Shown: piece after piece, positions 1-64,000 of the stretch
Layout of the letters: every line of letters starts with the position of its first letter
Numbering within the stretch: the first letter of the stretch is position 1
The notes under the pieces: generated by a model
What the model was told of the DNA's origin: nothing
Seen by the model: the letters and a program-made list of their open reading frames with translations, nothing else
Database searches by the model: none
Source of the DNA: Sneathiella sp.
GTDB taxonomy: Bacteria > Pseudomonadota > Alphaproteobacteria > Sneathiellales > Sneathiellaceae
Direction: 5' to 3'
Length of the DNA: 64,000 bases
Assembly (NCBI RefSeq): GCF_029233945.1
Contig: NZ_JARGOQ010000006.1
Span: 1 to 64,000 of the forward strand
Made by a program: the position numbers and the translations under genes

Positions 1-683
1 GCCAGTGCCCCATTTCTCTGAAGCTTGAATGTTTCTCGGTTGGTTAGGTGGCGCTCATGGTTGAAGTGGTTATGGACTGATGCGTGGATTGAGACAAATT
101 TCTGCAGACTTCGCATGCGCCTGAATTTCAGCATCGCCTGTTCTCGTCAGCGGAACGGGAGATAGGAGTTTTCACAACGATTGTTCAACCAGCGTCCGAC
201 ATCTTGTACTGTTTCATTACCAATGATTTTCATGGCAGCACAGTAAGACCGCAATCTGTCCGTAGCTATTTCCTATGAATTTCCGTACCGTTTCATAAGC
301 TTCTTAAGAAACACCAGGGCTGCCTTGCGGTCGCGGCGCCGAGAAACATAGGCTTCCAGTACTTCACCCTCATGATCGACGGCTCGCCACCGGTAATGTG
401 TCTTGTCATTGGTCTTCACAAATACTTCGTCCAGGTGCCATCGCCAGTTGGAGTGATTCCGGGAAGAAGGATGAAGTCGTTTCTTTCGGATCTCGCGCGC
501 AAACAGGGGGCCAAATCTATTCCACCAATAGCGGACTGTTTCATGGCAAATATCGATGCCTCGTTCATGAAGAAGGTCTTCGACATTTCGCAGAGAAAGC
601 GGAAATCTGACGTACATCATCACAGCCAGGCGGATGATCTCAGGTGACGTTTTGAAATAGCGGAAGGGGTTCTTTTTTGTCAT
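1..683 (-). pseudogene. IS6-family transposase, broken by two in-frame stops
   Basis: This is a DDE transposase of the IS6 (IS26-like) family, which moves its element by replicative transposition. The N-terminal part (683 down to 276) reads openly with the family's helix-turn-helix region and the first catalytic Asp in WHLDEVF (residue 85). A TAG at 273-275 stops the frame. The same frame then resumes with IATDRLRSY (second Asp) and CENSYLPFR (catalytic Glu), meets a TGA at 147-149 where relatives usually have Arg, and continues through FRRMRSLQKF to the window edge. All three DDE residues survive, but the protein cannot be made without readthrough. No frameshift is needed to restore it. The 3' end lies outside the window. 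Confidence 0.9.
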
Positions 684-720
684 GCGCGGAAATTAGTCGA
701 CGTGCAAATAGCCATCAAGT

Positions 721-740
721 AATTTTCTTCTGACAGTGCC
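721..740 (-). repeat. Terminal inverted repeat of the IS6 element
   Basis: Read on the minus strand from position 740 inward, the sequence begins GGCACTGTCAGAAG, matching the GGCACTG start typical of IS6-family terminal repeats. It lies 57 bp upstream of the transposase ATG, the usual distance for this family. This fixes the element's right edge at 740. The other end is outside the window, so the 8-bp target duplication (expected to begin TGACCAAG at 741-748) cannot be checked. Confidence 0.7.
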
Positions 741-937
741 TGACCAAGTCATAGCATGCACCAAAAAATCACGCGCCAGAACAAAAAAAGAATGGGGGGG
801 AAAGAACTCAAATCGTAAAGAATGAATTAGAAAACTTTAGGTATTATATCGCAGTTTTTTTTGGGGGGCTGATTGGGGGACTGATGACCACTAAATCAAC
901 CTAAATTATTGTTTTTACTGTATATTTTACAAATAAA

Positions 938-1027
938 TGGCGGAGGGAGGGGGATTCGAACCCCCGATACGGTTCCCCGTATACACACTTTCCAGGCGTG
1001 CGCCTTCAGCCACTCGGCCACCCCTCC
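938..1027 (-). tRNA. tRNA-Ser (anticodon GGA)
   Basis: Minus-strand cloverleaf. The 7-bp acceptor stem starts GGAGGGG (1027 downward) and pairs with TCCCTCC before a G discriminator. The D arm contains GCCGAGTGGCTGAAGGC, the anticodon loop is CTGGAAA (GGA at 991-993), a long variable arm typical of class II serine tRNAs follows, and the T arm is GGGGG-TTCGAAT-CCCCC. CCA is encoded at 938-940. It reads serine UCC/UCU codons. Its 3' end faces the decayed IS element. Confidence 0.95.
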
Positions 1028-1210
1028 GCAGGATGCGCCCCCTGTACAACCGAAGACGCGCGGCGAATATACTTGAGAGGCGAGAGAATGCAAGGGGGCA
1101 AACTGTATCAAACCGAATTAAATTACGCCGCGATGACATTCCGGTGAAGAGCTGAGAGAAGCTTTGAACTCCCCACAATTTATCCGTAACATACCCCCGT
1201 CAAACATGGA

Positions 1211-1540
1211 GTGGACGATAAAGTGATCATTGGACGTATTTTCGGCTGGATCCTGACCGGCAGCGCCTTTCTGGTGCTGGGTCATGATCTTCTGCAATAT
1301 CTGGATAGCGAAACCTGGCATTCCATCCTGCTCGGGGAACTCTGGTTCATGATCAACCCCGAAGGGCTGAACCTGACTCAGGCCATTATCCAGCGTTATA
1401 TATCCCCGACGCTGTGGGATCCGGTGATCCTGAACTTTCTTTTGTGGCCCGCCTGGCTGGTCTTTCTGGTGTCCGGTCTGTTACTGCTTGTGCTTTTCCG
1501 CAAAAGACGGAAGGCGGAAGGACGCTTTCTGCCTTCCTAG
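1211..1540 (+). CDS. Small conserved membrane protein next to lepA
   Basis: A 109-residue protein with two or three hydrophobic segments: about residues 8-28 ([21 protein letters not shown]) and 72-96 ([24 protein letters not shown]), with a weaker one between, ending in a basic tail (RKRRK). It begins with GTG. The nearby ATG at 1206 is in another frame and stops after six codons. Similar small membrane proteins occur beside lepA in other alphaproteobacteria, but I know of no established function. Its stop overlaps the convergent lepA stop by 4 bp, so there is no room for a terminator between them. Confidence 0.7.
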
Positions 1541-3339
1541 TCGTCACCCATTTTAAGCGCGGCCAGAAAAGCTTCCTGCGGAATATCGACATTGCCGACG
1601 GAGCGCATCCGCTTCTTGCCCTTCTTCTGCTTTTCCAGAAGCTTTTTCTTGCGGGTGATATCGCCACCGTAGCATTTCGCCGTCACATCTTTGCGGAGCG
1701 CAGAGATCGTCTCGCGCGCCACCACCTTGCCGCCAATGGCTGCCTGCAGTGCGATCTTGAAGAGTTGGCGCGGGATAAGGTCCTTCAACCGCTCACAGAG
1801 CTGCCGGCCGCGCGCCTCCGCCTGATCGCGATGCACAATCATCGCAAGCGCATCAACCGGCTCTGAGTTCACAAGAATGGAGAGCTTCACAAGATCACTC
1901 TCGATATAGCTGTCCATTTCATAGTCAAAGCTGGCATACCCGCGCGTTACCGATTTAAGCCGGTCATAGAAATCGAACACAACCTCGTTGAGGGGTAGCT
2001 TATAGACCACCATTGCCCGACTGCCCGCGTAGGTGAGATCGGCCTGCGCACCGCGCTTGTCCTCACAAAGCTTCAGGACCTGCCCGAGATATTCATCGGG
2101 CACCATGATCGTCGCCTTGATCCAGGGTTCCTCAATCCGGTCAATCTGCATCACGTCCGGCATATCTGCCGGGTTATGCATTTCAACCAGCGTACCGTTG
2201 CGCATATAGAGATGGTAGACAACGGACGGAGCGGTGGTAATCAGATCAAGATCAAACTCCCGCTCCAACCGCTCCTGAATGATTTCAAGATGCAGGAGAC
2301 CAAGGAAGCCACAACGAAAACCAAACCCCAAGGCGGCGGAGGTTTCCGCTTCGAATGAAAAGCTGGCGTCATTCAGGCGCAGCCGACCAAGGCTTGACTT
2401 GAGCTCCGTAAAGTCTGCGGCATCAATCGGGAAAAGGCCGCAGAAAACGACCGGCTGGTTCGGCTTGAACCCGGGCAGCGGCTCTGTCGCGGGTTTCCGT
2501 TCATCCGTGATGGTGTCCCCGACCTTCGTATCTGCGACTTCCTTGATCGCCGCCGTCATGAAGCCGATTTCACCGGGGCCGAGTTCATCCACCACCAGGC
2601 CCTTCGGCGTGAAAACGCCGACACGGTCGACAAGATAGCTCGCGCCTGTCTCCATCATGCGGATTTTCTGACCCTTCTTGATGACGCCTTCGCGCACCCG
2701 GAACAGGACCACAACACCAAGATAGGCATCATACCAACTATCAATCAGCAGGGCCCGCAGCGGCGCGTTGCGATCACCTATAGGCGGCGGAATATGGGCA
2801 ACCACCGCCTCCAGTACTTCATCTACGCCTTTGCCGGTTTTCGCGGAAATCGGAATTGCGCCGCTGGCGTCAATGCCAATGACTTCCTCGATCTGCTCAA
2901 CCACGCGGTCAACATCAGCGGCGGGCAAATCAACCTTGTTCAGAACCGGGATAATCTCGTGATTGACTTCAATCGCCTGATACACATTTGCCAGTGTTTG
3001 TGCCTCAACCCCTTGGCTGGCATCGACGACAAGGACCGACCCTTCGCAGGCGGATAGCGACCGGTTCACCTCATAGGCGAAGTCCACATGGCCCGGCGTA
3101 TCGATCAGGTTGAGGGTATAGGTCTCACCATCCTTGGCATTGTAGAGAAGGCGCACTGTCTGCGCCTTGATGGTGATGCCCCGTTCGCGCTCGATATCCA
3201 TGCTATCCAGCACCTGCTGATGCATCTCGCGATCATCAAGCCCGCCGCACATCTGGATCAAGCGATCCGCGAGAGTCGACTTCCCATGGTCGATATGGGC
3301 GATGATCGAGAAATTACGAATTTTATCGAGGTCGGTCAT
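1537..3339 (-). CDS. lepA: Elongation factor 4 (LepA), ribosomal back-translocating GTPase
   Basis: LepA is a ribosome-bound GTPase related to EF-G that remodels stalled ribosomes or aids initiation and assembly. The start chosen gives 600 residues, the usual length, beginning [23 protein letters not shown] longer frame adds 12 atypical residues. The P-loop AHIDHGKST is at residues 14-22, followed by switch II DTPGH and NKVD for guanine recognition. The C-terminus carries the LepA-specific lysine-rich segment ([21 protein letters not shown]). No clear Shine-Dalgarno sequence precedes the ATG. It is convergent with the small membrane protein gene. Confidence 0.97.
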
Positions 3340-3403
3340 AGATGCACTTTTAATTCTGGAGTTCTGATCTTCCAACTAGCAGGTTTGCGGGTAAATACAA
3401 TTG

Positions 3404-3853
3404 CTAACTTTCCTGAGGCAGGAAGACATCGGAATAACTCCCCTTATCCGATGGGATTTTCATAATCCCGGAGCCACTGAAAGCGTTCTTGCCGTCTGCG
3501 GTCAGGATGCAGGTAGCGAACATCAAATTGCGGGTTTGCTTGATAAGCTCGGTGCGCCCTTCAAGCCAGGCACCTTCTGACACCGGAGACACAAAATCGC
3601 AGGACATCTGGATCGTCGGGATAAATTTGCGCACATCCGATGCCGCCTGCGCCCCGACGCCAAGCTGCATATCGGCGAAATACATCAATAGGCCGCCGTG
3701 ACAAATGCCGCCGATGTTACAATGTTTCTCCTCAACCCGGAGGCCGAGATAGGCCGCGTCTTCTGTCCTTTTAATCCACAACGGTCCGGTTAGCTCGACA
3801 AAGCCGACATGCCCCTCGAATTTCTTAAACCCTTCCGGTATCTTTAGTGTCAT
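3404..3853 (-). CDS. PaaI-family hotdog thioesterase
   Basis: A 149-residue single hotdog-fold protein. The signature ICHGGLLMYFAD (HGG at 52-54, Asp61) matches the PaaI/YbgC-like acyl-CoA thioesterase group, in which the HGG loop and acidic residue position the thioester for hydrolysis. The acyl substrate cannot be told from sequence. The gene lies downstream of pheT on the same strand but is separated from it by a hairpin (3877-3901), and from lepA by 64 bp, so it may be its own transcription unit. Confidence 0.85.
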   Translation of the reverse strand: MTLKIPEGFKKFEGHVGFVELTGPLWIKRTEDAAYLGLRVEEKHCNIGGICHGGLLMYFADMQLGVGAQAASDVRKFIPTIQMSCDFVSPVSEGAWLEGRTELIKQTRNLMFATCILTADGKNAFSGSGIMKIPSDKGSYSDVFLPQES

Positions 3854-3876
3854 TCCTTCTTCTCCAGAAACAGAAC

Positions 3877-3901
3877 AAGGGGAGCAAATGATGCTCCCCT
3901 T
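3877..3901 (-). terminator. Hairpin after pheT, probable terminator
   Basis: A perfect 10-bp stem (AAGGGGAGCA pairing with TGCTCCCCTT) with a 5-nt loop sits between the pheT stop and the thioesterase start. The minus-strand T tract after the stem is short, so termination may be partial. It may also slow readthrough into the thioesterase gene. Confidence 0.6.
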
Positions 3902-3922
3902 TATATCCGAGCTTAGTTCGAG

Positions 3923-6325
3923 CTATTGCCGTAAGCTGCCACCCGTTGCTTTCTCAATACTACCGATAACCTTCGCTGCCACGGCATCGATTTCCTCTTC
4001 CGTCAGCGTTTTGTCTGTTGGCTGAAGGCGAACGGAAAGGGCGACGGATTTCCGGCCCGCTGTAATCCGATCCCCTTGATAGACATCGAAAATTGACACT
4101 TCTGTGATCAGCTTCTTGTCACTGCCGCGTGCTGCGCGGATAATCGCATCCGCAGACACATCCGCGTCCACTTCGAAGGCAAAATCACGCTCGACAAACT
4201 GGTAATCAGAAACGACCAACGGTGGCCTTGCCGTTTCTATCGACTTCGGAAGCGGTATATTGTCGAGATAAATCTCAAAGCCCACGATGGGGCCCTTCAC
4301 CTTCATGGCCTCCAGAACGCGGGGATGAATTTCCCCAAAAGAAGCAAGCCGGTTCTTCGGACCAAGTTGCATCACGCCGGACCGTCCGGGATGATACCAT
4401 TCCGGCGCACCCGTCACGACCTGAACGGAGCCCGCCGGTCCGCCCACAGCCTCCAGCAGGGCAAGAGCATCCGCCTTCGCATCATACGCATCAAACTTGC
4501 GCCCACTGCCAGCCCAGTGGCGCGATGATGTTTGCCCACCGCGAATACCGCCGGCAACCATTATCTGCCCGTCCGGCTGATCGGAATGATACTCCGATCC
4601 CACCTCGAAAAGGGAAATATCCGCGAAACCGCGCGCATGGTTACGTCCCGCTGCCGCAATCAGATTTGGCAGCAGGGATGGTCGCATGGCATCCAGGTCG
4701 GCACTGATCGGGTTGACGAGAACAATCTCATCCGGAACGCCACCGAACAGGTCCGCATGGACCCGTGGCAGGAACGACCAGGTCACCGCCTCCATCATAC
4801 CGCGATCCGCCAGCGCGCGCTTCGCGATCCGGACCCGACGCTGTTGTGCATTCACCGCCGGTTTTGCAACCGCATTCTCCGTCGGCAGGGCGACTGGCTC
4901 GATATTGTCATAGCCATGCATCCGGAGGACTTCCTCCACCAGATCAGCCTCACCATCCACATCCATGCGCCAGGACGGCACTGTCGTCTTGATCACCTCA
5001 CCGGATTCTTCAGGCGCAAACCCCAGCTTATCCAGGATCATCACCATCTCCTCGACAGGGATTTCAATTCCGCCAAGTTCCTTGACGCGGGCTTTACGAA
5101 GCTCAACTGACTTCTGCCAATCCGGGCCGTTACCCGCGATTACAACTTCGCTGGGTTCCCCGCCGCACAATTCCATAACGAGGCGCGTCGCAATTTCCAT
5201 TGCCGGTTCGACAAAGGCCGGGTCGACACCGCGTTCGAAGCGATAGCGCGCATCGGATTCAATGCCAAGCTTGCGCCCGGTCGTCGCGATACTGATTGGA
5301 TCAAACAGCGCCGCCTCTATAAAGACATTTGTTGTCTCTTCAGAGCAGCCGCTCAACTCCCCGCCCATAATACCGCCGATGCCTAACGCGTTTGCATCAT
5401 CAGCAATGACACAGGCATCTCCGTCCAGCTTGTATTCCTCGCCGTCGAGCGCGAGCACGGTTTCGCCAGCGGTCGCGAGGCGCGCCTGAATATCACCCTT
5501 CACCTTGTCCGCATCGAACACATGAAGCGGACGGCCCAGATCGAAGGTGACAAGGTTCGTGATATCGACCAGCGCCGAAATAGGCCGCAGTCCAATTGCT
5601 CGCAATTTATCCTGTAGCCATTTCGGGCTCGGGCCATTCTTGACGCTGCGCACATACCGCCCCGCAAATTTGGAGCAAGGTAGCGGATCAGCATTCTGAA
5701 AATTGAGGTTAACCCCAATCGGGCTTTTAAATTTTCCGTCAATTGAACTGGTATCCAGTGATTTGAGCGTACCGAAACCACTCGCGGCGAGATCGCGTGC
5801 GATACCATAGACACCAAGTGCATCCTGATGATTGGGCGTAATGGCGATTTCCACAACCGGATCATCCAGACCGGCAAGCGCCGCGAAAGACGCTCCAACC
5901 TTCGTATCCTCTGGCATTTCAATAATGCCGTCATGCTCATCGGAGAGGCCCATTTCCCGTTCGGAAACCAGCATGCCATTGCTTTCGACGCCGCGAATTT
6001 TTGTCGGCTTCAGCCAGAGATCCGTACCCGGCACATAGGACCCGGAAGGGGCAAACACACCCTTCATCCCGGTACGCGCATTCGGCGCGCCGCAGACAAC
6101 CTGGACCACTTCTTCGCCCGTATCGACCTTGCAGACACGCAGGCGGTCCGCATCGGGATGCTGAACAGCCTCAATCACATGGGCAACCCGGAAAACGGCC
6201 AGCTCTTTTGCGCGATCGGTGATTTCCTCAACTTCAAGGCCGATTGCCGTCAAACGGTCGGACAACTCCTCCAACGAGGCGTCATATTCAAGATGTTCTT
6301 TCAGCCAGGATACCGTGAATTTCAT
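3923..6325 (-). CDS. pheT: Phenylalanine-tRNA ligase beta subunit
   Basis: The 800-residue beta subunit of the alpha2-beta2 phenylalanyl-tRNA synthetase. It opens [12 protein letters not shown], then an EMAPII/OB-fold tRNA-binding domain ([15 protein letters not shown] near residues 56-70), the B3/B4 editing region, B5, the catalytic-like core, and a C-terminal FDX-ACB anticodon-binding domain ending near [12 protein letters not shown]. Its ATG overlaps the pheS stop by 4 bp (ATGA), so the two subunits are translationally coupled, as is usual for a 1:1 complex. Confidence 0.97.
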
Positions 6326-7398
6326 CGTGACAACCCTCCCCCCAGCGTCGGGACATCCAGCGGGACAAATCCATAATGTTTAAGCCAGCGCAAATCTGAA
6401 TCAAAGAAAGCCCGCAAATCCGGGATGCCGTATTTCAGCATGGCAATCCGGTCAATGCCCATGCCCCAGGCAAACCCCTGATACTCCGCCGGATCAAGGC
6501 CACAATGCGCCAGCACCCGCGGGTTGACCATGCCGCAACCGAGAATTTCCAGCCAGTCGTCGCCCTCCCCGACCTTCACATGGTCGCCGGCGAATGTGCA
6601 GCGGATATCCATCTCCGCCGATGGCTCGGTGAAGGGGAAATAGGACGGGCGGAACCGCATAGTGACTTCATCCAGCTCGAAAAACGACTTGCAGAATTCC
6701 GCCAACACGCCCTTCAGATGTCCCATATGGCTCGTCTTGTCGATGACCAGTCCTTCGATCTGGTGGAACATGGGGGTATGGGTCTGATCGGAATCGCTGC
6801 GGAAGGTCCTGCCCGGCACGACGATGCGATGCGGTGGTTTCTTCGACATCATGGTGCGAATTTGCACTGTGGAGGTATGGGTCCTGAGGAGCTGTCGCGA
6901 GCCATCCTCTTTCTCCGGCAGATAGAAGGTATCATGCATTTGCCGGGCCGGATGCTCCGGCGGGATATTCAGCGCCGTAAAGTTATTGAAATCATTTTCA
7001 ATATCCGGGCCTTCTGCAACATCGAAACCCATACCGGCGAAAATCTCGGTAATCTCGTCCATCACCTGGCTAATCGGGTGAATCCGGCCTGTCGTTTCCG
7101 GTCGCACAGGCAAGGTGATATCGATCCGTTCCTCCGCCAGCTTTGCATCCAGCGCCGCTGCATGAAGCGCCGCCTTGGCGTTTTCAATCGCCTCACCGAC
7201 CGTATTCTTCAACTTGTTGAGCTTCGGTGCAACCGTCTGTCGCTCCGCCGGGTCCATCTGCCCAAGGCCGCGCATCATCAGGCTGACGCTGCCCTTCTTG
7301 CCAAGCGCGGAAATCCGTAATGATTCCAACGCGTCCAGATCGCTCATTTCATCGATCTGCGTCAGCAATTCCTGTTCAAGCTTTTCAATATCCTGCAT
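6322..7398 (-). CDS. pheS: Phenylalanine-tRNA ligase alpha subunit
   Basis: Catalytic class II synthetase subunit, 358 residues from the chosen ATG ([12 protein letters not shown]). The frame is open nine codons further upstream, but that part encodes the arm of a terminator-like hairpin and is unlikely to be translated. An N-terminal coiled-coil arm is followed by motif 2 ([19 protein letters not shown]) and motif 3 ([12 protein letters not shown]). It charges tRNA-Phe together with PheT. The hairpin ends about 14 bp before the ATG, suggesting attenuation between rplT and pheS. Confidence 0.96.
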
Positions 7399-7411
7399 CA
7401 CAACTCGCAAT

Positions 7412-7443
7412 AAAAAAGGGGCCACAAACTGGGCCCCCTTTTA
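7412..7443 (-). terminator. Terminator-like hairpin ahead of pheS (possible attenuator)
   Basis: On the minus strand, GGGGGCC and GGCCCC arms flank the loop CAGTTTGT, and six Ts follow the stem: a good intrinsic terminator between rplT and pheS. A second GGGCCC (about 7479-7484) lies upstream, followed by a small stem CGAAAA/TTTTCG. Because GGGCCC is self-complementary, the upstream copy can pair with the terminator arm as an alternative fold. That is the geometry of an attenuator, but no Phe-rich leader peptide with a normal start codon is visible. Confidence 0.7.
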
Positions 7444-7489
7444 ATAAAGTGGTCTACGAAAATGTCTAGGTTTTCGAGGGCCCGGATTA

Positions 7490-7852
7490 TCAGGCTTTGG
7501 CGGCAGCCTGCTGTGCTGCATCAACCAATGCCTTGAAGGCCTCAGGCTCGCGTACGGCAATATCAGCAAGAACCTTGCGGTCCACTTCAATGCCAGCCAG
7601 CTTGAGGCCGTGCATAAAGTTTCCGTAAGTCATGCCCTGCTCGCGCGAGGCTGCGTTGATACGCTGGATCCACAGGCTGCGGAAATTCCGTTTCTTGGTC
7701 CGGCGATCCCGGTAAGCGTACTGACCAGCTTTTTCAACAGCCTGTACCGCCGCGCGGAAGGTATTTTTACGGCGGCCATAGTAACCTTTGGCTGCCTTGA
7801 TAACTTTTCTGTGGCGTGCGTGCGTCGTGACGCCGCGTTTGACACGTGCCAT
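7490..7852 (-). CDS. rplT: 50S ribosomal protein L20
   Basis: 120 residues, the standard length, starting [28 protein letters not shown], a highly conserved L20 N-terminus that threads into 23S rRNA early in large-subunit assembly. It is 12 bp downstream of rpmI and clearly co-transcribed with it. In other bacteria L20 represses its own operon by binding leader RNA. Whether that holds here is unknown. Confidence 0.98.
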
Positions 7853-7864
7853 GGATCTCTCTCC

Positions 7865-8062
7865 TTAGCCGTAAGGCATAAATTTTTTGACGATGCGGGC
7901 ATCCTGATCAGCAAGAATGGTCGTGCCACGCTGATTACGGATCTGTTTGTTGGTTCGCTTGATCATACCATGCTGTTTGCCAGCCTGGTTGGCGCGAACC
8001 TTCCCGGACGCGGTGAGAGAGAAACGTTTTTTCACGCTACTCTTGGTTTTTAACTTGGGCAT
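7865..8062 (-). CDS. rpmI: 50S ribosomal protein L35
   Basis: 65 residues, [21 protein letters not shown] with the lysine/arginine-rich composition and [18 protein letters not shown] core of bL35. It is the first gene of an rpmI-rplT-pheS-pheT unit. In most proteobacteria infC directly precedes it. Here infC is more than 1.3 kb away behind an opposite-strand gene, so this unit must have its own promoter (see 8145-8173). Confidence 0.98.
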
Positions 8063-8144
8063 TTCTGGCTTCCTCTAAATTACCGTTGAAGCGATTGAGC
8101 AAACTCGGCAGCCCCAATTGGCCGGAATGCTCAGCGAAGCGAGG

Positions 8145-8173
8145 GTTATACCTTTGCTTTGTGCCAAATTCAA
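8145..8173 (-). promoter_or_regulatory. Probable sigma-70 promoter of rpmI-rplT-pheST
   Basis: Minus strand: TTGAAT (8173-8168), a 17-bp spacer, then TATAAC (8150-8145), close to the sigma-70 consensus. Transcription would begin near 8138 and give a leader of about 75 nt before rpmI, long enough for a control structure. This promoter would explain how rpmI is expressed without infC. Confidence 0.5.
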
Positions 8174-8285
8174 GCCCTTTGAACGGCTTTATTTCCGCGA
8201 GTGTCACAAATGAGTTTCCCCATCGTCTCCCTTGCGTTCAGGCGGTCTTTCAAGGCCACAGAATTAACAGCAACGCGAGGTGAAA

Positions 8286-9299
8286 ATGAGGACTATTATT
8301 GCGAAATTCAGCTTCCATGCGACTATTGTCGGGCTAGCCTTCCTTATGCTGGTCGGCGCAACCAGCAACAAGGCGGTCGCTCAATCGGCGGAGGCATTCT
8401 CGTTCCTCGCCATTTCCGACATGCCCTATACGGCGCAGGAGGATTACACCCTGCGTCAGCGTACGCGCCCCGCGATTGAGGCCAGCAACCTTCCCTTTGT
8501 TGTCTTCATGGGGGATTTCAAGAACGCCAAGCTTCCCTGCTCTGCCGCGCTTCTGACCCGGCGGCGCGATCAAATTCTGGGGCTGCATCCGGGGCGCGTC
8601 TTCTACACACCGGGGGACAATGACTGGACGGACTGCGATCGTCGGCAAATCCGCCAGCGATTTTCTGAGTTGGACCGCCTCGACCTGCTGCGCCGCCTTT
8701 TCTACAGCAAGCCAATGGAACTGCCGCCGCAATGGCTTTTTGCACGACAATCGCTCTTCCCCGAGAATATGCGCTGGATATACAACAATGTGCTGTTTGC
8801 GACAGTGCATCTGGTTTCCACCAACAACGGACGTGATGAAATCCTGCTTGATGATGCTCATCTCGCCTTGACACTCACCGACGCACGGGACAGAGCGAAC
8901 CTGATCTGGCTGGACAGCGCTTTCGCGGAGGCAGCAAGAATCGGGGCCGCCGCCATTGTCATCGCAACCCAGGCCGATGTAACTCGTCATAAATATCAAG
9001 CGCCCTGCACAACGCAAGTCCGTCAGAAATGCAACGCCTTCGCTGCAATCAGCCTACGCCTGAGGTATTTGTCGGCGAAATTCGCAAAGCCCGTTCTTCT
9101 GATGCATGGGGATACCAACCCCTATTGTCTGGATAAGGGGTTTGGTGGGTCCGCGGCCCCCAAGCTTTGGCGCTTTAACTCGACGGGAGACTACTCATTC
9201 GTGGATGCAGCGAAAATCACGGTCGATCCCGTACATGCAAAAACGCCCTTTTCCTTCACATCCCTCACGCAGAATATTGCTCCGAAATCCGGCTGCTAG
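8286..9299 (+). CDS. Exported calcineurin-like metallophosphoesterase family protein
   Basis: A 337-residue protein with a cleavable signal sequence (hydrophobic stretch about residues 8-28, likely cut after ALA-like VAQ near 33), so probably periplasmic. Motifs resembling the metallophosphoesterase metal site occur in order: AISDMPY (Asp45), FMGDFKN (GD 76-77), TPGDNDW (GDND 110-113, in place of GNHD), VHLV (His175) and LMHGDTNP (274-276). The substrate is unknown. The ATG at 8286 has a GAGGTGA ribosome site just upstream. The GTG at 8280 lies inside that site. It interrupts the conserved infC-rpmI order and has a strong bidirectional terminator after it. Confidence 0.7.
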   Translation: MRTIIAKFSFHATIVGLAFLMLVGATSNKAVAQSAEAFSFLAISDMPYTAQEDYTLRQRTRPAIEASNLPFVVFMGDFKNAKLPCSAALLTRRRDQILGLHPGRVFYTPGDNDWTDCDRRQIRQRFSELDRLDLLRRLFYSKPMELPPQWLFARQSLFPENMRWIYNNVLFATVHLVSTNNGRDEILLDDAHLALTLTDARDRANLIWLDSAFAEAARIGAAAIVIATQADVTRHKYQAPCTTQVRQKCNAFAAISLRLRYLSAKFAKPVLLMHGDTNPYCLDKGFGGSAAPKLWRFNSTGDYSFVDAAKITVDPVHAKTPFSFTSLTQNIAPKSGC

Positions 9300-9313
9300 A
9301 TTCTCACCAAAAT

Positions 9314-9351
9314 AAAAGCCTGCAACGTCCTCTGACGAATTGCAGGCTTTT
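9314..9351. terminator. Bidirectional terminator between phosphoesterase gene and infC
   Basis: A perfect 12-bp stem, AAAAGCCTGCAA pairing with TTGCAGGCTTTT, with a 14-nt loop. A and T tracts on both sides let it terminate the plus-strand phosphoesterase gene and the minus-strand thrS-infC unit. It separates infC from the rpmI operon transcriptionally. Confidence 0.9.
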
Positions 9352-9381
9352 GAACATAATTCCAGAGGCGATTTGCCAGTG

Positions 9382-9918
9382 TTATTTCGTCGGCGCGATA
9401 ACCATCGTCATCTGACGACCTTCCATTTTCGGATGCTGTTCGACTTTCGCCAACTCCTCCGTCTCATCACGAACTTTATGCAGCAGTTTCATGCCGAGCT
9501 CCTGATGGGCCATTTCCCGGCCACGGAAGCGCATCGTGACCTTTACCTTATCGCCAGTTTCCAAAAACTTGTTCACCGCCCGCATCTTGACGTCATAGTC
9601 ATGCTGGTCGATGTTCGGTCGCATCTTGATTTCCTTGATTTCGAAGGTTTTCTGCTTTTTGCGGGCCTTCGCGGCTTTTTTCTGTGCCTCAAACCGGGCG
9701 CGTCCGAAATCCATAAGCTTGCAAACGGGCGTTTCTCCCGGGGAAACCTCCACCAGATCCAATCCTGCCTCGTCGGCCAAACCCATCGCAGCCTGAATGG
9801 AAACCAAACCGATATTATCACCTTCGTCGTTGATCAAACGTACATTGGAGACATTGATATCTTCGTTGGTGCGCGGACCTTCCTTTGTCGGAACCGTATT
9901 TCTTTGTGGGCGAGCTAT
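9382..9918 (-). CDS. infC: Translation initiation factor IF-3, starting at AUA
   Basis: IF-3 binds the 30S subunit, keeps 50S off, and checks start-codon choice. Family residues MDFGRARFEAQKKAAKARKKQ and MRFRGREMAH are present. The first ordinary start codon in frame (TTG at 9835-9837) would remove the conserved N-terminus (ARPQRNTVPTKEGPRTNED). That stretch is open back to ATA at 9916-9918, which follows an in-frame TAA and lies 7 nt after AAGGAG (9931-9926). I therefore place the start at AUA, giving 178 residues. infC is known in E. coli for an AUU start that lets IF-3 repress itself, so AUA here fits the same control. It is downstream of thrS. Confidence 0.93.
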   Translation of the reverse strand: MARPQRNTVPTKEGPRTNEDINVSNVRLINDEGDNIGLVSIQAAMGLADEAGLDLVEVSPGETPVCKLMDFGRARFEAQKKAAKARKKQKTFEIKEIKMRPNIDQHDYDVKMRAVNKFLETGDKVKVTMRFRGREMAHQELGMKLLHKVRDETEELAKVEQHPKMEGRQMTMVIAPTK

Positions 9919-9931
9919 TTACTTTCTCCTT
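9919..9931 (-). promoter_or_regulatory. Ribosome binding site deciding the infC AUA start
   Basis: AAGGAG at 9931-9926 followed by 7 nt and then ATA at 9918-9916, with an in-frame TAA (9921-9919) directly before the ATA. No ATG or GTG and only one late TTG exists in the frame, so this site fixes the unusual start. Confidence 0.85.
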
Positions 9932-10033
9932 GAATAGTTGATCCAATTCCCTTCCTCCTAGAAGGGTTTAGACATGATATTTTATATTTTTTAATGCTTT
10001 ATTGCCACAGCTAGTTTTAGTGTCCGATGCAAA

Positions 10034-11965
10034 TCATTGTCCGGGTACCTTTGCTTCCTCGACAAGCGCAGCAATCGCCTCTTCAAGCAGCAGCACTTTT
10101 TGGTGCTTTTCTCCCAACCGACGGACCGAGATTGTTTTCTCCTCTGCCTCGCGTTTTCCGGCAACCAGCAGGGCTGGCACCTTCGCAAGGCTGTGCTCAC
10201 GGACTTTGTAATTGATTTTCTCGTTCCGAAGATCAAGGCTCGCGCGAATCCCATTCGCTTTAAGGGCCGCCAAAACCTCGCGTGCGTAGTCATCCGCATC
10301 GTCAGTAATAGTGGCAACCACGACCTGCTCCGGCGCGAGCCAAAGCGGGAAGCGTCCCGCATACTCCTCGATCAGAATACCGATAAACCGCTCCATCGAG
10401 CCAAAAATAGCCCGGTGCAACATAACCGGGCGATGCTTCGCGCCGTCCTCGCCAATATAGTTGGCGTTCAACCGCTCAGGCAGCACGAAATCGACCTGCA
10501 AAGTACCACACTGCCAGTCCCGACCAATGGCGTCGGTCAGCACAAATTCCAGCTTCGGGCCATAGAAAGCACCTTCTCCGGGGTTCATACTGTAAGCGAT
10601 ATTGGTCGCCTCGATCGCCTCACGAAGGGCGCCCTCCGCTTTATCCCAGATAGCGTCCTCTCCGGCGCGGACTTCCGGGCGATCAGAAAATTTGACCTTC
10701 ACCTCGGTGAAGCCGAAGTCCTTGTATATCTCCAGAAGCAGTTCACAGAAAATCTCGGTTTCCGACATGATCTGATCTTCGGTGCAGAAGATGTGCGCAT
10801 CATCCTGCGTAAAGCCACGAACGCGCATAATGCCATGCAGCGCTCCGGACGGCTCATATCGGTGGCAGGAACCAAACTCCGCCATCCGGAGCGGCAGATC
10901 CCGATAGCTGGTGATCCCCTGATTGAAAATCTGGACATGGCAGGGGCAGTTCATCGGTTTAAGAGCAAAAGTCCGCTCTTCCGATTCGGTGGTATACATA
11001 TGCTCCCCGAATTTTTCCCAATGCCCCGAGGCTTCCCATAGCTTACGATCGACAAGCTGCGGCGTCTTCACTTCCTTGTAGTCGGCAATCTCCAACTTAT
11101 GGCGAATATAGTTTTCCAGCGTGCGGTAGAGGGTCCAGCCCTTTTCATGCCAGAATACCATACCAACGGCCTCTTCCTGCAAATGAAAGAGATCCATTTC
11201 ACGGCCAAGCTTGCGGTGATCACGTCGCTCAGCCTCTTCCAGCCGATGGAGGTAAGCCTTGAGTTCCTTCTCGTTCCGCCAGGCGGTGCCATAAATCCGC
11301 TGCAGCATCTCATTTCGGGAATCGCCGCGCCAGTAGGCGCCCGCCAGCTTCATCAGCTTGAAGGCATGGCCAAGCTTCTTCGTCGATGGCAGATGCGGCC
11401 CTCGGCATAAATCCTGAAAATCACCCTGGCGATAAATGCCGATTGGCTGGTCTTCGGGAATCGCGTGGATGATGTCCGCCTTGTAATGCTCACCAGCATT
11501 CTTGAAGAAATCGACGGCCTCGCTGCGGGACCATTCCTCCCGGGTAATTTCCTCATCCCGGTCGACGATCTCATGCATCCGCTTTTCGATCTTTTCAAGA
11601 TCGTCCGGCGTAAACGGCTCCTTGCGGGCAAAATCATAGTAAAATCCGTCCTCAATCGACGGGCCGATCGTAACCTGGGTTTCCGGATAAAGCTCCTTCA
11701 CGGCCTCAGCCATCACATGTGCGGCGTCATGACGCAAAAGTTCCAACACTTCCTTGTCTTCATCGCGCGAGGTGACAATCTCAACGGCTGTATCCTGATC
11801 AAGAATCATTTTCAGGTCCTTCATCTCGCCGTTAATTCTTAGGGCGAGAGCCGCCTTTGCGAGACCCGGTCCGATATCCTGCGCCAACTCTGCGCCTGAA
11901 ACCGGATTGTCGAAAGCCCGTTTGCTCCCATCGGGGAGCGTAATTTCTACTTGTCCGTTACCCAT
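10034..11965 (-). CDS. thrS: Threonine-tRNA ligase
   Basis: 643 residues from the ATG giving [19 protein letters not shown] longer frame adds 20 atypical residues. Order: N-terminal TGS domain, editing domain with HxxxH (His79, His83 in [11 protein letters not shown]) that hydrolyses Ser-tRNA-Thr, class II catalytic core with the zinc cysteine in MNCPCH and [17 protein letters not shown] (motif 2), and a C-terminal anticodon-binding domain. It heads the thrS-infC part of the translation cluster. A sigma-70-like promoter lies about 65 bp upstream. Confidence 0.97.
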
Positions 11966-12031
11966 TAAATACCATCCATTCCATGACCGGCCCCGAGCAA
12001 CACCCTGCCCTGGGTCCGTGATCATGCCGGG

Positions 12032-12059
12032 AATGTAGAAAACTGGCGGGTCATGTCAA
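12032..12059 (-). promoter_or_regulatory. Probable sigma-70 promoter of thrS
   Basis: Minus strand: TTGACA (12059-12054), 16-bp spacer, TACATT (12037-12032). Transcription would start near 12025, leaving a GC-rich leader of about 60 nt before the thrS ATG. No operator resembling the thrS anticodon arm was recognised. Confidence 0.6.
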
Positions 12060-12111
12060 GCGATAGACGCTCTCAGCGGTGAATTAGCGTGGCATGCGTT
12101 GTATTTAGAAG

Positions 12112-13296
12112 CTATCTGATGCCAAGAATATCTTCATATAGCGCTATCGTGGCACCACACATATGCTCAATGGCGAAATGAGCCATGACATGCTCCCGCG
12201 CCTTGATCGCGACCGCCTCTCTATCTTCCGAGGACAGATCTATCGCCTCTGCCAGCGCCGCCGCCATTTCATCAATATCGCCGACCGGCACCAGCCAGCC
12301 CGTTTCTCTATCGATAATCGTCTCCATAGAGCCGCCATGCGCCGTCGCGATGACCGGCCGGCCCATGGCCTGCGCCTCCACGGCGATACGGCCGAACCCT
12401 TCGGGTACTGTCGTCGCGGACACCACCACATCGGACAGCATCAACGCCACCGCCATATCATCGCAATGGCCCTTGATCTGGACCCTGCCTTCAAGGCCGT
12501 GGGATCTCACGAGGGTATTCAGCTCAGCGCAATAGGCCTCCCGCCCGTCCGTGCTGCCCACAAGAAGCGCCAGAAATTCGCGGTCCTTGATCCGTGCCAG
12601 GGCGTCGATAAAGGTTCTATGCCCCTTCAACCGCGTCAGGCGCCCCGGCAACATGACGACAGGCACCCCATCCGGCAGGCCCCAGCTTCTTGCCATATCG
12701 ATGATGCGCTCCGCATGGATGGCAGCAGGATTGAATTTACGACAGTCCACCCCGCGCGGGATGATCACGACCTTCTCAGGCGCAATATCATAGTTTTTAA
12801 GGATATGATCTGCGATAAAATCCGATATCGCGATTACTTTCTCCCCCTTCGTCATGATCGCATTATAGGCATTCTTCAGGAAGCCCCCGCGATTATAGGC
12901 CGCATGAAATGTCGTAACAAAATGAGCGCCTGTCTTTTTTGCCGCGAAATAAGCGCTCCACGCCGGGGCCCGGCTGCGCGCGTGGATGATATCAACGTCA
13001 AACTCCCGGACAATTGCCGCAAGCCGCGAAATATTTCGCTGCATTACAAAGGGGTTCTTGGAGGCCGCAGGAAGGGTAATATGGCGTACGCCGATCCGCT
13101 TGAGTTCATGAGTCATAATACCGCCAGAGGAGGCAACAATCGGCGTCCAGCCTTTCTCCTTCAACGCCGAGGCCATCTCAATCGTGCCGCGCTCCACACC
13201 GCCGCCGTTTAAACTTGGCAGGATTTGTAAAACTGTCGGATGACGGCTTTCGTTCATCGATGAAGGAGTGCTATGCTCAGGGTCCATATTGCTCAT
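12112..13296 (-). CDS. Glycosyltransferase family 4 (GT-B fold)
   Basis: A 394-residue retaining glycosyltransferase of the GT4 group. The N-terminal half has the glycine-rich acceptor loop LPSLNGGGVERGT. The C-terminal half has the sugar-nucleotide site EGFGRIAVEAQAMGRPVIATAHGG near residue 300, with the conserved E-x7-E pattern. It probably acts at the cytoplasmic face in cell-envelope polysaccharide or LPS assembly. Donor and acceptor are unknown. Two later ATGs, the last at 13257 (MNESRHPTVLQ), are possible starts. The 13296 ATG leaves only 22 bp to the divergent hydrolase gene. Confidence 0.88.
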   Translation of the reverse strand: MSNMDPEHSTPSSMNESRHPTVLQILPSLNGGGVERGTIEMASALKEKGWTPIVASSGGIMTHELKRIGVRHITLPAASKNPFVMQRNISRLAAIVREFDVDIIHARSRAPAWSAYFAAKKTGAHFVTTFHAAYNRGGFLKNAYNAIMTKGEKVIAISDFIADHILKNYDIAPEKVVIIPRGVDCRKFNPAAIHAERIIDMARSWGLPDGVPVVMLPGRLTRLKGHRTFIDALARIKDREFLALLVGSTDGREAYCAELNTLVRSHGLEGRVQIKGHCDDMAVALMLSDVVVSATTVPEGFGRIAVEAQAMGRPVIATAHGGSMETIIDRETGWLVPVGDIDEMAAALAEAIDLSSEDREAVAIKAREHVMAHFAIEHMCGATIALYEDILGIR

Positions 13297-13318
13297 CAAC
13301 GGTTATTGTTACTCTCAA

Positions 13319-14077
13319 ATGACGACGACAGACACACCTAGTATGCTGGCCCGACCCGACGGTCAATCCCTTGCGTATCATCACACGGCAGGCTTCTCAC
13401 CCGGTGTGATATTTTGTTCGGGATTTATGTCCGATATGGAGGGGACCAAGGCAACCGCACTCGAGAAAGCAATGACCTCCCTCCACCGTAGCTATACACG
13501 ATTTGATTATCTTGGGCACGGGCAATCAACCGGCAACTTCACCGAAGGCACAATCAGCCGCTGGACCGATGATGCGCTGGCGATACTGGATGATTGCACG
13601 GCGGGGCCGCAGATCATTGTCGGGTCGTCCATGGGGGGATGGATCGGCTTGCGCATGGCGCTGCTGCGCCCGGAACGCATTGCCGGCTTCGTCGGTATCG
13701 CCGCGGCACCGGATTTCACAGCCCGCATGTGGGACGACATGCCGCAGGAGGGGAAGGACGCGATCAGCGCGAACGGGTTCTGGGAACAGCCGTCCGAATA
13801 TTCCGACGAGCCCTATGTCATCACCAAGAAGCTGCTGGATGACGGCCCGCGCAATTTTCTTCTGGAGGGCCCGATAGATGTGAGCTGTCCTGTCCATCTG
13901 CTACAGGGAATGAAGGATGACAGCGTGCCCTGGGAAACCGCCCTCAAAATCCAGGAGGCGCTTGTCAGTGAAGATGTCACCGTGTCGTTAATTAAAAACG
14001 GCGATCATCGCCTCTCCGAGCCGGACGATATTACCCGTCTGGTCCTTGCAACCGAGCGAATAGGCAATATGTTGTAA
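13319..14077 (+). CDS. Alpha/beta hydrolase
   Basis: 252 residues, MTTTDTPSMLARPDGQ. It has the nucleophile elbow GSSMGG (Ser near residue 102), an acid loop GMKDDSVPW and a catalytic His in NGDHRLS, completing a Ser-Asp-His triad. An oxyanion region precedes FDYLGHGQSTG. The overall pattern resembles the ABHD10-type thioesterase/esterase branch, a family-level inference. The frame is open 17 codons upstream, but those overlap the divergent glycosyltransferase start, so the ATG at 13319 is preferred. Confidence 0.85.
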   Translation: MTTTDTPSMLARPDGQSLAYHHTAGFSPGVIFCSGFMSDMEGTKATALEKAMTSLHRSYTRFDYLGHGQSTGNFTEGTISRWTDDALAILDDCTAGPQIIVGSSMGGWIGLRMALLRPERIAGFVGIAAAPDFTARMWDDMPQEGKDAISANGFWEQPSEYSDEPYVITKKLLDDGPRNFLLEGPIDVSCPVHLLQGMKDDSVPWETALKIQEALVSEDVTVSLIKNGDHRLSEPDDITRLVLATERIGNML

Positions 14078-14284
14078 TTTATCGGAAAATTACCGCAAAC
14101 TGCCGTAAAACGGTCATATTTTTCAGCTATTAGGTAACCATCGTTCATGTCATCAATCGATGGCTAACTTACTGTATTGTAATGATATTTTTAGTTACTG
14201 ACGATTCGGCCCGAACGGCAAGAGTCGAGCATGAAAAAAGAGTGATATTCATCACTGGAAATTAATAAAAAAAGCACCAAATAG

Positions 14285-14403
14285 GGTGTATAGCTTAGTA
14301 CAGACGCTATCAAAACTTTTGCTGATCCTTGGGAAAGTCCCCCTCTCCCATTGAAAGGCAATGTAAAGCCGGATCGATCCCCCCTCTCGATCCGGCTTTT
14401 TTT
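14285..14403 (+). ncRNA. Candidate trans-acting small RNA
   Basis: Plus-strand features in order are a short stem GGG-AAAGT-CCC (14331-14341), an unpaired pyrimidine run CCCCTCTCCC resembling an anti-Shine-Dalgarno seed, a stem CATTG-AAAGG-CAATG (14349-14363), and an intrinsic terminator with seven Ts (14365-14403). The terminator is 290 bp past the nearest plus-strand gene stop, so it is unlikely to serve that gene. The 5' end is a guess. No clear promoter was found, and the terminator might instead serve DUF2842 on the other strand. Confidence 0.3.
14365..14403 (+). terminator. Intrinsic terminator (plus strand)
   Basis: A 13-bp perfect stem, AAAGCCGGATCGA with TCGATCCGGCTTT, a C-rich loop, and seven Ts following on the plus strand. 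On the minus strand the tail is only TTTA, so it would be a weaker terminator for the DUF2842 gene. Confidence 0.85.
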
Positions 14404-14407
14404 ATGC

Positions 14408-14617
14408 CTACTCTTCCGGATCCACTGGTGTCTGCATCCATCTGATAATTTTCGCGGCGGGAAAAATCCAGATGACGCCTGCAATCGGATAGAAGATCAA
14501 CTCCACCAGCTTGTTTTCCGGCAGAAATCGAGTGGCAATAAAAACGCAGATCACGCAGTAAATTCCTAAAAGGAATAGCAATCCGGCCAGACCTATTATT
14601 TTTCGAGAAGACGTCAT
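14408..14617 (-). CDS. DUF2842 family small membrane protein
   Basis: 69 residues with two membrane segments (about 7-29 and 38-57) and the family ending PAAKIIRWMQTPVDPEE. DUF2842 proteins are common in alphaproteobacteria and have no known role. The gene stands alone between two plus-strand genes. Confidence 0.75.
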   Translation of the reverse strand: MTSSRKIIGLAGLLFLLGIYCVICVFIATRFLPENKLVELIFYPIAGVIWIFPAAKIIRWMQTPVDPEE

Positions 14618-14791
14618 AATTCCACAAATTTACGGTTTTCATTTCGCCGGATATGTTAAAGTCAATGGCATCCAGCATAAGCCAAGAACAGATGGGTATT
14701 GCCATACTTTTGACAAAATACCAACGCATGCCGGACATTATTCTATGGCCAACTCCGGCATATTACGACGTTAGTACTATTGGGGAAAAAT

Positions 14792-15382
14792 ATGTTTCAA
14801 AAGAAACCGAAATTAACCGATACACCTGAAACCGATAAGGATACTTCTACTCCTTCTGAACAGAAACTTGAAAGCAGAGTAAAACCGATGACGACAACTG
14901 GTGGAACAAGAAGCTTTGGCATTGATAACAGCGCCCGCACGAAACCTGCCCCCTATGGCGCGGCAGCGGAGACAAAGAAAGAGGGCAGCAAGCTTCATGT
15001 CGGCGCAGATATTCACTTAAAGGGTGAGATTACCGCCTGTGACCGCCTGATTGTTGAAGGAAAAGTCGAAGCATCGATGACCAGTAAGGAAATCGAAATC
15101 AGCGAAAGCGGAATGTTCAACGGCACCGTTGATATCGATACAGCCGACATTTCCGGCAAGTTCGATGGCACAATGAAGGCCCGTAAACGTCTGGTCATCC
15201 GCAAAACCGGCTGTGTGACCGGCACAATCAGCTACGGCGAGATTGAGATTGAGCCAGGCGGAGAGATCGGCGGCAGCATGCAGAAGATTGCTGGCGAGCA
15301 GCCGAATCTGCTGACCGCAATGGAAAAAGACAAAGGCAAAACAGAAGAGAGCGAAACCAAAGCCGAGAAAGAATCGGTCTAG
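14792..15382 (+). CDS. Bactofilin family cytoskeletal protein
   Basis: 196 residues from ATG (MFQKKPKL), after GGGGA. Flexible, charged N- and C-terminal tails flank a central bactofilin domain (about residues 60-150) made of repeated beta turns: VGADIHLKGEITACDRLIVEGKVEA and FNGTVDIDTADISGKFDGTMKARKRLVI. Bactofilins polymerise without nucleotide into right-handed beta-helix filaments at the membrane and help place wall enzymes or stalks. No M23 peptidase gene, a frequent partner, is adjacent. The next genes encode a sigma-factor operon. Confidence 0.9.
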   Translation: MFQKKPKLTDTPETDKDTSTPSEQKLESRVKPMTTTGGTRSFGIDNSARTKPAPYGAAAETKKEGSKLHVGADIHLKGEITACDRLIVEGKVEASMTSKEIEISESGMFNGTVDIDTADISGKFDGTMKARKRLVIRKTGCVTGTISYGEIEIEPGGEIGGSMQKIAGEQPNLLTAMEKDKGKTEESETKAEKESV

Positions 15383-15510
15383 CCGCCAACCTGTTTTTCG
15401 ACACTTAATCGTTCGTGTAATTTCTTGCGACGGATTTAGTCCCGCCCTCCGTTTAACATATAGTTGTGGCGGGCGGCGGACTGCCGTTCCTGAGGAACCG
15501 TCAGGTGATA

Positions 15511-16083
15511 ATGCATAAATCGAGCGAGATTGAAAAAGACGCAAAGCTTATGCAGGAAGTCGCTGGCGGGAATGCTTCTGCAAGCCGAATGGTTGCCGAT
15601 CTTTATCTGGATCGGTCATATCGTCTGGCGTTGCGCATCCTGGGGGACAAAAGCCTTGCCGAAGATATGGCCCAGGAAGCCTTCATCAAGCTTTGGAAGC
15701 AAGCGCCGAAGTGGCAAGCCAAAGCACAGATCAAAACCTGGCTACATCGCGTCACACATAATTTATGTGTCGATTATTTACGCGCGCAAAAGCGGTATAG
15801 TGATGAAGAAGTCCCGGATATGGAAGATCCAAAGCCAGATGTTTTGCAAATGAAGGCTCAGCAGCAACTTGGCGACAAAGTCAATGAAGCGCTGCAAAAG
15901 CTCCCGGTCCGGCAACGGATTGCAATTTCGCTGGTACATTATGAGGAATGTGGAAATATAGAGGCGGCGGCCACTATGAAAATTTCCGTCGATGCGCTTG
16001 AATCACTGCTCGCACGGGGACGTCGCAAATTGAAAGAATTACTGGTACCCGCCCGGCGGTTGATGGAAGGAGAGGAGAAATGA
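15511..16083 (+). CDS. ECF-type RNA polymerase sigma factor
   Basis: 190 residues from ATG (MHKSSEIEKD), after AGGTGA. Only sigma regions 2 (about 27-93, including EDMAQEAFIKLWKQAP and the -10 reading helix) and 4 (about 120-175, LPVRQRIAISL then a helix-turn-helix) are present, which defines the ECF group. It probably directs a stress regulon, including this operon. Its TGA overlaps the next ATG by 4 bp (ATGA). The partner genes make regulation by a membrane anti-sigma factor likely. Confidence 0.92.
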   Translation: MHKSSEIEKDAKLMQEVAGGNASASRMVADLYLDRSYRLALRILGDKSLAEDMAQEAFIKLWKQAPKWQAKAQIKTWLHRVTHNLCVDYLRAQKRYSDEEVPDMEDPKPDVLQMKAQQQLGDKVNEALQKLPVRQRIAISLVHYEECGNIEAAATMKISVDALESLLARGRRKLKELLVPARRLMEGEEK

Positions 16084-16532
16084 GTAAAGACCTGTCGGCA
16101 GAACTTGAGCGGTTCAAAGCAGTGGTGGAAACCTATGGCGCCCGCGAAACCGCCTGGCCGGTGGAAGACCTTCCCATGATGGAAAGATTGCTTTCTTCTT
16201 CGGACGTGGCCCGCAGTCTGCTGCGCCAGGAGCAGAAATTCGATCAGCTCCTCCAGGATCTTTCACAACCTGTGAATCATTCATCCGATTTGCTGGGCCG
16301 TGTCTTGGTAAATGCCGAGGAAGTTAATCCCGGCCCATTCCTCAAGAGCCTTTGGCCCTTCGGATCGATCTGGCAACCGGCCGCCGGAATGGCGGTTGCG
16401 GCCTGCCTTGGCATTCTGATCGGATTCGCGAGCCCTAACATCCTCTCCAACGGCGATGATTATGCGCTCAATGATACTTTTTTCAGCGGCGGCACCATGA
16501 GTGATTTGGAAATTGATTATGAAAACCTCTAG
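16080..16532 (+). CDS. Putative membrane anti-sigma factor
   Basis: 150 residues: an acidic/amphipathic cytoplasmic part (about 1-95) rich in predicted helices, one membrane segment (about 100-118, AAGMAVAACLGILIGFAS) and a short periplasmic tail. This layout and its position coupled to an ECF sigma gene suggest it holds the sigma factor at the membrane. No zinc-binding HxxxCxxC motif is present, so it is not a classical ZAS anti-sigma factor. The function is inferred from context only. Confidence 0.6.
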   Translation: MSKDLSAELERFKAVVETYGARETAWPVEDLPMMERLLSSSDVARSLLRQEQKFDQLLQDLSQPVNHSSDLLGRVLVNAEEVNPGPFLKSLWPFGSIWQPAAGMAVAACLGILIGFASPNILSNGDDYALNDTFFSGGTMSDLEIDYENL

Positions 16533-16998
16533 GCAGAAACTCCTTTCCGCAGCGCTTATCCTGTCGGTGGCAATCAATATCATCATCGGCGGCTTTGTCA
16601 TCACACAGTGGATCGACCACGGGCCGGGAAAGCGGCATGGCGACAGATTCCATTTTGACCGCCGTGCGGCGGTTACCGTCCTTGATGAACGCCAGCAAGA
16701 AGAACTTGAGGATTTATGGAAGGAACGCCGGAAGAATATCCGCCCTTACTTCAAGGAATTTCGCGACTATCGCGAAAAGCTGGCGGAGCTGTATAGCGCC
16801 GAGGAGCTGGATCTCGTTGCCATAAACCAAACCTATGCCGACATGACCGCAAAGCAGCTTCAGATCGAGAGCTATATGCAGGCCTCCATGCTGGAGCTTG
16901 CCAAATCACTTCCTGATGACAAACGCGCCGCATTTTTCAAAGAAGGTTTTCAATCGCAAAAGAAAAGATTCAAATCTGAAAAAGAAGATCAAAAATGA
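16519..16998 (+). CDS. CnrX/ZraP-like periplasmic metal-sensor family protein
   Basis: 159 residues from ATG at 16519. The upstream GTG at 16501 is less likely. One N-terminal membrane anchor or signal (about 8-30) is followed by a His-rich patch (His34, 40 and 45) and a long charged helical hairpin (DERQQEELEDLWKERRKN and similar), as in the heavy-metal resistance/CpxP/Spy superfamily. In cnrYXH systems a protein of this fold senses metal and frees the sigma factor, a role suggested here by position. It overlaps the previous gene by 14 bp and the next by 4. Confidence 0.65.
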   Translation: MKTSRQKLLSAALILSVAINIIIGGFVITQWIDHGPGKRHGDRFHFDRRAAVTVLDERQQEELEDLWKERRKNIRPYFKEFRDYREKLAELYSAEELDLVAINQTYADMTAKQLQIESYMQASMLELAKSLPDDKRAAFFKEGFQSQKKRFKSEKEDQK

Positions 16999-17618
16999 CA
17001 GATCGGCGGCAATTCTCACCCGCAACGGAGCGAAACCGGGAACCAATTCTGAAGACGCTGAAAGGCTGGTTACCGGCAAGCGGGACGGTTCTGGAAGTCG
17101 CGAGCGGGAGCGGCGAACATGCCGTCTTTTTCGCGCCCAAAGTCAAACCACTTATCTGGCAAACCAGCAATTATGACGCCGAACAGATCGACAGCGCCAT
17201 GGACTGGCTTGCCCATAGTCCGTCGAACAACTTGGTGCCGCCAGTCAAGCTTGATGTGACGGAGACCAAATGGCCAGTTGAAGCGGCCAACTATCAAAGC
17301 GCACCTGTCACCGCCATTTTCAATGCCAACATGATCCATATTTCCCCCTGGCAAACCTGCGAAGGGTTGATGGCGGGCGCAGGCCGGATACTGCCTGCAA
17401 GCGGACGCCTTTTTCTCTATGGTCCTTTTAAATTCAAGGGGCAACATACGGCCATCAGCAACGAAAGGTTTGACGAGTGGCTTAAATCTCTCGATCCCGA
17501 ATATGGCGTAAGAGACATGGAGGCTGTGCTGGATGAAGCTTCAAAGAATGGCCTTCGGCATATCATCGCAAGGCCCATGCCCTCGAATAACTTTTTTCAC
17601 CTGTTTGAGAAGATCTGA
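16995..17618 (+). CDS. DUF938 family SAM-dependent methyltransferase-like protein
   Basis: 207 residues with the SAM-binding motif I VLEVASGSGEHAVFFA, motif II-like LDVTETKWP and FNANMIHISPW, the pattern of DUF938 (METTL26-like) proteins. The methylated substrate is unknown. Its ATG overlaps the preceding stop by 4 bp, so it belongs to the sigma-factor operon, an unusual partner for a metal-responsive unit. Confidence 0.85.
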   Translation: MTDRRQFSPATERNREPILKTLKGWLPASGTVLEVASGSGEHAVFFAPKVKPLIWQTSNYDAEQIDSAMDWLAHSPSNNLVPPVKLDVTETKWPVEAANYQSAPVTAIFNANMIHISPWQTCEGLMAGAGRILPASGRLFLYGPFKFKGQHTAISNERFDEWLKSLDPEYGVRDMEAVLDEASKNGLRHIIARPMPSNNFFHLFEKI

Positions 17619-17661
17619 ATCCTAAGACTACGGTCGATCCTTGTTGAAATCACCTGGCCAC

Positions 17662-17697
17662 AAAAAAGGGCTGCCCCGAAAGGCAGCCCAATTTTTT
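17662..17697. terminator. Terminator between DUF938 gene and groEL
   Basis: Stem GGGCTGCC/GGCAGCCC with loop CCGAAA, flanked by six As on one side and six Ts on the other, so it can act on both strands. It ends groESL and the convergent sigma operon. Confidence 0.9.
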
Positions 17698-17719
17698 GGT
17701 CGTATGAGAAGGGCCGGAC

Positions 17720-19384
<1,665 letters not shown>

Positions 19385-19399
19385 TCACAAATGTGTTGA

Positions 19400-19687
19400 T
19401 TAGGCCAAAATGCCCATGATGTCTGATTCTTTCATGATCAAGACGTCTTCACCGTCAACCTTGATCTCGGTTCCGGACCATTTACCGAAAACAACCTTGT
19501 CGCCGACTTTTACGTCGAGCGGACGGACAGTGCCGTCTTCTGCGATGGCACCATTGCCAACGGCCAGAACGTCACCTTCGGAAGGTTTTTCCTGTGCGCT
19601 GTCTACAAGAATAATGCCGCCAGCTGATTTTTCTTCAGCTTCGATGCGCTTGACCAATACGCGATCATGCAATGGACGAAATTTCAT
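19400..19687 (-). CDS. groES: Co-chaperonin GroES
   Basis: 95 residues, [35 protein letters not shown], with the mobile loop that contacts GroEL around residues 20-32. It is first in the groESL operon with GGGAG upstream of the ATG. Heat-shock control by HrcA is implied by the CIRCE element near the predicted transcription start. Confidence 0.98.
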
Positions 19688-19730
19688 TAAAGTCTCCCTC
19701 ATCTTTGGATAAGTAACGTTTTAATCATTG

Positions 19731-19757
19731 TTAGCACTCTGTCCTAACGAGTGCTAA
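19731..19757 (-). promoter_or_regulatory. CIRCE operator for HrcA
   Basis: TTAGCACTC (19731-19739), nine bases, GAGTGCTAA (19749-19757): an exact match to the CIRCE consensus. HrcA binds it and represses groESL until heat stress. It lies just downstream of the -10 box, where it would block polymerase. Confidence 0.97.
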
Positions 19758-19770
19758 CAAATTCGTTTTG

Positions 19771-19799
19771 GATGTAATGAAATACCCGCCAATTGTCAA
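19771..19799 (-). promoter_or_regulatory. groESL promoter
   Basis: Minus strand: TTGACA (19799-19794), 17-bp spacer, TACATC (19776-19771). Transcription would start near 19764, at the edge of the CIRCE element. It fits a sigma-70 promoter. No separate sigma-32 promoter was resolved. Confidence 0.75.
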
Positions 19800-19990
19800 G
19801 GGAGGGGAGAAAATTCCTTATGAAATTCAGGTGCAAAACGGATATTTCGACCGTTCAACGGCTCTTACTCCCCAAATTCCTTGGCCCCGTCCTGATTTTC
19901 CATTAGATAGAGCGTCATTGCTTGCCCCGCAGATAAGAAAGCGGCGACGTATATACAAGTGAAGATTCAAAATAGGGCCAGGAAATTTCT

Positions 19991-21760
19991 GTGACAACAT
20001 CACTTCTCAATCAACTAAGTCAAATCGTCGGGCAGGCCTTTTCAAACATTGGCATAGAGAGTTCTTTTGGCAAGGCGTCCCCATCGCAGCGCCGGGAACT
20101 TGGGCAGTTTCAGTGCAATGGTGCCCTTGCCGCCGCAAAGCAGGTCGGCCGCAATCCTCGGGAAATAGCGCAGGAAGTCGTTGCCGAGCTAGAGAAAACC
20201 GGGCTTTTTATTGAGCTGACCCTTGCCGGACCTGGCTTTATTAATATGCGTCTGAACGATGACTTCCTTCTTGGACATATCAGCGACCTGGCCGAGGATA
20301 CGCATTTCGGCTGCCGCAGCGAACATGACTCACAGAAGGTGATTCTTGATTACGGGGGGCCGAATGTCGCCAAGGCAATGCATGTCGGCCATTTGCGCGC
20401 CACCATCATTGGCGAGAGCCTCCGGCGCCTACGCGAATTTCTGGGCGACGATGTGATTAGCGATGTACATTTTGGCGATTGGGGCCTCCCCATGGGACTG
20501 CTCATCAAGGAGATTGAGTTAGAGCAACCGGGCCTCCCCTATTTCGACGCCAGCTTCACTGGCCCCTATCCGGACACCTCTCCCGTCACGGTCGAACAAT
20601 TACAGGAACTCTATCCCGCTGCGTCCGCCCGATCGAAGGAAGACCCTGCCTTTCTTGAAAGCGCCCGTATTGCCACCTTCGATCTACAGAAGGGCCGCGT
20701 CGGCTATCATGCGCTCTGGCAGCATATGCGCGATATCTCAATCACAGAAACCCGCACCGACTTCGATCTTTTGGGCGCCCAGTTCACGGAATGGAACGGC
20801 GAAGCGGATACCAATGATCATATCCCGGAAATGATGGTCCGACTGAAGCAAGAAGGGTACGCACAAATTTCCGAGGGAGCTGTTGTTGTCGATGTGGCGG
20901 AAGCGGACGACAAGAAAACGATGCCACCGCTTATTCTTGAAAAATCGGATGGCGCCGTGATGTATGGCACGACAGATCTCGCCACCATCGAGATACGGCG
21001 GGAGCAGCATGACCCCGATGCCATTCTTTATGTGGTGGATGCCCGGCAAAGTCTCCATTTCGAACAGGTCTTCCGCGCCGCTCGCAAGTGCCACAGCATA
21101 AAACCTGAGTGTCATCTGGAGCATATTGGCTTCGGCACGGTCAACGGCAAGGATGGCAAACCGCTCAAAACCCGGGACGGCGGGGTGGTACGCCTGCGCA
21201 GCCTGATCGAGGATGCGATAGAGGAAGCCCGAAAAACCGTGACAGAATCGGGCATGTCGGAAAGGTTCGACGTCACGGAGCTCGACGATATCGCCACGAA
21301 GGTCGGGATTGCCGCCATCAAATATGCGGATCTGTCCAATCAGCGCATGTCGAACTATGTTTTCGACTTGGAAAGGTTCACTAAGTTTGAAGGGCGCACC
21401 GGCCCCTATCAGATGTATGCCGCCGTGCGTATTAAATCCATGCTCCGCAAGGCCAAGGAACAGGGCATGAGCGAAGGCCGCCTGATTGCCACGCATGATG
21501 CGGAGCGGAATTTGATGCTGGCACTCGCGGCGCTACCGGAAGCCGTGAAAGGAGCCGCGGAAAAGAATGCACCGAATATTCTCTGCGACCATGTCTATAG
21601 CCTGAGCCAGGAATTCAACGCCTTCTATCATGAATGCCAAGTGTTGGGCGAGCCGGACGCTGCAATCCGCGCGTCCCGTCTCCAGATTTGCACCATAACC
21701 CTTCGACAGATGGAGCAGGTGCTTTATATTCTGGGTATTGACGTGCCGGAGCGGATGTAA
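19991..21760 (+). CDS. argS: Arginine-tRNA ligase
   Basis: 589 residues, a class I synthetase. The N-terminal Add-1 domain is followed by the HIGH-type motif DYGGPNVAKAMHVGHLRATI, then a DALR anticodon-binding C-terminal domain (ALPEAVKGAAEKNAPNILCDHVYSL). A canonical KMSKS is not obvious, as is common in ArgRS. The start is GTG, with AGGAAA eight bases upstream. It charges tRNA-Arg and needs the tRNA for amino acid activation. Confidence 0.96.
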   Translation: MTTSLLNQLSQIVGQAFSNIGIESSFGKASPSQRRELGQFQCNGALAAAKQVGRNPREIAQEVVAELEKTGLFIELTLAGPGFINMRLNDDFLLGHISDLAEDTHFGCRSEHDSQKVILDYGGPNVAKAMHVGHLRATIIGESLRRLREFLGDDVISDVHFGDWGLPMGLLIKEIELEQPGLPYFDASFTGPYPDTSPVTVEQLQELYPAASARSKEDPAFLESARIATFDLQKGRVGYHALWQHMRDISITETRTDFDLLGAQFTEWNGEADTNDHIPEMMVRLKQEGYAQISEGAVVVDVAEADDKKTMPPLILEKSDGAVMYGTTDLATIEIRREQHDPDAILYVVDARQSLHFEQVFRAARKCHSIKPECHLEHIGFGTVNGKDGKPLKTRDGGVVRLRSLIEDAIEEARKTVTESGMSERFDVTELDDIATKVGIAAIKYADLSNQRMSNYVFDLERFTKFEGRTGPYQMYAAVRIKSMLRKAKEQGMSEGRLIATHDAERNLMLALAALPEAVKGAAEKNAPNILCDHVYSLSQEFNAFYHECQVLGEPDAAIRASRLQICTITLRQMEQVLYILGIDVPERM

Positions 21761-21831
21761 AGAATTTTAAATATTTGTCTCCTATCTTTTCGCGCAGGAC
21801 ACGAAAATAGCCACTTAAGAGGAATTAGACC

Positions 21832-22914
21832 GTGCAAGAGGAAATCAAGAAGCTGAAACCGGGTGTCGTTACGGGTAGTGACTATCTGGCCCTTGTTAAA
21901 AACTGCAAATCGCAAGGATTTGCCCTTCCCGCAATTAATGTCACCAGCACCAATACACTCAATGCGGCGCTGGAAGGCGCGATGCTGAGCAAATCCGACA
22001 TTATCATTCAACTCTCCAATGGCGGCGCGCAGTTCTTTGCCGGTAAGGGCATCAAGGATGTGGACGAAGCACGGGTTATCGGCGCCGTCTCTGCTGCCCG
22101 CCACGCACACACGATTGCCAAAGCCTATGGAATTTGCGTCGTTCTACATACCGACCATGCGAATAAGGGGCTTATCCCCTGGGTGGAAAGCATGATCGAC
22201 GCCAGCGAAGACGAGTTTAACGCAACCGGCAAGCCACTTTTCAGCTCTCACATGCTTGATCTTTCCGAAGAGCCTATTGAGGAAAATCTTGCGGAATGCG
22301 AACGTATTCTAAATCGCCTTGCAAAAATCGACATGAGCCTTGAAATTGAGCTTGGCGTCACCGGCGGCGAGGAAGACGGCGTCGGCAGCGATGTGGATGT
22401 TATGGATAACAGCAAACTCTACACCCAACCCGAAGAAGTGCTACAAGCTTATGAGCGCCTCTCTCCAATCGGGCATTTTTCCGTGGCGGCCGCCTTCGGC
22501 AATGTTCATGGCGTTTATAAACCGGGGAACGTCCAGCTTCGCCCGGAGATCCTTCAGGCGTCGCAAAAGCATGTGCAGGGCATCTACGACACGAAAGACA
22601 AGCCGCTTGATTTTGTCTTCCATGGCGGATCGGGTTCCAGCCCAGATGAAATCGCCGAGGCCGTCAGCTATGGCGTGTTCAAGATGAATGTCGACACCGA
22701 CACCCAGTTCACTTTCTCCAAGCCGATCGGCGCCTATGTCGAGGCGAACCCCAAGGCATTCAAGTACCAGATCGACCCGGAAGACGGCACGCCCTTCAAG
22801 AAGCAATATGATCCACGCGCATGGCTGCGCGAATGCGAGAAATCAATGGCGGAACGTGTGCAGAAAGCCTGCAATGAACTTGGCGCCACAGGTAATTCCA
22901 TCGCCGTGCCTTAA
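21832..22914 (+). CDS. fba: Class II fructose-bisphosphate aldolase
   Basis: 360 residues, the length of the E. coli FbaA type. Zinc ligands are in VLHTDHANKG and HGGSGSS, with the catalytic-loop region EIELGVTGGEEDGVG. It splits fructose 1,6-bisphosphate into two triose phosphates in glycolysis, or the reverse in gluconeogenesis. The start is GTG with AGAGGA upstream. The MarR gene begins 29 bp after its stop and may be co-transcribed. Confidence 0.95.
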   Translation: MQEEIKKLKPGVVTGSDYLALVKNCKSQGFALPAINVTSTNTLNAALEGAMLSKSDIIIQLSNGGAQFFAGKGIKDVDEARVIGAVSAARHAHTIAKAYGICVVLHTDHANKGLIPWVESMIDASEDEFNATGKPLFSSHMLDLSEEPIEENLAECERILNRLAKIDMSLEIELGVTGGEEDGVGSDVDVMDNSKLYTQPEEVLQAYERLSPIGHFSVAAAFGNVHGVYKPGNVQLRPEILQASQKHVQGIYDTKDKPLDFVFHGGSGSSPDEIAEAVSYGVFKMNVDTDTQFTFSKPIGAYVEANPKAFKYQIDPEDGTPFKKQYDPRAWLRECEKSMAERVQKACNELGATGNSIAVP

Positions 22915-22943
22915 CCTCTTCTGACAAAAAGGCCGCATTAGTT

Positions 22944-23387
22944 ATGTTGAGCAAAACGGATAACACGCTTGGCACACTGGTTCACGAAGTGGCGCATCTG
23001 CTCAGGGTCCATATTGACCGGCGGGTCGAACCCTATAGCCTAACACGGGCAAAATGGCTCGTGCTGGGTGTGCTTGATCGCCGTGAAGGAATTACACAAA
23101 CGGAGCTTGCAGATTATCTCGAACTCGACAAATCGAGCATCGGCCGCCTTCTTGACCGGCTCGAGGAGCGAGGGTTTATCCGCCGTGAAAAAGATCCCAA
23201 TGACAGGCGGGTTTTTCGGATATTCATTGCCGAAACTGCTTATCCGATACTATCCGAGCTTGAGCAGGTCGCGGACGATGTCCGTGCGCAGGCCCTTTCA
23301 GGTATCTCGAAAGAAGACACGGAAAAGCTGCTGACGTTACTGGGCCAGGTCAAGAAGAACCTGATTTCCGCCCGGGATGAATCGTAA
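22944..23387 (+). CDS. MarR-family transcriptional regulator
   Basis: 147 residues with a winged helix-turn-helix: helix-turn-helix in ITQTELADYLELDKSSIGRLLDRLEERGFI and wing in RREKDPNDRRVFRIFI, flanked by dimerisation helices. Such proteins usually repress a nearby gene and release DNA on binding a small phenolic or oxidised ligand. Its target is not evident. It follows fba and faces ggt convergently. Confidence 0.9.
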   Translation: MLSKTDNTLGTLVHEVAHLLRVHIDRRVEPYSLTRAKWLVLGVLDRREGITQTELADYLELDKSSIGRLLDRLEERGFIRREKDPNDRRVFRIFIAETAYPILSELEQVADDVRAQALSGISKEDTEKLLTLLGQVKKNLISARDES

Positions 23388-23447
23388 AGCATCCAGAGTA
23401 TAATCATATCCTGCTGAGCAGTGCTTGCGAATCCTTAAATGGCGATC

Positions 23448-25037
23448 TTAGTAAGCGATCGCGCAACCGTCTTTCCGGGATTCAGATCCGCCGGAGAGAA
23501 CACCGGTTTCCGGATCGATTGCAATAAACTGTGCGCCCCCAAGCGGCATTGTGGTGTCTGCAAGCTGGTAACCCATCGCGGTTAGCTCTGCGCGAACGTT
23601 TGCAGGTATGCCCTCTTCCACCTCAAGGATGCCAGCGTTATAAAATGCGCGCGGGCTATCAATGGCCTCCTGCACGTCCATACCGTAATCCCAGATATTG
23701 GTGAGGACATGGGCATGGCCGACCGGTTGATACCCACCGCCCATCACGCCATAGCTGATTGCCGCTTTTCCATTTTTCGTGACCATGCCCGGAATGATCG
23801 TATGCATGGGCCGCTTGCCCGGCGCAACGCAGTTCGGATGATCCGGATCGACGACAAAGCCGTATCCTCTGTTCTGGAAAATGACGCCGGTCTGCGGACA
23901 GGCAATGCCCGATCCGAAATCCTGGAATAGGGAATTAATAAAGGAGACCGCGTTCCGGTCTTTGTCAACAACACTCAGATAGACCGTATCGCGGTGCCGC
24001 TCTAGCGCGTCAGCACCCGTCGGGTCACCCGCTTTACCAACCTCGATATAGCCACAAAGATGCTCCGCGAATTCCTCTGACAGCAACATTTCGGTCGGAA
24101 CATCAGCTTTTGTTGGGTCCGCAATATATTTGTTGCGGGCGAGATAGGCGAGCCGAGCTGCTTCCGCCTCCAGATGTAGCCGTTTTGCGCCATTTGGATC
24201 GAGCCCATCAAGATCGAACCGCTTCAGGATATTGAGCATGATAAGTGCCGTGATGCCTTGTCCACTCGGCGGAATCTGATGTATGCGATGCCCCTGATAC
24301 TCGGAATGGATAGGCGTTACAAAGTCAGCACCGGTCGCGGCGAAATCATCCGCCTCATGCAGGCCCCCTGCCGCTTTCAAACTATCCGCCATCTGCTCCG
24401 CAAGATCACCCTCATAAAAGGCCGCCCGGCCCTGTTTCGCGATCGCCTTCAAGGTAGCAGCCAATTTCGGCAGGCGCCAGACAGTGCCCGCGGCCGGCGG
24501 TTTGCCATTGTTCAGGTAAATATCAGTTGCCGCCTTGTTTTTCAGAAGTTTCCCAACCGCGCCTTCCCAATCAACAGACGTGCGTTGCGTGACCACAAAA
24601 CCATTTTCCGCATAGTCGATGGCCGGTTGCAAAATATCGGCAAAATCCATGGTGCCGTATTTTTCATGCAATCTGGTCCAGGCATCAATCGCTCCCGGGA
24701 TTGTGACCGAATGGATATTTGTCGGATCCATTTTATCCATGCCATTGGACAGAAGGTAATCAGCCGTCAAAGCCATCGGCGCCTTACCGGAGCCGTTTAG
24801 CCCCTCGATCTCACTGCCGCCGCCCATGGCGACAAGGGCGAAACAGTCCCCGCCAATACCGGTCTGCATTGGATCGACGACGCATTGAATAGCACAGGCC
24901 GCAATTGCAGCATCCATCGCGTTCCCGCCCGACTTCAGAATGCTCAGCGCCGCCTGAGAGGCTTGCGTATTGGACGTCGCGACTGCGCCTGTCAAACCAT
25001 AGGTTACGGAGCGGCCAGCTTTATAGAAATTACGCAC
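23448..25037 (-). CDS. ggt: Gamma-glutamyltransferase family protein
   Basis: 529 residues from GTG at 25037 (with AAGAGGG upstream). A TTG 13 codons earlier is less likely. N-terminal nucleophile hydrolase precursor. The autoprocessing Thr351 lies in HRDTVYLSVVDKDRNAVSFINSLF, and GGGYQPVGHAHVLTN and the C-terminal GGSESRKDGCAIAY follow. It would cleave gamma-glutamyl bonds (glutathione-like compounds). No signal peptide is evident, unlike periplasmic E. coli Ggt, which suggests the cytoplasmic GGT-like branch. Confidence 0.92.
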   Translation of the reverse strand: MRNFYKAGRSVTYGLTGAVATSNTQASQAALSILKSGGNAMDAAIAACAIQCVVDPMQTGIGGDCFALVAMGGGSEIEGLNGSGKAPMALTADYLLSNGMDKMDPTNIHSVTIPGAIDAWTRLHEKYGTMDFADILQPAIDYAENGFVVTQRTSVDWEGAVGKLLKNKAATDIYLNNGKPPAAGTVWRLPKLAATLKAIAKQGRAAFYEGDLAEQMADSLKAAGGLHEADDFAATGADFVTPIHSEYQGHRIHQIPPSGQGITALIMLNILKRFDLDGLDPNGAKRLHLEAEAARLAYLARNKYIADPTKADVPTEMLLSEEFAEHLCGYIEVGKAGDPTGADALERHRDTVYLSVVDKDRNAVSFINSLFQDFGSGIACPQTGVIFQNRGYGFVVDPDHPNCVAPGKRPMHTIIPGMVTKNGKAAISYGVMGGGYQPVGHAHVLTNIWDYGMDVQEAIDSPRAFYNAGILEVEEGIPANVRAELTAMGYQLADTTMPLGGAQFIAIDPETGVLSGGSESRKDGCAIAY

Positions 25038-25159
25038 GGGAAACCCTCTTTTTAATTCGTGATTGGGAAAAAGCAATAGTACGCGATGTCGAGCCGATGT
25101 GTAAAATCACAACGGTTCACAACGGACTTTTTTCCGCCACGTGGAAAGAGGAGAGTTTT

Positions 25160-25375
25160 CTACCAGAGACGGACAATCACATATTTCGTGAAAGCGTCAT
25201 CGACCTTCATCTGGCTGGCGGCCCGCCAAGCGGCGAGCGCGTCATCATAACTGTCGAAAAACCCGCGTACATCCATGTCGCCTGGATCAGCGAAGTCCTT
25301 GCCCCTGGTATCTGTTACCTTGCCACCGAAGACAACAAATAAGCCCTTCGCTACCTTTGAATTCGCCTCTGACAT
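25160..25375 (-). CDS. DUF4170 family small protein
   Basis: 71 residues, MSEANSKVAKGLFVVFGGKVTDTRGKDFADPGDMDVRGFFDSYDDAL, matching DUF4170, a short alphaproteobacterial family without known role. No membrane segment. It lies alone between ggt and a membrane protein gene on the same strand. Confidence 0.8.
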   Translation of the reverse strand: MSEANSKVAKGLFVVFGGKVTDTRGKDFADPGDMDVRGFFDSYDDALAAWRAASQMKVDDAFTKYVIVRLW

Positions 25376-25478
25376 AACATTCCTTTACCAAAATGCTGGC
25401 TGCGTTTCATGAATGCGAGCCGGTTATAGAGAGATTGCCAAAAGAAGCAATATACTGCGGAAAATATTAAGAAAATAA

Positions 25479-26066
25479 TTATTCCCAATTATCACGCGAC
25501 GCCGACAACCCAAAGGAAACCACCGCGAGAGAAACCAGTACGTGATAAATATTCAGCGGATCCATGCCGGTATTGAGCGCCAGCCATTTTACCGCAACAT
25601 CCGACAGGACGAGACAAATCACACCCAAGATCAGATACATGGCCAGCATTCCGGAAGAAAGGAGCCGAACCAATCCGATCAGGAAGATGATACCAACGAG
25701 CCCCATCTGAACATTTGTCGAAAACCGCCATTGTCCCAGCAGCAACGCACCGCACAGAACAACAAGGAGCATTAGCAATATCCACCAATAAAAACGGATG
25801 AAAAAATCAGCAAAGAGCCCGGCCAATGCCCCAAGCGCAAAAGCCGCCATGCCGATTGATCCAGCGAAATATTTCGCCGTCGTATGATATGGCTCCACCG
25901 CGCTAAACCCGGCGAATTTAAACCCGCCAAGCGCCGCCGTCACGCCAATGCAGACCGCACCAAAAGCCCAGAAAAGATTTGCGGGAAAAAAGGCCTGTCG
26001 CGCCAGATTTAATGAAATCAGGCAACATACAACCAGAATTGCTTCAAACGCGACAACCAGATTCAT
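25479..26066 (-). CDS. Polytopic membrane protein of unknown function
   Basis: 195 residues with about six or seven hydrophobic helices covering nearly the whole chain (for example VVAFEAILVVCCLISL, FAGSIGMAAFALGALAGLFA, WWILLMLLVVLCGALLL). No catalytic motif was recognised. It is divergent from the adenylate cyclase gene with 56 bp between starts, so shared control is possible. Confidence 0.65.
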   Translation of the reverse strand: MNLVVAFEAILVVCCLISLNLARQAFFPANLFWAFGAVCIGVTAALGGFKFAGFSAVEPYHTTAKYFAGSIGMAAFALGALAGLFADFFIRFYWWILLMLLVVLCGALLLGQWRFSTNVQMGLVGIIFLIGLVRLLSSGMLAMYLILGVICLVLSDVAVKWLALNTGMDPLNIYHVLVSLAVVSFGLSASRDNWE

Positions 26067-26122
26067 ATGAGGAGTATACCCTCTTGCACGACTTTGTCTA
26101 CAAACCCATATAGCGTTAGTCT

Positions 26123-27985
26123 TTGATCATTTTCCCGCTTCATGCTATCGGAAACAGCCGCAAAATCAGGAGAGACCCGATTACCAACCCGCCGAGAAAA
26201 TCAAATAAATCCCTGCCAATTGCCACCGTTTTGGCGTTTAGTTTCGGCACACTGGTCGTCATTACCGTTGTCATCGTTCTCGGTATCAGTCTGAGATCAG
26301 GCCTTACGAATACCAGAGACCTACTAGTAGACAAAGCCAACGCCGCCATGGCTGCGACACAAAATGATTTTATTGAGCTTCTCAATCCTGTTGCGTATGA
26401 AGCTGTATATATTGCGGAATTGATCAATGCAGACCGGATCGATGTTCATAATCGCGAACAGCTTGCTGATTTTCTCCTGGGCGCCATCGCCGGCACGCCG
26501 CAGATCAACACCCTCACCTTCGTGACGCCGGACTTGCAGGTAACGTCCTCTCACCGGCAGAGCAAGGAGATCCTGAGGTTCGATGAAAGCAAAGATCCTG
26601 TCGCAAAACAAAGCATTGCCGATCTCGCAACCCGCAGGAAAGGCAGTTGGGGACCCCTTGTTTATGTACCGACGCTGCGGCAGACAGTTCTGAATTTCAG
26701 GGAGCCCGTATTCCAGAATGGGAAGTTTGTTGGCGCACTGATCGCAACTATTACCGTATCGACGGTGAATACCCGAATGAACGCCGCGCCCTCGCTGGCA
26801 AAGAGCAAGCGGTTTATTCTGTATGGCAATGACCGTGTGATAACGGAGCAAGAGGGTAGTCACTCCTCAACGGGCCTGGATATAACGGACGCGGTTCCCA
26901 AACTGGATGAAATAGAGGATCCGGTGTTGCGTGCAATCTGGTCAGACGAGGCAGAGCCATTGAAGCTGATAAACGGGGAAGCCGCCTTCAACAGCCATTA
27001 TCTGGAAGTGAACGGAGAGGGATATATCTATTTTTACAAAGAGCTTACCGGATACGCCGACAAACCTTTCACCATCGGATACTGGATTCTGAATGACGTG
27101 GGTTCCGTTGAACTACGCCGACTACTAATAGCAGGGCTGGCCGGACTTGGAGTCATGTTCTTAAGCATCGTCGTTTCCATTATAATCGGGCGAAAAATAT
27201 CACGGCCCGTTCTTGCCCTATCAAAGGCATCACGGCAAATATCCAAGCTTGATTTCAATGCTGTCAAAGCACTCCCTCCAAGTCGCTTCACCGAGGTGAA
27301 CGAAGCCAATAACGCGTATAACAGCATGCTCCGCGGTCTATCCTGGTTTGAGACCTATGTCCCTAAATCACTGGTTCGCAAGCTCATGGAAAGTGGGGAA
27401 GCGAAATCAGAAGAGCGGGTCGTGACCGTTATGTTTACGGATATTGTGGGCTTCACTCCGCAGGCCGAAGGCATGAAGACCGAGGAGGTTGCGAACTTTC
27501 TCAATCGTCATTTTGAGCTTGTCACCGCCTGCATCGAGGCGGAGGGCGGCACTGTCGATAAATTTATCGGCGATGCAGTGATGGCCTTCTGGGGGGCCCC
27601 CGAACGACAGGAGGATCATGCCGATCGCGCCTGCCGGGCAGCAAGTGCAATCAGGATGGCCATAACCGCAGATAATGAAAAACGGCGTAATACTGGCCTC
27701 AGCGAGGTTCATATGCGCATTGGCATTCATACCGGGCCGCTAATTGTCGGGAATATCGGCTCCACCGGGCGGCTCAACTATACGGTTGTTGGTGATACCG
27801 TTAATATCGCCCAGCGAATGGAACAACACGGCAAGACAGTGTCTCCCGATCAAACAGATGAAGTATTTATCCTGATGACAGGCGCCACGTTTGACGCCAG
27901 CCCAAATGTCCTTGCTGAGAAAATTGGCGACACTCAGTTAAAAGGCCGCCATGATCCGGTCACGATCTACCGGATGAACGAATAA
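26123..27985 (+). CDS. Membrane class III adenylate cyclase with sensory and HAMP domains
   Basis: 620 residues if the TTG at 26123 is used. Order: membrane helix (about 32-56), extracytoplasmic Cache-like sensor (57-330), second helix (333-353), HAMP (354-405), catalytic domain. Catalytic residues are complete: metal Asp440 (MFTDIVGF) and Asp484 (KFIGDAVMAF), Lys480 and Asp558 typical of ATP specificity, Asn561 and Arg565 for the transition state. It should make cAMP in response to an external ligand. The start is uncertain: an ATT at 26180 has AGGAG 7 nt upstream, while the TTG has none. Confidence 0.88.
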   Translation: MIIFPLHAIGNSRKIRRDPITNPPRKSNKSLPIATVLAFSFGTLVVITVVIVLGISLRSGLTNTRDLLVDKANAAMAATQNDFIELLNPVAYEAVYIAELINADRIDVHNREQLADFLLGAIAGTPQINTLTFVTPDLQVTSSHRQSKEILRFDESKDPVAKQSIADLATRRKGSWGPLVYVPTLRQTVLNFREPVFQNGKFVGALIATITVSTVNTRMNAAPSLAKSKRFILYGNDRVITEQEGSHSSTGLDITDAVPKLDEIEDPVLRAIWSDEAEPLKLINGEAAFNSHYLEVNGEGYIYFYKELTGYADKPFTIGYWILNDVGSVELRRLLIAGLAGLGVMFLSIVVSIIIGRKISRPVLALSKASRQISKLDFNAVKALPPSRFTEVNEANNAYNSMLRGLSWFETYVPKSLVRKLMESGEAKSEERVVTVMFTDIVGFTPQAEGMKTEEVANFLNRHFELVTACIEAEGGTVDKFIGDAVMAFWGAPERQEDHADRACRAASAIRMAITADNEKRRNTGLSEVHMRIGIHTGPLIVGNIGSTGRLNYTVVGDTVNIAQRMEQHGKTVSPDQTDEVFILMTGATFDASPNVLAEKIGDTQLKGRHDPVTIYRMNE

Positions 27986-27991
27986 TTACCG

Positions 27992-28813
27992 TCACGAGGG
28001 CTGATAATAGGGGTTGGTTCCGTCTGCATGATCGGTCACATCCAGCACTTCAGTGATGGATGGCACCAGATTCTGAATTTCCACGGCAACGCCCTGCTTC
28101 AATGTCACATCCGCCATGCCGCAACCCTGACAGCCGCCATCAAGACGGACATAGGCACGGTCTTTTTGCAAATCGACAAGAGTAATTCGTCCACCATGGG
28201 CCGCGATAGAGGGATTGACCTTCTCTTCCAGCAGATTTTGGATAGCAAGACCTTCCGCCGTTTTCAGCCCCGGCTTCGGCAATGATTCGCGATAATCCAG
28301 AACGGCCGTAATCTCCGGAATATAATGACGGAGCATATTCTGAATACCGGTCAGCATTGAGAAGGCAGGCCCCTGAAACTTCAGATAAAGCTTGCCGCTC
28401 TTATAGCTGTGAAAAGAGACATCGCCGCCCGATTGCGTTACCGCCGGCACAATCCGCGTTGAGAGCAGATCCTTGATCTGTTCAACAATTTCCGCATCGA
28501 ATTCACCGGGTGCGTCTTCGTCAGCAGTCGTCGTGACAGACGGATCGCCGCTTTGAAAATGCGCTACAATCGCGCCAAATATTTCCGTCCGGAGCGATGA
28601 CCAGTCACTCGCGTCCGCCTTCGCGACAACGATGCTTTCTTCCTTCAGGGTAATGGCTGTGACGCCGTCAATGGCATAAAGGCGAGCTGCTAGGGGCGAT
28701 TTTTCCGCGGCCTCCTCGCGCGTAACGGCAAGCGGGCCGTTTTCCAGGACCTGTTCCGCAGGGAAAAATTCAAGTTCGGTTGCCGTATCGCCTGGCTTCG
28801 TCTGGATAAACAT
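27992..28813 (-). CDS. Nfu-type iron-sulfur carrier with duplicated NifU domain
   Basis: 273 residues from MFIQTKPGDTATELEFFP. An Nfu_N domain (about 1-87) is followed by two NifU-like C domains. The first (about 107-172) keeps IVPAVTQSGGDVSFHSYKSGKLYLKFQG and LRHYIPEITAVLD but lacks the CxxC cluster loop, which is shortened to GPAFSMLTG. The second (about 188-260) has GGCQGCGMADVTLKQG with Cys228 and Cys231. Usual alphaproteobacterial Nfu proteins have about 185 residues and one NifU domain. It should carry a 4Fe-4S cluster at its dimer interface and deliver it to target enzymes. It is divergent from the enoyl-CoA hydratase gene. Confidence 0.85.
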   Translation of the reverse strand: MFIQTKPGDTATELEFFPAEQVLENGPLAVTREEAAEKSPLAARLYAIDGVTAITLKEESIVVAKADASDWSSLRTEIFGAIVAHFQSGDPSVTTTADEDAPGEFDAEIVEQIKDLLSTRIVPAVTQSGGDVSFHSYKSGKLYLKFQGPAFSMLTGIQNMLRHYIPEITAVLDYRESLPKPGLKTAEGLAIQNLLEEKVNPSIAAHGGRITLVDLQKDRAYVRLDGGCQGCGMADVTLKQGVAVEIQNLVPSITEVLDVTDHADGTNPYYQPS

Positions 28814-28914
28814 CTTTTCGTCTCTATTGTCACTTATGTGAAGACTGAACATTGTGAAAATGCCATAAAGGCCGCATTCACAGTCTTAAACTAATAAAAA
28901 AAACGGAGAAAACA

Positions 28915-29685
28915 ATGGCGAAGTTTGTCAGGACCGATCTGGAGGACACTCCCGATGGTAAGATCGCGCGTGTAACCATCGATAATCAGCGAAAACTCAA
29001 TACGCTGAATTCCGTCGTGATCGGAGAGTTGAACGAAACACTCACTCACCTCGACAAAGACACGGATATCGCCATTCTCATCCTGACCGGCGCCGGAAAC
29101 AAGAGTTTTATCGGCGGAGCGGATATTTCCGAAATGGCGAGACTGAACCCCGATACTGCGCGGACTTTCATCACCAACATGCATCATGCCTGCCACAAGG
29201 TGCGGTACTTCCATGCCCCGGTTGTCGCCCGCGTGAACGGCTTTTCGCTTGGTGCCGGGATGGAACTGGCGGCCGCCTGCGATATGATCGTCGCGTGCGA
29301 GAGCGCGCAGTTTGCAATGCCGGAAGTGCGGGTTGGCATCCCATCGGTCATTGACGCCGCGCTTTTGCCGCAGATACTGGGCTTCAACCTTGCCCGCGAT
29401 CTTGTGCTGACGGGCAGGAGCCTGAGTGCAACGGAAGCGCGCGACGCAGGCCTTGTCCAGCGCCTAGTCGAGGATGATGCGCTTGATGCGGAAGTTGATA
29501 AGGTGATTGCAGAGATTCTTGATGGCGGCCGCAACGCAATGGCCATTCAAAAGCAGCTCTGCAACGATTGGGAAAATAATACGCTGCGTGATGGCATTCA
29601 GCTGGGGATCGAGGCCTTCTCACATTCCTATGAAAGCGACGAGCCCCACAAGATGATGGAAAAATTCCTGAACCGACCACGCTAG
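28915..29685 (+). CDS. Enoyl-CoA hydratase/isomerase family protein
   Basis: 256 residues, crotonase fold. The oxyanion-hole region KSFIGGADISEM and the two catalytic glutamates (GAGMELAAACDM and FAMPEVRVGIPS) are kept, supporting hydratase activity. After the second Glu the usual GAGGT is replaced by SVIDAAL, so the substrate or reaction may differ from crotonyl-CoA hydration. It is cytoplasmic. No fatty-acid oxidation genes adjoin it directly. Confidence 0.88.
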   Translation: MAKFVRTDLEDTPDGKIARVTIDNQRKLNTLNSVVIGELNETLTHLDKDTDIAILILTGAGNKSFIGGADISEMARLNPDTARTFITNMHHACHKVRYFHAPVVARVNGFSLGAGMELAAACDMIVACESAQFAMPEVRVGIPSVIDAALLPQILGFNLARDLVLTGRSLSATEARDAGLVQRLVEDDALDAEVDKVIAEILDGGRNAMAIQKQLCNDWENNTLRDGIQLGIEAFSHSYESDEPHKMMEKFLNRPR

Positions 29686-29789
29686 CATTTGGGTCCTGCC
29701 AGCCGACGCCACGCAAATTCATTACCTTTAACGGCAAATTTTTGTTATGAAGGGGCCATGATTTTTGCCGCGTCGGGGGTGGGCAGCCA

Positions 29790-30989
29790 GTGTTGGTTTA
29801 CTTATACAATGTGTTTTCGGGGGGTAGCCGCCAGTCGCTGTCGGTTGAGGCGGTAGACCGCCTTTTTTCCAATGACAGCCATTCCCCCCTCCTAAAACGC
29901 CGCCGGGCCCGCGTTATCCTGTCGCGGGTCCGCTTTTTAAGCCTCCTCTGCGTAGTAGCCTTTCCCATCGGTTTCTTGCTGGATTTTGCAACATTCGATG
30001 TTGAAAGCTATGTCACCCTCGGGATTACGCGGGCCCTGATGGCCATCCTGTTTCTGTCGCTTTTCTTTGGAATAAGCAGCGGGGAAACCCTGCGGGATGC
30101 ATATCGGGCTCTCGGCATCTTTTTCGCGATCCTGCTGACCTTTCAGACGATGTATCAGCCTTTGCTCGATATCACGGACATTTTCGCAATCACCAGCCTT
30201 GCCGCCGCCGGGTATCTGTTATTTCCCTTCCTGATCGTTGGATGTATCGCCATCTTTCCGTTTACGGTTAAAGAAGCAGTTCTCACGTTGATCCTCTTCT
30301 TTGTCGTGCAGATGTTTATCCTTATCCTCATGCCGGAACATGCGGATCCGCATCAGCGTCTCGGCATTCTGCTGACCCTTATGGTGACGGGTTTACTCTG
30401 TGTATTCGCCGCCATCAGCCAGCTTCTGTACATATCTCTGCTGATCGACCAGGCGTCCATCGACTCGCTAACTCAATGCTATAGCCGTAACAGCGGGGAG
30501 GAAATTATCGATGTGCAGTTCAAGATAGCCAAACGCCAGAACATGCCTTTTTCTCTCGTGTTTGTCGATCTGGACAATTTCAAGGCCATAAATGATCGCT
30601 ACGGCCATGAGGCCGGTGACCGGGTTCTTGCCAACGCCGCCGCGAGCATCCGCCGCAACGCACGCGGATCGGATGTTATTGTCCGTTGGGGAGGCGAGGA
30701 ATTTGTAATTCTTTTGCCCAATACCGATGCGGAAGGAGCGCTCAAATCCATACGCAGGCTTCGCAATATTGGCCTTGGCGCGCGTCCGGACGGCAAGATG
30801 ATGACCGCCAGCTTCGGTATCGTCGATCGACAAAATGCCAATGTCGGCGACTGGTCCTCGCTTGTCGATATTGCGGATAACCAGATGTATGACGTCAAGT
30901 CGCGGGGCGGGAATGACATAGCCGTATATGATCCGGCGGTTGATGCTGAGGCAGAAGCCGAAACCGATGATCTGGCAGCGGCCGAATGA
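29790..30989 (+). CDS. Membrane diguanylate cyclase (GGDEF domain)
   Basis: 399 residues from a GTG start. About six N-terminal membrane helices (residues about 48-225) form a membrane sensor of no recognised family, followed by a GGDEF domain. The active motif is GGEEF (301-305), with FVDLDNFKAINDRYGHEAGD upstream and an inhibitory I-site RGSD (292-295) exactly five residues before the motif. It should make cyclic di-GMP and be feedback-inhibited. Its stop overlaps the small ORF at 30986 (ATGA). Confidence 0.93.
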   Translation: MLVYLYNVFSGGSRQSLSVEAVDRLFSNDSHSPLLKRRRARVILSRVRFLSLLCVVAFPIGFLLDFATFDVESYVTLGITRALMAILFLSLFFGISSGETLRDAYRALGIFFAILLTFQTMYQPLLDITDIFAITSLAAAGYLLFPFLIVGCIAIFPFTVKEAVLTLILFFVVQMFILILMPEHADPHQRLGILLTLMVTGLLCVFAAISQLLYISLLIDQASIDSLTQCYSRNSGEEIIDVQFKIAKRQNMPFSLVFVDLDNFKAINDRYGHEAGDRVLANAAASIRRNARGSDVIVRWGGEEFVILLPNTDAEGALKSIRRLRNIGLGARPDGKMMTASFGIVDRQNANVGDWSSLVDIADNQMYDVKSRGGNDIAVYDPAVDAEAEAETDDLAAAE

Positions 30990-31159
30990 TCCTCAAGATT
31001 CTCTCGGTTGTCTTTGTCGTTCTGTTTGTTGCGCGTATTCTGTTCGCCCGAAAGCTAAAGGAAATGGGCAAGGCTGCCGACCGCACCCTTAATCTTTTTC
31101 TGATCGCCATCGCGATTTATCTCTGCCTACAGGCGCTCATTGTATATGCGATGGCGTGA
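30986..31159 (+). CDS. 57-residue membrane protein overlapping the cyclase gene
   Basis: ATG at 30986 overlaps the cyclase TGA (ATGA), and the frame runs 57 codons to TGA at 31159. The product has two membrane helices: ILKILSVVFVVLFVARILF and LNLFLIAIAIYLCLQALIVY, separated by a charged turn (ARKLKEMGKAADR). Translational coupling and strong hydrophobicity support it as real, though it is easily missed by length cut-offs. A partner role for the membrane cyclase is an inference. fumC begins 44 bp later. Confidence 0.6.
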   Translation: MILKILSVVFVVLFVARILFARKLKEMGKAADRTLNLFLIAIAIYLCLQALIVYAMA

Positions 31160-31202
31160 TACCAGATAGTGAGACAGGCTGCTGCTTCATAGGAGATCGT
31201 TT

Positions 31203-32591
31203 ATGTCCGCCACACGAATTGAAACGGATACGATGGGAGAAATCTCTGTCCCCGCAGATCGCTACTGGGGCGCGCAGACCGAACGATCACTTGAGAATTT
31301 CAAAATCGGCACGGAGCGCCTGCCCGCTCCCCTCGTTCGTGCTCTTGGTCTGCAAAAAAAGGCGGCGGCACTCAGTAACCAGATGCTGGGACACCTCGAA
31401 ATCCAACTCGCCGATGCCATCATCATGGCGGCGGATGAGGTTATTACGGATAAACTTCTTGATCATTTTCCGCTGGTTATCTGGCAGACAGGGTCCGGCA
31501 CCCAAAGTAACATGAACGCCAATGAGGTGATTGCGAACCGTGCCAATGAAATTCTAGGTGCCCCGCTCGGGCAAAAAAGCCCGGTCCATCCCAATGATCA
31601 TGTCAATTTGGGGCAAAGCTCCAACGACAGCTTTCCAACCGCCATGTCCATCGCCGCAACGGAGCAGGTCACGCATCACTTGCTCCCCGCTCTTGCGCAT
31701 TTTCATCAGGCCCTGCAGCAAAAAAGCAAAACCTTTGCCGATATCATCAAAATCGGCCGCACGCATACGCAGGATGCGGTGCCCATCACCCTCGGTCAGG
31801 AGTTTTCGGCCTATGCCCGGCAGATGGAACTCGGCATGGCACGCCTGAAGGATGCCCTCCCCCGGGTGATGGAACTCGCACAGGGCGGCACCGCCGTCGG
31901 CACGGGGCTGAATGCCGCACCGGGTTTTGCGGAAATGTTCGTCTCAAACCTTTCCGATTTGACCGGCCTTCCCTTTACCAGCGCGGAGAATAAGTTCGAG
32001 GCAATTGCCGCCCATGATGCACTGGTCGAGCTTTCCGGCGTTCTGAATGTGATCGCGACGAGTGCCATGAAAATTGCCAATGATATCCGCTTTCTCGCGA
32101 GCGGCCCGAGAAGCGGTCTCGGTGAGTTGATCCTCCCGGCGAACGAACCCGGCTCCTCGATCATGCCGGGGAAAATCAACCCGACACAATGCGAGGCGGT
32201 AACGCAGGTCTCGGCGCAAATCATGGGCAATCATGTGACGGTCACCGTCGCCGGCTCCAATGGGCATTTCGAGCTGAATGCATTTAAGCCGGTGATCATC
32301 TATAACGTCCTGCAATCGATCCGGCTCCTCGGCGATGCCCTTCGGAGCTTTACGGATAATTGTGTCACCGGGATCGAGGCGAACAAAGGCCGGATTGACG
32401 AGTTGATGGCGCAATCACTGATGCTGGTGACCGCGCTCAACCCGCATATCGGCTATGATAACGCCGCCAAAATTGCCAAGAAAGCCTATGCGGATAACAG
32501 CAGCCTGAAAGAAGCCGCGCTCGCGCTGAACCTTCTCACCGAGGAACAGTTCAACGACTGGGTCCGCCCCGAAGATATGGTGGGGAAGTAA
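31203..32591 (+). CDS. fumC: Class II fumarate hydratase
   Basis: 462 residues, iron-independent tetrameric fumarase of the aspartase/fumarase superfamily. It begins [29 protein letters not shown] and carries the signature [15 protein letters not shown] (near 318) and [13 protein letters not shown]. It interconverts fumarate and malate in the TCA cycle. The 3' end meets tRNA-Gly on the other strand with no terminator visible between them. Confidence 0.97.
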
Positions 32592-32607
32592 AAGAAAAAC
32601 AGAGAAA

Positions 32608-32681
32608 TGGAGCGGGCGAAGGGGATCGAACCCTCGTCGTAAGCTTGGGAAGCTTCTGCTCTGCCATTGAGCTACGCCCGC
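32608..32681 (-). tRNA. tRNA-Gly (anticodon CCC)
   Basis: Minus-strand cloverleaf with acceptor GCGGGCG (from 32681) pairing with CGCCCGC, D arm GCTC-AATGGCA-GAGC, anticodon loop TTCCCAA (CCC at 32647-32649) and T arm GAGGG-TTCGATC-CCCTT. The discriminator is T and CCA is encoded (32608-32610). The outermost anticodon-stem pair is a G-A mismatch. It reads GGG codons. Confidence 0.92.
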
Positions 32682-32764
32682 AATTTCCCTTGTAAGTACA
32701 GAAAGACGCTTTTTTCTGCAATAGAAATTCTTGACAGCCCATAACCATAGCGATAATTATTTCG

Positions 32765-32822
32765 ATGTGGTGATTTGTGCCGACCGGCTTGCGGCCACAT
32801 AAAAGAAACGCTAAAAGGTCGG
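32765..32822 (+). promoter_or_regulatory. SAM-II riboswitch aptamer upstream of metZ
   Basis: Matches the compact H-type pseudoknot that binds S-adenosylmethionine in alphaproteobacteria. P1 is ATGTGG (32765-32770) with CCACAT (32795-32800). The conserved TGATTT, CTTGCGGCC and CGCTAAAA segments are present. The pseudoknot helix is CCGACC (32780-32785) with GGTCGG (32817-32822). It senses SAM and turns metZ off. Confidence 0.93.
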
Positions 32823-32832
32823 GGCTCGTAGG

Positions 32833-32860
32833 AACCCTGATCGATGGTCGGGGTTTTTTT
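32833..32860 (+). terminator. Riboswitch-linked terminator before metZ
   Basis: AACCCTGATC (32833-32842) pairs with GGTCGGGGTT (32846-32855) around a 3-nt loop, then a T tract to 32860. The right arm repeats the 8-mer GGTCGGGG found at 32817-32824 in the aptamer, so the aptamer copy can compete for the left arm. This would convert SAM binding into termination. Confidence 0.8.
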
Positions 32861-32876
32861 ATGCCTCGAGGATAAT

Positions 32877-34094
32877 ATGACAAACGAAAAAGAGACGGCG
32901 CAAGCCCGCGCCAAAAGCTACCGAACCGCCACAAAACTTGTACGCGGCGGGACAAAACGCTCCCAGTTTAACGAAACAAGCGAAGCCATTTTTATCAATT
33001 CCGGCTTCGTTTATGACAGCGCCGAGCAGGCGGCGGGGCGTTTCAAGGGCGAGAATGAGGGATTTATCTACTCCCGCTACGCCAACCCGACCCTTTCCAT
33101 GTTCGAAGAGCGGATGATCCTTCTCGAAGACGGCGCAGAAGCAGCCCGCGCAACCGCGAGCGGCATGGCCGCCGTGAATGGTGCGCTGATGTCTTTGCTG
33201 AAAGCCGGGGATCATGTAGTTGCCCCAAAGGCGCTCTTTGGCTCCTGCCTTTATATTATCGAGACGATCCTGCCGAGGTTCGGTGTTAATGTCACCTTGA
33301 TTGACGGGACCGACATCGATCAATGGAAAGACGCCCTCAATGAGAAGACGGCCTGTGTATTTTTTGAAACGCCGTCCAACCCGGCGCTTGAGATCATGGA
33401 TATTGCCGCTATTTCCGACCTTGCCCACAAGGCCGGCGCGAAGGTCATAGTCGATAACGTCTTTGCAACGCCGGTTTTGCAGCATCCCCTCACCCTGGGC
33501 GCAGATATCGTTGTTTACTCCGCAACCAAGCATATCGATGGGCAGGGGCGTTGCCTTGGCGGGGTCGTTCTGGGGTCGGAGGAATTTGTCGAGGACACCC
33601 TCGCCCCCTATCTCAAGCATACCGGTCCCGCACTCAGCCCATTTAACGCCTGGAACATGCTGAAAGGCCTTGAAACACTGGAGCTGCGCGTCGAAAAGCA
33701 ATGCGACAATGCGGAGAAGGTTGCCGCCTTCCTGGAAGATCATCCGGCGGTCAGCCGCGTTATTTTCCCGGGTAGCGAAACGCATCCACAGCATGCCCTT
33801 GCCAAGCAACAGATGGCGCGCGGCGGCACGCTTGTCACCTTTGAAGTCGCGGGCGGTCAGGAAGCGGCCTTCGCAGCCCTTAACCGGCTGTCTCTGATCG
33901 ATATCAGTAATAATCTCGGCGATGCAAAATCGCTGATTACCCATCCGACAACGACGACCCATTCCAGCGTCGATGACGCCATTAAGCAAGAACTTGGCAT
34001 TACGGAAAGCATGGTGCGCCTATCCGTCGGGCTGGAAGATGTGGATGATCTTATTGAGGATCTGGGCTACGCCTTGAGCCGCCAAAAAGATTGA
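32877..34094 (+). CDS. metZ: O-succinylhomoserine sulfhydrylase (MetZ type)
   Basis: 405 residues from ATG after GAGG. PLP enzyme of the Cys/Met metabolism family: substrate-loop YSRYANPTLSMFEERM and the PLP lysine K218 in SATKHIDGQGR. MetZ joins O-succinylhomoserine with sulfide to give homocysteine, a direct route to methionine. The SAM-II riboswitch upstream supports a methionine role over cystathionine metabolism. apaG follows at 134 bp. Confidence 0.93.
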   Translation: MTNEKETAQARAKSYRTATKLVRGGTKRSQFNETSEAIFINSGFVYDSAEQAAGRFKGENEGFIYSRYANPTLSMFEERMILLEDGAEAARATASGMAAVNGALMSLLKAGDHVVAPKALFGSCLYIIETILPRFGVNVTLIDGTDIDQWKDALNEKTACVFFETPSNPALEIMDIAAISDLAHKAGAKVIVDNVFATPVLQHPLTLGADIVVYSATKHIDGQGRCLGGVVLGSEEFVEDTLAPYLKHTGPALSPFNAWNMLKGLETLELRVEKQCDNAEKVAAFLEDHPAVSRVIFPGSETHPQHALAKQQMARGGTLVTFEVAGGQEAAFAALNRLSLIDISNNLGDAKSLITHPTTTTHSSVDDAIKQELGITESMVRLSVGLEDVDDLIEDLGYALSRQKD

Positions 34095-34228
34095 GATATG
34101 GGGCGGCGGGCTTCACATTTCCGCCGCTCCGCCCTGCTCTTTTACCGATTTACTGGACAAAGCGCCCCTATGGCGCAATATTCAGGGGAATTAAGCCAAT
34201 CAGGTAATTGAAGCAGACGGTGCAGGAT

Positions 34229-34636
34229 ATGACGGAGACGGCCGCCTATAGCAAGATCACGGAAAATATTCAGGTCTCGGTGACACCCGTCTTTCTGCAA
34301 GACCGCTCGCGCCCCGAAGATGGCTTCTATGTCTGGGCCTATCAGGTCAGGATAGAGAATCAGGGAACGCACACAATAACCCTCAAAAACCGTCATTGGC
34401 GCATCACCAATGCCGAGGGACATACAGAAACGGTAGATGGCGAAGGCGTCGTCGGGGAGCAACCCGTTCTTGCGCCGGGTGATATTTATGAATATACCAG
34501 CGGAACGCCGCTTTCGACGCCATCGGGCATCATGGTCGGCTCCTATGATATGGAATCGGAAGAAGGAAATATGTTCGCAGTCGATATTCCGGCGTTCTCA
34601 CTGGATAGCCCGGACGCCATGTCGTCCCTTCACTAA
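34229..34636 (+). CDS. apaG: ApaG protein
   Basis: 135 residues from ATG at 34229 (AGGA upstream). An earlier TTG is less likely. Fibronectin-type III-like fold with WAYQVRIENQGTHTITLKNRHWRITNAEG and the family motif VGEQPVLAPGDIYEYTSGTPLSTPSGIMVGSY. ApaG has been linked to cobalt/magnesium resistance, but its molecular role is unsettled. It lies downstream of metZ, an arrangement seen in other alphaproteobacteria. Confidence 0.93.
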   Translation: MTETAAYSKITENIQVSVTPVFLQDRSRPEDGFYVWAYQVRIENQGTHTITLKNRHWRITNAEGHTETVDGEGVVGEQPVLAPGDIYEYTSGTPLSTPSGIMVGSYDMESEEGNMFAVDIPAFSLDSPDAMSSLH

Positions 34637-34672
34637 AAGGCGGCGCAGCCCATCCCAGGAAATAATTCAGAT

Positions 34673-35263
34673 ATGAACAAACATTGCCATCCAAAAAAGC
34701 CAACGAAAGATCAGGCCGAAGAGGCCGTACGGACCCTGATCCGCTGGGCAGGGGATGACCCGGAACGCGAGGGACTGGTCGGAACGCCGGACCGGGTAGC
34801 GCGATCATATCTGGAATTTTTTGCGGGTTATAACGAGGACCCTGACGCCTATCTGTCCCGCACCTTCGAGGAAGTCAACGGTTATGACGAGATGGTGGTC
34901 CTGAAGGACATCCGGGTTGAAAGCTATTGCGAGCATCATATGGTGCCGATTATCGGTGTCGCCCATGTCGCCTATATGCCCAGCAATCGGGTCGTCGGCA
35001 TATCAAAACTCGCGCGGGTTGTCGATGCCTACGCCAAGCGACTGCAAATACAGGAAAAGCTGACCCGGCAGATAGCGGAAACGATCGAGAGGACGCTGCA
35101 ACCGAAAGGGGTCGCCGTCATTATCGAAAGCGCGCATCAATGCATGACAACCCGCGGAGTTCATAAAGACGGCGTCACCATGGTGACGAGTACGATGCTC
35201 GGCATCTTCCGCCGGTCCGACATCACGCGGCGCGAGTTGCTCTCATTCATCAATAAAGGCTGA
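34673..35263 (+). CDS. folE: GTP cyclohydrolase I (FolE)
   Basis: 196 residues. Zinc ligands are in SYCEHHMVP and [12 protein letters not shown], the two family signatures, and a short His/Lys-rich N-terminus precedes the core. It converts GTP to dihydroneopterin triphosphate, the first step of folate (and pterin) synthesis, as a decamer. It begins 36 bp after apaG, and trkH starts 13 bp after its stop, suggesting one operon. Confidence 0.96.
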
Positions 35264-35276
35264 GTGCGGCGGGGCC

Positions 35277-36728
35277 GTGAATAACTTTCGCCTGATTTTC
35301 GCAATCAATGGAATTCTCCTAGTCTTTATCGGACTTGCCATGCTTGTGCCCGCCGCTGTTGACCTTGCGGTTGGCAACAGGGACTGGCAGGTGTTCTTAG
35401 TTTCAGCGGCGGTGTCGATTTTCGTTGGCGGTGGATTGTTTCTGTCAAATCGCGGGAGCGGCCTGGAACTTGGACGGCGTCAGGCGTTTCTGCTGACAAC
35501 AGCTGTCTGGATCATCCTGCCGGCAACTGCGGCGCTGCCCTTCGCTTTCAGCGAGATGAACATCCCCTATACGGACGCCTTCTTCGAGGCGATGAGCGGC
35601 CTGACAACCACTGGCTCAACGGTTTTGACTGGTCTTGATACAGCGCCGCCGGGCATCCTGATGTGGCGCGCATTGCTGCAATGGACCGGCGGCATCGGGA
35701 TTATTGTGACCGCCATTGCCATCATGCCCCTGCTCAGGATTGGTGGCATGCAGCTTTTCCGTATGGAAGCCTCTGAGGCGACATCAGAAAAGGCATTGCC
35801 GCGCGTTGCGGATATCGTCAAGGCAATCTGCTATATCTACCTTGTCCTGAGCCTGATTTGCACGCTTGCCCTCTGGATGACGGGGATGAGCCTGTTCGAT
35901 GCGATTACCCATGCAATGACGACGATCTCAACGGGCGGGTTTTCAACATCCGATAAATCCGCCGGTGATTTCGAAAGTCCCCTTGTCGAGAGCATCATGG
36001 TCGTTTTCATGATCATGGGGGCGCTTCCCTTTCTAATGTATCTGCATATTGTTAAGGGAAAGCCGGGCAGCTTTCTGACGGACAGCCAGGTCAGATGGTT
36101 TCTCTCGATCGTCCTGATCGGGATTTTGGCGATTACCATCTGGCAAATACGGCATGAGGGTATCTCTTTCTGGGTTGCCTTGAGGCATGCCACCTTCAAT
36201 GTGACCTCCATTATTACCGGCACAGGCTACGCCACCGCCGATTACAGCCGCTGGGGCGGATTTGGTACGGCCGCGTTCTTCTTTTTTATGTTTGTCGGCG
36301 GCTGCGCGGGCTCGGCCTCCTGCAGCATCAAGATCTTTCGCATACAAATTCTTGTTGAAACCGCGCGCTGTCAATTGATGCAGATGATCCGGCCAAGCGC
36401 AATCTATAAGCCCCGCTACAATGGCCAGCCGCTTGCCGAAGAAACCATCGGATCGGTCACCAGCTTTGTCTTTCTCTTTCTTGTTATCTTCGCCCTGCTC
36501 ACAATCGCGCTTGGCCTTACCGGTCTGGATTTCCTGACCGCTATTTCAAGTGCGGCAACATCCATTACCAATGTCGGACCGGGCCTCGGGGATACCGTCG
36601 GCCCCTCCGGAACCTTTAAATCGCTCTCTGATCCCGCGAAATGGCTGATGTCCCTTGGCATGCTGCTGGGTCGCCTTGAGCTTTTTACCGTTCTGGTGCT
36701 TTTCTCCCGCCGCTTCTGGCAGCGCTAA
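35277..36728 (+). CDS. trkH: TrkH-family potassium uptake protein
   Basis: 483 residues from a GTG start. It has about ten membrane helices with four P-loop repeats (TTTGST, STGGFST, TGTGYAT and TNVGPG), each supplying part of the potassium selectivity filter as in TrkH/KtrB. It moves K+ inward with the help of a TrkA-type NAD-binding protein, whose gene is not in this window. It is convergent with the RND operon with only 7 bp between stops. Confidence 0.95.
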   Translation: MNNFRLIFAINGILLVFIGLAMLVPAAVDLAVGNRDWQVFLVSAAVSIFVGGGLFLSNRGSGLELGRRQAFLLTTAVWIILPATAALPFAFSEMNIPYTDAFFEAMSGLTTTGSTVLTGLDTAPPGILMWRALLQWTGGIGIIVTAIAIMPLLRIGGMQLFRMEASEATSEKALPRVADIVKAICYIYLVLSLICTLALWMTGMSLFDAITHAMTTISTGGFSTSDKSAGDFESPLVESIMVVFMIMGALPFLMYLHIVKGKPGSFLTDSQVRWFLSIVLIGILAITIWQIRHEGISFWVALRHATFNVTSIITGTGYATADYSRWGGFGTAAFFFFMFVGGCAGSASCSIKIFRIQILVETARCQLMQMIRPSAIYKPRYNGQPLAEETIGSVTSFVFLFLVIFALLTIALGLTGLDFLTAISSAATSITNVGPGLGDTVGPSGTFKSLSDPAKWLMSLGMLLGRLELFTVLVLFSRRFWQR

Positions 36729-36735
36729 TCGTTCG

Positions 36736-39700
36736 TTAGCCCTGTGCTTTCGGGAAATAGAGCGCCTTTATCCAGCCCGTCATACGACCAAAATCCTCCT
36801 GAATGACCAACAATGCCGGCACCAGGAAAAGAACCAGGAATGTCGCCGCCATCAATCCGAACACCAATGTAATGGCCATGGGGATCAGGAACTGTGCCTG
36901 GAGGCTGGTTTCAAAAAGCAACGGGGTCAGGCCGCCTATTGTTGTGAGGGACGTGAGCAGGACCGCCCGCAAACGATCACAGGTGCCGCCGACTACCGCC
37001 TCCAAATAGGCTTGCCCCTTGGTCAGCCGCTCATCAATCACGCTGACCAGAATAATGGAGTTATTGACCAATATCCCCGACAGCCCCAACAGTGCAATCA
37101 TCGAGAGGATCGTAAGATCAAATCCTAGCAGATAGTGACCAAAGATTGCCCCGACCAAACCAAACGGGATAATCGACATCACCACGACAGGCCGCCAATA
37201 GGATGAAAACACCCAGGCCAGAATAAGATAAATCGCGGAAAGCCCGATTGTGGCGCCAAACTGCATATCCGCAATCGTTTCCGCCTGTTCCTCCGATTTA
37301 CCGGCAAAGCGGTATTTCAGATCATATGTCGCGGCGATCGCGTCAAGTCCGCCGCCAGGCAGGGCCGCCAGCACCTGGTCCGATGACGTCAAATTTTCAT
37401 CTATTTCCGCCGCAATGGCGACTTCACGCACGCCGTCCTCGCGCTTGATCCGGGCGTAGCCGACCTGATTGCGCTCGGTAACAACCGCCGATAGCGGCAC
37501 TTCAATCCCGGATGAGCTTTTCAGGTAAAAGTCCCGCAGGGCTTCCATGGCAATCTGGTCACGCGGCAACTGCACCCGCACCGTCACCTCCTCATCTCCT
37601 CGAGCAAATTTTCGCGCGATCACGCCTTCAAACCCGGCCCGCACTTGAGAGGCGATATCCTCGGTCGTGAAGCCGAGCGCCCGGCCACGCGGAGTGAGCT
37701 CAAGGATTATTTCCTGTTTGCCATGCGGCAGATCATCCTCGATATCCGAGACACCTCGGAATTTTTTAAGGAGATCCTTCACCTCCTCCGCTGCCTCTTT
37801 CAGCGTATTTACATCATCGCCCTTCAGCCGAATGTCCAGTTCCCGGCCTGGCGGGCCGCCAATCCTCTCAGTCAATGCAATCCGTTGAAGGCCCGGCATT
37901 TCCGTAATCTCCTCTCGCCAGGCCTTGACGAAATCCGCCGTTCGAACATCCCGAAGATCGGCAGAAATAAGCTCCACCATCATGCCGCCGCGATTATCTC
38001 CGGAAACAGAGCTGAACTGATCGCCGGTACTGATGCCAATCTTTCCCAGCGCCATAATAATCAGGCCGCCGTCTCCATTCGTGAGGTCGTTCTCGGCCTT
38101 GTAGAGTGCACGCTCCAGCTCCTTGACCATGGTTTCCGTCTCGCTGCGAGCACTACCGGGCGCAAAAACAACATTGGCATTAATCACATTGGCCTCAGGG
38201 GAGGGGAAAAAGTTAAATCCGATCCGACCGCCCATGAAGAAGCCGAAAGAAATGATCAGCATGGCAACAGCGGTCGCAAGCGTCGCATACCGCCAGCTCA
38301 CCGCAAGCTCCACCAGCCGCTTGAACAGATGGGTCTGGAAATAGTGAAATTTTTCATCGAAGCTCTGGCGCAGCCGACTCGCTCCGTTTCCCTGAAAGCG
38401 AAGCGCATGACGCATATGGCCCGGCAATATCAGGAAGCACTCGATCAAGCTGGCGACCAATACCGCAACGACGACTGACGGGATGGCACGAATAATTTGT
38501 CCAATGATATCCCCGATCAGGAAAATCGGAAGAAAGGCGGCAATGGTTGTCAGACTGGACGCAAACACCGGCGCCAGCATCCGAAGGGCGCCCCTCTCCG
38601 CCGCCTCGGCCGCGGACAATCCAGTTGAGCGCAGATATGACGCATGTTCTCCGACGACAATCGCATCATCGACAATAATACCAAGGGACATGATAATCGC
38701 GAACAGGCTGATCATATTGATCGACTGTCCGGTCAGGAGCATGACCCCGGCCGTCGCAAAAATCGCCACCGGTATGCCCGCCGCCACCCAAAAGGCGACA
38801 CGGACATTGAGAAAGATAAACAGGATAATCAGAACTAACACCAGGCCGCTCACGCCATTATTCAGCAGCAGGCGGATACGGTCCTCTATGAGGCTCGCCT
38901 GTACGTCATATTGCCTGATTTCAAGCTCGGCTGGCCAACGGCTCTTTTCCCGCTCGAAATAACCGGAAACTATCTTTGCCGCTTTCAGGGCATCCGTTGA
39001 CTGGGCCCGCTGAATACTAATCTCGACCGCCGCGCGACCATGATGCAATCCTGTCGATCCCTTTTCGACAAACTGGTCGCGGACGTTGGCTATGTCGCGC
39101 AGATATATTTTCTGTCCGTCGTCAAATGACTTGATCTCCAGCTCCCCAAGAGACTTCGCATTGGTCTTTTGTTCAAGCGATCGCAGCTGGCGCTCAAAAC
39201 TGCCGGAGACAGTCCCGAGCGGCACGTCCTGGGAATTATTGCGAATGATCGTGGCAATATCGGTAAGACTGAGATTTAGCCGTCGCAAGTCCCGCTTGTC
39301 GACATCCACCCAGATTTCCTCATCCCGCGCACCAAAGAGGGTAATCTTGTCGATCCCGAGATTCAGCAGATCGTCACGCATTGTTTTGGCAATCTGCTTG
39401 AGAGCTTCCTCCGAATAAGGACCCGAAACCGAAAGGCGGGCAATGGGATCATAGATCACGACCCGCTTTATGATGGGAGTCTCGATGGTATCGGGGAAGG
39501 TCGTAATTTGCGAGACCCCCTGCTCGACATCCGAAAGCGCGGCCTGCATGTCGGTTCCGGGCTCAAACTCCACAACAATCGCGCTGCTGCCCTCCACCGA
39601 ATAGGAGGTGACGCGCTTGACTCCATTGAGGAATCGCACCTCCGGCAGGATCGCCGTCGTGATGTTGCTATCGACATCCTCTGCGCTTGCGCCCGGCCAG

Positions 39701-39858
39701 ATGATGCTGGTGGTTATCACCTCAGTTCCAAAGTCCGGAAAGAACTGAGTATTGAGCCGATAGATCGACGCGACCCCGATGACAATCATCATGATCATCA
39801 GGAGATTGGCCGCGTTTTTGTGCCGGACAAATATCTTAACGAGGCGGCTGATATCCAT
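36736..39858 (-). CDS. RND efflux transporter permease (AcrB/HAE1-like)
   Basis: 1040 residues, the usual length. Twelve membrane helices in the 1+6+5 pattern with two large periplasmic loops. The TM4 proton-relay motif LGIIVDDAIVVGEHA contains the paired aspartates. Its ATG shares one base with the adaptor stop (TGATG), so the two are coupled. Substrates are likely drugs, bile-like or hydrophobic compounds, but cannot be told from sequence. No outer-membrane channel gene is adjacent, so a TolC-like protein elsewhere would be needed. Confidence 0.95.
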   Translation of the reverse strand: MDISRLVKIFVRHKNAANLLMIMMIVIGVASIYRLNTQFFPDFGTEVITTSIIWPGASAEDVDSNITTAILPEVRFLNGVKRVTSYSVEGSSAIVVEFEPGTDMQAALSDVEQGVSQITTFPDTIETPIIKRVVIYDPIARLSVSGPYSEEALKQIAKTMRDDLLNLGIDKITLFGARDEEIWVDVDKRDLRRLNLSLTDIATIIRNNSQDVPLGTVSGSFERQLRSLEQKTNAKSLGELEIKSFDDGQKIYLRDIANVRDQFVEKGSTGLHHGRAAVEISIQRAQSTDALKAAKIVSGYFEREKSRWPAELEIRQYDVQASLIEDRIRLLLNNGVSGLVLVLIILFIFLNVRVAFWVAAGIPVAIFATAGVMLLTGQSINMISLFAIIMSLGIIVDDAIVVGEHASYLRSTGLSAAEAAERGALRMLAPVFASSLTTIAAFLPIFLIGDIIGQIIRAIPSVVVAVLVASLIECFLILPGHMRHALRFQGNGASRLRQSFDEKFHYFQTHLFKRLVELAVSWRYATLATAVAMLIISFGFFMGGRIGFNFFPSPEANVINANVVFAPGSARSETETMVKELERALYKAENDLTNGDGGLIIMALGKIGISTGDQFSSVSGDNRGGMMVELISADLRDVRTADFVKAWREEITEMPGLQRIALTERIGGPPGRELDIRLKGDDVNTLKEAAEEVKDLLKKFRGVSDIEDDLPHGKQEIILELTPRGRALGFTTEDIASQVRAGFEGVIARKFARGDEEVTVRVQLPRDQIAMEALRDFYLKSSSGIEVPLSAVVTERNQVGYARIKREDGVREVAIAAEIDENLTSSDQVLAALPGGGLDAIAATYDLKYRFAGKSEEQAETIADMQFGATIGLSAIYLILAWVFSSYWRPVVVMSIIPFGLVGAIFGHYLLGFDLTILSMIALLGLSGILVNNSIILVSVIDERLTKGQAYLEAVVGGTCDRLRAVLLTSLTTIGGLTPLLFETSLQAQFLIPMAITLVFGLMAATFLVLFLVPALLVIQEDFGRMTGWIKALYFPKAQG

Positions 39859-41099
39859 CAGCGTATGTCTACCTTCAGGTTAGGGCCGATCTCGGGAAGC
39901 CGGCTCGTTACAACCAGCTCACCTTCCTTGATATTCCCGCGGACGAATATCTCTCCGCCGTTTCGCGCTGCGATCTCGACCATGCGGGGCTCTAATCGTC
40001 CTTCCGTCACAACATAAACTTTTGAGTTCTCATAAATGCTGCTATCCGGAAGCTTGGCCACATCGGAATATCGATTGCCCGAAAGAATGACCTCTACGAA
40101 GGCGCCCGGCCGCAAAAGCGGGATATATTCGCTTGCGTCCAGAACGGCAAAAACCTCGACACCGCCGGTCTCGGAGCTGATTTCCGGGCTCAGGCGGGCC
40201 ACACGGCCGTTGAAGACAAGCTCAGTATCGCCGGATTGCCAGCTAACAATAACCGGGCGCCCAACAATGCCCACACTACTGCCGAGCAAGAGGCCGTACT
40301 GACTGTCAGAGAGGAGAAATCGCGCTTCCATCTGCGTGGCGTCAATCAGCCGGGCAACCTTGTCGCTCGCGCCAATATTCTTGCCAAACTCCGCGCTAAC
40401 TTCCGTCACATAGCCCCTGAACGGTGCCTGAAGGCTGGTGTTTTCCAGATCGCGCTCCGCCCGGCTGACCCCCACTTCAAGCCGGTCAATGACGGCCCGC
40501 TGCTGGCCAATGCGGGTTTTCAGAATATCAAGCTGCGCTTCCCGCAGCTCAACTGTCTGCCGCTGTCGGCTGAGAGCCGATCTGGCATCATCGAGGGATT
40601 TAACCGAGATATTGCCCCGTGTGGCGAGACTTTCAGATCTTTCGACGTTGCTGATTTCCCGCTCCTGCACCTCGCGTTCACGCTCCAGTGCCACCCCTTC
40701 TGATTTTTGCGTCGCCACCAGTTCATTCAGTCGCGCACGCGCTTCGAGCAAGGACGCCTTGTCCTCATTGAGTTGGGCCTCGAATTCAAAAGGATCAACG
40801 CGGACCAGCAAATCACCCTCGTCCAAAAGTCCGCCTTCACGAAAATTATCGCCAACCTCAATCACCTCGCCACCGACGAGTGATCTTAACTCGACATCTC
40901 GCACGGCCTTCAAGGAGCCAAAAAGGTTTAGATCAACGGATTGATCCTTAAACTCAATCGGAACCGCCGCAACGGTCCAGACTCGTTCCTCCACGACCTC
41001 CGGCTCGATTACCGGCTTTGTCGTTACCATGTAGGCCGCCAACGCAACTCCCGCCCCCAGAATAACAAGAGGTAGCAGTATCTTGAGTACGAGCTTCAC
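39858..41099 (-). CDS. RND efflux periplasmic adaptor subunit (HlyD/AcrA family)
   Basis: 413 residues: N-terminal signal/anchor (LKILLPLVILGAGVALAAYM), then a split biotinyl-lipoyl-like domain, a long alpha hairpin (about residues 120-210, rich in Glu/Arg/Leu heptads such as ELVATQKSEGVALEREREVQ), a beta barrel, and a membrane-proximal domain. It bridges the RND pump to an outer-membrane channel. It lies between the TetR gene (5 bp) and the pump gene (1-bp overlap). Confidence 0.94.
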   Translation of the reverse strand: MKLVLKILLPLVILGAGVALAAYMVTTKPVIEPEVVEERVWTVAAVPIEFKDQSVDLNLFGSLKAVRDVELRSLVGGEVIEVGDNFREGGLLDEGDLLVRVDPFEFEAQLNEDKASLLEARARLNELVATQKSEGVALEREREVQEREISNVERSESLATRGNISVKSLDDARSALSRQRQTVELREAQLDILKTRIGQQRAVIDRLEVGVSRAERDLENTSLQAPFRGYVTEVSAEFGKNIGASDKVARLIDATQMEARFLLSDSQYGLLLGSSVGIVGRPVIVSWQSGDTELVFNGRVARLSPEISSETGGVEVFAVLDASEYIPLLRPGAFVEVILSGNRYSDVAKLPDSSIYENSKVYVVTEGRLEPRMVEIAARNGGEIFVRGNIKEGELVVTSRLPEIGPNLKVDIR

Positions 41100-41104
41100 G
41101 CCTA

Positions 41105-41776
41105 TTATCCTTCTTTTGTCCGGCCACAGTATTCCCCAAGATTAACGGATCGCAGTATCATTTCCGTCGTTATGATTTTAATTTTTTCTATTTCTGACGG
41201 GCCAATGGAGTCCCAGCCCATACGGGCCTTCACCAGCTCTTCGTTCAGCGCATATCGCAAGCACAGAGACAGAATTGCATTGGCTTCAAGCTTGATTTTT
41301 TCACTTGTGGGCGAGTCCCCGGAAATCTTGGCGATCAGAATCCCCAGCAGGTCGTGGATAATATCGACATGTCCTTCCATAAGCATGGGGAAGCACTCCG
41401 TCGGCATTTCCGTCTCCCGCTTAAGCAATCGCATTTTCCATCTTGTGGACGAGGAAAACGCACTGTCGACAACGCGGGAAACAAAAATAGCTATAAAGTC
41501 GGCATAGGCCTTTCGATCATCACGGGCCGCTGTCAGTTGGTTCTCCAGCAGGACGGCCAGCCCAACCCGGGAAGGCTTCAAGTCCTGGATAATTTTTTTG
41601 AAGATTGCGCGATAAAGCCCTTCCTTATTCTGGAAATGATAGGAAATTGCGGATAAATTAACCCCCGCCGCAGACGCAATTTCCCGCGTCGAAACCGCAT
41701 CGAACGGCCGTTCCGCAAAGAGCCGGCCCGCGGCTTCTATCATCCGGTCGGAAGCTTTTTGTTTTGTTTCAGGCAT
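41105..41776 (-). CDS. TetR-family regulator of the RND operon
   Basis: 223 residues. N-terminal helix-turn-helix (RPFDAVSTREIASAAGVNLSAISYHFQNKEGLYRAIF) followed by a CerR/DUF1956-like C-terminal ligand domain. As first gene of TetR-adaptor-pump it probably represses the operon until a pump substrate binds. A short palindrome GAACTGTTC (41796-41804) lies 20 bp upstream of its ATG and may be part of an operator, but symmetry beyond it is poor. Confidence 0.9.
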   Translation of the reverse strand: MPETKQKASDRMIEAAGRLFAERPFDAVSTREIASAAGVNLSAISYHFQNKEGLYRAIFKKIIQDLKPSRVGLAVLLENQLTAARDDRKAYADFIAIFVSRVVDSAFSSSTRWKMRLLKRETEMPTECFPMLMEGHVDIIHDLLGILIAKISGDSPTSEKIKLEANAILSLCLRYALNEELVKARMGWDSIGPSEIEKIKIITTEMILRSVNLGEYCGRTKEG

Positions 41777-41895
41777 AGGTTTAGGTCAATCGTTTGAACT
41801 GTTCGCAAAGCTAAGACAAATTAAGCGAAAGCGCAAGGGCGTCCGACGGTGATACTTAAATTCAACGGAGCGTCAAAGGCAGAAGAATAAGCGTC

Positions 41896-42489
41896 TTAGC
41901 GCAAATACTCCCCCATGAAGGTTCGAATATTCTTTTCCATTTCCTTATCGAACGCCTGCATCAGGGCCTCGACCTGTGTGAAATAGGTTTTTTCCCGCTG
42001 ATTGAGCGTAATCCCTTCCGGCACCGATTTCGACCGCGTTGCCTCCGCTGTCACGAAGGCAGATGAGCCAGAAATTTCGGTGATTTTAAGCTCCACCAGA
42101 ACATGAAAGACATAAAGCTCAGATTGATCCTTTGTGATCATACCTTTCAGGCCGGTTTCCTTTTCCAGGCCCTTTTCAACCGCGCTGGCGTCCTTGATGG
42201 TAACCGTGGCAACCGCGCCGCTGTTGCCCGTTGTCCGCAACCTGTCCCGTACCCAGTTGCGCACCGATTGATTGATGGAGACAGGCAGTTCATGCTCCAC
42301 ATGCGGATGTTTCAGCGGCGGCGTAAACTCGTCGACAATCTTGATCTCACCGACATTCAGGTAAAGCGGATTCAAATGCTGAAAGGTGATTTCCGGATAT
42401 ACCGGATTGGGCGGCGCCTCCACGCAACCCAGAAGAGCGGTTGTCATGAGAAGAGATAGGGTAGTCAAAAAACGACGAAGGCCTGCCAT
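41896..42489 (-). CDS. Putative lipoprotein
   Basis: 197 residues with an N-terminal lipoprotein signal: basic start, hydrophobic run and lipobox LLGC (Cys22). The mature part shows no domain I recognise. It has a beta-strand-like region around VGEIKIVDEF and AVATVTIKDASAV and a helical C-terminus (ALMQAFDKEMEKNIRTFMGEYL). It is probably an outer-membrane-anchored periplasmic protein. It sits between the TetR operon and hslO on the same strand. Confidence 0.75.
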   Translation of the reverse strand: MAGLRRFLTTLSLLMTTALLGCVEAPPNPVYPEITFQHLNPLYLNVGEIKIVDEFTPPLKHPHVEHELPVSINQSVRNWVRDRLRTTGNSGAVATVTIKDASAVEKGLEKETGLKGMITKDQSELYVFHVLVELKITEISGSSAFVTAEATRSKSVPEGITLNQREKTYFTQVEALMQAFDKEMEKNIRTFMGEYLR

Positions 42490-42588
42490 GTTACTCTCAC
42501 CTTTGCGAAGGATTGAACCGGCCCCACTCTATTACGGTCCATGGACGAAATTCAACCCTCTGTTTTGCGCAGCCCGCGTCTGCGGCCG

Positions 42589-43494
42589 TTAGCTGATATC
42601 CTCAATACGGATTTCATATTTGCTGGAGCAGAACTGGCAATCCGCGGTGATGACACCATCATCCGCCATATCCTCAAGGTCTGCCCCGGCGAAGGTTTTA
42701 AGAGTATTCATCACCCGCTCCGCGCTGCAACTGCACTGATCGGCAAGCTCCTGCGGATCATAGAGCCATACCCCGTCTTCATGAAACAGCTTATACAGCA
42801 ATTCCGCCGATTTAAGGCGTGAGCTTGTCAGCTCTTCAGGCGTGATCGTGCCTGCAAGGGCCTGGGCATTTCGCCAATTTTCTTCTTCCTGATCCTGATT
42901 GAATTCCGTTGCGTTTTCGTCCGGCAAACGCTGGATCATCAGGCCGCCAGCCCGCCATTTCCCATTAACCTTATCGACCGCAACGCGCAAGAGCGTGTCA
43001 ATCTGTTCCGACTTGTCGAAATAGTTTTCCATGCAGTCAGCAAGGCTCTCCCCCTCCAGATCGACAATGCCCTGATATCTTCTATGCTCCTCGCCTGCGT
43101 CGATGGTAAAGGCGGCATAGCCCTTCCCCAGATAATTTTCGACATTCATCGTCACGTTTGAAGAGGCGACAAGATCGAGCTTCTCCTGATCGAAGGACGC
43201 ATAGCCGCGCATATTTCCCGGCGTCGTCATATCCGACGCAATCATGGAAATAGCGCCATCCCCCTTGGTCTGAACCGTGAATATGCCGTCAAACTTGAGC
43301 GCGCCACCGAGCATTGCGGCAAGCACAATGCCCTCTCCCAAAAACTGCGCCACCGCATCCGGGTAACCATGCCGGTTCAGGATTGTGTCGACGACACTTC
43401 CCATCCGAACGATCCGTCCGCGCACGCCGGCCTTCGCCATCTGGAAAGGCTGAATAAGATCGTCGATGATTATTTTTTGACCGTCTTGGGCCAT
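42589..43494 (-). CDS. hslO: Redox-regulated chaperone Hsp33
   Basis: 301 residues. The C-terminal zinc-binding redox switch has all four cysteines, C254-x-C256 (CSCSAERV) and C286-x2-C289 (CQFCSSKYEI). Under oxidative stress disulfides form, zinc leaves, and the protein becomes a holdase. It follows argF by 28 bp on the same strand. The argD-argF-hslO order is common in alphaproteobacteria. Confidence 0.96.
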   Translation of the reverse strand: MAQDGQKIIIDDLIQPFQMAKAGVRGRIVRMGSVVDTILNRHGYPDAVAQFLGEGIVLAAMLGGALKFDGIFTVQTKGDGAISMIASDMTTPGNMRGYASFDQEKLDLVASSNVTMNVENYLGKGYAAFTIDAGEEHRRYQGIVDLEGESLADCMENYFDKSEQIDTLLRVAVDKVNGKWRAGGLMIQRLPDENATEFNQDQEEENWRNAQALAGTITPEELTSSRLKSAELLYKLFHEDGVWLYDPQELADQCSCSAERVMNTLKTFAGADLEDMADDGVITADCQFCSSKYEIRIEDIS

Positions 43495-43522
43495 GTGTCT
43501 TCTCTCACAAATTCACAAGAGT

Positions 43523-44449
43523 TCAGGCGCCGAGGCACCAGCGAAGGACAGCTTTTTGGGCATGCAATCGGTTTTCCGCCTCATCGAAAATCACCGACTG
43601 AGGGCCATCCATTACCTCCGCCGTTGCCTCCTCCCCGCGATGAGCGGGCAGGCAATGCATAAAGACGGCATCGGGCGCGGCACGCGCCATTAACCTTTCA
43701 TCCACCTGATAAGGCATCAACAAGTTATGGCGATTGGCAACATCATCCCCCATGGACACCCAGGTGTCCGCGACAACGCAGTGGGCGCCCGCCGCAGCCT
43801 CTGCTGCATCCCGGGTGACATGAACCTTTGCGCCAACGTCCTTTGCCCAGGCAAGCGCCTTTGGATCGGGCGATAGTTCTTCCGGACAGGCAATGCGAAA
43901 CTCAAAATCAAACAGGCCGGAGGCATGAATCCAGGAGGTCACCATATTATTGCCGTCGCCACACCATGTTACGATCTTGTCCTTGATCGGCCCGCGCGTT
44001 TCTTCAAACGTCATGACATCCGCCATCAGTTGGCAGGGATGACTATCATTGGTGAGGCCGTTGATCACCGGCACGGTCGCATTTTCCGCCAACTCCAGCA
44101 ATTTGGCATGGTCATCCGTGCGGATCATGATGGCATCAACATAGCGCGACAGCACACGAGCCGTGTCGGCGATCGTCTCCCCGCGCCCGAGCTGCATATC
44201 ATTGCCATTGAGAACGATCGTATGGCCGCCGAGTTGGCGCATTGCCATATCGAACGATACGCGCGTCCGGGTGGAGGGAAACTCAAAAATCGCTGCGAGC
44301 GCCAATCCGGCGAGCGGCGTATCTTTATCTTCTGTTCCCTTCGGCAGGCCCTTACGTGCTTTTTTAAGCGCAATGCCATCGTCGATAATGCGCCGAAGCT
44401 CCGACTTCGACAGGTCATTCACATCAAGGAAATGAAGCGGCTTAGACAT
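43523..44449 (-). CDS. argF: Ornithine carbamoyltransferase
   Basis: 308 residues from [19 protein letters not shown] longer frame reads back into argD. Carbamoyl phosphate loop [30 protein letters not shown], ornithine loop NMVTSW, and [12 protein letters not shown] are present. It joins carbamoyl phosphate and ornithine to give citrulline in arginine synthesis. Its start overlaps the argD end by 8 bp, so the two are coupled. Confidence 0.97.
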
Positions 44450-45617
44450 TTTCAAGCTCCGTGCAGGCCTCATCCAGAAGATTAATAAATTCAGATATCT
44501 GTGTATCCTCAACAATGAGCGGTGGCAGCAGGCGAACCACATTATCGCCGCCCTTCGCCGTCAGGACGCCAAGCTCCAGCAACTTATTAATAACCTGTGT
44601 ATTCTCCACCTTGCATTTCAGCCCGATATGCAGACCGACACCGCGGATCTCTTCCAGAATTTCAGGGTGACGGTCAACAACCCCGGCAAGCCCCTGCTTG
44701 AGATGATTTCCCATTTGGGTCACATGATCAAGGAAGCCATCTTCCGTTATCACATCAACGACAGCACCCGCCACGGCCATGGCAAGCGGATTGCCGCCAT
44801 AGGTGGAGCCATGACTGCCGGCGGTCATGGTTTTCGCGACCTTTTCGACCGCGAGGCAAGCCCCAACAGGAAACCCGCCCCCCAGCGCCTTGGCGGATGT
44901 CAGGATATCCGGTGTAATTCCCGCATGTTCATAGGCGAACAACTTGCCTGTCCGCCCCATGCCGGTCTGGATTTCATCCAGCATCAACAGCAGGCCACGC
45001 TCGTCACAGAGCTCACGAAGGGCGCGCATGAACTCGACTTCCACAACCTGAATACCCCCCTCACCGAGGACCGGTTCAATCAGGATGGCGGCGGTTTCAT
45101 CGGTGATCGCCGCCTTAACCTTCTCGATATCGCCAACAGGGACGTGATCGAAACCTTCGACAGTCGGACCAAATCCTTCCAGCAGTTTTTGCTGGCCAGC
45201 CGCAGCAATAGTTGCAAGCGTCCGTCCGTGAAAGGAGTTTTCAAAAGCGATGACCCGGTATTTTTCCGGATGCCCATTCGCGGAGAAATACTTCCGCACC
45301 ATCTTGAGACCGCACTCATTCGCTTCCGCCCCTGAGTTGCAGAAATAAGCGGCATCCGCAAAGGTGGCGTCAACCAGCTTCTGCGCCAGTTCTTCCTGTC
45401 CCGGGATACGGAAAATATTAGAGACATGCCAGACCTTCTGGGCCTGCTCCGTCAGCGCGCCAATCATCTTCGGATGCGCATGTCCAAGCGCGCTTACCGC
45501 GATACCGGCCATAAAATCCAGGTATCGTCGTCCGTCATTCCCATAGAGATACATGCCTTCCCCTTTTTCAAAGGAAAGATCAGCAGGAGCATAATTAGAT
45601 AACAACGCAGGAATCAT
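44442..45617 (-). CDS. argD: Acetylornithine aminotransferase
   Basis: 391 residues from [16 protein letters not shown], with GGAG 7 nt upstream. A longer frame adds 12 residues. PLP class III aminotransferase: substrate-binding [37 protein letters not shown] and the PLP lysine in [16 protein letters not shown]. It makes N-acetylornithine from the semialdehyde. It is first of argD-argF-hslO, behind a promoter overlapping a perfect inverted repeat. Confidence 0.95.
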
Positions 45618-45676
45618 ATGCTTTCTCCACGAAATAACAGGACATACGGCCAATTTCCGCTGCCAGAAAGCGCGGA

Positions 45677-45706
45677 AGTATTGACAGGAGACCGGTTCCT
45701 GTCAAT
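45677..45706 (-). promoter_or_regulatory. Promoter and inverted-repeat operator upstream of argD
   Basis: Minus strand: TTGACA (45705-45700), 17-bp spacer, AATACT (45682-45677). A perfect 10-bp inverted repeat (ATTGACAGGA, 7 bases, TCCTGTCAAT at 45680-45706) spans the spacer and both boxes, as expected for a dimeric repressor site. The regulator is unknown. Confidence 0.55.
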
Positions 45707-45733
45707 CAAACTCTTGTGCTTAGGACAAAATTT

Positions 45734-46573
45734 TCAGGCTTTCAGGCGATATCCGCTTTTTATCAAGGCCCAGACGGTCACATAAAGAAGAATATCAAGC
45801 ACCGCGATCGATACGGCACCGACCCAAATACTGCTGTCGGAGGTTCCAATAAAGCCATATCGGAAACCATCGATCATGTAAAAGAATGGGTTGAGGTGGC
45901 TGATCTGATACCAGACACCGGTCAGCCGGTCGATGGAGTAGAAAGTGCCTGAAAGAAACGATAGCGGCATAATGATAAAGTTTGTCATTGCCGCCATGTG
46001 ATCGAATTTCTCCGACAGGATGCCGGCGATCATTCCGAGCAGGGAGAGCATCAGGCCCGCCCCGATCACATAATAAATAACAGCTATCCAGGAATAGATC
46101 GAAATATCGATAACGAACCACATCACAAGGCCAACCGCCAGCGCCACTGTTAATCCCCGCGCGAGACCTGAGAGAACAAAGGCCAATGTCAGTTCCGAGG
46201 CGGAGAGCGGCGGCATCAGGATATCGACAATATTTCCCTGAATCTTTGAAATCAGGATGGAGGAAGATGTATTGGCGAATGAATTCTGTATCACAGCCAT
46301 CATGATCAAGCCGGGTGCCAGAAAGCTTGCATAGGATACTTCGCCCACATAACGCTCACTCCCTCCGAAAGCGAGGGTGAATATCGCCAGAAACAGGATT
46401 GTCGTCATCATCGGCGCCAGCACGGTCTGCAACGGCACCTTCAGAAAGCGTCGCACTTCTTTCGAGAGCAAGGTGAAAAGCCCCTGCCAGTTTACAAATC
46501 CAATTCTGGAGCCGACGCGTGATGAAACGCGCGGTTTCTGCATATTGCTGCGGGCTGTCGTTTGAAATGTCAT
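45734..46573 (-). CDS. ABC-2 type transporter permease
   Basis: 279 residues with six membrane helices and the ABC-2 motif NPFFYMIDGFRYGFIG near the C-terminus. The N-terminal amphipathic part (LFTLLSKEVRRFLKVPLQTVLAPM) is typical of YadH/NodJ-like exporters. ABC-2 permeases normally sit beside an ATPase gene, but none is in the window. It may pair with one elsewhere. Methionines at 46573 and 46543 are both possible starts. Confidence 0.88.
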   Translation of the reverse strand: MTFQTTARSNMQKPRVSSRVGSRIGFVNWQGLFTLLSKEVRRFLKVPLQTVLAPMMTTILFLAIFTLAFGGSERYVGEVSYASFLAPGLIMMAVIQNSFANTSSSILISKIQGNIVDILMPPLSASELTLAFVLSGLARGLTVALAVGLVMWFVIDISIYSWIAVIYYVIGAGLMLSLLGMIAGILSEKFDHMAAMTNFIIMPLSFLSGTFYSIDRLTGVWYQISHLNPFFYMIDGFRYGFIGTSDSSIWVGAVSIAVLDILLYVTVWALIKSGYRLKA

Positions 46574-46719
46574 GGGGCTTAAATATGCAATTGCCCGCCA
46601 GCAGGCAAGCTTTCAATTGTGAATCCGCCGTCATACAATCAACCGCTAGCCTCCCGGCCGTCGCTGCGCTACATATATCAGTAAGTATAAGACCCTAATG
46701 AATTCCGGAGAATATTAAA

Positions 46720-47067
46720 ATGTCGGTCGAGATTTTCCATAACCCACGCTGTAGCAAGTCCAGACAAACCCTGGCGCTTCTGCAGGAAAACGGCGTTGAG
46801 CCTATCATCGTCGAATATCTTTCGTCACCCCCGACGAAAGAACGCCTTGTCGATGTGCTGAAGCTGCTGGATATGAAACCCCGCGATCTTATGCGAAAAG
46901 GAGAGGCAGAATATAAAGACAACAACCTCAGCGATCCGTCCCTCAGCGATGACGCCCTTATTGAGGCGATGATCAATCATCCGAAACTGATTGAGCGCCC
47001 CATCGTCTTCGCCAATGGCAAGGCGTGCATTGGCAGACCGCCAGAATCGGTTCTTGAAATCCTTTAA
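46720..47067 (+). CDS. arsC: ArsC-type arsenate reductase (glutaredoxin-dependent family)
   Basis: 115 residues, thioredoxin-like ArsC fold. Catalytic Cys11 is in HNPRCSKSRQTL, and the oxyanion-binding arginines are represented by LIERPIVFANGKACIGRPPE. It would reduce arsenate to arsenite with glutathione and glutaredoxin. The ArsC/YfgD family includes members not involved in arsenic resistance, and no arsB/acr3 or arsR is adjacent, so the physiological role is open. Confidence 0.88.
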   Translation: MSVEIFHNPRCSKSRQTLALLQENGVEPIIVEYLSSPPTKERLVDVLKLLDMKPRDLMRKGEAEYKDNNLSDPSLSDDALIEAMINHPKLIERPIVFANGKACIGRPPESVLEIL

Positions 47068-47229
47068 GTCGAGATATGCCCTGATAGTTTGATCGAAATG
47101 TTGCCATCGTCACGATCCTGTGCAGATTCAGCCTTTCCATCAGGAAACTCTATATATAGAATTGGCGGCAATTCCCGTCTCAGTCTGATACGCCGGGGCG
47201 CATAAAAAATAACAGTGAGGAGAAATCTT

Positions 47230-48414
47230 ATGGCAGACGCCGTTATCGTATCCACCGCCCGAACCCCCATTGGCAAGGCCTATCGCGGTGCTTTCAATAA
47301 TACCCATGGTGCTGATCTGGGAGGTCATGTTATCAAGCACGCGGTTGAACGCGCCGGAGTGGATCCGGCAGAGGTTGAAGATGTGATCTTTGGCGTCGCA
47401 AACCCGGAAGGGGCAACCGGCGGCAATATTGCCCGCCAAGCATTGCTCCGGGCTGGCCTGCCCATCACTTCATCGGGCACAACGGTCAACCGCTTTTGCT
47501 CTTCTGGTCTACAGACTATTTCCATGGCGGCGCAACGGGTTATCGTTGATAAAGTCCCCGTCATGGCCGCCGGCGGAATGGACAGCATTAGTCTTGTCCA
47601 GAACGAACATATGAACCGTTACCGCGCGCAGAACGAATGGCTTATGGAAAACAAGCCTGCCATTTATGATCCCATGCTGAAAACTGCGGAAACCGTGGCA
47701 ACGCGCTACGGCATCACGCGCGAAGCGATGGACGAATACAGCTTCCAGAGCCAGATGCGGACCGCCGCAGGTCAGGAAGCAGGCCGGTTCGATAAGGAAA
47801 TTGTTCCCATGACCACCATCAAGGTGATGGAAAACAAAGAAACCGGCGAAATCCTGCATGAAGAAGTTACGCTCATGCAGGATGAAGGCAATCGTCCCAG
47901 CACAACATTGGAAGGGCTTTCCAGCCTGAAACCGGTATTGGGTGAAGATTGCTTCATCACAGCAGGGAACGCAAGCCAGCTCTCAGACGGGGCATCGGCC
48001 TGTGTTGTCATGGACAGCAAACTCGCCGAGCAGCGTAATATCGAGCCGCTTGGTATCTATCGCGGCCTTGTAGTCGCCGGTTGCGAGCCTGATGAAATGG
48101 GTATCGGCCCGGTATATGCCATACCGAAATTGCTGGAGCGTAATGGCCTCAAAATGGATGATATCGGTCTTTGGGAACTCAATGAAGCCTTCGCTGTGCA
48201 GGTACTGTACTGCCGCGACAAGCTGGGTATCCCGAACGACTTGCTCAATGTGGATGGTGGCGCCATTTCCATCGGCCATCCTTACGGCATGTCCGGTGCC
48301 CGTCTGACCGGCCATGCGCTGATCGAAGGCAAGCGTCGCGGTGCAAAATATGTTGTCGTCACCATGTGCATCGGTGGCGGCATGGGTGCAGCGGGACTTT
48401 TCGAAGTCAACTAA
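47230..48414 (+). CDS. Acetyl-CoA acyltransferase (thiolase)
   Basis: 394 residues from ATG after GAGGAG. An earlier start five codons upstream is unlikely. Catalytic Cys near 90 ([12 protein letters not shown]), His in [16 protein letters not shown], and the second Cys in [11 protein letters not shown]. It condenses or cleaves acyl-CoAs. The [12 protein letters not shown] insert before the His motif is typical of degradative FadA-like and general thiolases. It is convergent with 3-hydroxybutyryl-CoA dehydrogenase, functionally the next enzyme. Confidence 0.93.
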
Positions 48415-48433
48415 GCCCAGCCCCGTAATTAAG

Positions 48434-48472
48434 AAAACCCCGGAAGTCTCAGCAGATTTCCGGGGTTTTTAT
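48434..48472. terminator. Bidirectional terminator after the thiolase gene
   Basis: A 12-bp perfect stem, AAAACCCCGGAA with TTCCGGGGTTTT, followed by Ts on the plus strand and Ts on the minus strand (the A tract before the stem). It separates the convergent thiolase and dehydrogenase genes. Confidence 0.92.
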
Positions 48473-48491
48473 TTGATATGCGGCATTTAAT

Positions 48492-49364
48492 CTAGCGCGT
48501 GGGGATAGGCTCATCCCCTGTGTAATCATAAAAGCCACGGCCGGACTTCCGCCCGAGCCAACCCGCCTCGACATATTTAACCAGAAGCGGACAGGGGCGG
48601 TACTTGGTATCCGCGAGACCCTCATACAGCACCTGCATGATCGCCAGGCAGACATCCAGTCCAATAAAGTCCGCGAGCTGAAGCGGCCCCATTGGATGGT
48701 TGGCACCAAGACGCATGGCCGTATCAATCGCCCGTACTGATCCGACGCCTTCATACAGCGTATATACCGCCTCATTAATCATGGGCAGGAGTATCCGATT
48801 GACGATAAAGGCCGGGAAATCTTCCGCTGGAGTTGGCGTCTTATCCAACCGGACGGTCAATTCCTTGATCGTCTCGAACGTTTCCTCATTCGTCGCAATC
48901 CCGCGGATCAACTCGACAAGCTGCATCACGGGCACCGGATTCATGAAATGCATACCAATGAATTTTTCCGGCCGATCCGTAATTGCTGCAAGACGGGTTA
49001 CGGAAATGGAGGAGGTATTGGTAGCGATGATCGCTTCAGGTTTGAGCTGCGGACAGAGAGCGGAGAGAATCTTCTTCTTGATTTCCTCATTCTCGGTCGC
49101 AGCCTCGATCACCAGATCCACTTCAGACAAATGATCGTCATCGGTCACCGTCTGAATATGGGCCAGGGCTTTTGTGATATCGCCCTCGGAAAGAGCGCCC
49201 CTGCCGACTTGGCGCCTCAGGTTGCGTTCAATCGTCTTCAGGGCCTTATCAAGTTGTTCCTTGGAAATATCCTTAAGGAACACATCGACACCTGCAACCG
49301 CCAGAACATGGGCAATACCATTGCCCATCTGGCCGGCACCAATCACACTTACTTTATTTATCAT
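48492..49364 (-). CDS. 3-hydroxybutyryl-CoA dehydrogenase
   Basis: 290 residues, NAD(P)-binding Rossmann start VIGAGQMGNGIAHVLAVAGVDV, catalytic His and Glu region IGMHFMNPVPVMQLVELIRG, C-terminal domain NHPMGPLQLADFIGLDV. It oxidises (S)-3-hydroxyacyl-CoA, typically C4. It is downstream of etfA (64 bp) on the same strand, a common alphaproteobacterial arrangement linking C4 acyl-CoA and flavin electron flow. Confidence 0.95.
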   Translation of the reverse strand: MINKVSVIGAGQMGNGIAHVLAVAGVDVFLKDISKEQLDKALKTIERNLRRQVGRGALSEGDITKALAHIQTVTDDDHLSEVDLVIEAATENEEIKKKILSALCPQLKPEAIIATNTSSISVTRLAAITDRPEKFIGMHFMNPVPVMQLVELIRGIATNEETFETIKELTVRLDKTPTPAEDFPAFIVNRILLPMINEAVYTLYEGVGSVRAIDTAMRLGANHPMGPLQLADFIGLDVCLAIMQVLYEGLADTKYRPCPLLVKYVEAGWLGRKSGRGFYDYTGDEPIPTR

Positions 49365-49428
49365 TGCCTAATTCCAAGCATATGGGTGAGCGCGATCATT
49401 ACGCCGAAAACCTGACCCTTTCGCAGCA

Positions 49429-50358
49429 CTACAGAGCTTCATCGAGCTCTGGTAAGGCCTTGAACAGATCCGCGACAAGTCCGTAGTCGGCAACCTGAAA
49501 GATCGGTGCCTCCTCATCCTTGTTAATCGCCACGATCACCTTGCTGTCTTTCATCCCGGCAAGATGCTGAATGGCACCGGAAATACCGACAGCAATATAG
49601 AGCTGCGGCGCAACGACCTTACCGGTCTGTCCCACCTGATAATCATTGGGAACAAAGCCCGCATCAACGGCGGCACGACTTGCACCAACAGCGGCGCCGA
49701 GCTTGTCAGCCACTTTTTCCAGAAGATGGAAGTTATCACCGGACTGCATACCGCGACCACCGGAGATGACAATCTTCGCCGATGTCAGTTCGGGACGTTC
49801 CGATTCAGAAAGTTCATCTCCAACAAAGGTCGACAGTCCGCTGTCTGCTGCGGCACTAACCGCCTCAACGGTGGCTGAGCCGCCCGAGGCTTCGGCTGCG
49901 GGGAAGTTTGTGGAGCGAACGGTAATCACCTTCTTGGCATCGCCGGACTGCACCGTCGCCATGGCGTTACCGGCATAAATCGGGCGAACGAATGTATCGG
50001 GGGAGACAACCTCGACAATTTCGGAAATCTGCGCCACATCAAGAAGCGCGGCCACGCGAGGCAGGATATTTTTACCCGACGTCGTCGCCGCGCCGAGAAT
50101 GCCATCATATCCATCCGCGAGCGAAACGATCAGTGCCGACATATTCTCGGCAAGGGCATTTGCATAAAGCGCGTCTTCAGCCAGCAGGACCTTGGCAACA
50201 CCAGCGACTTTCGCCGCCTCGTCCGCAACAGCCGCACAGCCATTTCCGGCGACCAGAACATGGACGTCGCCGCCCAGCTTGGTTGCGGCGGTAACCGCGT
50301 TTAAGGTTGCGGCGCCCAACGCTTCATTGTCATGATCGGCAAGAACAAGAACAGTCAT
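49429..50358 (-). CDS. etfA: Electron transfer flavoprotein alpha subunit
   Basis: 309 residues. The C-terminal FAD signature [34 protein letters not shown] is intact, as is the [35 protein letters not shown] domain. With EtfB it carries electrons from acyl-CoA dehydrogenases to ETF:quinone oxidoreductase. The start overlaps the etfB stop by one base. Confidence 0.97.
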
Positions 50359-51107
50359 CAGATAACCCCCGCTTCATTTTTCAACTTGTCGACCAGTTCC
50401 GCGACAGTTTCTACCATTACGCCGGCTTCACGTTTTGCCGGTTCTTCCACTTTCAACGTCGTCAGACGTGGCGCGATATCAACGCCAAGATCTTCCGGTG
50501 TTTTTTCATCAATCGGCTTTTTCTTCGCTTTCATGATGTTCGGCAGGGACGCATAGCGGGGCTCGTTCAGGCGAAGGTCCGTTGTGACCACAACCGGCAT
50601 TTTCAAGTCAATCGTCTGCAAGCCACCGTCAACTTCGCGGGTTACTTTCGCGGTGCCGTCCTCTAGGCTGACCTTGGAGGCAAACGTACCCTGCGACCAA
50701 CCCAGAAGCGCAGCCAGCATCTGGCCCGTCTGGTTGGAGTCATCATCAATGGCCTGTTTACCGACGATGATAAGATCGGGCTTTTCTTCTTCAGCCACGG
50801 CCTTCATCAGCTTCGCAACGCCAAGCGGTTCAACCGTTTCATCTGTTTTGACAAGGATGCCCCGATCCGCCCCCATCGCGAGCGCGGTCCGCAAGGTTTC
50901 CTGCGCGGCTTGCGGGCCGACGGAAAAGGCGACAACTTCCGTTGCTACACCGGCCTCGCGCAAGCGAAGCCCTTCCTCGACGGCGATTTCATCAAAGGGG
51001 TTCATGGACATCTTAACATTTGCGAGGTCTACACCAGTCTTGTCCGCTTTAACACGGATCTTAACGTTGTAGTCCACGACACGTTTAACAGCGACGAGAA
51101 CTTTCAT
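50358..51107 (-). CDS. etfB: Electron transfer flavoprotein beta subunit
   Basis: 249 residues, [25 protein letters not shown], with the AMP-binding region [32 protein letters not shown] and the recognition loop [21 protein letters not shown] that docks dehydrogenases. It forms the EtfAB dimer. It is preceded by a sigma-70-like promoter (51210-51238), so etfBA and the dehydrogenase may form a unit separate from the adenosyltransferase gene. Confidence 0.97.
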
Positions 51108-51209
51108 GGATCGGTCTACTCCTGGGGTTATAATTCTTCCACATCCGCCAAAAACCCGTTTTCCGACGGCGTGAATTTCAGCTTATAAATCACTTGAATT
51201 CGGCAGTGC

Positions 51210-51238
51210 ACAATAAATAGCTAATGACTATCTGTCAA
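51210..51238 (-). promoter_or_regulatory. Probable promoter of etfBA
   Basis: Minus strand: TTGACA (51238-51233), 17-bp spacer, TATTGT (51215-51210). Transcription would start near 51203, about 95 bp before etfB. The box match is good. No operator was recognised. Confidence 0.55.
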
Positions 51239-51307
51239 TTCGCCCAAGCAGGACATTTTACCGCAGTTCCAAGACGTTGATTTTCGGCCAAAACTGGCCC
51301 GATTTGG

Positions 51308-51871
51308 TTATCTGTTGGCTCCCGGCACCCACAGAATGTCCTCCTCTCCCTTGTTATTGAGATAGCGGCCCAAAACAAACAGAAAATCCGAGAGCCGATT
51401 GATATAAGCAATGGCAACGGGGTTAATGTTTTCCGAATCACCAAGGGCAATCATCCTTCGCTCCGCGCGCCGGCAAACGGTTCGCGCAAGATGCAGATAA
51501 GCGGACGCATCAGAACCGCCCGGCAGGATAAACGAATTGAGCGGCGACAGTTCCGCATTGAGGCGGTCAATCTCATTCTCCAGGCGTTCAACCTGTTCTC
51601 CTGCAATCCGAAGTGGAGGGTATTTCGGATTTTCCTGTTCCGGCGTACAAAGATCAGCGCCAAGGTCGAACAGGTCGTTCTGGATGCGCGCCAGCATCTC
51701 GTCCGCTTGCCCCGTTACATGAAGCCGGACAAGGCCAATCACTGCGTTGGCTTCATCCACATCGCCATAAGCCTCAACCCGCGCATCCGTCTTGCTCACC
51801 CGGGCGCCATCACCTAGAGAAGTTTTTCCCTTATCTCCACCGCGTGTATAGATTTTGGTCAATTTTACCAT
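51308..51871 (-). CDS. PduO-type cob(I)alamin adenosyltransferase
   Basis: 187 residues with the ATP site TRGGDKGKTSLGDGARVSKTDARVEAYGDVDEANA and the C-terminal motifs RRAERRMIALG and YINRLSDFLFVLGR. It makes adenosylcobalamin, the cofactor of ethylmalonyl-CoA and methylmalonyl-CoA mutases. Ecm is encoded 6 kb away, so a supply role is likely. The twin-membrane gene begins upstream, 21 bp apart, in the usual order. Confidence 0.94.
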   Translation of the reverse strand: MVKLTKIYTRGGDKGKTSLGDGARVSKTDARVEAYGDVDEANAVIGLVRLHVTGQADEMLARIQNDLFDLGADLCTPEQENPKYPPLRIAGEQVERLENEIDRLNAELSPLNSFILPGGSDASAYLHLARTVCRRAERRMIALGDSENINPVAIAYINRLSDFLFVLGRYLNNKGEEDILWVPGANR

Positions 51872-51892
51872 GTGCCGCCTTCACCCTTACGT

Positions 51893-52087
51893 CTAACTAC
51901 TGGAACTCGCGATCCAAAACCCGATCAGCATGAGGACAACGGCAACCGCCTGCATCAGGATGCGTAAACGCATCAGTTTGTTTCCATATCGGCGGTTGAA
52001 GTCGCCGCCCCGGGCGAAAGTCAGCACGCCGAATAACAGTACCAAGGCTGTTGCGACGACGGCGGCGATAATGAAATAATTGATCAT
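51893..52087 (-). CDS. HIG1-like twin-transmembrane small protein
   Basis: 64 residues with two membrane helices (about 3-25 and 42-60) joined by a basic loop (RGGDFNRRYGNKLMRLR). This resembles HIG1-domain small proteins that sit directly upstream of the cobalamin adenosyltransferase in many alphaproteobacteria. The role here is unknown. Mitochondrial relatives assist respiratory complexes. Confidence 0.75.
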   Translation of the reverse strand: MINYFIIAAVVATALVLLFGVLTFARGGDFNRRYGNKLMRLRILMQAVAVVLMLIGFWIASSSS

Positions 52088-52162
52088 GAACGGTCCGATC
52101 TGTCATATAGGAATGCAGCATTCAAAACTACATCGTTACATCTTATATGGACAGGAATTTTC

Positions 52163-53341
52163 ATGGAAGCAACCCGGGATGTTGTGATTGTCGGCGGCGG
52201 TGTCATTGGTTCCGCCATCGCCTACTTCCTGAAGGCCGCACCCGCTTTCTCCGGGACTGTCACCGTAATTGAGAAAGACCCAAGTTATGAGTTTGGCTCC
52301 ACGGCCCGCTCCTGGGGCGGTGTCCGGCAACAGTTTTCAACGCCGGAAAATATCCAGATGTCTCAATACACTCAGGAATTTCTGGGGCAGATATCAAGAT
52401 TACTTGGGATAGATGATACGCCGGTTGACGTCAGCTATCATGAACAGGGCTATCTTTTTCTGGCGGAAGATCGCCACATCCCACGCCTCTACAGCAATAA
52501 CGCCATTCAAAAGGGCCTTGGCGTCAATGTCGGCCTGCTGGATGCGGATGATCTTGCCCGGGGATTTCCCTGGATGAACGTCTCCGATCTTGCCGGAGGA
52601 TCACTGGGTCTCTCCGGGGAGGGGTGGCTCGATGCCTATAGCCTCAATCAGGCGTTCCGGAAAAAAGCGATATCCCTTGGTGTCACCTATATTGCGCAAG
52701 AGGCGGTGAGCCTTGATGTGGACGCGAACAGGATTTCCGCCGTCCGGCTTGCAGATGGCACACGCCTTCCTGGCGGACATATCGTCAATGCAGCCGGTCC
52801 TGCCGCCGCGACAATCGCGAAATGGGCAGGGGTTGATCTGCCAGTCCGATCACGAAAACGATTTGCCTATTCTTTCAGCTGCCGCACGGAGATCACGGGC
52901 TGTCCCCTCCTTATCGATCCGAGTGGCGTTCATATGCGCCCTGAAGGGAAACAGTTTCTGGCGGGCTGTTCCCCTCCGCCAGAGAATGATCCAGATTGCA
53001 CGGATTTCGACGTTGATTACGGATGGTTCGAGGAACATATCTGGCCAATCCTAGCACATCGCGTTCCCGCCTTCGAGGCCATTAAACTCGAAAGCGCATG
53101 GGCCGGTCACTATGCCTATAACACCATAGATCAGAACGCCATTCTGGGGTCGCACCCGGAAGTCACCAACTTCTATTTTGCCAATGGTTTCTCCGGCCAT
53201 GGGCTGCAGCAGTCCCCGGCCGTCGGGCGCGCCATCGCTGAGTTGATCACATTCGGCGAATACCGCAGCCTTGATCTAAACCGCTTCTCTTTCGAACGGT
53301 TGATGACAGGGGAGGCCATATCGGAGCATAATATCGTTTAA
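52163..53341 (+). CDS. FAD-dependent amine/amino acid oxidase (DAO family)
   Basis: 392 residues. The FAD dinucleotide-binding start is RDVVIVGGGVIGSAIAYFLK, GSTARSWGGVRQQFS marks the DAO family, and the C-terminal FANGFSGHGLQQSPAVGRAIAELI is the conserved flavin-binding end. It probably oxidises a secondary amine or N-methyl amino acid. The substrate is not predictable. A 4-oxalocrotonate tautomerase-like gene follows at 20 bp and may be in the same operon. Confidence 0.9.
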   Translation: MEATRDVVIVGGGVIGSAIAYFLKAAPAFSGTVTVIEKDPSYEFGSTARSWGGVRQQFSTPENIQMSQYTQEFLGQISRLLGIDDTPVDVSYHEQGYLFLAEDRHIPRLYSNNAIQKGLGVNVGLLDADDLARGFPWMNVSDLAGGSLGLSGEGWLDAYSLNQAFRKKAISLGVTYIAQEAVSLDVDANRISAVRLADGTRLPGGHIVNAAGPAAATIAKWAGVDLPVRSRKRFAYSFSCRTEITGCPLLIDPSGVHMRPEGKQFLAGCSPPPENDPDCTDFDVDYGWFEEHIWPILAHRVPAFEAIKLESAWAGHYAYNTIDQNAILGSHPEVTNFYFANGFSGHGLQQSPAVGRAIAELITFGEYRSLDLNRFSFERLMTGEAISEHNIV

Positions 53342-53361
53342 CCAACTTAAAAGGACAGGCA

Positions 53362-53556
53362 ATGCCGATAATAAGAGTAGAAATGTTCGAAGGACGGGAC
53401 CGGGAAACCAAGCAGGAGTTGGTCAAATCACTGACCACGGAAATGGCGCGCATCACTGGTTGCAGCGAGGGAAGCGTCCATGTGGTCATCAGTGATATCT
53501 CCAAGGAGGATTGGGGAGTTGGCGGTGAGCTTGCGGTCACAAAGTTTCCAGGTTAG
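53362..53556 (+). CDS. 4-oxalocrotonate tautomerase-like protein
   Basis: 64 residues, the length of one tautomerase monomer. The start MPIIRVEMFEGRD would expose Pro1 after methionine removal, the catalytic base of the family, and EGRDRETKQELVKSLTTEMARITG and VHVVISDISKEDWGVGGELA fit the rest. It is probably a hexamer that shifts enol and keto forms of a product. Placed behind the FAD oxidase, it may act on that enzyme's product, an inference from position. Confidence 0.88.
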   Translation: MPIIRVEMFEGRDRETKQELVKSLTTEMARITGCSEGSVHVVISDISKEDWGVGGELAVTKFPG

Positions 53557-53578
53557 AACGTCCGACTGAGGAGGCGAG

Positions 53579-54409
53579 TTGCAAAATTTATTCATTGTCG
53601 CTCTTCTGGGCCGCATCTGGCGGCATTTCAAGGAGCAGCATTGCCTGCGTATGGCGACCGCGCTCAGCTATCAAACCCTGCTGGCGATTGTCCCGCTGGC
53701 AGCGGTGGTGTTTGCCCTCTTTACCGCCATTCCAGCATTCACCCATTTGAAACAAAAGCTCACCACGCTTTTATTCGACAATCTACTTCCGTCCAAAATA
53801 TCAACTGTTGATGCTGCCCTGAATGACTTTGCCGTCAATGCGAGTCAGCTAACCTATTTCGGTCTTGCGGGTATCGCAATTACCGCGCTTATGTTGATGT
53901 CCAGCATCGAAGAGATTTTCAGCCAGATCTGGCAGGTCGCGGCGACACGCAATCCGTTTAAGCGGCTGATCACCTATATCATGATAACACTGATCGGGCC
54001 GATTGCCGTCGGCACCAGCCTGACCTTGGTAAACTGGGTGATAGATATCAGCGAGGAAGCGACGGGATTTGAGGTGAAAGGAGCCTATTCCCTGCTCAGC
54101 GCGGTAATGCCCATGCTGCTGCCCTTTGTCATACTTTTTGTCCTGTTTCGCATCGTCCCGGCCTGTGATGTGAAGTGGCGCCATGCCGCCATCGGCGCGG
54201 GCATTGCGACGGCCCTTTTCCTGTTTGGAAAATTTATGTTCAAGCTTTATCTGGAATTCTTCCCGTCCTATGAGGTCGTCTATGGCGCCATGGCGGCCAT
54301 CCCACTCTTTCTGATCTGGCTTTACGTCAGTTGGGGGATCGTCCTGTTCGGCGCAACCATCGCCGCCGTGCTCGGCTTTGAATTCACTGCTGATATGGAA
54401 AAACGCTAG
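53579..54409 (+). CDS. YihY/BrkB family membrane protein
   Basis: 276 residues with six membrane helices. It begins with TTG, with GGAGG well placed upstream, and carries the family N-terminus LRMATALSYQTLLAIVPLAAVVFALF and the motif WRHAAIGAGIATALFLFGKFMFKLYLEFFPSYEVVYGAMAAIPLFLIWLYVSWGIVLFGA. It was formerly called ribonuclease BN by mistake. The true function is unsettled, with an envelope or transport role suspected. Confidence 0.92.
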   Translation: MQNLFIVALLGRIWRHFKEQHCLRMATALSYQTLLAIVPLAAVVFALFTAIPAFTHLKQKLTTLLFDNLLPSKISTVDAALNDFAVNASQLTYFGLAGIAITALMLMSSIEEIFSQIWQVAATRNPFKRLITYIMITLIGPIAVGTSLTLVNWVIDISEEATGFEVKGAYSLLSAVMPMLLPFVILFVLFRIVPACDVKWRHAAIGAGIATALFLFGKFMFKLYLEFFPSYEVVYGAMAAIPLFLIWLYVSWGIVLFGATIAAVLGFEFTADMEKR

Positions 54410-54425
54410 GCAGGATTAAAAATGA

Positions 54426-54851
54426 TCAGTCGGGGAGCTTAACGGCACCCGACTCATCTATTTCAAATCCCGGGTTCCAAGCCACTTCCCAAAGATGACC
54501 GTCAAGGTCACGGAAATAACCCGAATAACCGCCCCAAAAGACTTCTTCTGCCGGTTTAACAATTTTTGCCCCAAGGGATTGGATCTTCTTCAGGACCTGA
54601 TCGACCTCGTCTTTGCTCCGGGTGTTATAAGCAATGGAAAATCCCTCGAACCCGGAACCGTCATCAGGGACGCCCGCATCTTTTGCAAGCTCGTTGCGAG
54701 GGAAAAGGCCAAAGGCCATGGAACCGCATTGAAAGAAGGAAACGCCGGGAGCGTTCTTTACAGAACGCTTCCAGCCGAGGGCCTCAAAGAAAGCGGTGCT
54801 CCGTGGGAGATCTTTAACGCCCAGCGTGACAAGCGAAATCCGCTGTTCCAC
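54426..54851 (-). CDS. VOC (glyoxalase/bleomycin-resistance) family protein
   Basis: 141 residues, paired beta-alpha-beta-beta-beta modules: RISLVTLGVKDLPRSTAFFEALGWKR at the start and GYSGYFRDLDGHLWEVAWNPGF at the end, the latter carrying the metal-ligand Glu. It is a metal-dependent dioxygenase, lyase or binding protein of unknown substrate. It is 14 bp downstream of mcd on the same strand. Confidence 0.88.
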   Translation of the reverse strand: MEQRISLVTLGVKDLPRSTAFFEALGWKRSVKNAPGVSFFQCGSMAFGLFPRNELAKDAGVPDDGSGFEGFSIAYNTRSKDEVDQVLKKIQSLGAKIVKPAEEVFWGGYSGYFRDLDGHLWEVAWNPGFEIDESGAVKLPD

Positions 54852-54865
54852 CTTCTAGCCTCTTG

Positions 54866-56560
54866 TTAATTTGCCCCTTCAAGCAACCGACGGGCAATGA
54901 CCTGCGCCTGAATTTCACCTGCACCCTCGAATATATTAAGAATACGCGCATCGCACAGCACCCGGCTGATCGGGTATTCAAGGGCGAAACCATTGCCGCC
55001 ATGGATTTGAAGGGCGTTGTCCGCCGTGCTCCAGGCAACGCGGGCACCGAGAAGCTTGGCCATGCCTGCCTCCAGGTCACAGCGGCGACCTTCGTCCTTC
55101 GCGCGGGCGGACGCATAGGTGAGCTGACGCGCCATCATGATTTCCACAGCCATCCAGGCAAGCTTGCCAGCAACACGCGGAAACTTGATGATCGGGCGGG
55201 CAAACTGAACACGATCCAGCGCATAGCGCAGGCCGAGTTCCATGGCATTCTGCGCCACACCGAGCGCGCGGGCCGCCGTCTGGATGCGGGCGCTTTCGAA
55301 CGTCTGCATCAACTGCTTGAAGCCGTTGCCTTCTTCTTCACCAAGAAGATTTTCCGCCTTGATTTCGAAGTTATCAAAGCCAAGCTCATATTCCTTCATC
55401 CCGCGATAACCGAGAACCTCGATCTCGCCGCCGGTCATACCTTCCGCCGGGAAATCCTCCTCTTCGGTCATATGCGGCTTTTCCGCGAGGAACATGGAAA
55501 GGCCTTTATAGCCCGGCTCCTCCGGATTGGTACGCACCAGCATCGTCATGACATCGGCGCGCGCCGCATGGGTAATCCATGTCTTGTTGCCCGTCACCTT
55601 ATAAACATCACCGTCCTTCACCGCGCGGGTTTTAAGTGATGCAAGGTCGGAACCGGTGTTGGGTTCCGTGAAAACCGCCGTCGGCAGTATCTCACCCGTC
55701 GCAATCGACGACAGCCATTTATCCTTCTGCGCCTCCGTGCCGCCGGTCAGGATCAACTCCGCCGCAATTTCGGAACGCGTGCCGAGCGAGCCCACCCCGA
55801 TATACCCACGGGAGAGTTCCTCTGATACGACACACATGGACATCTTGCCGAGGCCGAGACCGTCATATTTCTCCGGCACCGTCAGGCCGAAAACACCGAG
55901 TTCCGACATTTTGTTCACAACCGGCATTGGGATCAATTCATCCTTCAGATGCCACTCGTGAGCGTAGGGCATGACCTCTTCGTTTGCGAAGCGGCGAAAC
56001 TGGTCACGAATCATCGAGAAGGTTTCATCCAGTCCCGAATCACCGAAATGGCCGGTGTCCATTCCCTCGGCAACCAGTTCAGCAATTCTTTCTTTAACCG
56101 CCGCGCTATAGCCCGACTCAATCAGGGTCACGACATCTGGCGTCTTGAATTTCGCGATCGCAGCATCATCCAGCCCGAGGTCCTGCGGGCGAATAATCTC
56201 TCCGAGGGACATGGGAATACCGCCGGTGATCTGGCTCAGATACTCGCCGAAGCCCGCCTGCAGGGTGAGTTGTTCCAACTCACCATATTTACCTTCGGCG
56301 GTGAGATGACGTGACCAGTTCAGGGTTTCGCGCAGAGCCTCCACATAGGTCGCAAGCCAGGCAAGGCCATGAGTCGCATACTGGTTAGCCTCAACCAGCT
56401 CCGCGCTGATCCGGCCATTGCTGCCCCGGGTCATATCCGCGACAGCCATGATCGCCTGCTGCTTGAATGATTCGGCTGCGCCAAGCGCAGATTCGCACAG
56501 ACCATCCAGCCCGTCCAACAGAAGTGTGTCGGGCGTTTCGGTCATTTCAGACATTGTCAT
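54866..56560 (-). CDS. mcd: (2S)-methylsuccinyl-CoA dehydrogenase
   Basis: 564 residues, longer than ordinary acyl-CoA dehydrogenases (about 380) because of an N-terminal extra domain of roughly 160 residues, which is characteristic of Mcd. The core has the FAD region AVFTEPNTGSDLASLKTRA and the C-terminal QIHGGNGFALEYPISRVLCDARILNIFEGAGEIQ. In the ethylmalonyl-CoA pathway it makes mesaconyl-C1-CoA and passes electrons to EtfAB. It is 31 bp after ccr, which supports this assignment over a general dehydrogenase. Confidence 0.9.
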   Translation of the reverse strand: MTMSEMTETPDTLLLDGLDGLCESALGAAESFKQQAIMAVADMTRGSNGRISAELVEANQYATHGLAWLATYVEALRETLNWSRHLTAEGKYGELEQLTLQAGFGEYLSQITGGIPMSLGEIIRPQDLGLDDAAIAKFKTPDVVTLIESGYSAAVKERIAELVAEGMDTGHFGDSGLDETFSMIRDQFRRFANEEVMPYAHEWHLKDELIPMPVVNKMSELGVFGLTVPEKYDGLGLGKMSMCVVSEELSRGYIGVGSLGTRSEIAAELILTGGTEAQKDKWLSSIATGEILPTAVFTEPNTGSDLASLKTRAVKDGDVYKVTGNKTWITHAARADVMTMLVRTNPEEPGYKGLSMFLAEKPHMTEEEDFPAEGMTGGEIEVLGYRGMKEYELGFDNFEIKAENLLGEEEGNGFKQLMQTFESARIQTAARALGVAQNAMELGLRYALDRVQFARPIIKFPRVAGKLAWMAVEIMMARQLTYASARAKDEGRRCDLEAGMAKLLGARVAWSTADNALQIHGGNGFALEYPISRVLCDARILNIFEGAGEIQAQVIARRLLEGAN

Positions 56561-56591
56561 TATTATTTTTCCTTTTGATTACGGCTTTCGC

Positions 56592-57896
56592 TTACTCGTT
56601 GCCGGCTTCAATCGCATCCTCGATCGTTCTCAGGCCTGGATATTTCGACGATACCAATACGGCCATATTGCCGGGTTTATGCTCATTATTCATCATTTTT
56701 GTATGAGCGCGCGGAATATCATCCCAGGAGAAAACCTCTGACATGCAAGGATCGATACGACGCTCCACAACCAAATTATTTGCCTGAGACGCCTGCTTCA
56801 GGTTCGCAAAATGGCTGCCCTGAATACGTTTCTGACGCATCCAGACAAAACGTGCATCCATGGTCAGGTTAAAGCCCGTCGTGCCGGCGCAGAAAACGAC
56901 CATACCGCCACGCTTGACCACATTACAGGAAACCGGGAAGGTCTGTTCGCCGGGATGCTCAAATACGAAATCAACGTCATTGCCTTTGCCGGTAATTTCC
57001 CAGATGGCCTTACCGAATTCACGGGTTTTCTTCATATAGTCACCAAACCCTTCGCCGTTCACTGTCGGCAGCTGGCCCCAGCAATCAAAATCCTTACGAT
57101 TGAGAACGCCTTTCGCGCCGAGCGACATCACGAATTCCCGTTTGCTTTCATCGGAAATAACGCCAATGGCATTGGCGCCCGCCGCCGCGCAAATCTGGAT
57201 GGCCATGGACCCAAGACCGCCCGAAGCACCCCAGATCAGGACGTTATGGCCAGGGCGCAGGATATGCGGCCGATGACCGAACAACATACGATATGCGGTT
57301 GCGAGGGTCAGCGTATAACAGGCGCTTTCTTCCCAAGTCAGATGTTTGGGACGTGGCATCAACTGACGGTCCTGCACACGGGCAAACTGGGCGAAAGAAC
57401 CATCCGGCGTTTCATAACCCCAGATGCGCTGGCTCGGCGAGAACATGGGATCTCCGCCGTTACATTCCTCATCGTCACCATCGTCCTGATTACAATGAAC
57501 GACGATTTCATCACCGATCTTGAAGCGCTTCACCTTGTTGCCCACGGCATAGACAACGCCGGACGCATCCGACCCCGCGATATGGTAGGGCTGCTTATGG
57601 TAATCGAATGGGGAAATCGGTTCGCCAAGAGCTGCCCAGACGCCATTATAATTGACGCCCGCCGCCATCACGAGGATCAGCACATCATGGCTGTCCAGCT
57701 CCGGCGTATCGACGACTTCGACCTGCATGGCTTTTTCAGGTTCCCCGTGGCGTTCGCGACGGATCGCCCAGGCATACATTTTGGAGGGGACATGGCCGAG
57801 CGGCGGAATTTCTCCTACTTCATAGAGATCCTTAATCTCGCCAGTCGGCATTTCATTTTCCGCTTCAGATTTCGCAGAAGCTTGCGTATTTGACAT
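56592..57896 (-). CDS. ccr: Crotonyl-CoA carboxylase/reductase
   Basis: 434 residues from the second ATG, which has GAGGG eight bases upstream (the first ATG sits directly on that site). NADPH-dependent MDR enzyme: GSDASGVVYAVGNKV, NQDDGDDEECNGGDPMFSPSQRIWGYETPDGSFAQF and the cofactor loop VLIWGASGGLGSMAIQI. These are hallmark Ccr segments. It reductively carboxylates crotonyl-CoA to ethylmalonyl-CoA, the key step for two-carbon assimilation without a glyoxylate cycle. Coupled with mcd and divergent from ecm. Confidence 0.97.
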   Translation of the reverse strand: MSNTQASAKSEAENEMPTGEIKDLYEVGEIPPLGHVPSKMYAWAIRRERHGEPEKAMQVEVVDTPELDSHDVLILVMAAGVNYNGVWAALGEPISPFDYHKQPYHIAGSDASGVVYAVGNKVKRFKIGDEIVVHCNQDDGDDEECNGGDPMFSPSQRIWGYETPDGSFAQFARVQDRQLMPRPKHLTWEESACYTLTLATAYRMLFGHRPHILRPGHNVLIWGASGGLGSMAIQICAAAGANAIGVISDESKREFVMSLGAKGVLNRKDFDCWGQLPTVNGEGFGDYMKKTREFGKAIWEITGKGNDVDFVFEHPGEQTFPVSCNVVKRGGMVVFCAGTTGFNLTMDARFVWMRQKRIQGSHFANLKQASQANNLVVERRIDPCMSEVFSWDDIPRAHTKMMNNEHKPGNMAVLVSSKYPGLRTIEDAIEAGNE

Positions 57897-58096
57897 CAAA
57901 ATCATCCCTCATATTTTGTGTGTAGTCTCATTTATAGGGCGGTAGTCTTTACAAATCACAAATTCCTTTTCCCGCCTTGATATATCGCATTGCATCAAAA
58001 AACGAAATGGGGACCTTTACATTAGCCCGGTTTATGAGAAGATTACTGACCTTTGTTCAGATAACAAGTTTTTTTTGCGCTGCAACACAAAGTTAT

Positions 58097-58130
58097 GTTA
58101 TTACGTGCGACATCAAAAACACGTAATAAC
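58097..58130. promoter_or_regulatory. Perfect inverted repeat between ccr and ecm, candidate operator
   Basis: GTTATTACGTG (58097-58107), 12 bases, CACGTAATAAC (58120-58130): a perfect 11-bp inverted repeat in the 268-bp divergent region, ending 34 bp before the ecm ATG. No T tract follows, so it is not a terminator. It fits a dimeric transcription factor site, or a hairpin in the ecm leader. The regulator is unknown. Confidence 0.45.
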
Positions 58131-58164
58131 CGAACTTAAACGACTATGAATACGAAAGATAATT

Positions 58165-60177
58165 ATGGCACAAGACAAGACGGACGCCGTAAAATCCGGC
58201 ACCCCAAAGAAAGATCGCCCCTGGTTGTTCCGCACCTATTCCGGTCATTCGTCCGCCAAAGCCTCAAATGAGCTTTATAAAACAAACCTTGCGCGTGGCC
58301 AGACCGGCTTGTCCGTTGCCTTCGATCTGCCGACCCAAACCGGCTATGATTCGGATCATGTCCTCGCCCGGGGCGAAGTGGGCAAGGTCGGTGTACCAAT
58401 ATGCCATATCGGGGATATGCGCGCCCTGTTTGATGATATCCCGCTCGAGAAAATGAACACCTCGATGACCATCAACGCGACATCCGCCTGGTTGTTGGCA
58501 CTTTATGTTGCGGTCGCCGAGGAACAAGGCGCCGATGTGGCCACCCTTCAGGGCACCGTCCAGAATGATATCATTAAAGAGTATCTCTCACGCGGAACCT
58601 ATATCTTTCCACCAAAACCAAGCATGAAGCTAATAACCGACGTGGTAAGCTACACCTACCAGCATATGCCGAAATGGAACCCGACCAACGTCTGCTCCTA
58701 CCATCTGCAGGAAGCGGGAGCGACACCGGTGCAGGAACTGTCCTTTGCGTTGGCAACAGCCATTGCGGTTCTGGATGCGGTAAAAGAAGGCGGGCAGATC
58801 AGCGCCGAGGATTTCCCCTCTGCGACGGGGCGGATAAGTTTCTTCGTCAATGCTGGCATCCGTTTTATCACCGAAATGTGCAAAATGCGCGCTTTTGTCG
58901 ATCTTTGGGATGAGATCCTGCGGGATCGCTACGGTGTCGAGGATGAGAAATTTCGACGCTTTCGCTATGGCGTGCAGGTAAACTCCCTCGGCCTGACGGA
59001 ACAACAGCCGGAAAACAACGTCTATCGCATTCTCCTTGAAATGCTGGCCGTCGTGCTTTCCAAGAAAGCGCGCGCACGGGCCGTTCAGCTCCCCGCCTGG
59101 AACGAGGCATTAGGGCTGCCCCGGCCATGGGATCAGCAGTGGTCGCTTCGCCTGCAGCAGATTGTCGCTTTTGAGACCGACCTGCTGGAATTTGGCGATA
59201 TCTTCGAAGGTTCGACCGAAATTGACCGCAAGGTTGAGGAGTTAAAAGCCGCTGCACGCGAGGAGCTGAAACTCATTGAGGAAATGGGCGGTGCCGTCAC
59301 TGCCGTCGATACCGGCTATTTAAAAGAAAGCCTGGTGAATTCCAATACAAACCGCGTTCAGTCGGTCATCGCTGGCGAATTGCCCGTCATCGGCGTGAAT
59401 AAATTTACCGAATCCGCCCCTTCCCCGCTCACGCAGGAGGCCGACGGCGGGATCATGACCGTCGATCCCGCAGCGGAAGCCGAACAGATCGAGCTGTTGC
59501 AGGCATGGCGCGAGAGCCGGGATGACGCCGCCGTGAAGAAGGCACTGGACGCCTTGTCAAAGGCAGCAAATGACGGGCAGAATATCATGCCGGCCTCCAT
59601 CGCCGCCGCCAAGGCAGGGGTGACGACGGGTGAATGGTCGGAAGCACTCCGTCACGTATATGGGGAATACCGCGCGCCAACCGGCGTGAGCTCGGCTGTT
59701 TCCAACGCAGAGAACGACATTTTGGAACCCGCCCGAGAGAAGGTTGCGGCGGCGGCGGCGGCACTTGGACGGCCGCTCAAGGTTCTGGTCGGCAAACCGG
59801 GACTTGATGGCCATTCCAATGGTGCGGAGCAAATCGCCGTGTCCGCCCGCGACAGCGGCATGCAGGTGGTTTATGAAGGGATCCGCCTGACACCGGAGCA
59901 GATTGTCACCGCGGCCAAGGCCGGGACCGTCGATCTTGTCGGCCTGTCCATTCTTTCCGGCTCCCACATTCCGCTTGCGACAGAAGTCTGTGAAAGATTG
60001 AAAGCCGCAGGCCTTGGCGATGTTCCTGTTGTGGTCGGGGGCATCATCCCGCTCGAGGATGCGGAGACACTCAGGAAAGCCGGCGTCAGTCAGATCTATA
60101 CACCGAAGGATTTCGACATGGCGGGCATCGTCATCGACATGGTCGATATGATCATGAAATATGAGAATGTCGCCTGA
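58165..60177 (+). CDS. ecm: (2R)-ethylmalonyl-CoA mutase (MeaA)
   Basis: 670 residues. The N-terminal substrate barrel begins KDRPWLFRTYSGHSSAKASNELYKTNLARGQTGLSVAFDLPTQTGYDSD and contains the MeaA-type LQGTVQNDIIKEYLSRGTYIFPPKPSM. The C-terminal cobalamin domain carries the DxHxxG motif in GKPGLDGHSNGAEQIAVSARD, where His coordinates cobalt. It rearranges ethylmalonyl-CoA to methylsuccinyl-CoA using adenosylcobalamin. Divergent from ccr-mcd, so one intergenic region may control three successive pathway steps. Confidence 0.97.
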   Translation: MAQDKTDAVKSGTPKKDRPWLFRTYSGHSSAKASNELYKTNLARGQTGLSVAFDLPTQTGYDSDHVLARGEVGKVGVPICHIGDMRALFDDIPLEKMNTSMTINATSAWLLALYVAVAEEQGADVATLQGTVQNDIIKEYLSRGTYIFPPKPSMKLITDVVSYTYQHMPKWNPTNVCSYHLQEAGATPVQELSFALATAIAVLDAVKEGGQISAEDFPSATGRISFFVNAGIRFITEMCKMRAFVDLWDEILRDRYGVEDEKFRRFRYGVQVNSLGLTEQQPENNVYRILLEMLAVVLSKKARARAVQLPAWNEALGLPRPWDQQWSLRLQQIVAFETDLLEFGDIFEGSTEIDRKVEELKAAAREELKLIEEMGGAVTAVDTGYLKESLVNSNTNRVQSVIAGELPVIGVNKFTESAPSPLTQEADGGIMTVDPAAEAEQIELLQAWRESRDDAAVKKALDALSKAANDGQNIMPASIAAAKAGVTTGEWSEALRHVYGEYRAPTGVSSAVSNAENDILEPAREKVAAAAAALGRPLKVLVGKPGLDGHSNGAEQIAVSARDSGMQVVYEGIRLTPEQIVTAAKAGTVDLVGLSILSGSHIPLATEVCERLKAAGLGDVPVVVGGIIPLEDAETLRKAGVSQIYTPKDFDMAGIVIDMVDMIMKYENVA

Positions 60178-60217
60178 TCAGAGCGTGGGCGAGAGATTCG
60201 CGGAAAAGCGCCGAAAA

Positions 60218-61063
60218 TTAACCATAATCGACCATTTTCCGCACCTCTTCGGGCTGGTAACCATATTCGCGTAAAGATTTGATTGTTGCATCCTTGTCAC
60301 GTTTTGAGAGACGACGCCCTTTCGCATCCGAGATCAATCCATGATGAAAATAGGTCGGTGTCGACAGGTCCAGCAAGGCCTGCAAGAGCCGGTGAATATG
60401 CGTTGACGCAAACAGGTCCTGGCCCCGTATAATATGGTTAACACCCTGAATTGCATCATCAAATGTCACCGCCAGATGATAGCTGGTCGGGGTATCCTTC
60501 CGGGCCAGGACGACATCGCCGAAGGGGGCCGGATCACATTGTACCCACCCCTTGCCGACTTCCTGAAACTGAAGGGCCGATAACTCTACGCCCGCAACCG
60601 CATTAACCATATTTAGCCGTAGTGCATAAGCATCCCCGCGGGCGAAACGCGTCTGCCGTTCAACTTCCGTCAAGTCGCGGCAAATCCCCGGATACTGGGG
60701 ACCTTCCGGTCCATGGGGTGCCGAGTTGCTGCGGTTGATTTCAGCCGTGATCTCCTTCCGGGTGCAAAAACAGGGATAGATCAAATCCCGGTCGCTGAGC
60801 TTCTCAAGCAGGGCCGTATAATCTTCAAAATGATCGCTTTGGCGGCGCACCGGCGGGTCCCAATCCAGCCCCAGCCAGGCGAGGTCTTCATAGATCGCAT
60901 CTTCGAATTCCGGGCGGCATCTCGTCTGGTCGATATCTTCCATGCGAAGCAGGAACCGTCCACCGCTTTCCCGGGCCGCCTTCCAGGCAAGAGAAGCGGA
61001 ATAAACATGTCCAAGATGGAGAAAACCGGTTGGGCTCGGCGCAAAACGCGTTATAGTTACCAT
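60218..61063 (-). CDS. gluQ: Glutamyl-Q tRNA(Asp) synthetase
   Basis: 281 residues, a truncated glutamyl-tRNA synthetase without an anticodon-binding domain. ATP motif RFAPSPTGFLHLGH (HIGH-like), zinc ligands in YPCFCTRKEIT and PGICRD, KMSKS-like GRRLSKRDKDATI. It attaches glutamate to queuosine in the anticodon of tRNA-Asp. It is convergent with ecm with about 40 bp between stops. Confidence 0.95.
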   Translation of the reverse strand: MVTITRFAPSPTGFLHLGHVYSASLAWKAARESGGRFLLRMEDIDQTRCRPEFEDAIYEDLAWLGLDWDPPVRRQSDHFEDYTALLEKLSDRDLIYPCFCTRKEITAEINRSNSAPHGPEGPQYPGICRDLTEVERQTRFARGDAYALRLNMVNAVAGVELSALQFQEVGKGWVQCDPAPFGDVVLARKDTPTSYHLAVTFDDAIQGVNHIIRGQDLFASTHIHRLLQALLDLSTPTYFHHGLISDAKGRRLSKRDKDATIKSLREYGYQPEEVRKMVDYG

Positions 61064-61202
61064 ATAGTTAACAACGGAGTGCTTTCGAAAAAATAGTCAA
61101 ATACGCTTAAAATTTTATCTGTTTTTCTTGTCAGCCGCCGGGGGCGGCGCTAGCCTTTGTTAATACTTTATTAATTATAAAAATTGTCAACGGGCGAGAC
61201 GA

Positions 61203-62489
61203 ATGTTTAAAAGAATATTGATCGCGTTGAATATATTAATGCTGGTAACGGCTTGCGCCATTCCGATGACCAGAAACGATGATATCAATGCGGCGATGGA
61301 CCGATATGAAGTTGCCTATCGCGAAACCGTTAGAAATGACCCGATGATGGCGGAAAATATCAACGTCATGGCGGATGTTCTGCAGACGGTGGATCAGCGA
61401 TATGTTGATAATGTCAACCCCGACGCCCTGATTGATAAGGCGATTGAAGGATTGAAGGCCGTTCCGGTTGACGGAGAAGGCGAAAGTGATCCGACAACGC
61501 GCGCGCTGAACGCGATGCTCGCTTCAATGGACCGGTATACCGGCTATATGGCACCACAGCGCTTTTCCTCTTACCGCGAAAGTCTGGAAGGACATTTCGT
61601 CGGCCTCGGCATTCATATCAGAATGATTGACGACAATCTCACCATTATGAGCCTGCTGCGCGGTTCTGGTGCGGAAGAGGCCGGGCTGCTTGAAAAAGAC
61701 ATTATCACCCATGTTGACGGCGAGCCGATCAAGGGCCTCACGCTCTCTCAGGCGCGGGACAAGCTGCGCGGACCGGAAGATACATTTGCGCCCCTGACCA
61801 TTCTCCGGGAAAGCGCACCGTCCCCGCTGCAGATTGATGTCATGCGCCGCGACGTGGAAGTTGCCGCAGTGGAGCACCGTATTGAAGGAAATATTGGCTA
61901 TATCCGTATCTTTTCCTTTACTCGGAATACCGGCCCCGGCGTGGCCGTTGCGCTGAAGGATTTCCAATATACCCTCGGCTCAGGCCTCTGCGGCATCGTT
62001 CTGGATATGCGGAATAACCCGGGTGGCCTCGTTTCCGCCGCGGAGATTGTCGCCGATGCCTTCCTCGATAGCGGAAATATCTATTCAGTCAAAAACCGCG
62101 GACGCGAGTTGGTGTCGCGTGACGCCGTTCAGGGGGACGAGACCGAGGGTGCCCCCATTATCGTGATGCTGAACAAGAAGTCCGCGTCCTCTTCGGAAAT
62201 TGTTGCCGGTGCGCTTAAATATCAGGCGCGGGCCAAATTGTTCGGGGAAAAGAGTTACGGTAAGGGGTTGATGCAGTCGCTGATGCCGCTCCGGAATGGC
62301 GGTGGCCTCCGGCTAACGACCGGCCGATTTACAACGGGTGGAGGCCCGACATTTCATGGGGTTGGACTAACGCCGGATATTCCGCATGTCGTTCACGAAG
62401 GCGAAAGCGATGAAGCGCAGATCGCCCTTGCGGCGAAAAGCCTGAATTGTGCTTCGGACATGAAGACGGCGCTTGTTACCTCCCAATGA
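61203..62489 (+). CDS. S41 family carboxy-terminal processing protease, lipoprotein
   Basis: 428 residues with a lipoprotein signal ending LVTAC (Cys18), so anchored in the periplasm. A PDZ domain (about 130-215, HFVGLGIHIRM through GLTLSQARDKLRGP) precedes the peptidase domain. The Ser/Lys dyad is Ser329 (KSASSSEI) and Lys354 (EKSYGKG), 25 residues apart as in the family. It cuts proteins at exposed C-termini. Its stop overlaps the next ATG by 4 bp. Confidence 0.93.
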   Translation: MFKRILIALNILMLVTACAIPMTRNDDINAAMDRYEVAYRETVRNDPMMAENINVMADVLQTVDQRYVDNVNPDALIDKAIEGLKAVPVDGEGESDPTTRALNAMLASMDRYTGYMAPQRFSSYRESLEGHFVGLGIHIRMIDDNLTIMSLLRGSGAEEAGLLEKDIITHVDGEPIKGLTLSQARDKLRGPEDTFAPLTILRESAPSPLQIDVMRRDVEVAAVEHRIEGNIGYIRIFSFTRNTGPGVAVALKDFQYTLGSGLCGIVLDMRNNPGGLVSAAEIVADAFLDSGNIYSVKNRGRELVSRDAVQGDETEGAPIIVMLNKKSASSSEIVAGALKYQARAKLFGEKSYGKGLMQSLMPLRNGGGLRLTTGRFTTGGGPTFHGVGLTPDIPHVVHEGESDEAQIALAAKSLNCASDMKTALVTSQ

Positions 62490-63127
62490 CGGATGAGGGG
62501 GATATTGCGGCTGCCCTTGACCATATTGGCGCGCAGGACCCGGACTTCGCCCACGCCCTCACCCTGATCCAGCCGCTGCCGACCCGGCGTCGGCCTGCCG
62601 GGTTTGAACATCTCGCCAAAATCATTGTTGAGCAACAAGTATCGCTCGCCAGCGCAGAAGCCATCTGGGGCCGACTTTATAGCGCCGTGACTCCCTTCCT
62701 GCCGGAGAGAATGCTTGACCATACGGAAGAAGAGCTCCGCGCTCTTGGATTAAGCCGCCAGAAAGCGCGTTATTGCCGTGCCCTGGCCGAAGAAATCTTA
62801 AGCGAACGCCTCCAGCTTGATATCCTTCATGAACATGATGACGAGAATGTTCTCGCCCAGCTGACCAGCGTAAAGGGGATCGGTCGCTGGACGGCGGAAA
62901 TTTACATGATTTCCTGCCTCGGTCGCGCAGATATCTGGCCCGCAGGCGACGTCGCGCTCCAGACTGCCTTTGGACATCTCAAAAACCTTCCCACTCGGCC
63001 TGACGCGGCGAAGATGGATGAACTTGCGGAACCCCTCCGTCCCTATCGCACCGTCGCCGCGCGCATTTTGTGGCGCTATTATGCTGATGTGGTGCAGGCG
63101 CCGACGCGCAAAAAAGTCTCTGAATAA
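62486..63127 (+). CDS. DNA-3-methyladenine glycosylase II (AlkA-like, HhH-GPD)
   Basis: 213 residues from ATG overlapping the preceding stop (ATGA). It has the helix-hairpin-helix LTSVKGIGRWTAEIYMISCLGRADIWPAGDVAL with the catalytic Asp in GDVAL, and the LAKIIVEQQVSLASAEAIWGRLY substrate-pocket segment. It removes alkylated bases in base-excision repair. It lacks the N-terminal domain of E. coli AlkA, so it belongs to the short branch. Confidence 0.92.
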   Translation: MTDEGDIAAALDHIGAQDPDFAHALTLIQPLPTRRRPAGFEHLAKIIVEQQVSLASAEAIWGRLYSAVTPFLPERMLDHTEEELRALGLSRQKARYCRALAEEILSERLQLDILHEHDDENVLAQLTSVKGIGRWTAEIYMISCLGRADIWPAGDVALQTAFGHLKNLPTRPDAAKMDELAEPLRPYRTVAARILWRYYADVVQAPTRKKVSE

Positions 63128-63328
63128 CTATAATTTTTGGGAGGACTCACGAAAACAGGCGGATGCACTCCTATATTTCATACGGTAAAATCTTTTGGCA
63201 CCATGGCCTCCCCTAGATGCGGTGGCTTCATAATTATTTCACACAAAATACTGTAATAGGGTTTGCAATTTGCAAAGGGAAAGGCCAAACTTTCCATCGT
63301 ACCATCCTGTTTGGAGACAGATAGAGCC

Positions 63329-63880
63329 TTGCAAACGTCTGTGGAAAAATACCCGGCCCTGGTTCTGAACGCCGATTACAGGCCCTTAAGCTACTTTCCC
63401 TTATCGCTTTGGTCCTGGCAGGACACTCTTAAATCGGTCTTTCTGGATCGGGTCAACATCGTCTCGGAATATGATCGGATTGTCCGATCGCCGAGCTTCG
63501 AGATGCGCTTGCCCAGCGTGATCTGCCTGAAGCGCTATGTCAAACAAGGCAAGCAGCCCGCCTTCACCCGATTTAATGTGTTCCTGCGCGATGGCTTTCG
63601 CTGCCAATATTGCGGCTCACCGGAGGAGCTGACATTCGACCATGTGCTGCCGCGCCGCCTCGGCGGACAGACAAGCTGGGAGAATATCACGACGGCTTGT
63701 GCGCCCTGCAACATGAAGAAAGGGGGCAGGCTTCCCCGGGAAGTGAGTATGTTCCCGGAAATCCGCCCCTATATACCGACCCCGCAAATGCTTAATCATC
63801 AGGGCCGCGGCTTCCCGCCCAACTATCTTCACGAAAGCTGGCGCGACTATCTTTATTGGGATACCGAACTCGAAGAATAA
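63329..63880 (+). CDS. HNH endonuclease
   Basis: 183 residues from TTG at 63329, the first start keeping the family's N-terminal VEKYPALVLNADYRPLSYFPLSLWSWQD. TTGs at 63311 and 63263 would lengthen it, and no ATG is available. The HNH core has zinc cysteines CQYCG and CAPCN around LTFDHVLPRRLGGQTSWENITTACAPC, where His and Asn bind the metal. Proteins of this length are widespread in alphaproteobacteria as chromosomal genes of unknown role, not phage remnants. Confidence 0.88.
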   Translation: MQTSVEKYPALVLNADYRPLSYFPLSLWSWQDTLKSVFLDRVNIVSEYDRIVRSPSFEMRLPSVICLKRYVKQGKQPAFTRFNVFLRDGFRCQYCGSPEELTFDHVLPRRLGGQTSWENITTACAPCNMKKGGRLPREVSMFPEIRPYIPTPQMLNHQGRGFPPNYLHESWRDYLYWDTELEE

Positions 63881-64000
63881 ACGAAATTCCCCGCCCCCAC
63901 TTGCCTTACTGACGTTTCGGCGTCTATATAGAAGCAAATTTGTAATCTTTTCCCTTATCACTAAAGATGTGACGCACTATGAGTTATGGCCTTGGTCTTT

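Follow-up and report, generated by a model that had tools for sequence, protein, structure and literature searches.

What controls the divergent ccr-mcd and ecm genes of Sneathiella, and is the perfect inverted repeat that lies between them the controlling site? The ethylmalonyl-CoA pathway and polyhydroxybutyrate (PHB) synthesis branch from the same C4 intermediates. A sequence-only reading of the window (the whole 64,000-nucleotide stretch of DNA analysed here) had proposed that the repeat controls this pathway divergon. Our comparisons indicate that the deeply conserved sites of the region are two PhaR-type boxes, and we think it probable that the ccr-mcd/ecm divergon is a PhaR-regulated region with two candidate operators. 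The perfect repeat is for the most part confined to a few marine bacteria that are related to one another.

The view that this is a divergent regulatory region of pathway genes is supported, for ccr by a family cut-off and for ecm and mcd by family and neighbourhood. Neither ecm nor mcd passed an equivalog cut-off, and their names come from protein families and from the position beside ccr; the relative of ecm in Ruegeria TM1040 is annotated 'protein meaA'. We took the ccr start as 57896 and not 57905: GAGGG lies 9 nt before the ATG at 57896, and the ATG at 57905 is missing in S. sedimenti. The features, in window coordinates, are:

54866-56560, minus strand: mcd, probable methylsuccinyl-CoA dehydrogenase (acyl-CoA dehydrogenase domains; downstream of ccr)
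56592-57896, minus strand: ccr, crotonyl-CoA carboxylase/reductase (TIGR01751, 625.7 bits; NCBIfam curated cut-off 378.55)
57980-58000, no strand assigned: PhaR-type box 1 (ccr-proximal), ATATATCGCATTGCATCAAAA, core 57986-57994; 21/21 to the S. meliloti PhaR consensus
58070-58090, no strand assigned: PhaR-type box 2 (ecm-proximal), TTTTTTTGCGCTGCAACACAA, core 58076-58084; 20/21 to the S. meliloti consensus
58094-58104, plus strand: TATGTTATTAC, the -10-like region of the presumed ecm promoter; its columns hardly vary among 20 genomes
58097-58107, plus strand: left arm of the inverted repeat, GTTATTACGTG, overlapping the -10-like region; G1, T3, A4, T5, T6 and C8 invariant in 20/20
58108-58119, plus strand: 12-nt spacer of the inverted repeat, variable among relatives
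58120-58130, plus strand: right arm, CACGTAATAAC; G27, A29, A30 and A32 invariant in 20/20; closer to AMGAAAYAAS in most relatives
58152-58159, plus strand: ACGAAAGA, the presumed ribosome-binding region of ecm; CGAAAGA is the same in 20/20 and the first A in 19/20
58165-60177, plus strand: ecm (meaA-like), probable ethylmalonyl-CoA mutase (MM_CoA_mutase and B12-binding domains)

The inverted repeat itself is real. As described in the sequence-only reading, GTTATTACGTG-N12-CACGTAATAAC is exact over 11 bp; it spans 58097-58130, 34 bp from the ecm start codon at 58165, and no other place in the window matches it with 3 or fewer mismatches. The interval first given for it, 57906-58164, does contain it and is the ccr-ecm intergenic region, the repeat proper being 58097-58130. 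Its arms extend imperfectly to 18 nt (89% complementary; 58090-58107 and 58120-58137). Among 3000 first-order shuffles of the 268-bp intergenic region, 9 gave a perfect repeat of at least 11 bp (loop 3-20), yet the window holds six (this one and five more, versus 0 or 1 per shuffled window, n = 10); the repeat is therefore unusual at its own place and not unique in kind. The absence of a terminator tail was also correctly noted: no run of at least four T follows the repeat on either strand. We rejected an intrinsic terminator, since no T-run follows either end; a terminator scan gave two hits, both elsewhere and on the minus strand (58028-58011 and 58198-58181), and it could not have taken the 12-nt loop because its loop limit is 8. 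An Rfam family was likewise rejected, with 0 matches at the gathering score in 56000-60000.

Other suggestions about the repeat fared less well. Recurrence of the motif at other pathway genes is not borne out by the 3.6-Mb assembly, which holds no second copy at up to 3 mismatches; a single arm occurs once more (contig C86). A degenerate dyad built from 20 Sneathiella leaders found 1 site in the genome, the ccr-ecm repeat itself, versus 2 for the reversed control pattern. The sequence CATCAAAAA is indeed present twice, at 57993-58001 and in the loop at 58111-58119, 118 bp apart, and a third, similar stretch at 57892-57904 turns out to be the start codon of ccr with its spacer, on the opposite strand. 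We set it aside as a shared element, because the first copy falls partly within PhaR box 1, the one in the loop differs from relative to relative, and the third stretch belongs to the start of ccr.

The strongest conserved block upstream of the repeat is CAAGTTTTTTTTGCRCTGCARCACAAAG, which fits the published 21-bp consensus of S. meliloti PhaR/AniA, WNWDDNYGCRNYGCRNHHWNW (core YGCRNYGCR plus AT-rich arms; PMC12542648), the motif that we used for scoring. The two boxes that it finds in the region, neither of them named in the sequence-only reading, are 90 bp apart. Relative to the ATG of ecm, the core of box 2 lies at -89 in all 20 Sneathiella genomes and that of box 1 at -178 to -180 in 18 of 20 (it is missing in G015 and G023). 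Ten sites in the window score at least 20, two of them in the ccr-ecm region; for the reversed motif there are nine such sites, all elsewhere. The PhaR box written for Bradyrhizobium diazoefficiens in the main text of PMC10888616, NGCN3GC[GA]N3, fits box 2 as written and box 1 on the ccr strand.

Boxes of this type are also found upstream of ecm well beyond Sneathiella. Of 533 ecm relatives found in the species collection, the closest named ones being from Sneathiella, the best 80 were kept, and 66 of these loci were counted after removal of 13 Sneathiella loci that repeat counted genomes and of L099, whose upstream sequence is too short; nine class-level loci (L022-L030), partly in the wrong orientation, were also left uncounted. 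A box was accepted if it had an intact core, scored at least 18/21 and lay within 260 bp upstream of the match. Among these 66 (from the best 80 of 533), 64 upstream regions have a box at a score of at least 18, 61 at 19 or above and 46 at 20 or above, compared with 4, 2 and 1 for the reversed motif at the same thresholds; internal stretches of ecm gave a box in 0 of 66. In 75 other promoters taken from 47 of those loci, 8, 4 and 2 have a box at the three thresholds and 7, 2 and 0 the reversed motif, so that the box counts there amount to their own background. The difference between 64/66 and 8/75 has a Fisher p of 2e-28, which ignores relatedness, and the 66 loci are related, some of them near-identical (L049, L050, L077). 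In 50 of the 66, ccr was found divergent to ecm, within about 410 bp in 44 and further off in six. An earlier regular expression, TTGCRNYGCA, drawn by eye from the genus, matched 25 of the 66 upstream regions versus 0.8 expected from shuffles, and was replaced by the published consensus because the latter found more regions.

Eight of the 21 named plasmid or chromid records found were examined. In Paracoccus denitrificans, ecm (18/21) and ccr (19/21) lie more than 1 kb apart and each have a box of their own, and P. pantotrophus and P. versutus have one box each at ecm (19/21). Boxes occur at both genes in Tritonibacter and in Ruegeria TM1040, where the reversed motif scores 19 at ecm as well. 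Methylobacterium aquaticum has one box between ecm and ccr, and in the scanned record of Methylobacterium bullatum the box is absent at both genes. The box score also reaches 18 at the ecm relative of one Streptomyces; to our knowledge, Streptomyces would not be expected to have a PhaR system.

The genome to which the window belongs also encodes a protein that could bind its boxes. Its phaR (PF07879, 108.5 bits, cut-off 25; also PF05233) adjoins phaC-like, thiolase (phaA-like) and short-chain reductase (phaB-like) genes, and one box (20/21) lies between phaR and the phaC-like gene. We located a phasin gene in 22 of 24 Sneathiella genomes, and boxes precede it in all 22, two or more of them in 21. 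The S. meliloti PhaR/AniA regulon, as presented in the main text of PMC12542648, has the same 21-bp palindromic consensus as the Sneathiella boxes and, like the Sneathiella phasin gene, two boxes at each phasin promoter; at phaP1 of B. diazoefficiens, two PhaR boxes are placed around -35 and -10 (PMC10888616).

A further box (21/21) precedes an operon of mcl-like, mch-like and sdh genes (L240:179-5515; G000 C39). The mcl-like gene encodes an HpcH/HpaI-family lyase and the mch-like gene a mesaconyl-CoA-hydratase-like protein, both named from Pfam and gene order, and the succinate dehydrogenase subunits were assigned by family (C and A) or by gene order (D and B). The box is present at 20 of 20 Sneathiella loci versus 2 of 9 relatives outside the genus, and the reversed motif occurs in 5 of the 29 regions; L270, with 76 bp upstream, was dropped from this count. 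In vitro, S. meliloti PhaR bound the sdhC promoter, according to the main text of PMC12542648. The mcl-like/mch-like and succinate dehydrogenase genes might thus be tied to the same candidate PhaR regulon.

The PhaR consensus is short and degenerate, and a whole-genome listing of the regulon was only partly useful. Exact 21-mer matches number 40, compared with 22 of the reversed motif; of 38 exact matches that we examined, 25 fall within mechanically called open reading frames, so that half or more of the exact sites in the genome may be due to chance. Exact consensus sites also occur about 100 bp before lpxC and serC (L217:2481-2501 and L236:2466-2486; G000 C77 and C51), and these, too, may be chance matches.

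We postulate that when there is little PHB, PhaR would occupy both boxes, one upstream of each divergent gene, and that the bound protein would lower transcription on the ccr-mcd side and on the ecm side. When acetyl-CoA overflows into PHB, the granules would sequester PhaR, and the pathway would be released together with the phasin gene and the mcl-like–mch-like–sdh operon. In other bacteria, PhaR keeps phasin genes repressed and leaves the DNA when PHB draws it away, as described in the main text of PMC12542648. The sign of its action on ccr and ecm is one that we only infer, because PhaR has also been associated with activation (main text of PMC10888616). The inverted repeat would be secondary, with the -10-like region of ecm in its left arm and a conserved motif of the leader in its right arm. 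That boxes of this type accompany the acetate-assimilation pathway in most Alphaproteobacteria surveyed suggests that carbon storage and carbon assimilation may share one switch. A broader proposition, which we consider evenly balanced, is that across the Alphaproteobacteria PhaR is an ancestral, general regulator of this pathway, with PHB granules acting as the inducer of acetyl-CoA assimilation by titrating it off the ccr and ecm operators.

Placement of the ecm promoter bears on how the repeat is to be understood. A -10 element could be TATGTT (58094-58099) or TATTAC (58099-58104), the latter 18 bp from TTGCGC at 58075-58080. The pairing of TTGCRC as -35 with TATTAC as -10, our first reading, may or may not hold. 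The genus form of the -10-like region under the left arm is TATGWTATTRC, and TATGATATTTC occupies the same place in some ecm leaders outside Sneathiella. Outside the genus, a TATGAT-like hexamer lies 12 bp after TTGCRN in 7 of 25 leaders, and spacings of 17 and 18 occur in 0 and 1 of 25, with no peak. A generic promoter scan called nothing at the ecm start. There is no length change from the -10-like region to the start codon in the 20 Sneathiella leaders, and ACGAAAGA is nearly invariant in them despite being a weak Shine-Dalgarno sequence.

The repeat could instead be the operator of a dedicated dimeric regulator, with half-site TNTTNC and arms about two helical turns apart, that covers both the -10 and the start site of ecm and so blocks transcription, PhaR acting in addition. 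We hold this to be possible, and we lean against it. Leaders of ecm were aligned from 20 of 24 Sneathiella genomes, including that of the window (G006, G008, G010 and G017, with no full ecm and leader, were left out), and the dyad proved to be conserved beyond one genome to some extent, four right-arm bases being invariant in all 20. Over the 20 genomes it has a mean complementarity of 7.9 of 11, the highest among 1400 arm placements; the mean is 6.27 for the 11 genomes that do not belong to the near-palindrome group, where a single one of the 1400 does better, the same dyad shifted inwards by one base. Of eight columns in the right arm, four are invariant versus 0 of 39 other leader columns between 8 and 54 (p 4e-4, which ignores relatedness, with the columns chosen post hoc), and these four pair with four invariant left-arm columns. 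Covariation across the dyad is modest. Of 500 shuffles, 8 came up to its score and 3 to the paired percentage; however, neither the number of pairs changed on both sides (four, a count reached in 59 of 500) nor that of further pair types (326 of 500) goes beyond shuffles. Conservation of the left arm can also be explained because the -10-like region overlaps it. Moreover, the 11 positions are all complementary in only 3 of 20 genomes (that of the window, S. sedimenti and G016), with 10 of 11 in 3 and 5-9 of 11 in 14, and the genome has no second site, near or degenerate. A palindrome that stands alone in its genome even as a degenerate pattern, and is perfect in so few Sneathiella, gives no support to the pathway control first proposed. 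Among the findings that the sequence-only reading had named as counting against it, a motif unique to the site is what we found, and a lack of conservation in close relatives applies only in part. We read the dyad as a weak, genus-wide element over the presumed transcription start, apparently symmetrised in one subclade, and not as a master operator of the pathway.

The remaining alternatives appear to us less likely. The strand from 58080 to 58180 folds at -18 kcal/mol (z -3.74), as might be expected if the leader RNA of ecm formed a hairpin that made the mRNA more stable or controlled access to the ribosome site. We consider such a hairpin quite unlikely: with a -10 in or before the left arm, transcription would start inside or after that arm, so the stem would not be transcribed whole; in 14 of the 20 genomes it is also reduced to 5-9 of its 11 pairs, and Rfam has no match to it. 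It seems very unlikely that the repeat serves a pathway regulator already known, CcrR or an ScfR protein (RamB, PccR), as its operator. CcrR is reportedly a TetR-family activator, to go by the title of the 2012 work of Hu and Lidstrom, and is said to act on one pathway gene in Methylobacterium extorquens. The Sneathiella genome does encode a protein of 538 aa (L271:1015-2631) that has a Peptidase_M78 domain and a start that looks by eye like a helix-turn-helix, possibly an ScfR-type regulator. However, RamB (ScfR) of P. denitrificans, which in the main text of PMC10370305 governs acetate assimilation in step with the ethylmalonyl-CoA pathway, has as its target the glyoxylate operon, with two near-identical boxes 18 bp apart, whereas the Sneathiella arms are inverted and 12 bp apart; this comparison is by description and not by motif letters. 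In addition, pathway reporters in Paracoccus are described as unchanged by deletion of two ScfR genes. Finally, the TGC-rich boxes might be sites of another regulator that shares the recognition sequence of PhaR, or core promoter elements only. Box 2 does overlap the presumed -35 region, and binding of PhaR to the boxes is predicted. This is nonetheless unlikely in our judgement: paired boxes precede the phasin gene in 21 of 22 genomes and a box lies before phaR in this genome, both of which are described as PhaR targets elsewhere, and box 1 and box 2 differ in their distance from any -10-like element.

Regulation of the divergon by PhaR would extend what has been described for this protein. 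PhaR and its box are already known; what appears to be new here is the presence of boxes at ethylmalonyl-CoA pathway genes. The main text of the S. meliloti paper (PMC12542648) has no mention of ethylmalonyl, methylmalonyl, crotonyl, mutase or malyl, in contrast to the boxes at ethylmalonyl-CoA genes in Sneathiella, and ethylmalonyl and methylmalonyl are absent from the main text of the B. diazoefficiens paper (PMC10888616). The RamB paper (PMC10370305), for its part, mentions neither PHB nor PhaR in its main text. A transcriptome paper on a phaR mutant of M. extorquens describes a broad effect, and its main text does not name ccr or ecm. Among the best-ranked results of our searches of open-access literature, we found no reports of PhaR acting on ccr or ecm, which is not proof, because most subscription papers and supplementary tables lie outside its scope.

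If this regulation is real, the storage polymer itself would set the capacity of the pathway whose intermediates it shares, and the PhaR boxes that precede ecm in 64 of 66 loci outside Sneathiella would offer one way in which storage and assimilation are balanced. No general regulator of the ethylmalonyl-CoA pathway is named in the literature examined, as far as the texts available to us go, and a 2019 study is described as leaving pathway regulation to future work. The idea is directly testable, since P. denitrificans strains with a ccr-mCherry reporter are reported to exist already. It also bears on the engineering of PHB or of pathway-derived acids, where mutation of phaR reportedly had an unexpected result.

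The census of inverted repeats in the window gave one further element of a different kind. At 19728-19760 lies TTGTTAGCACTC-N9-GAGTGCTAACAA, which we take to be a CIRCE element, the operator of HrcA.
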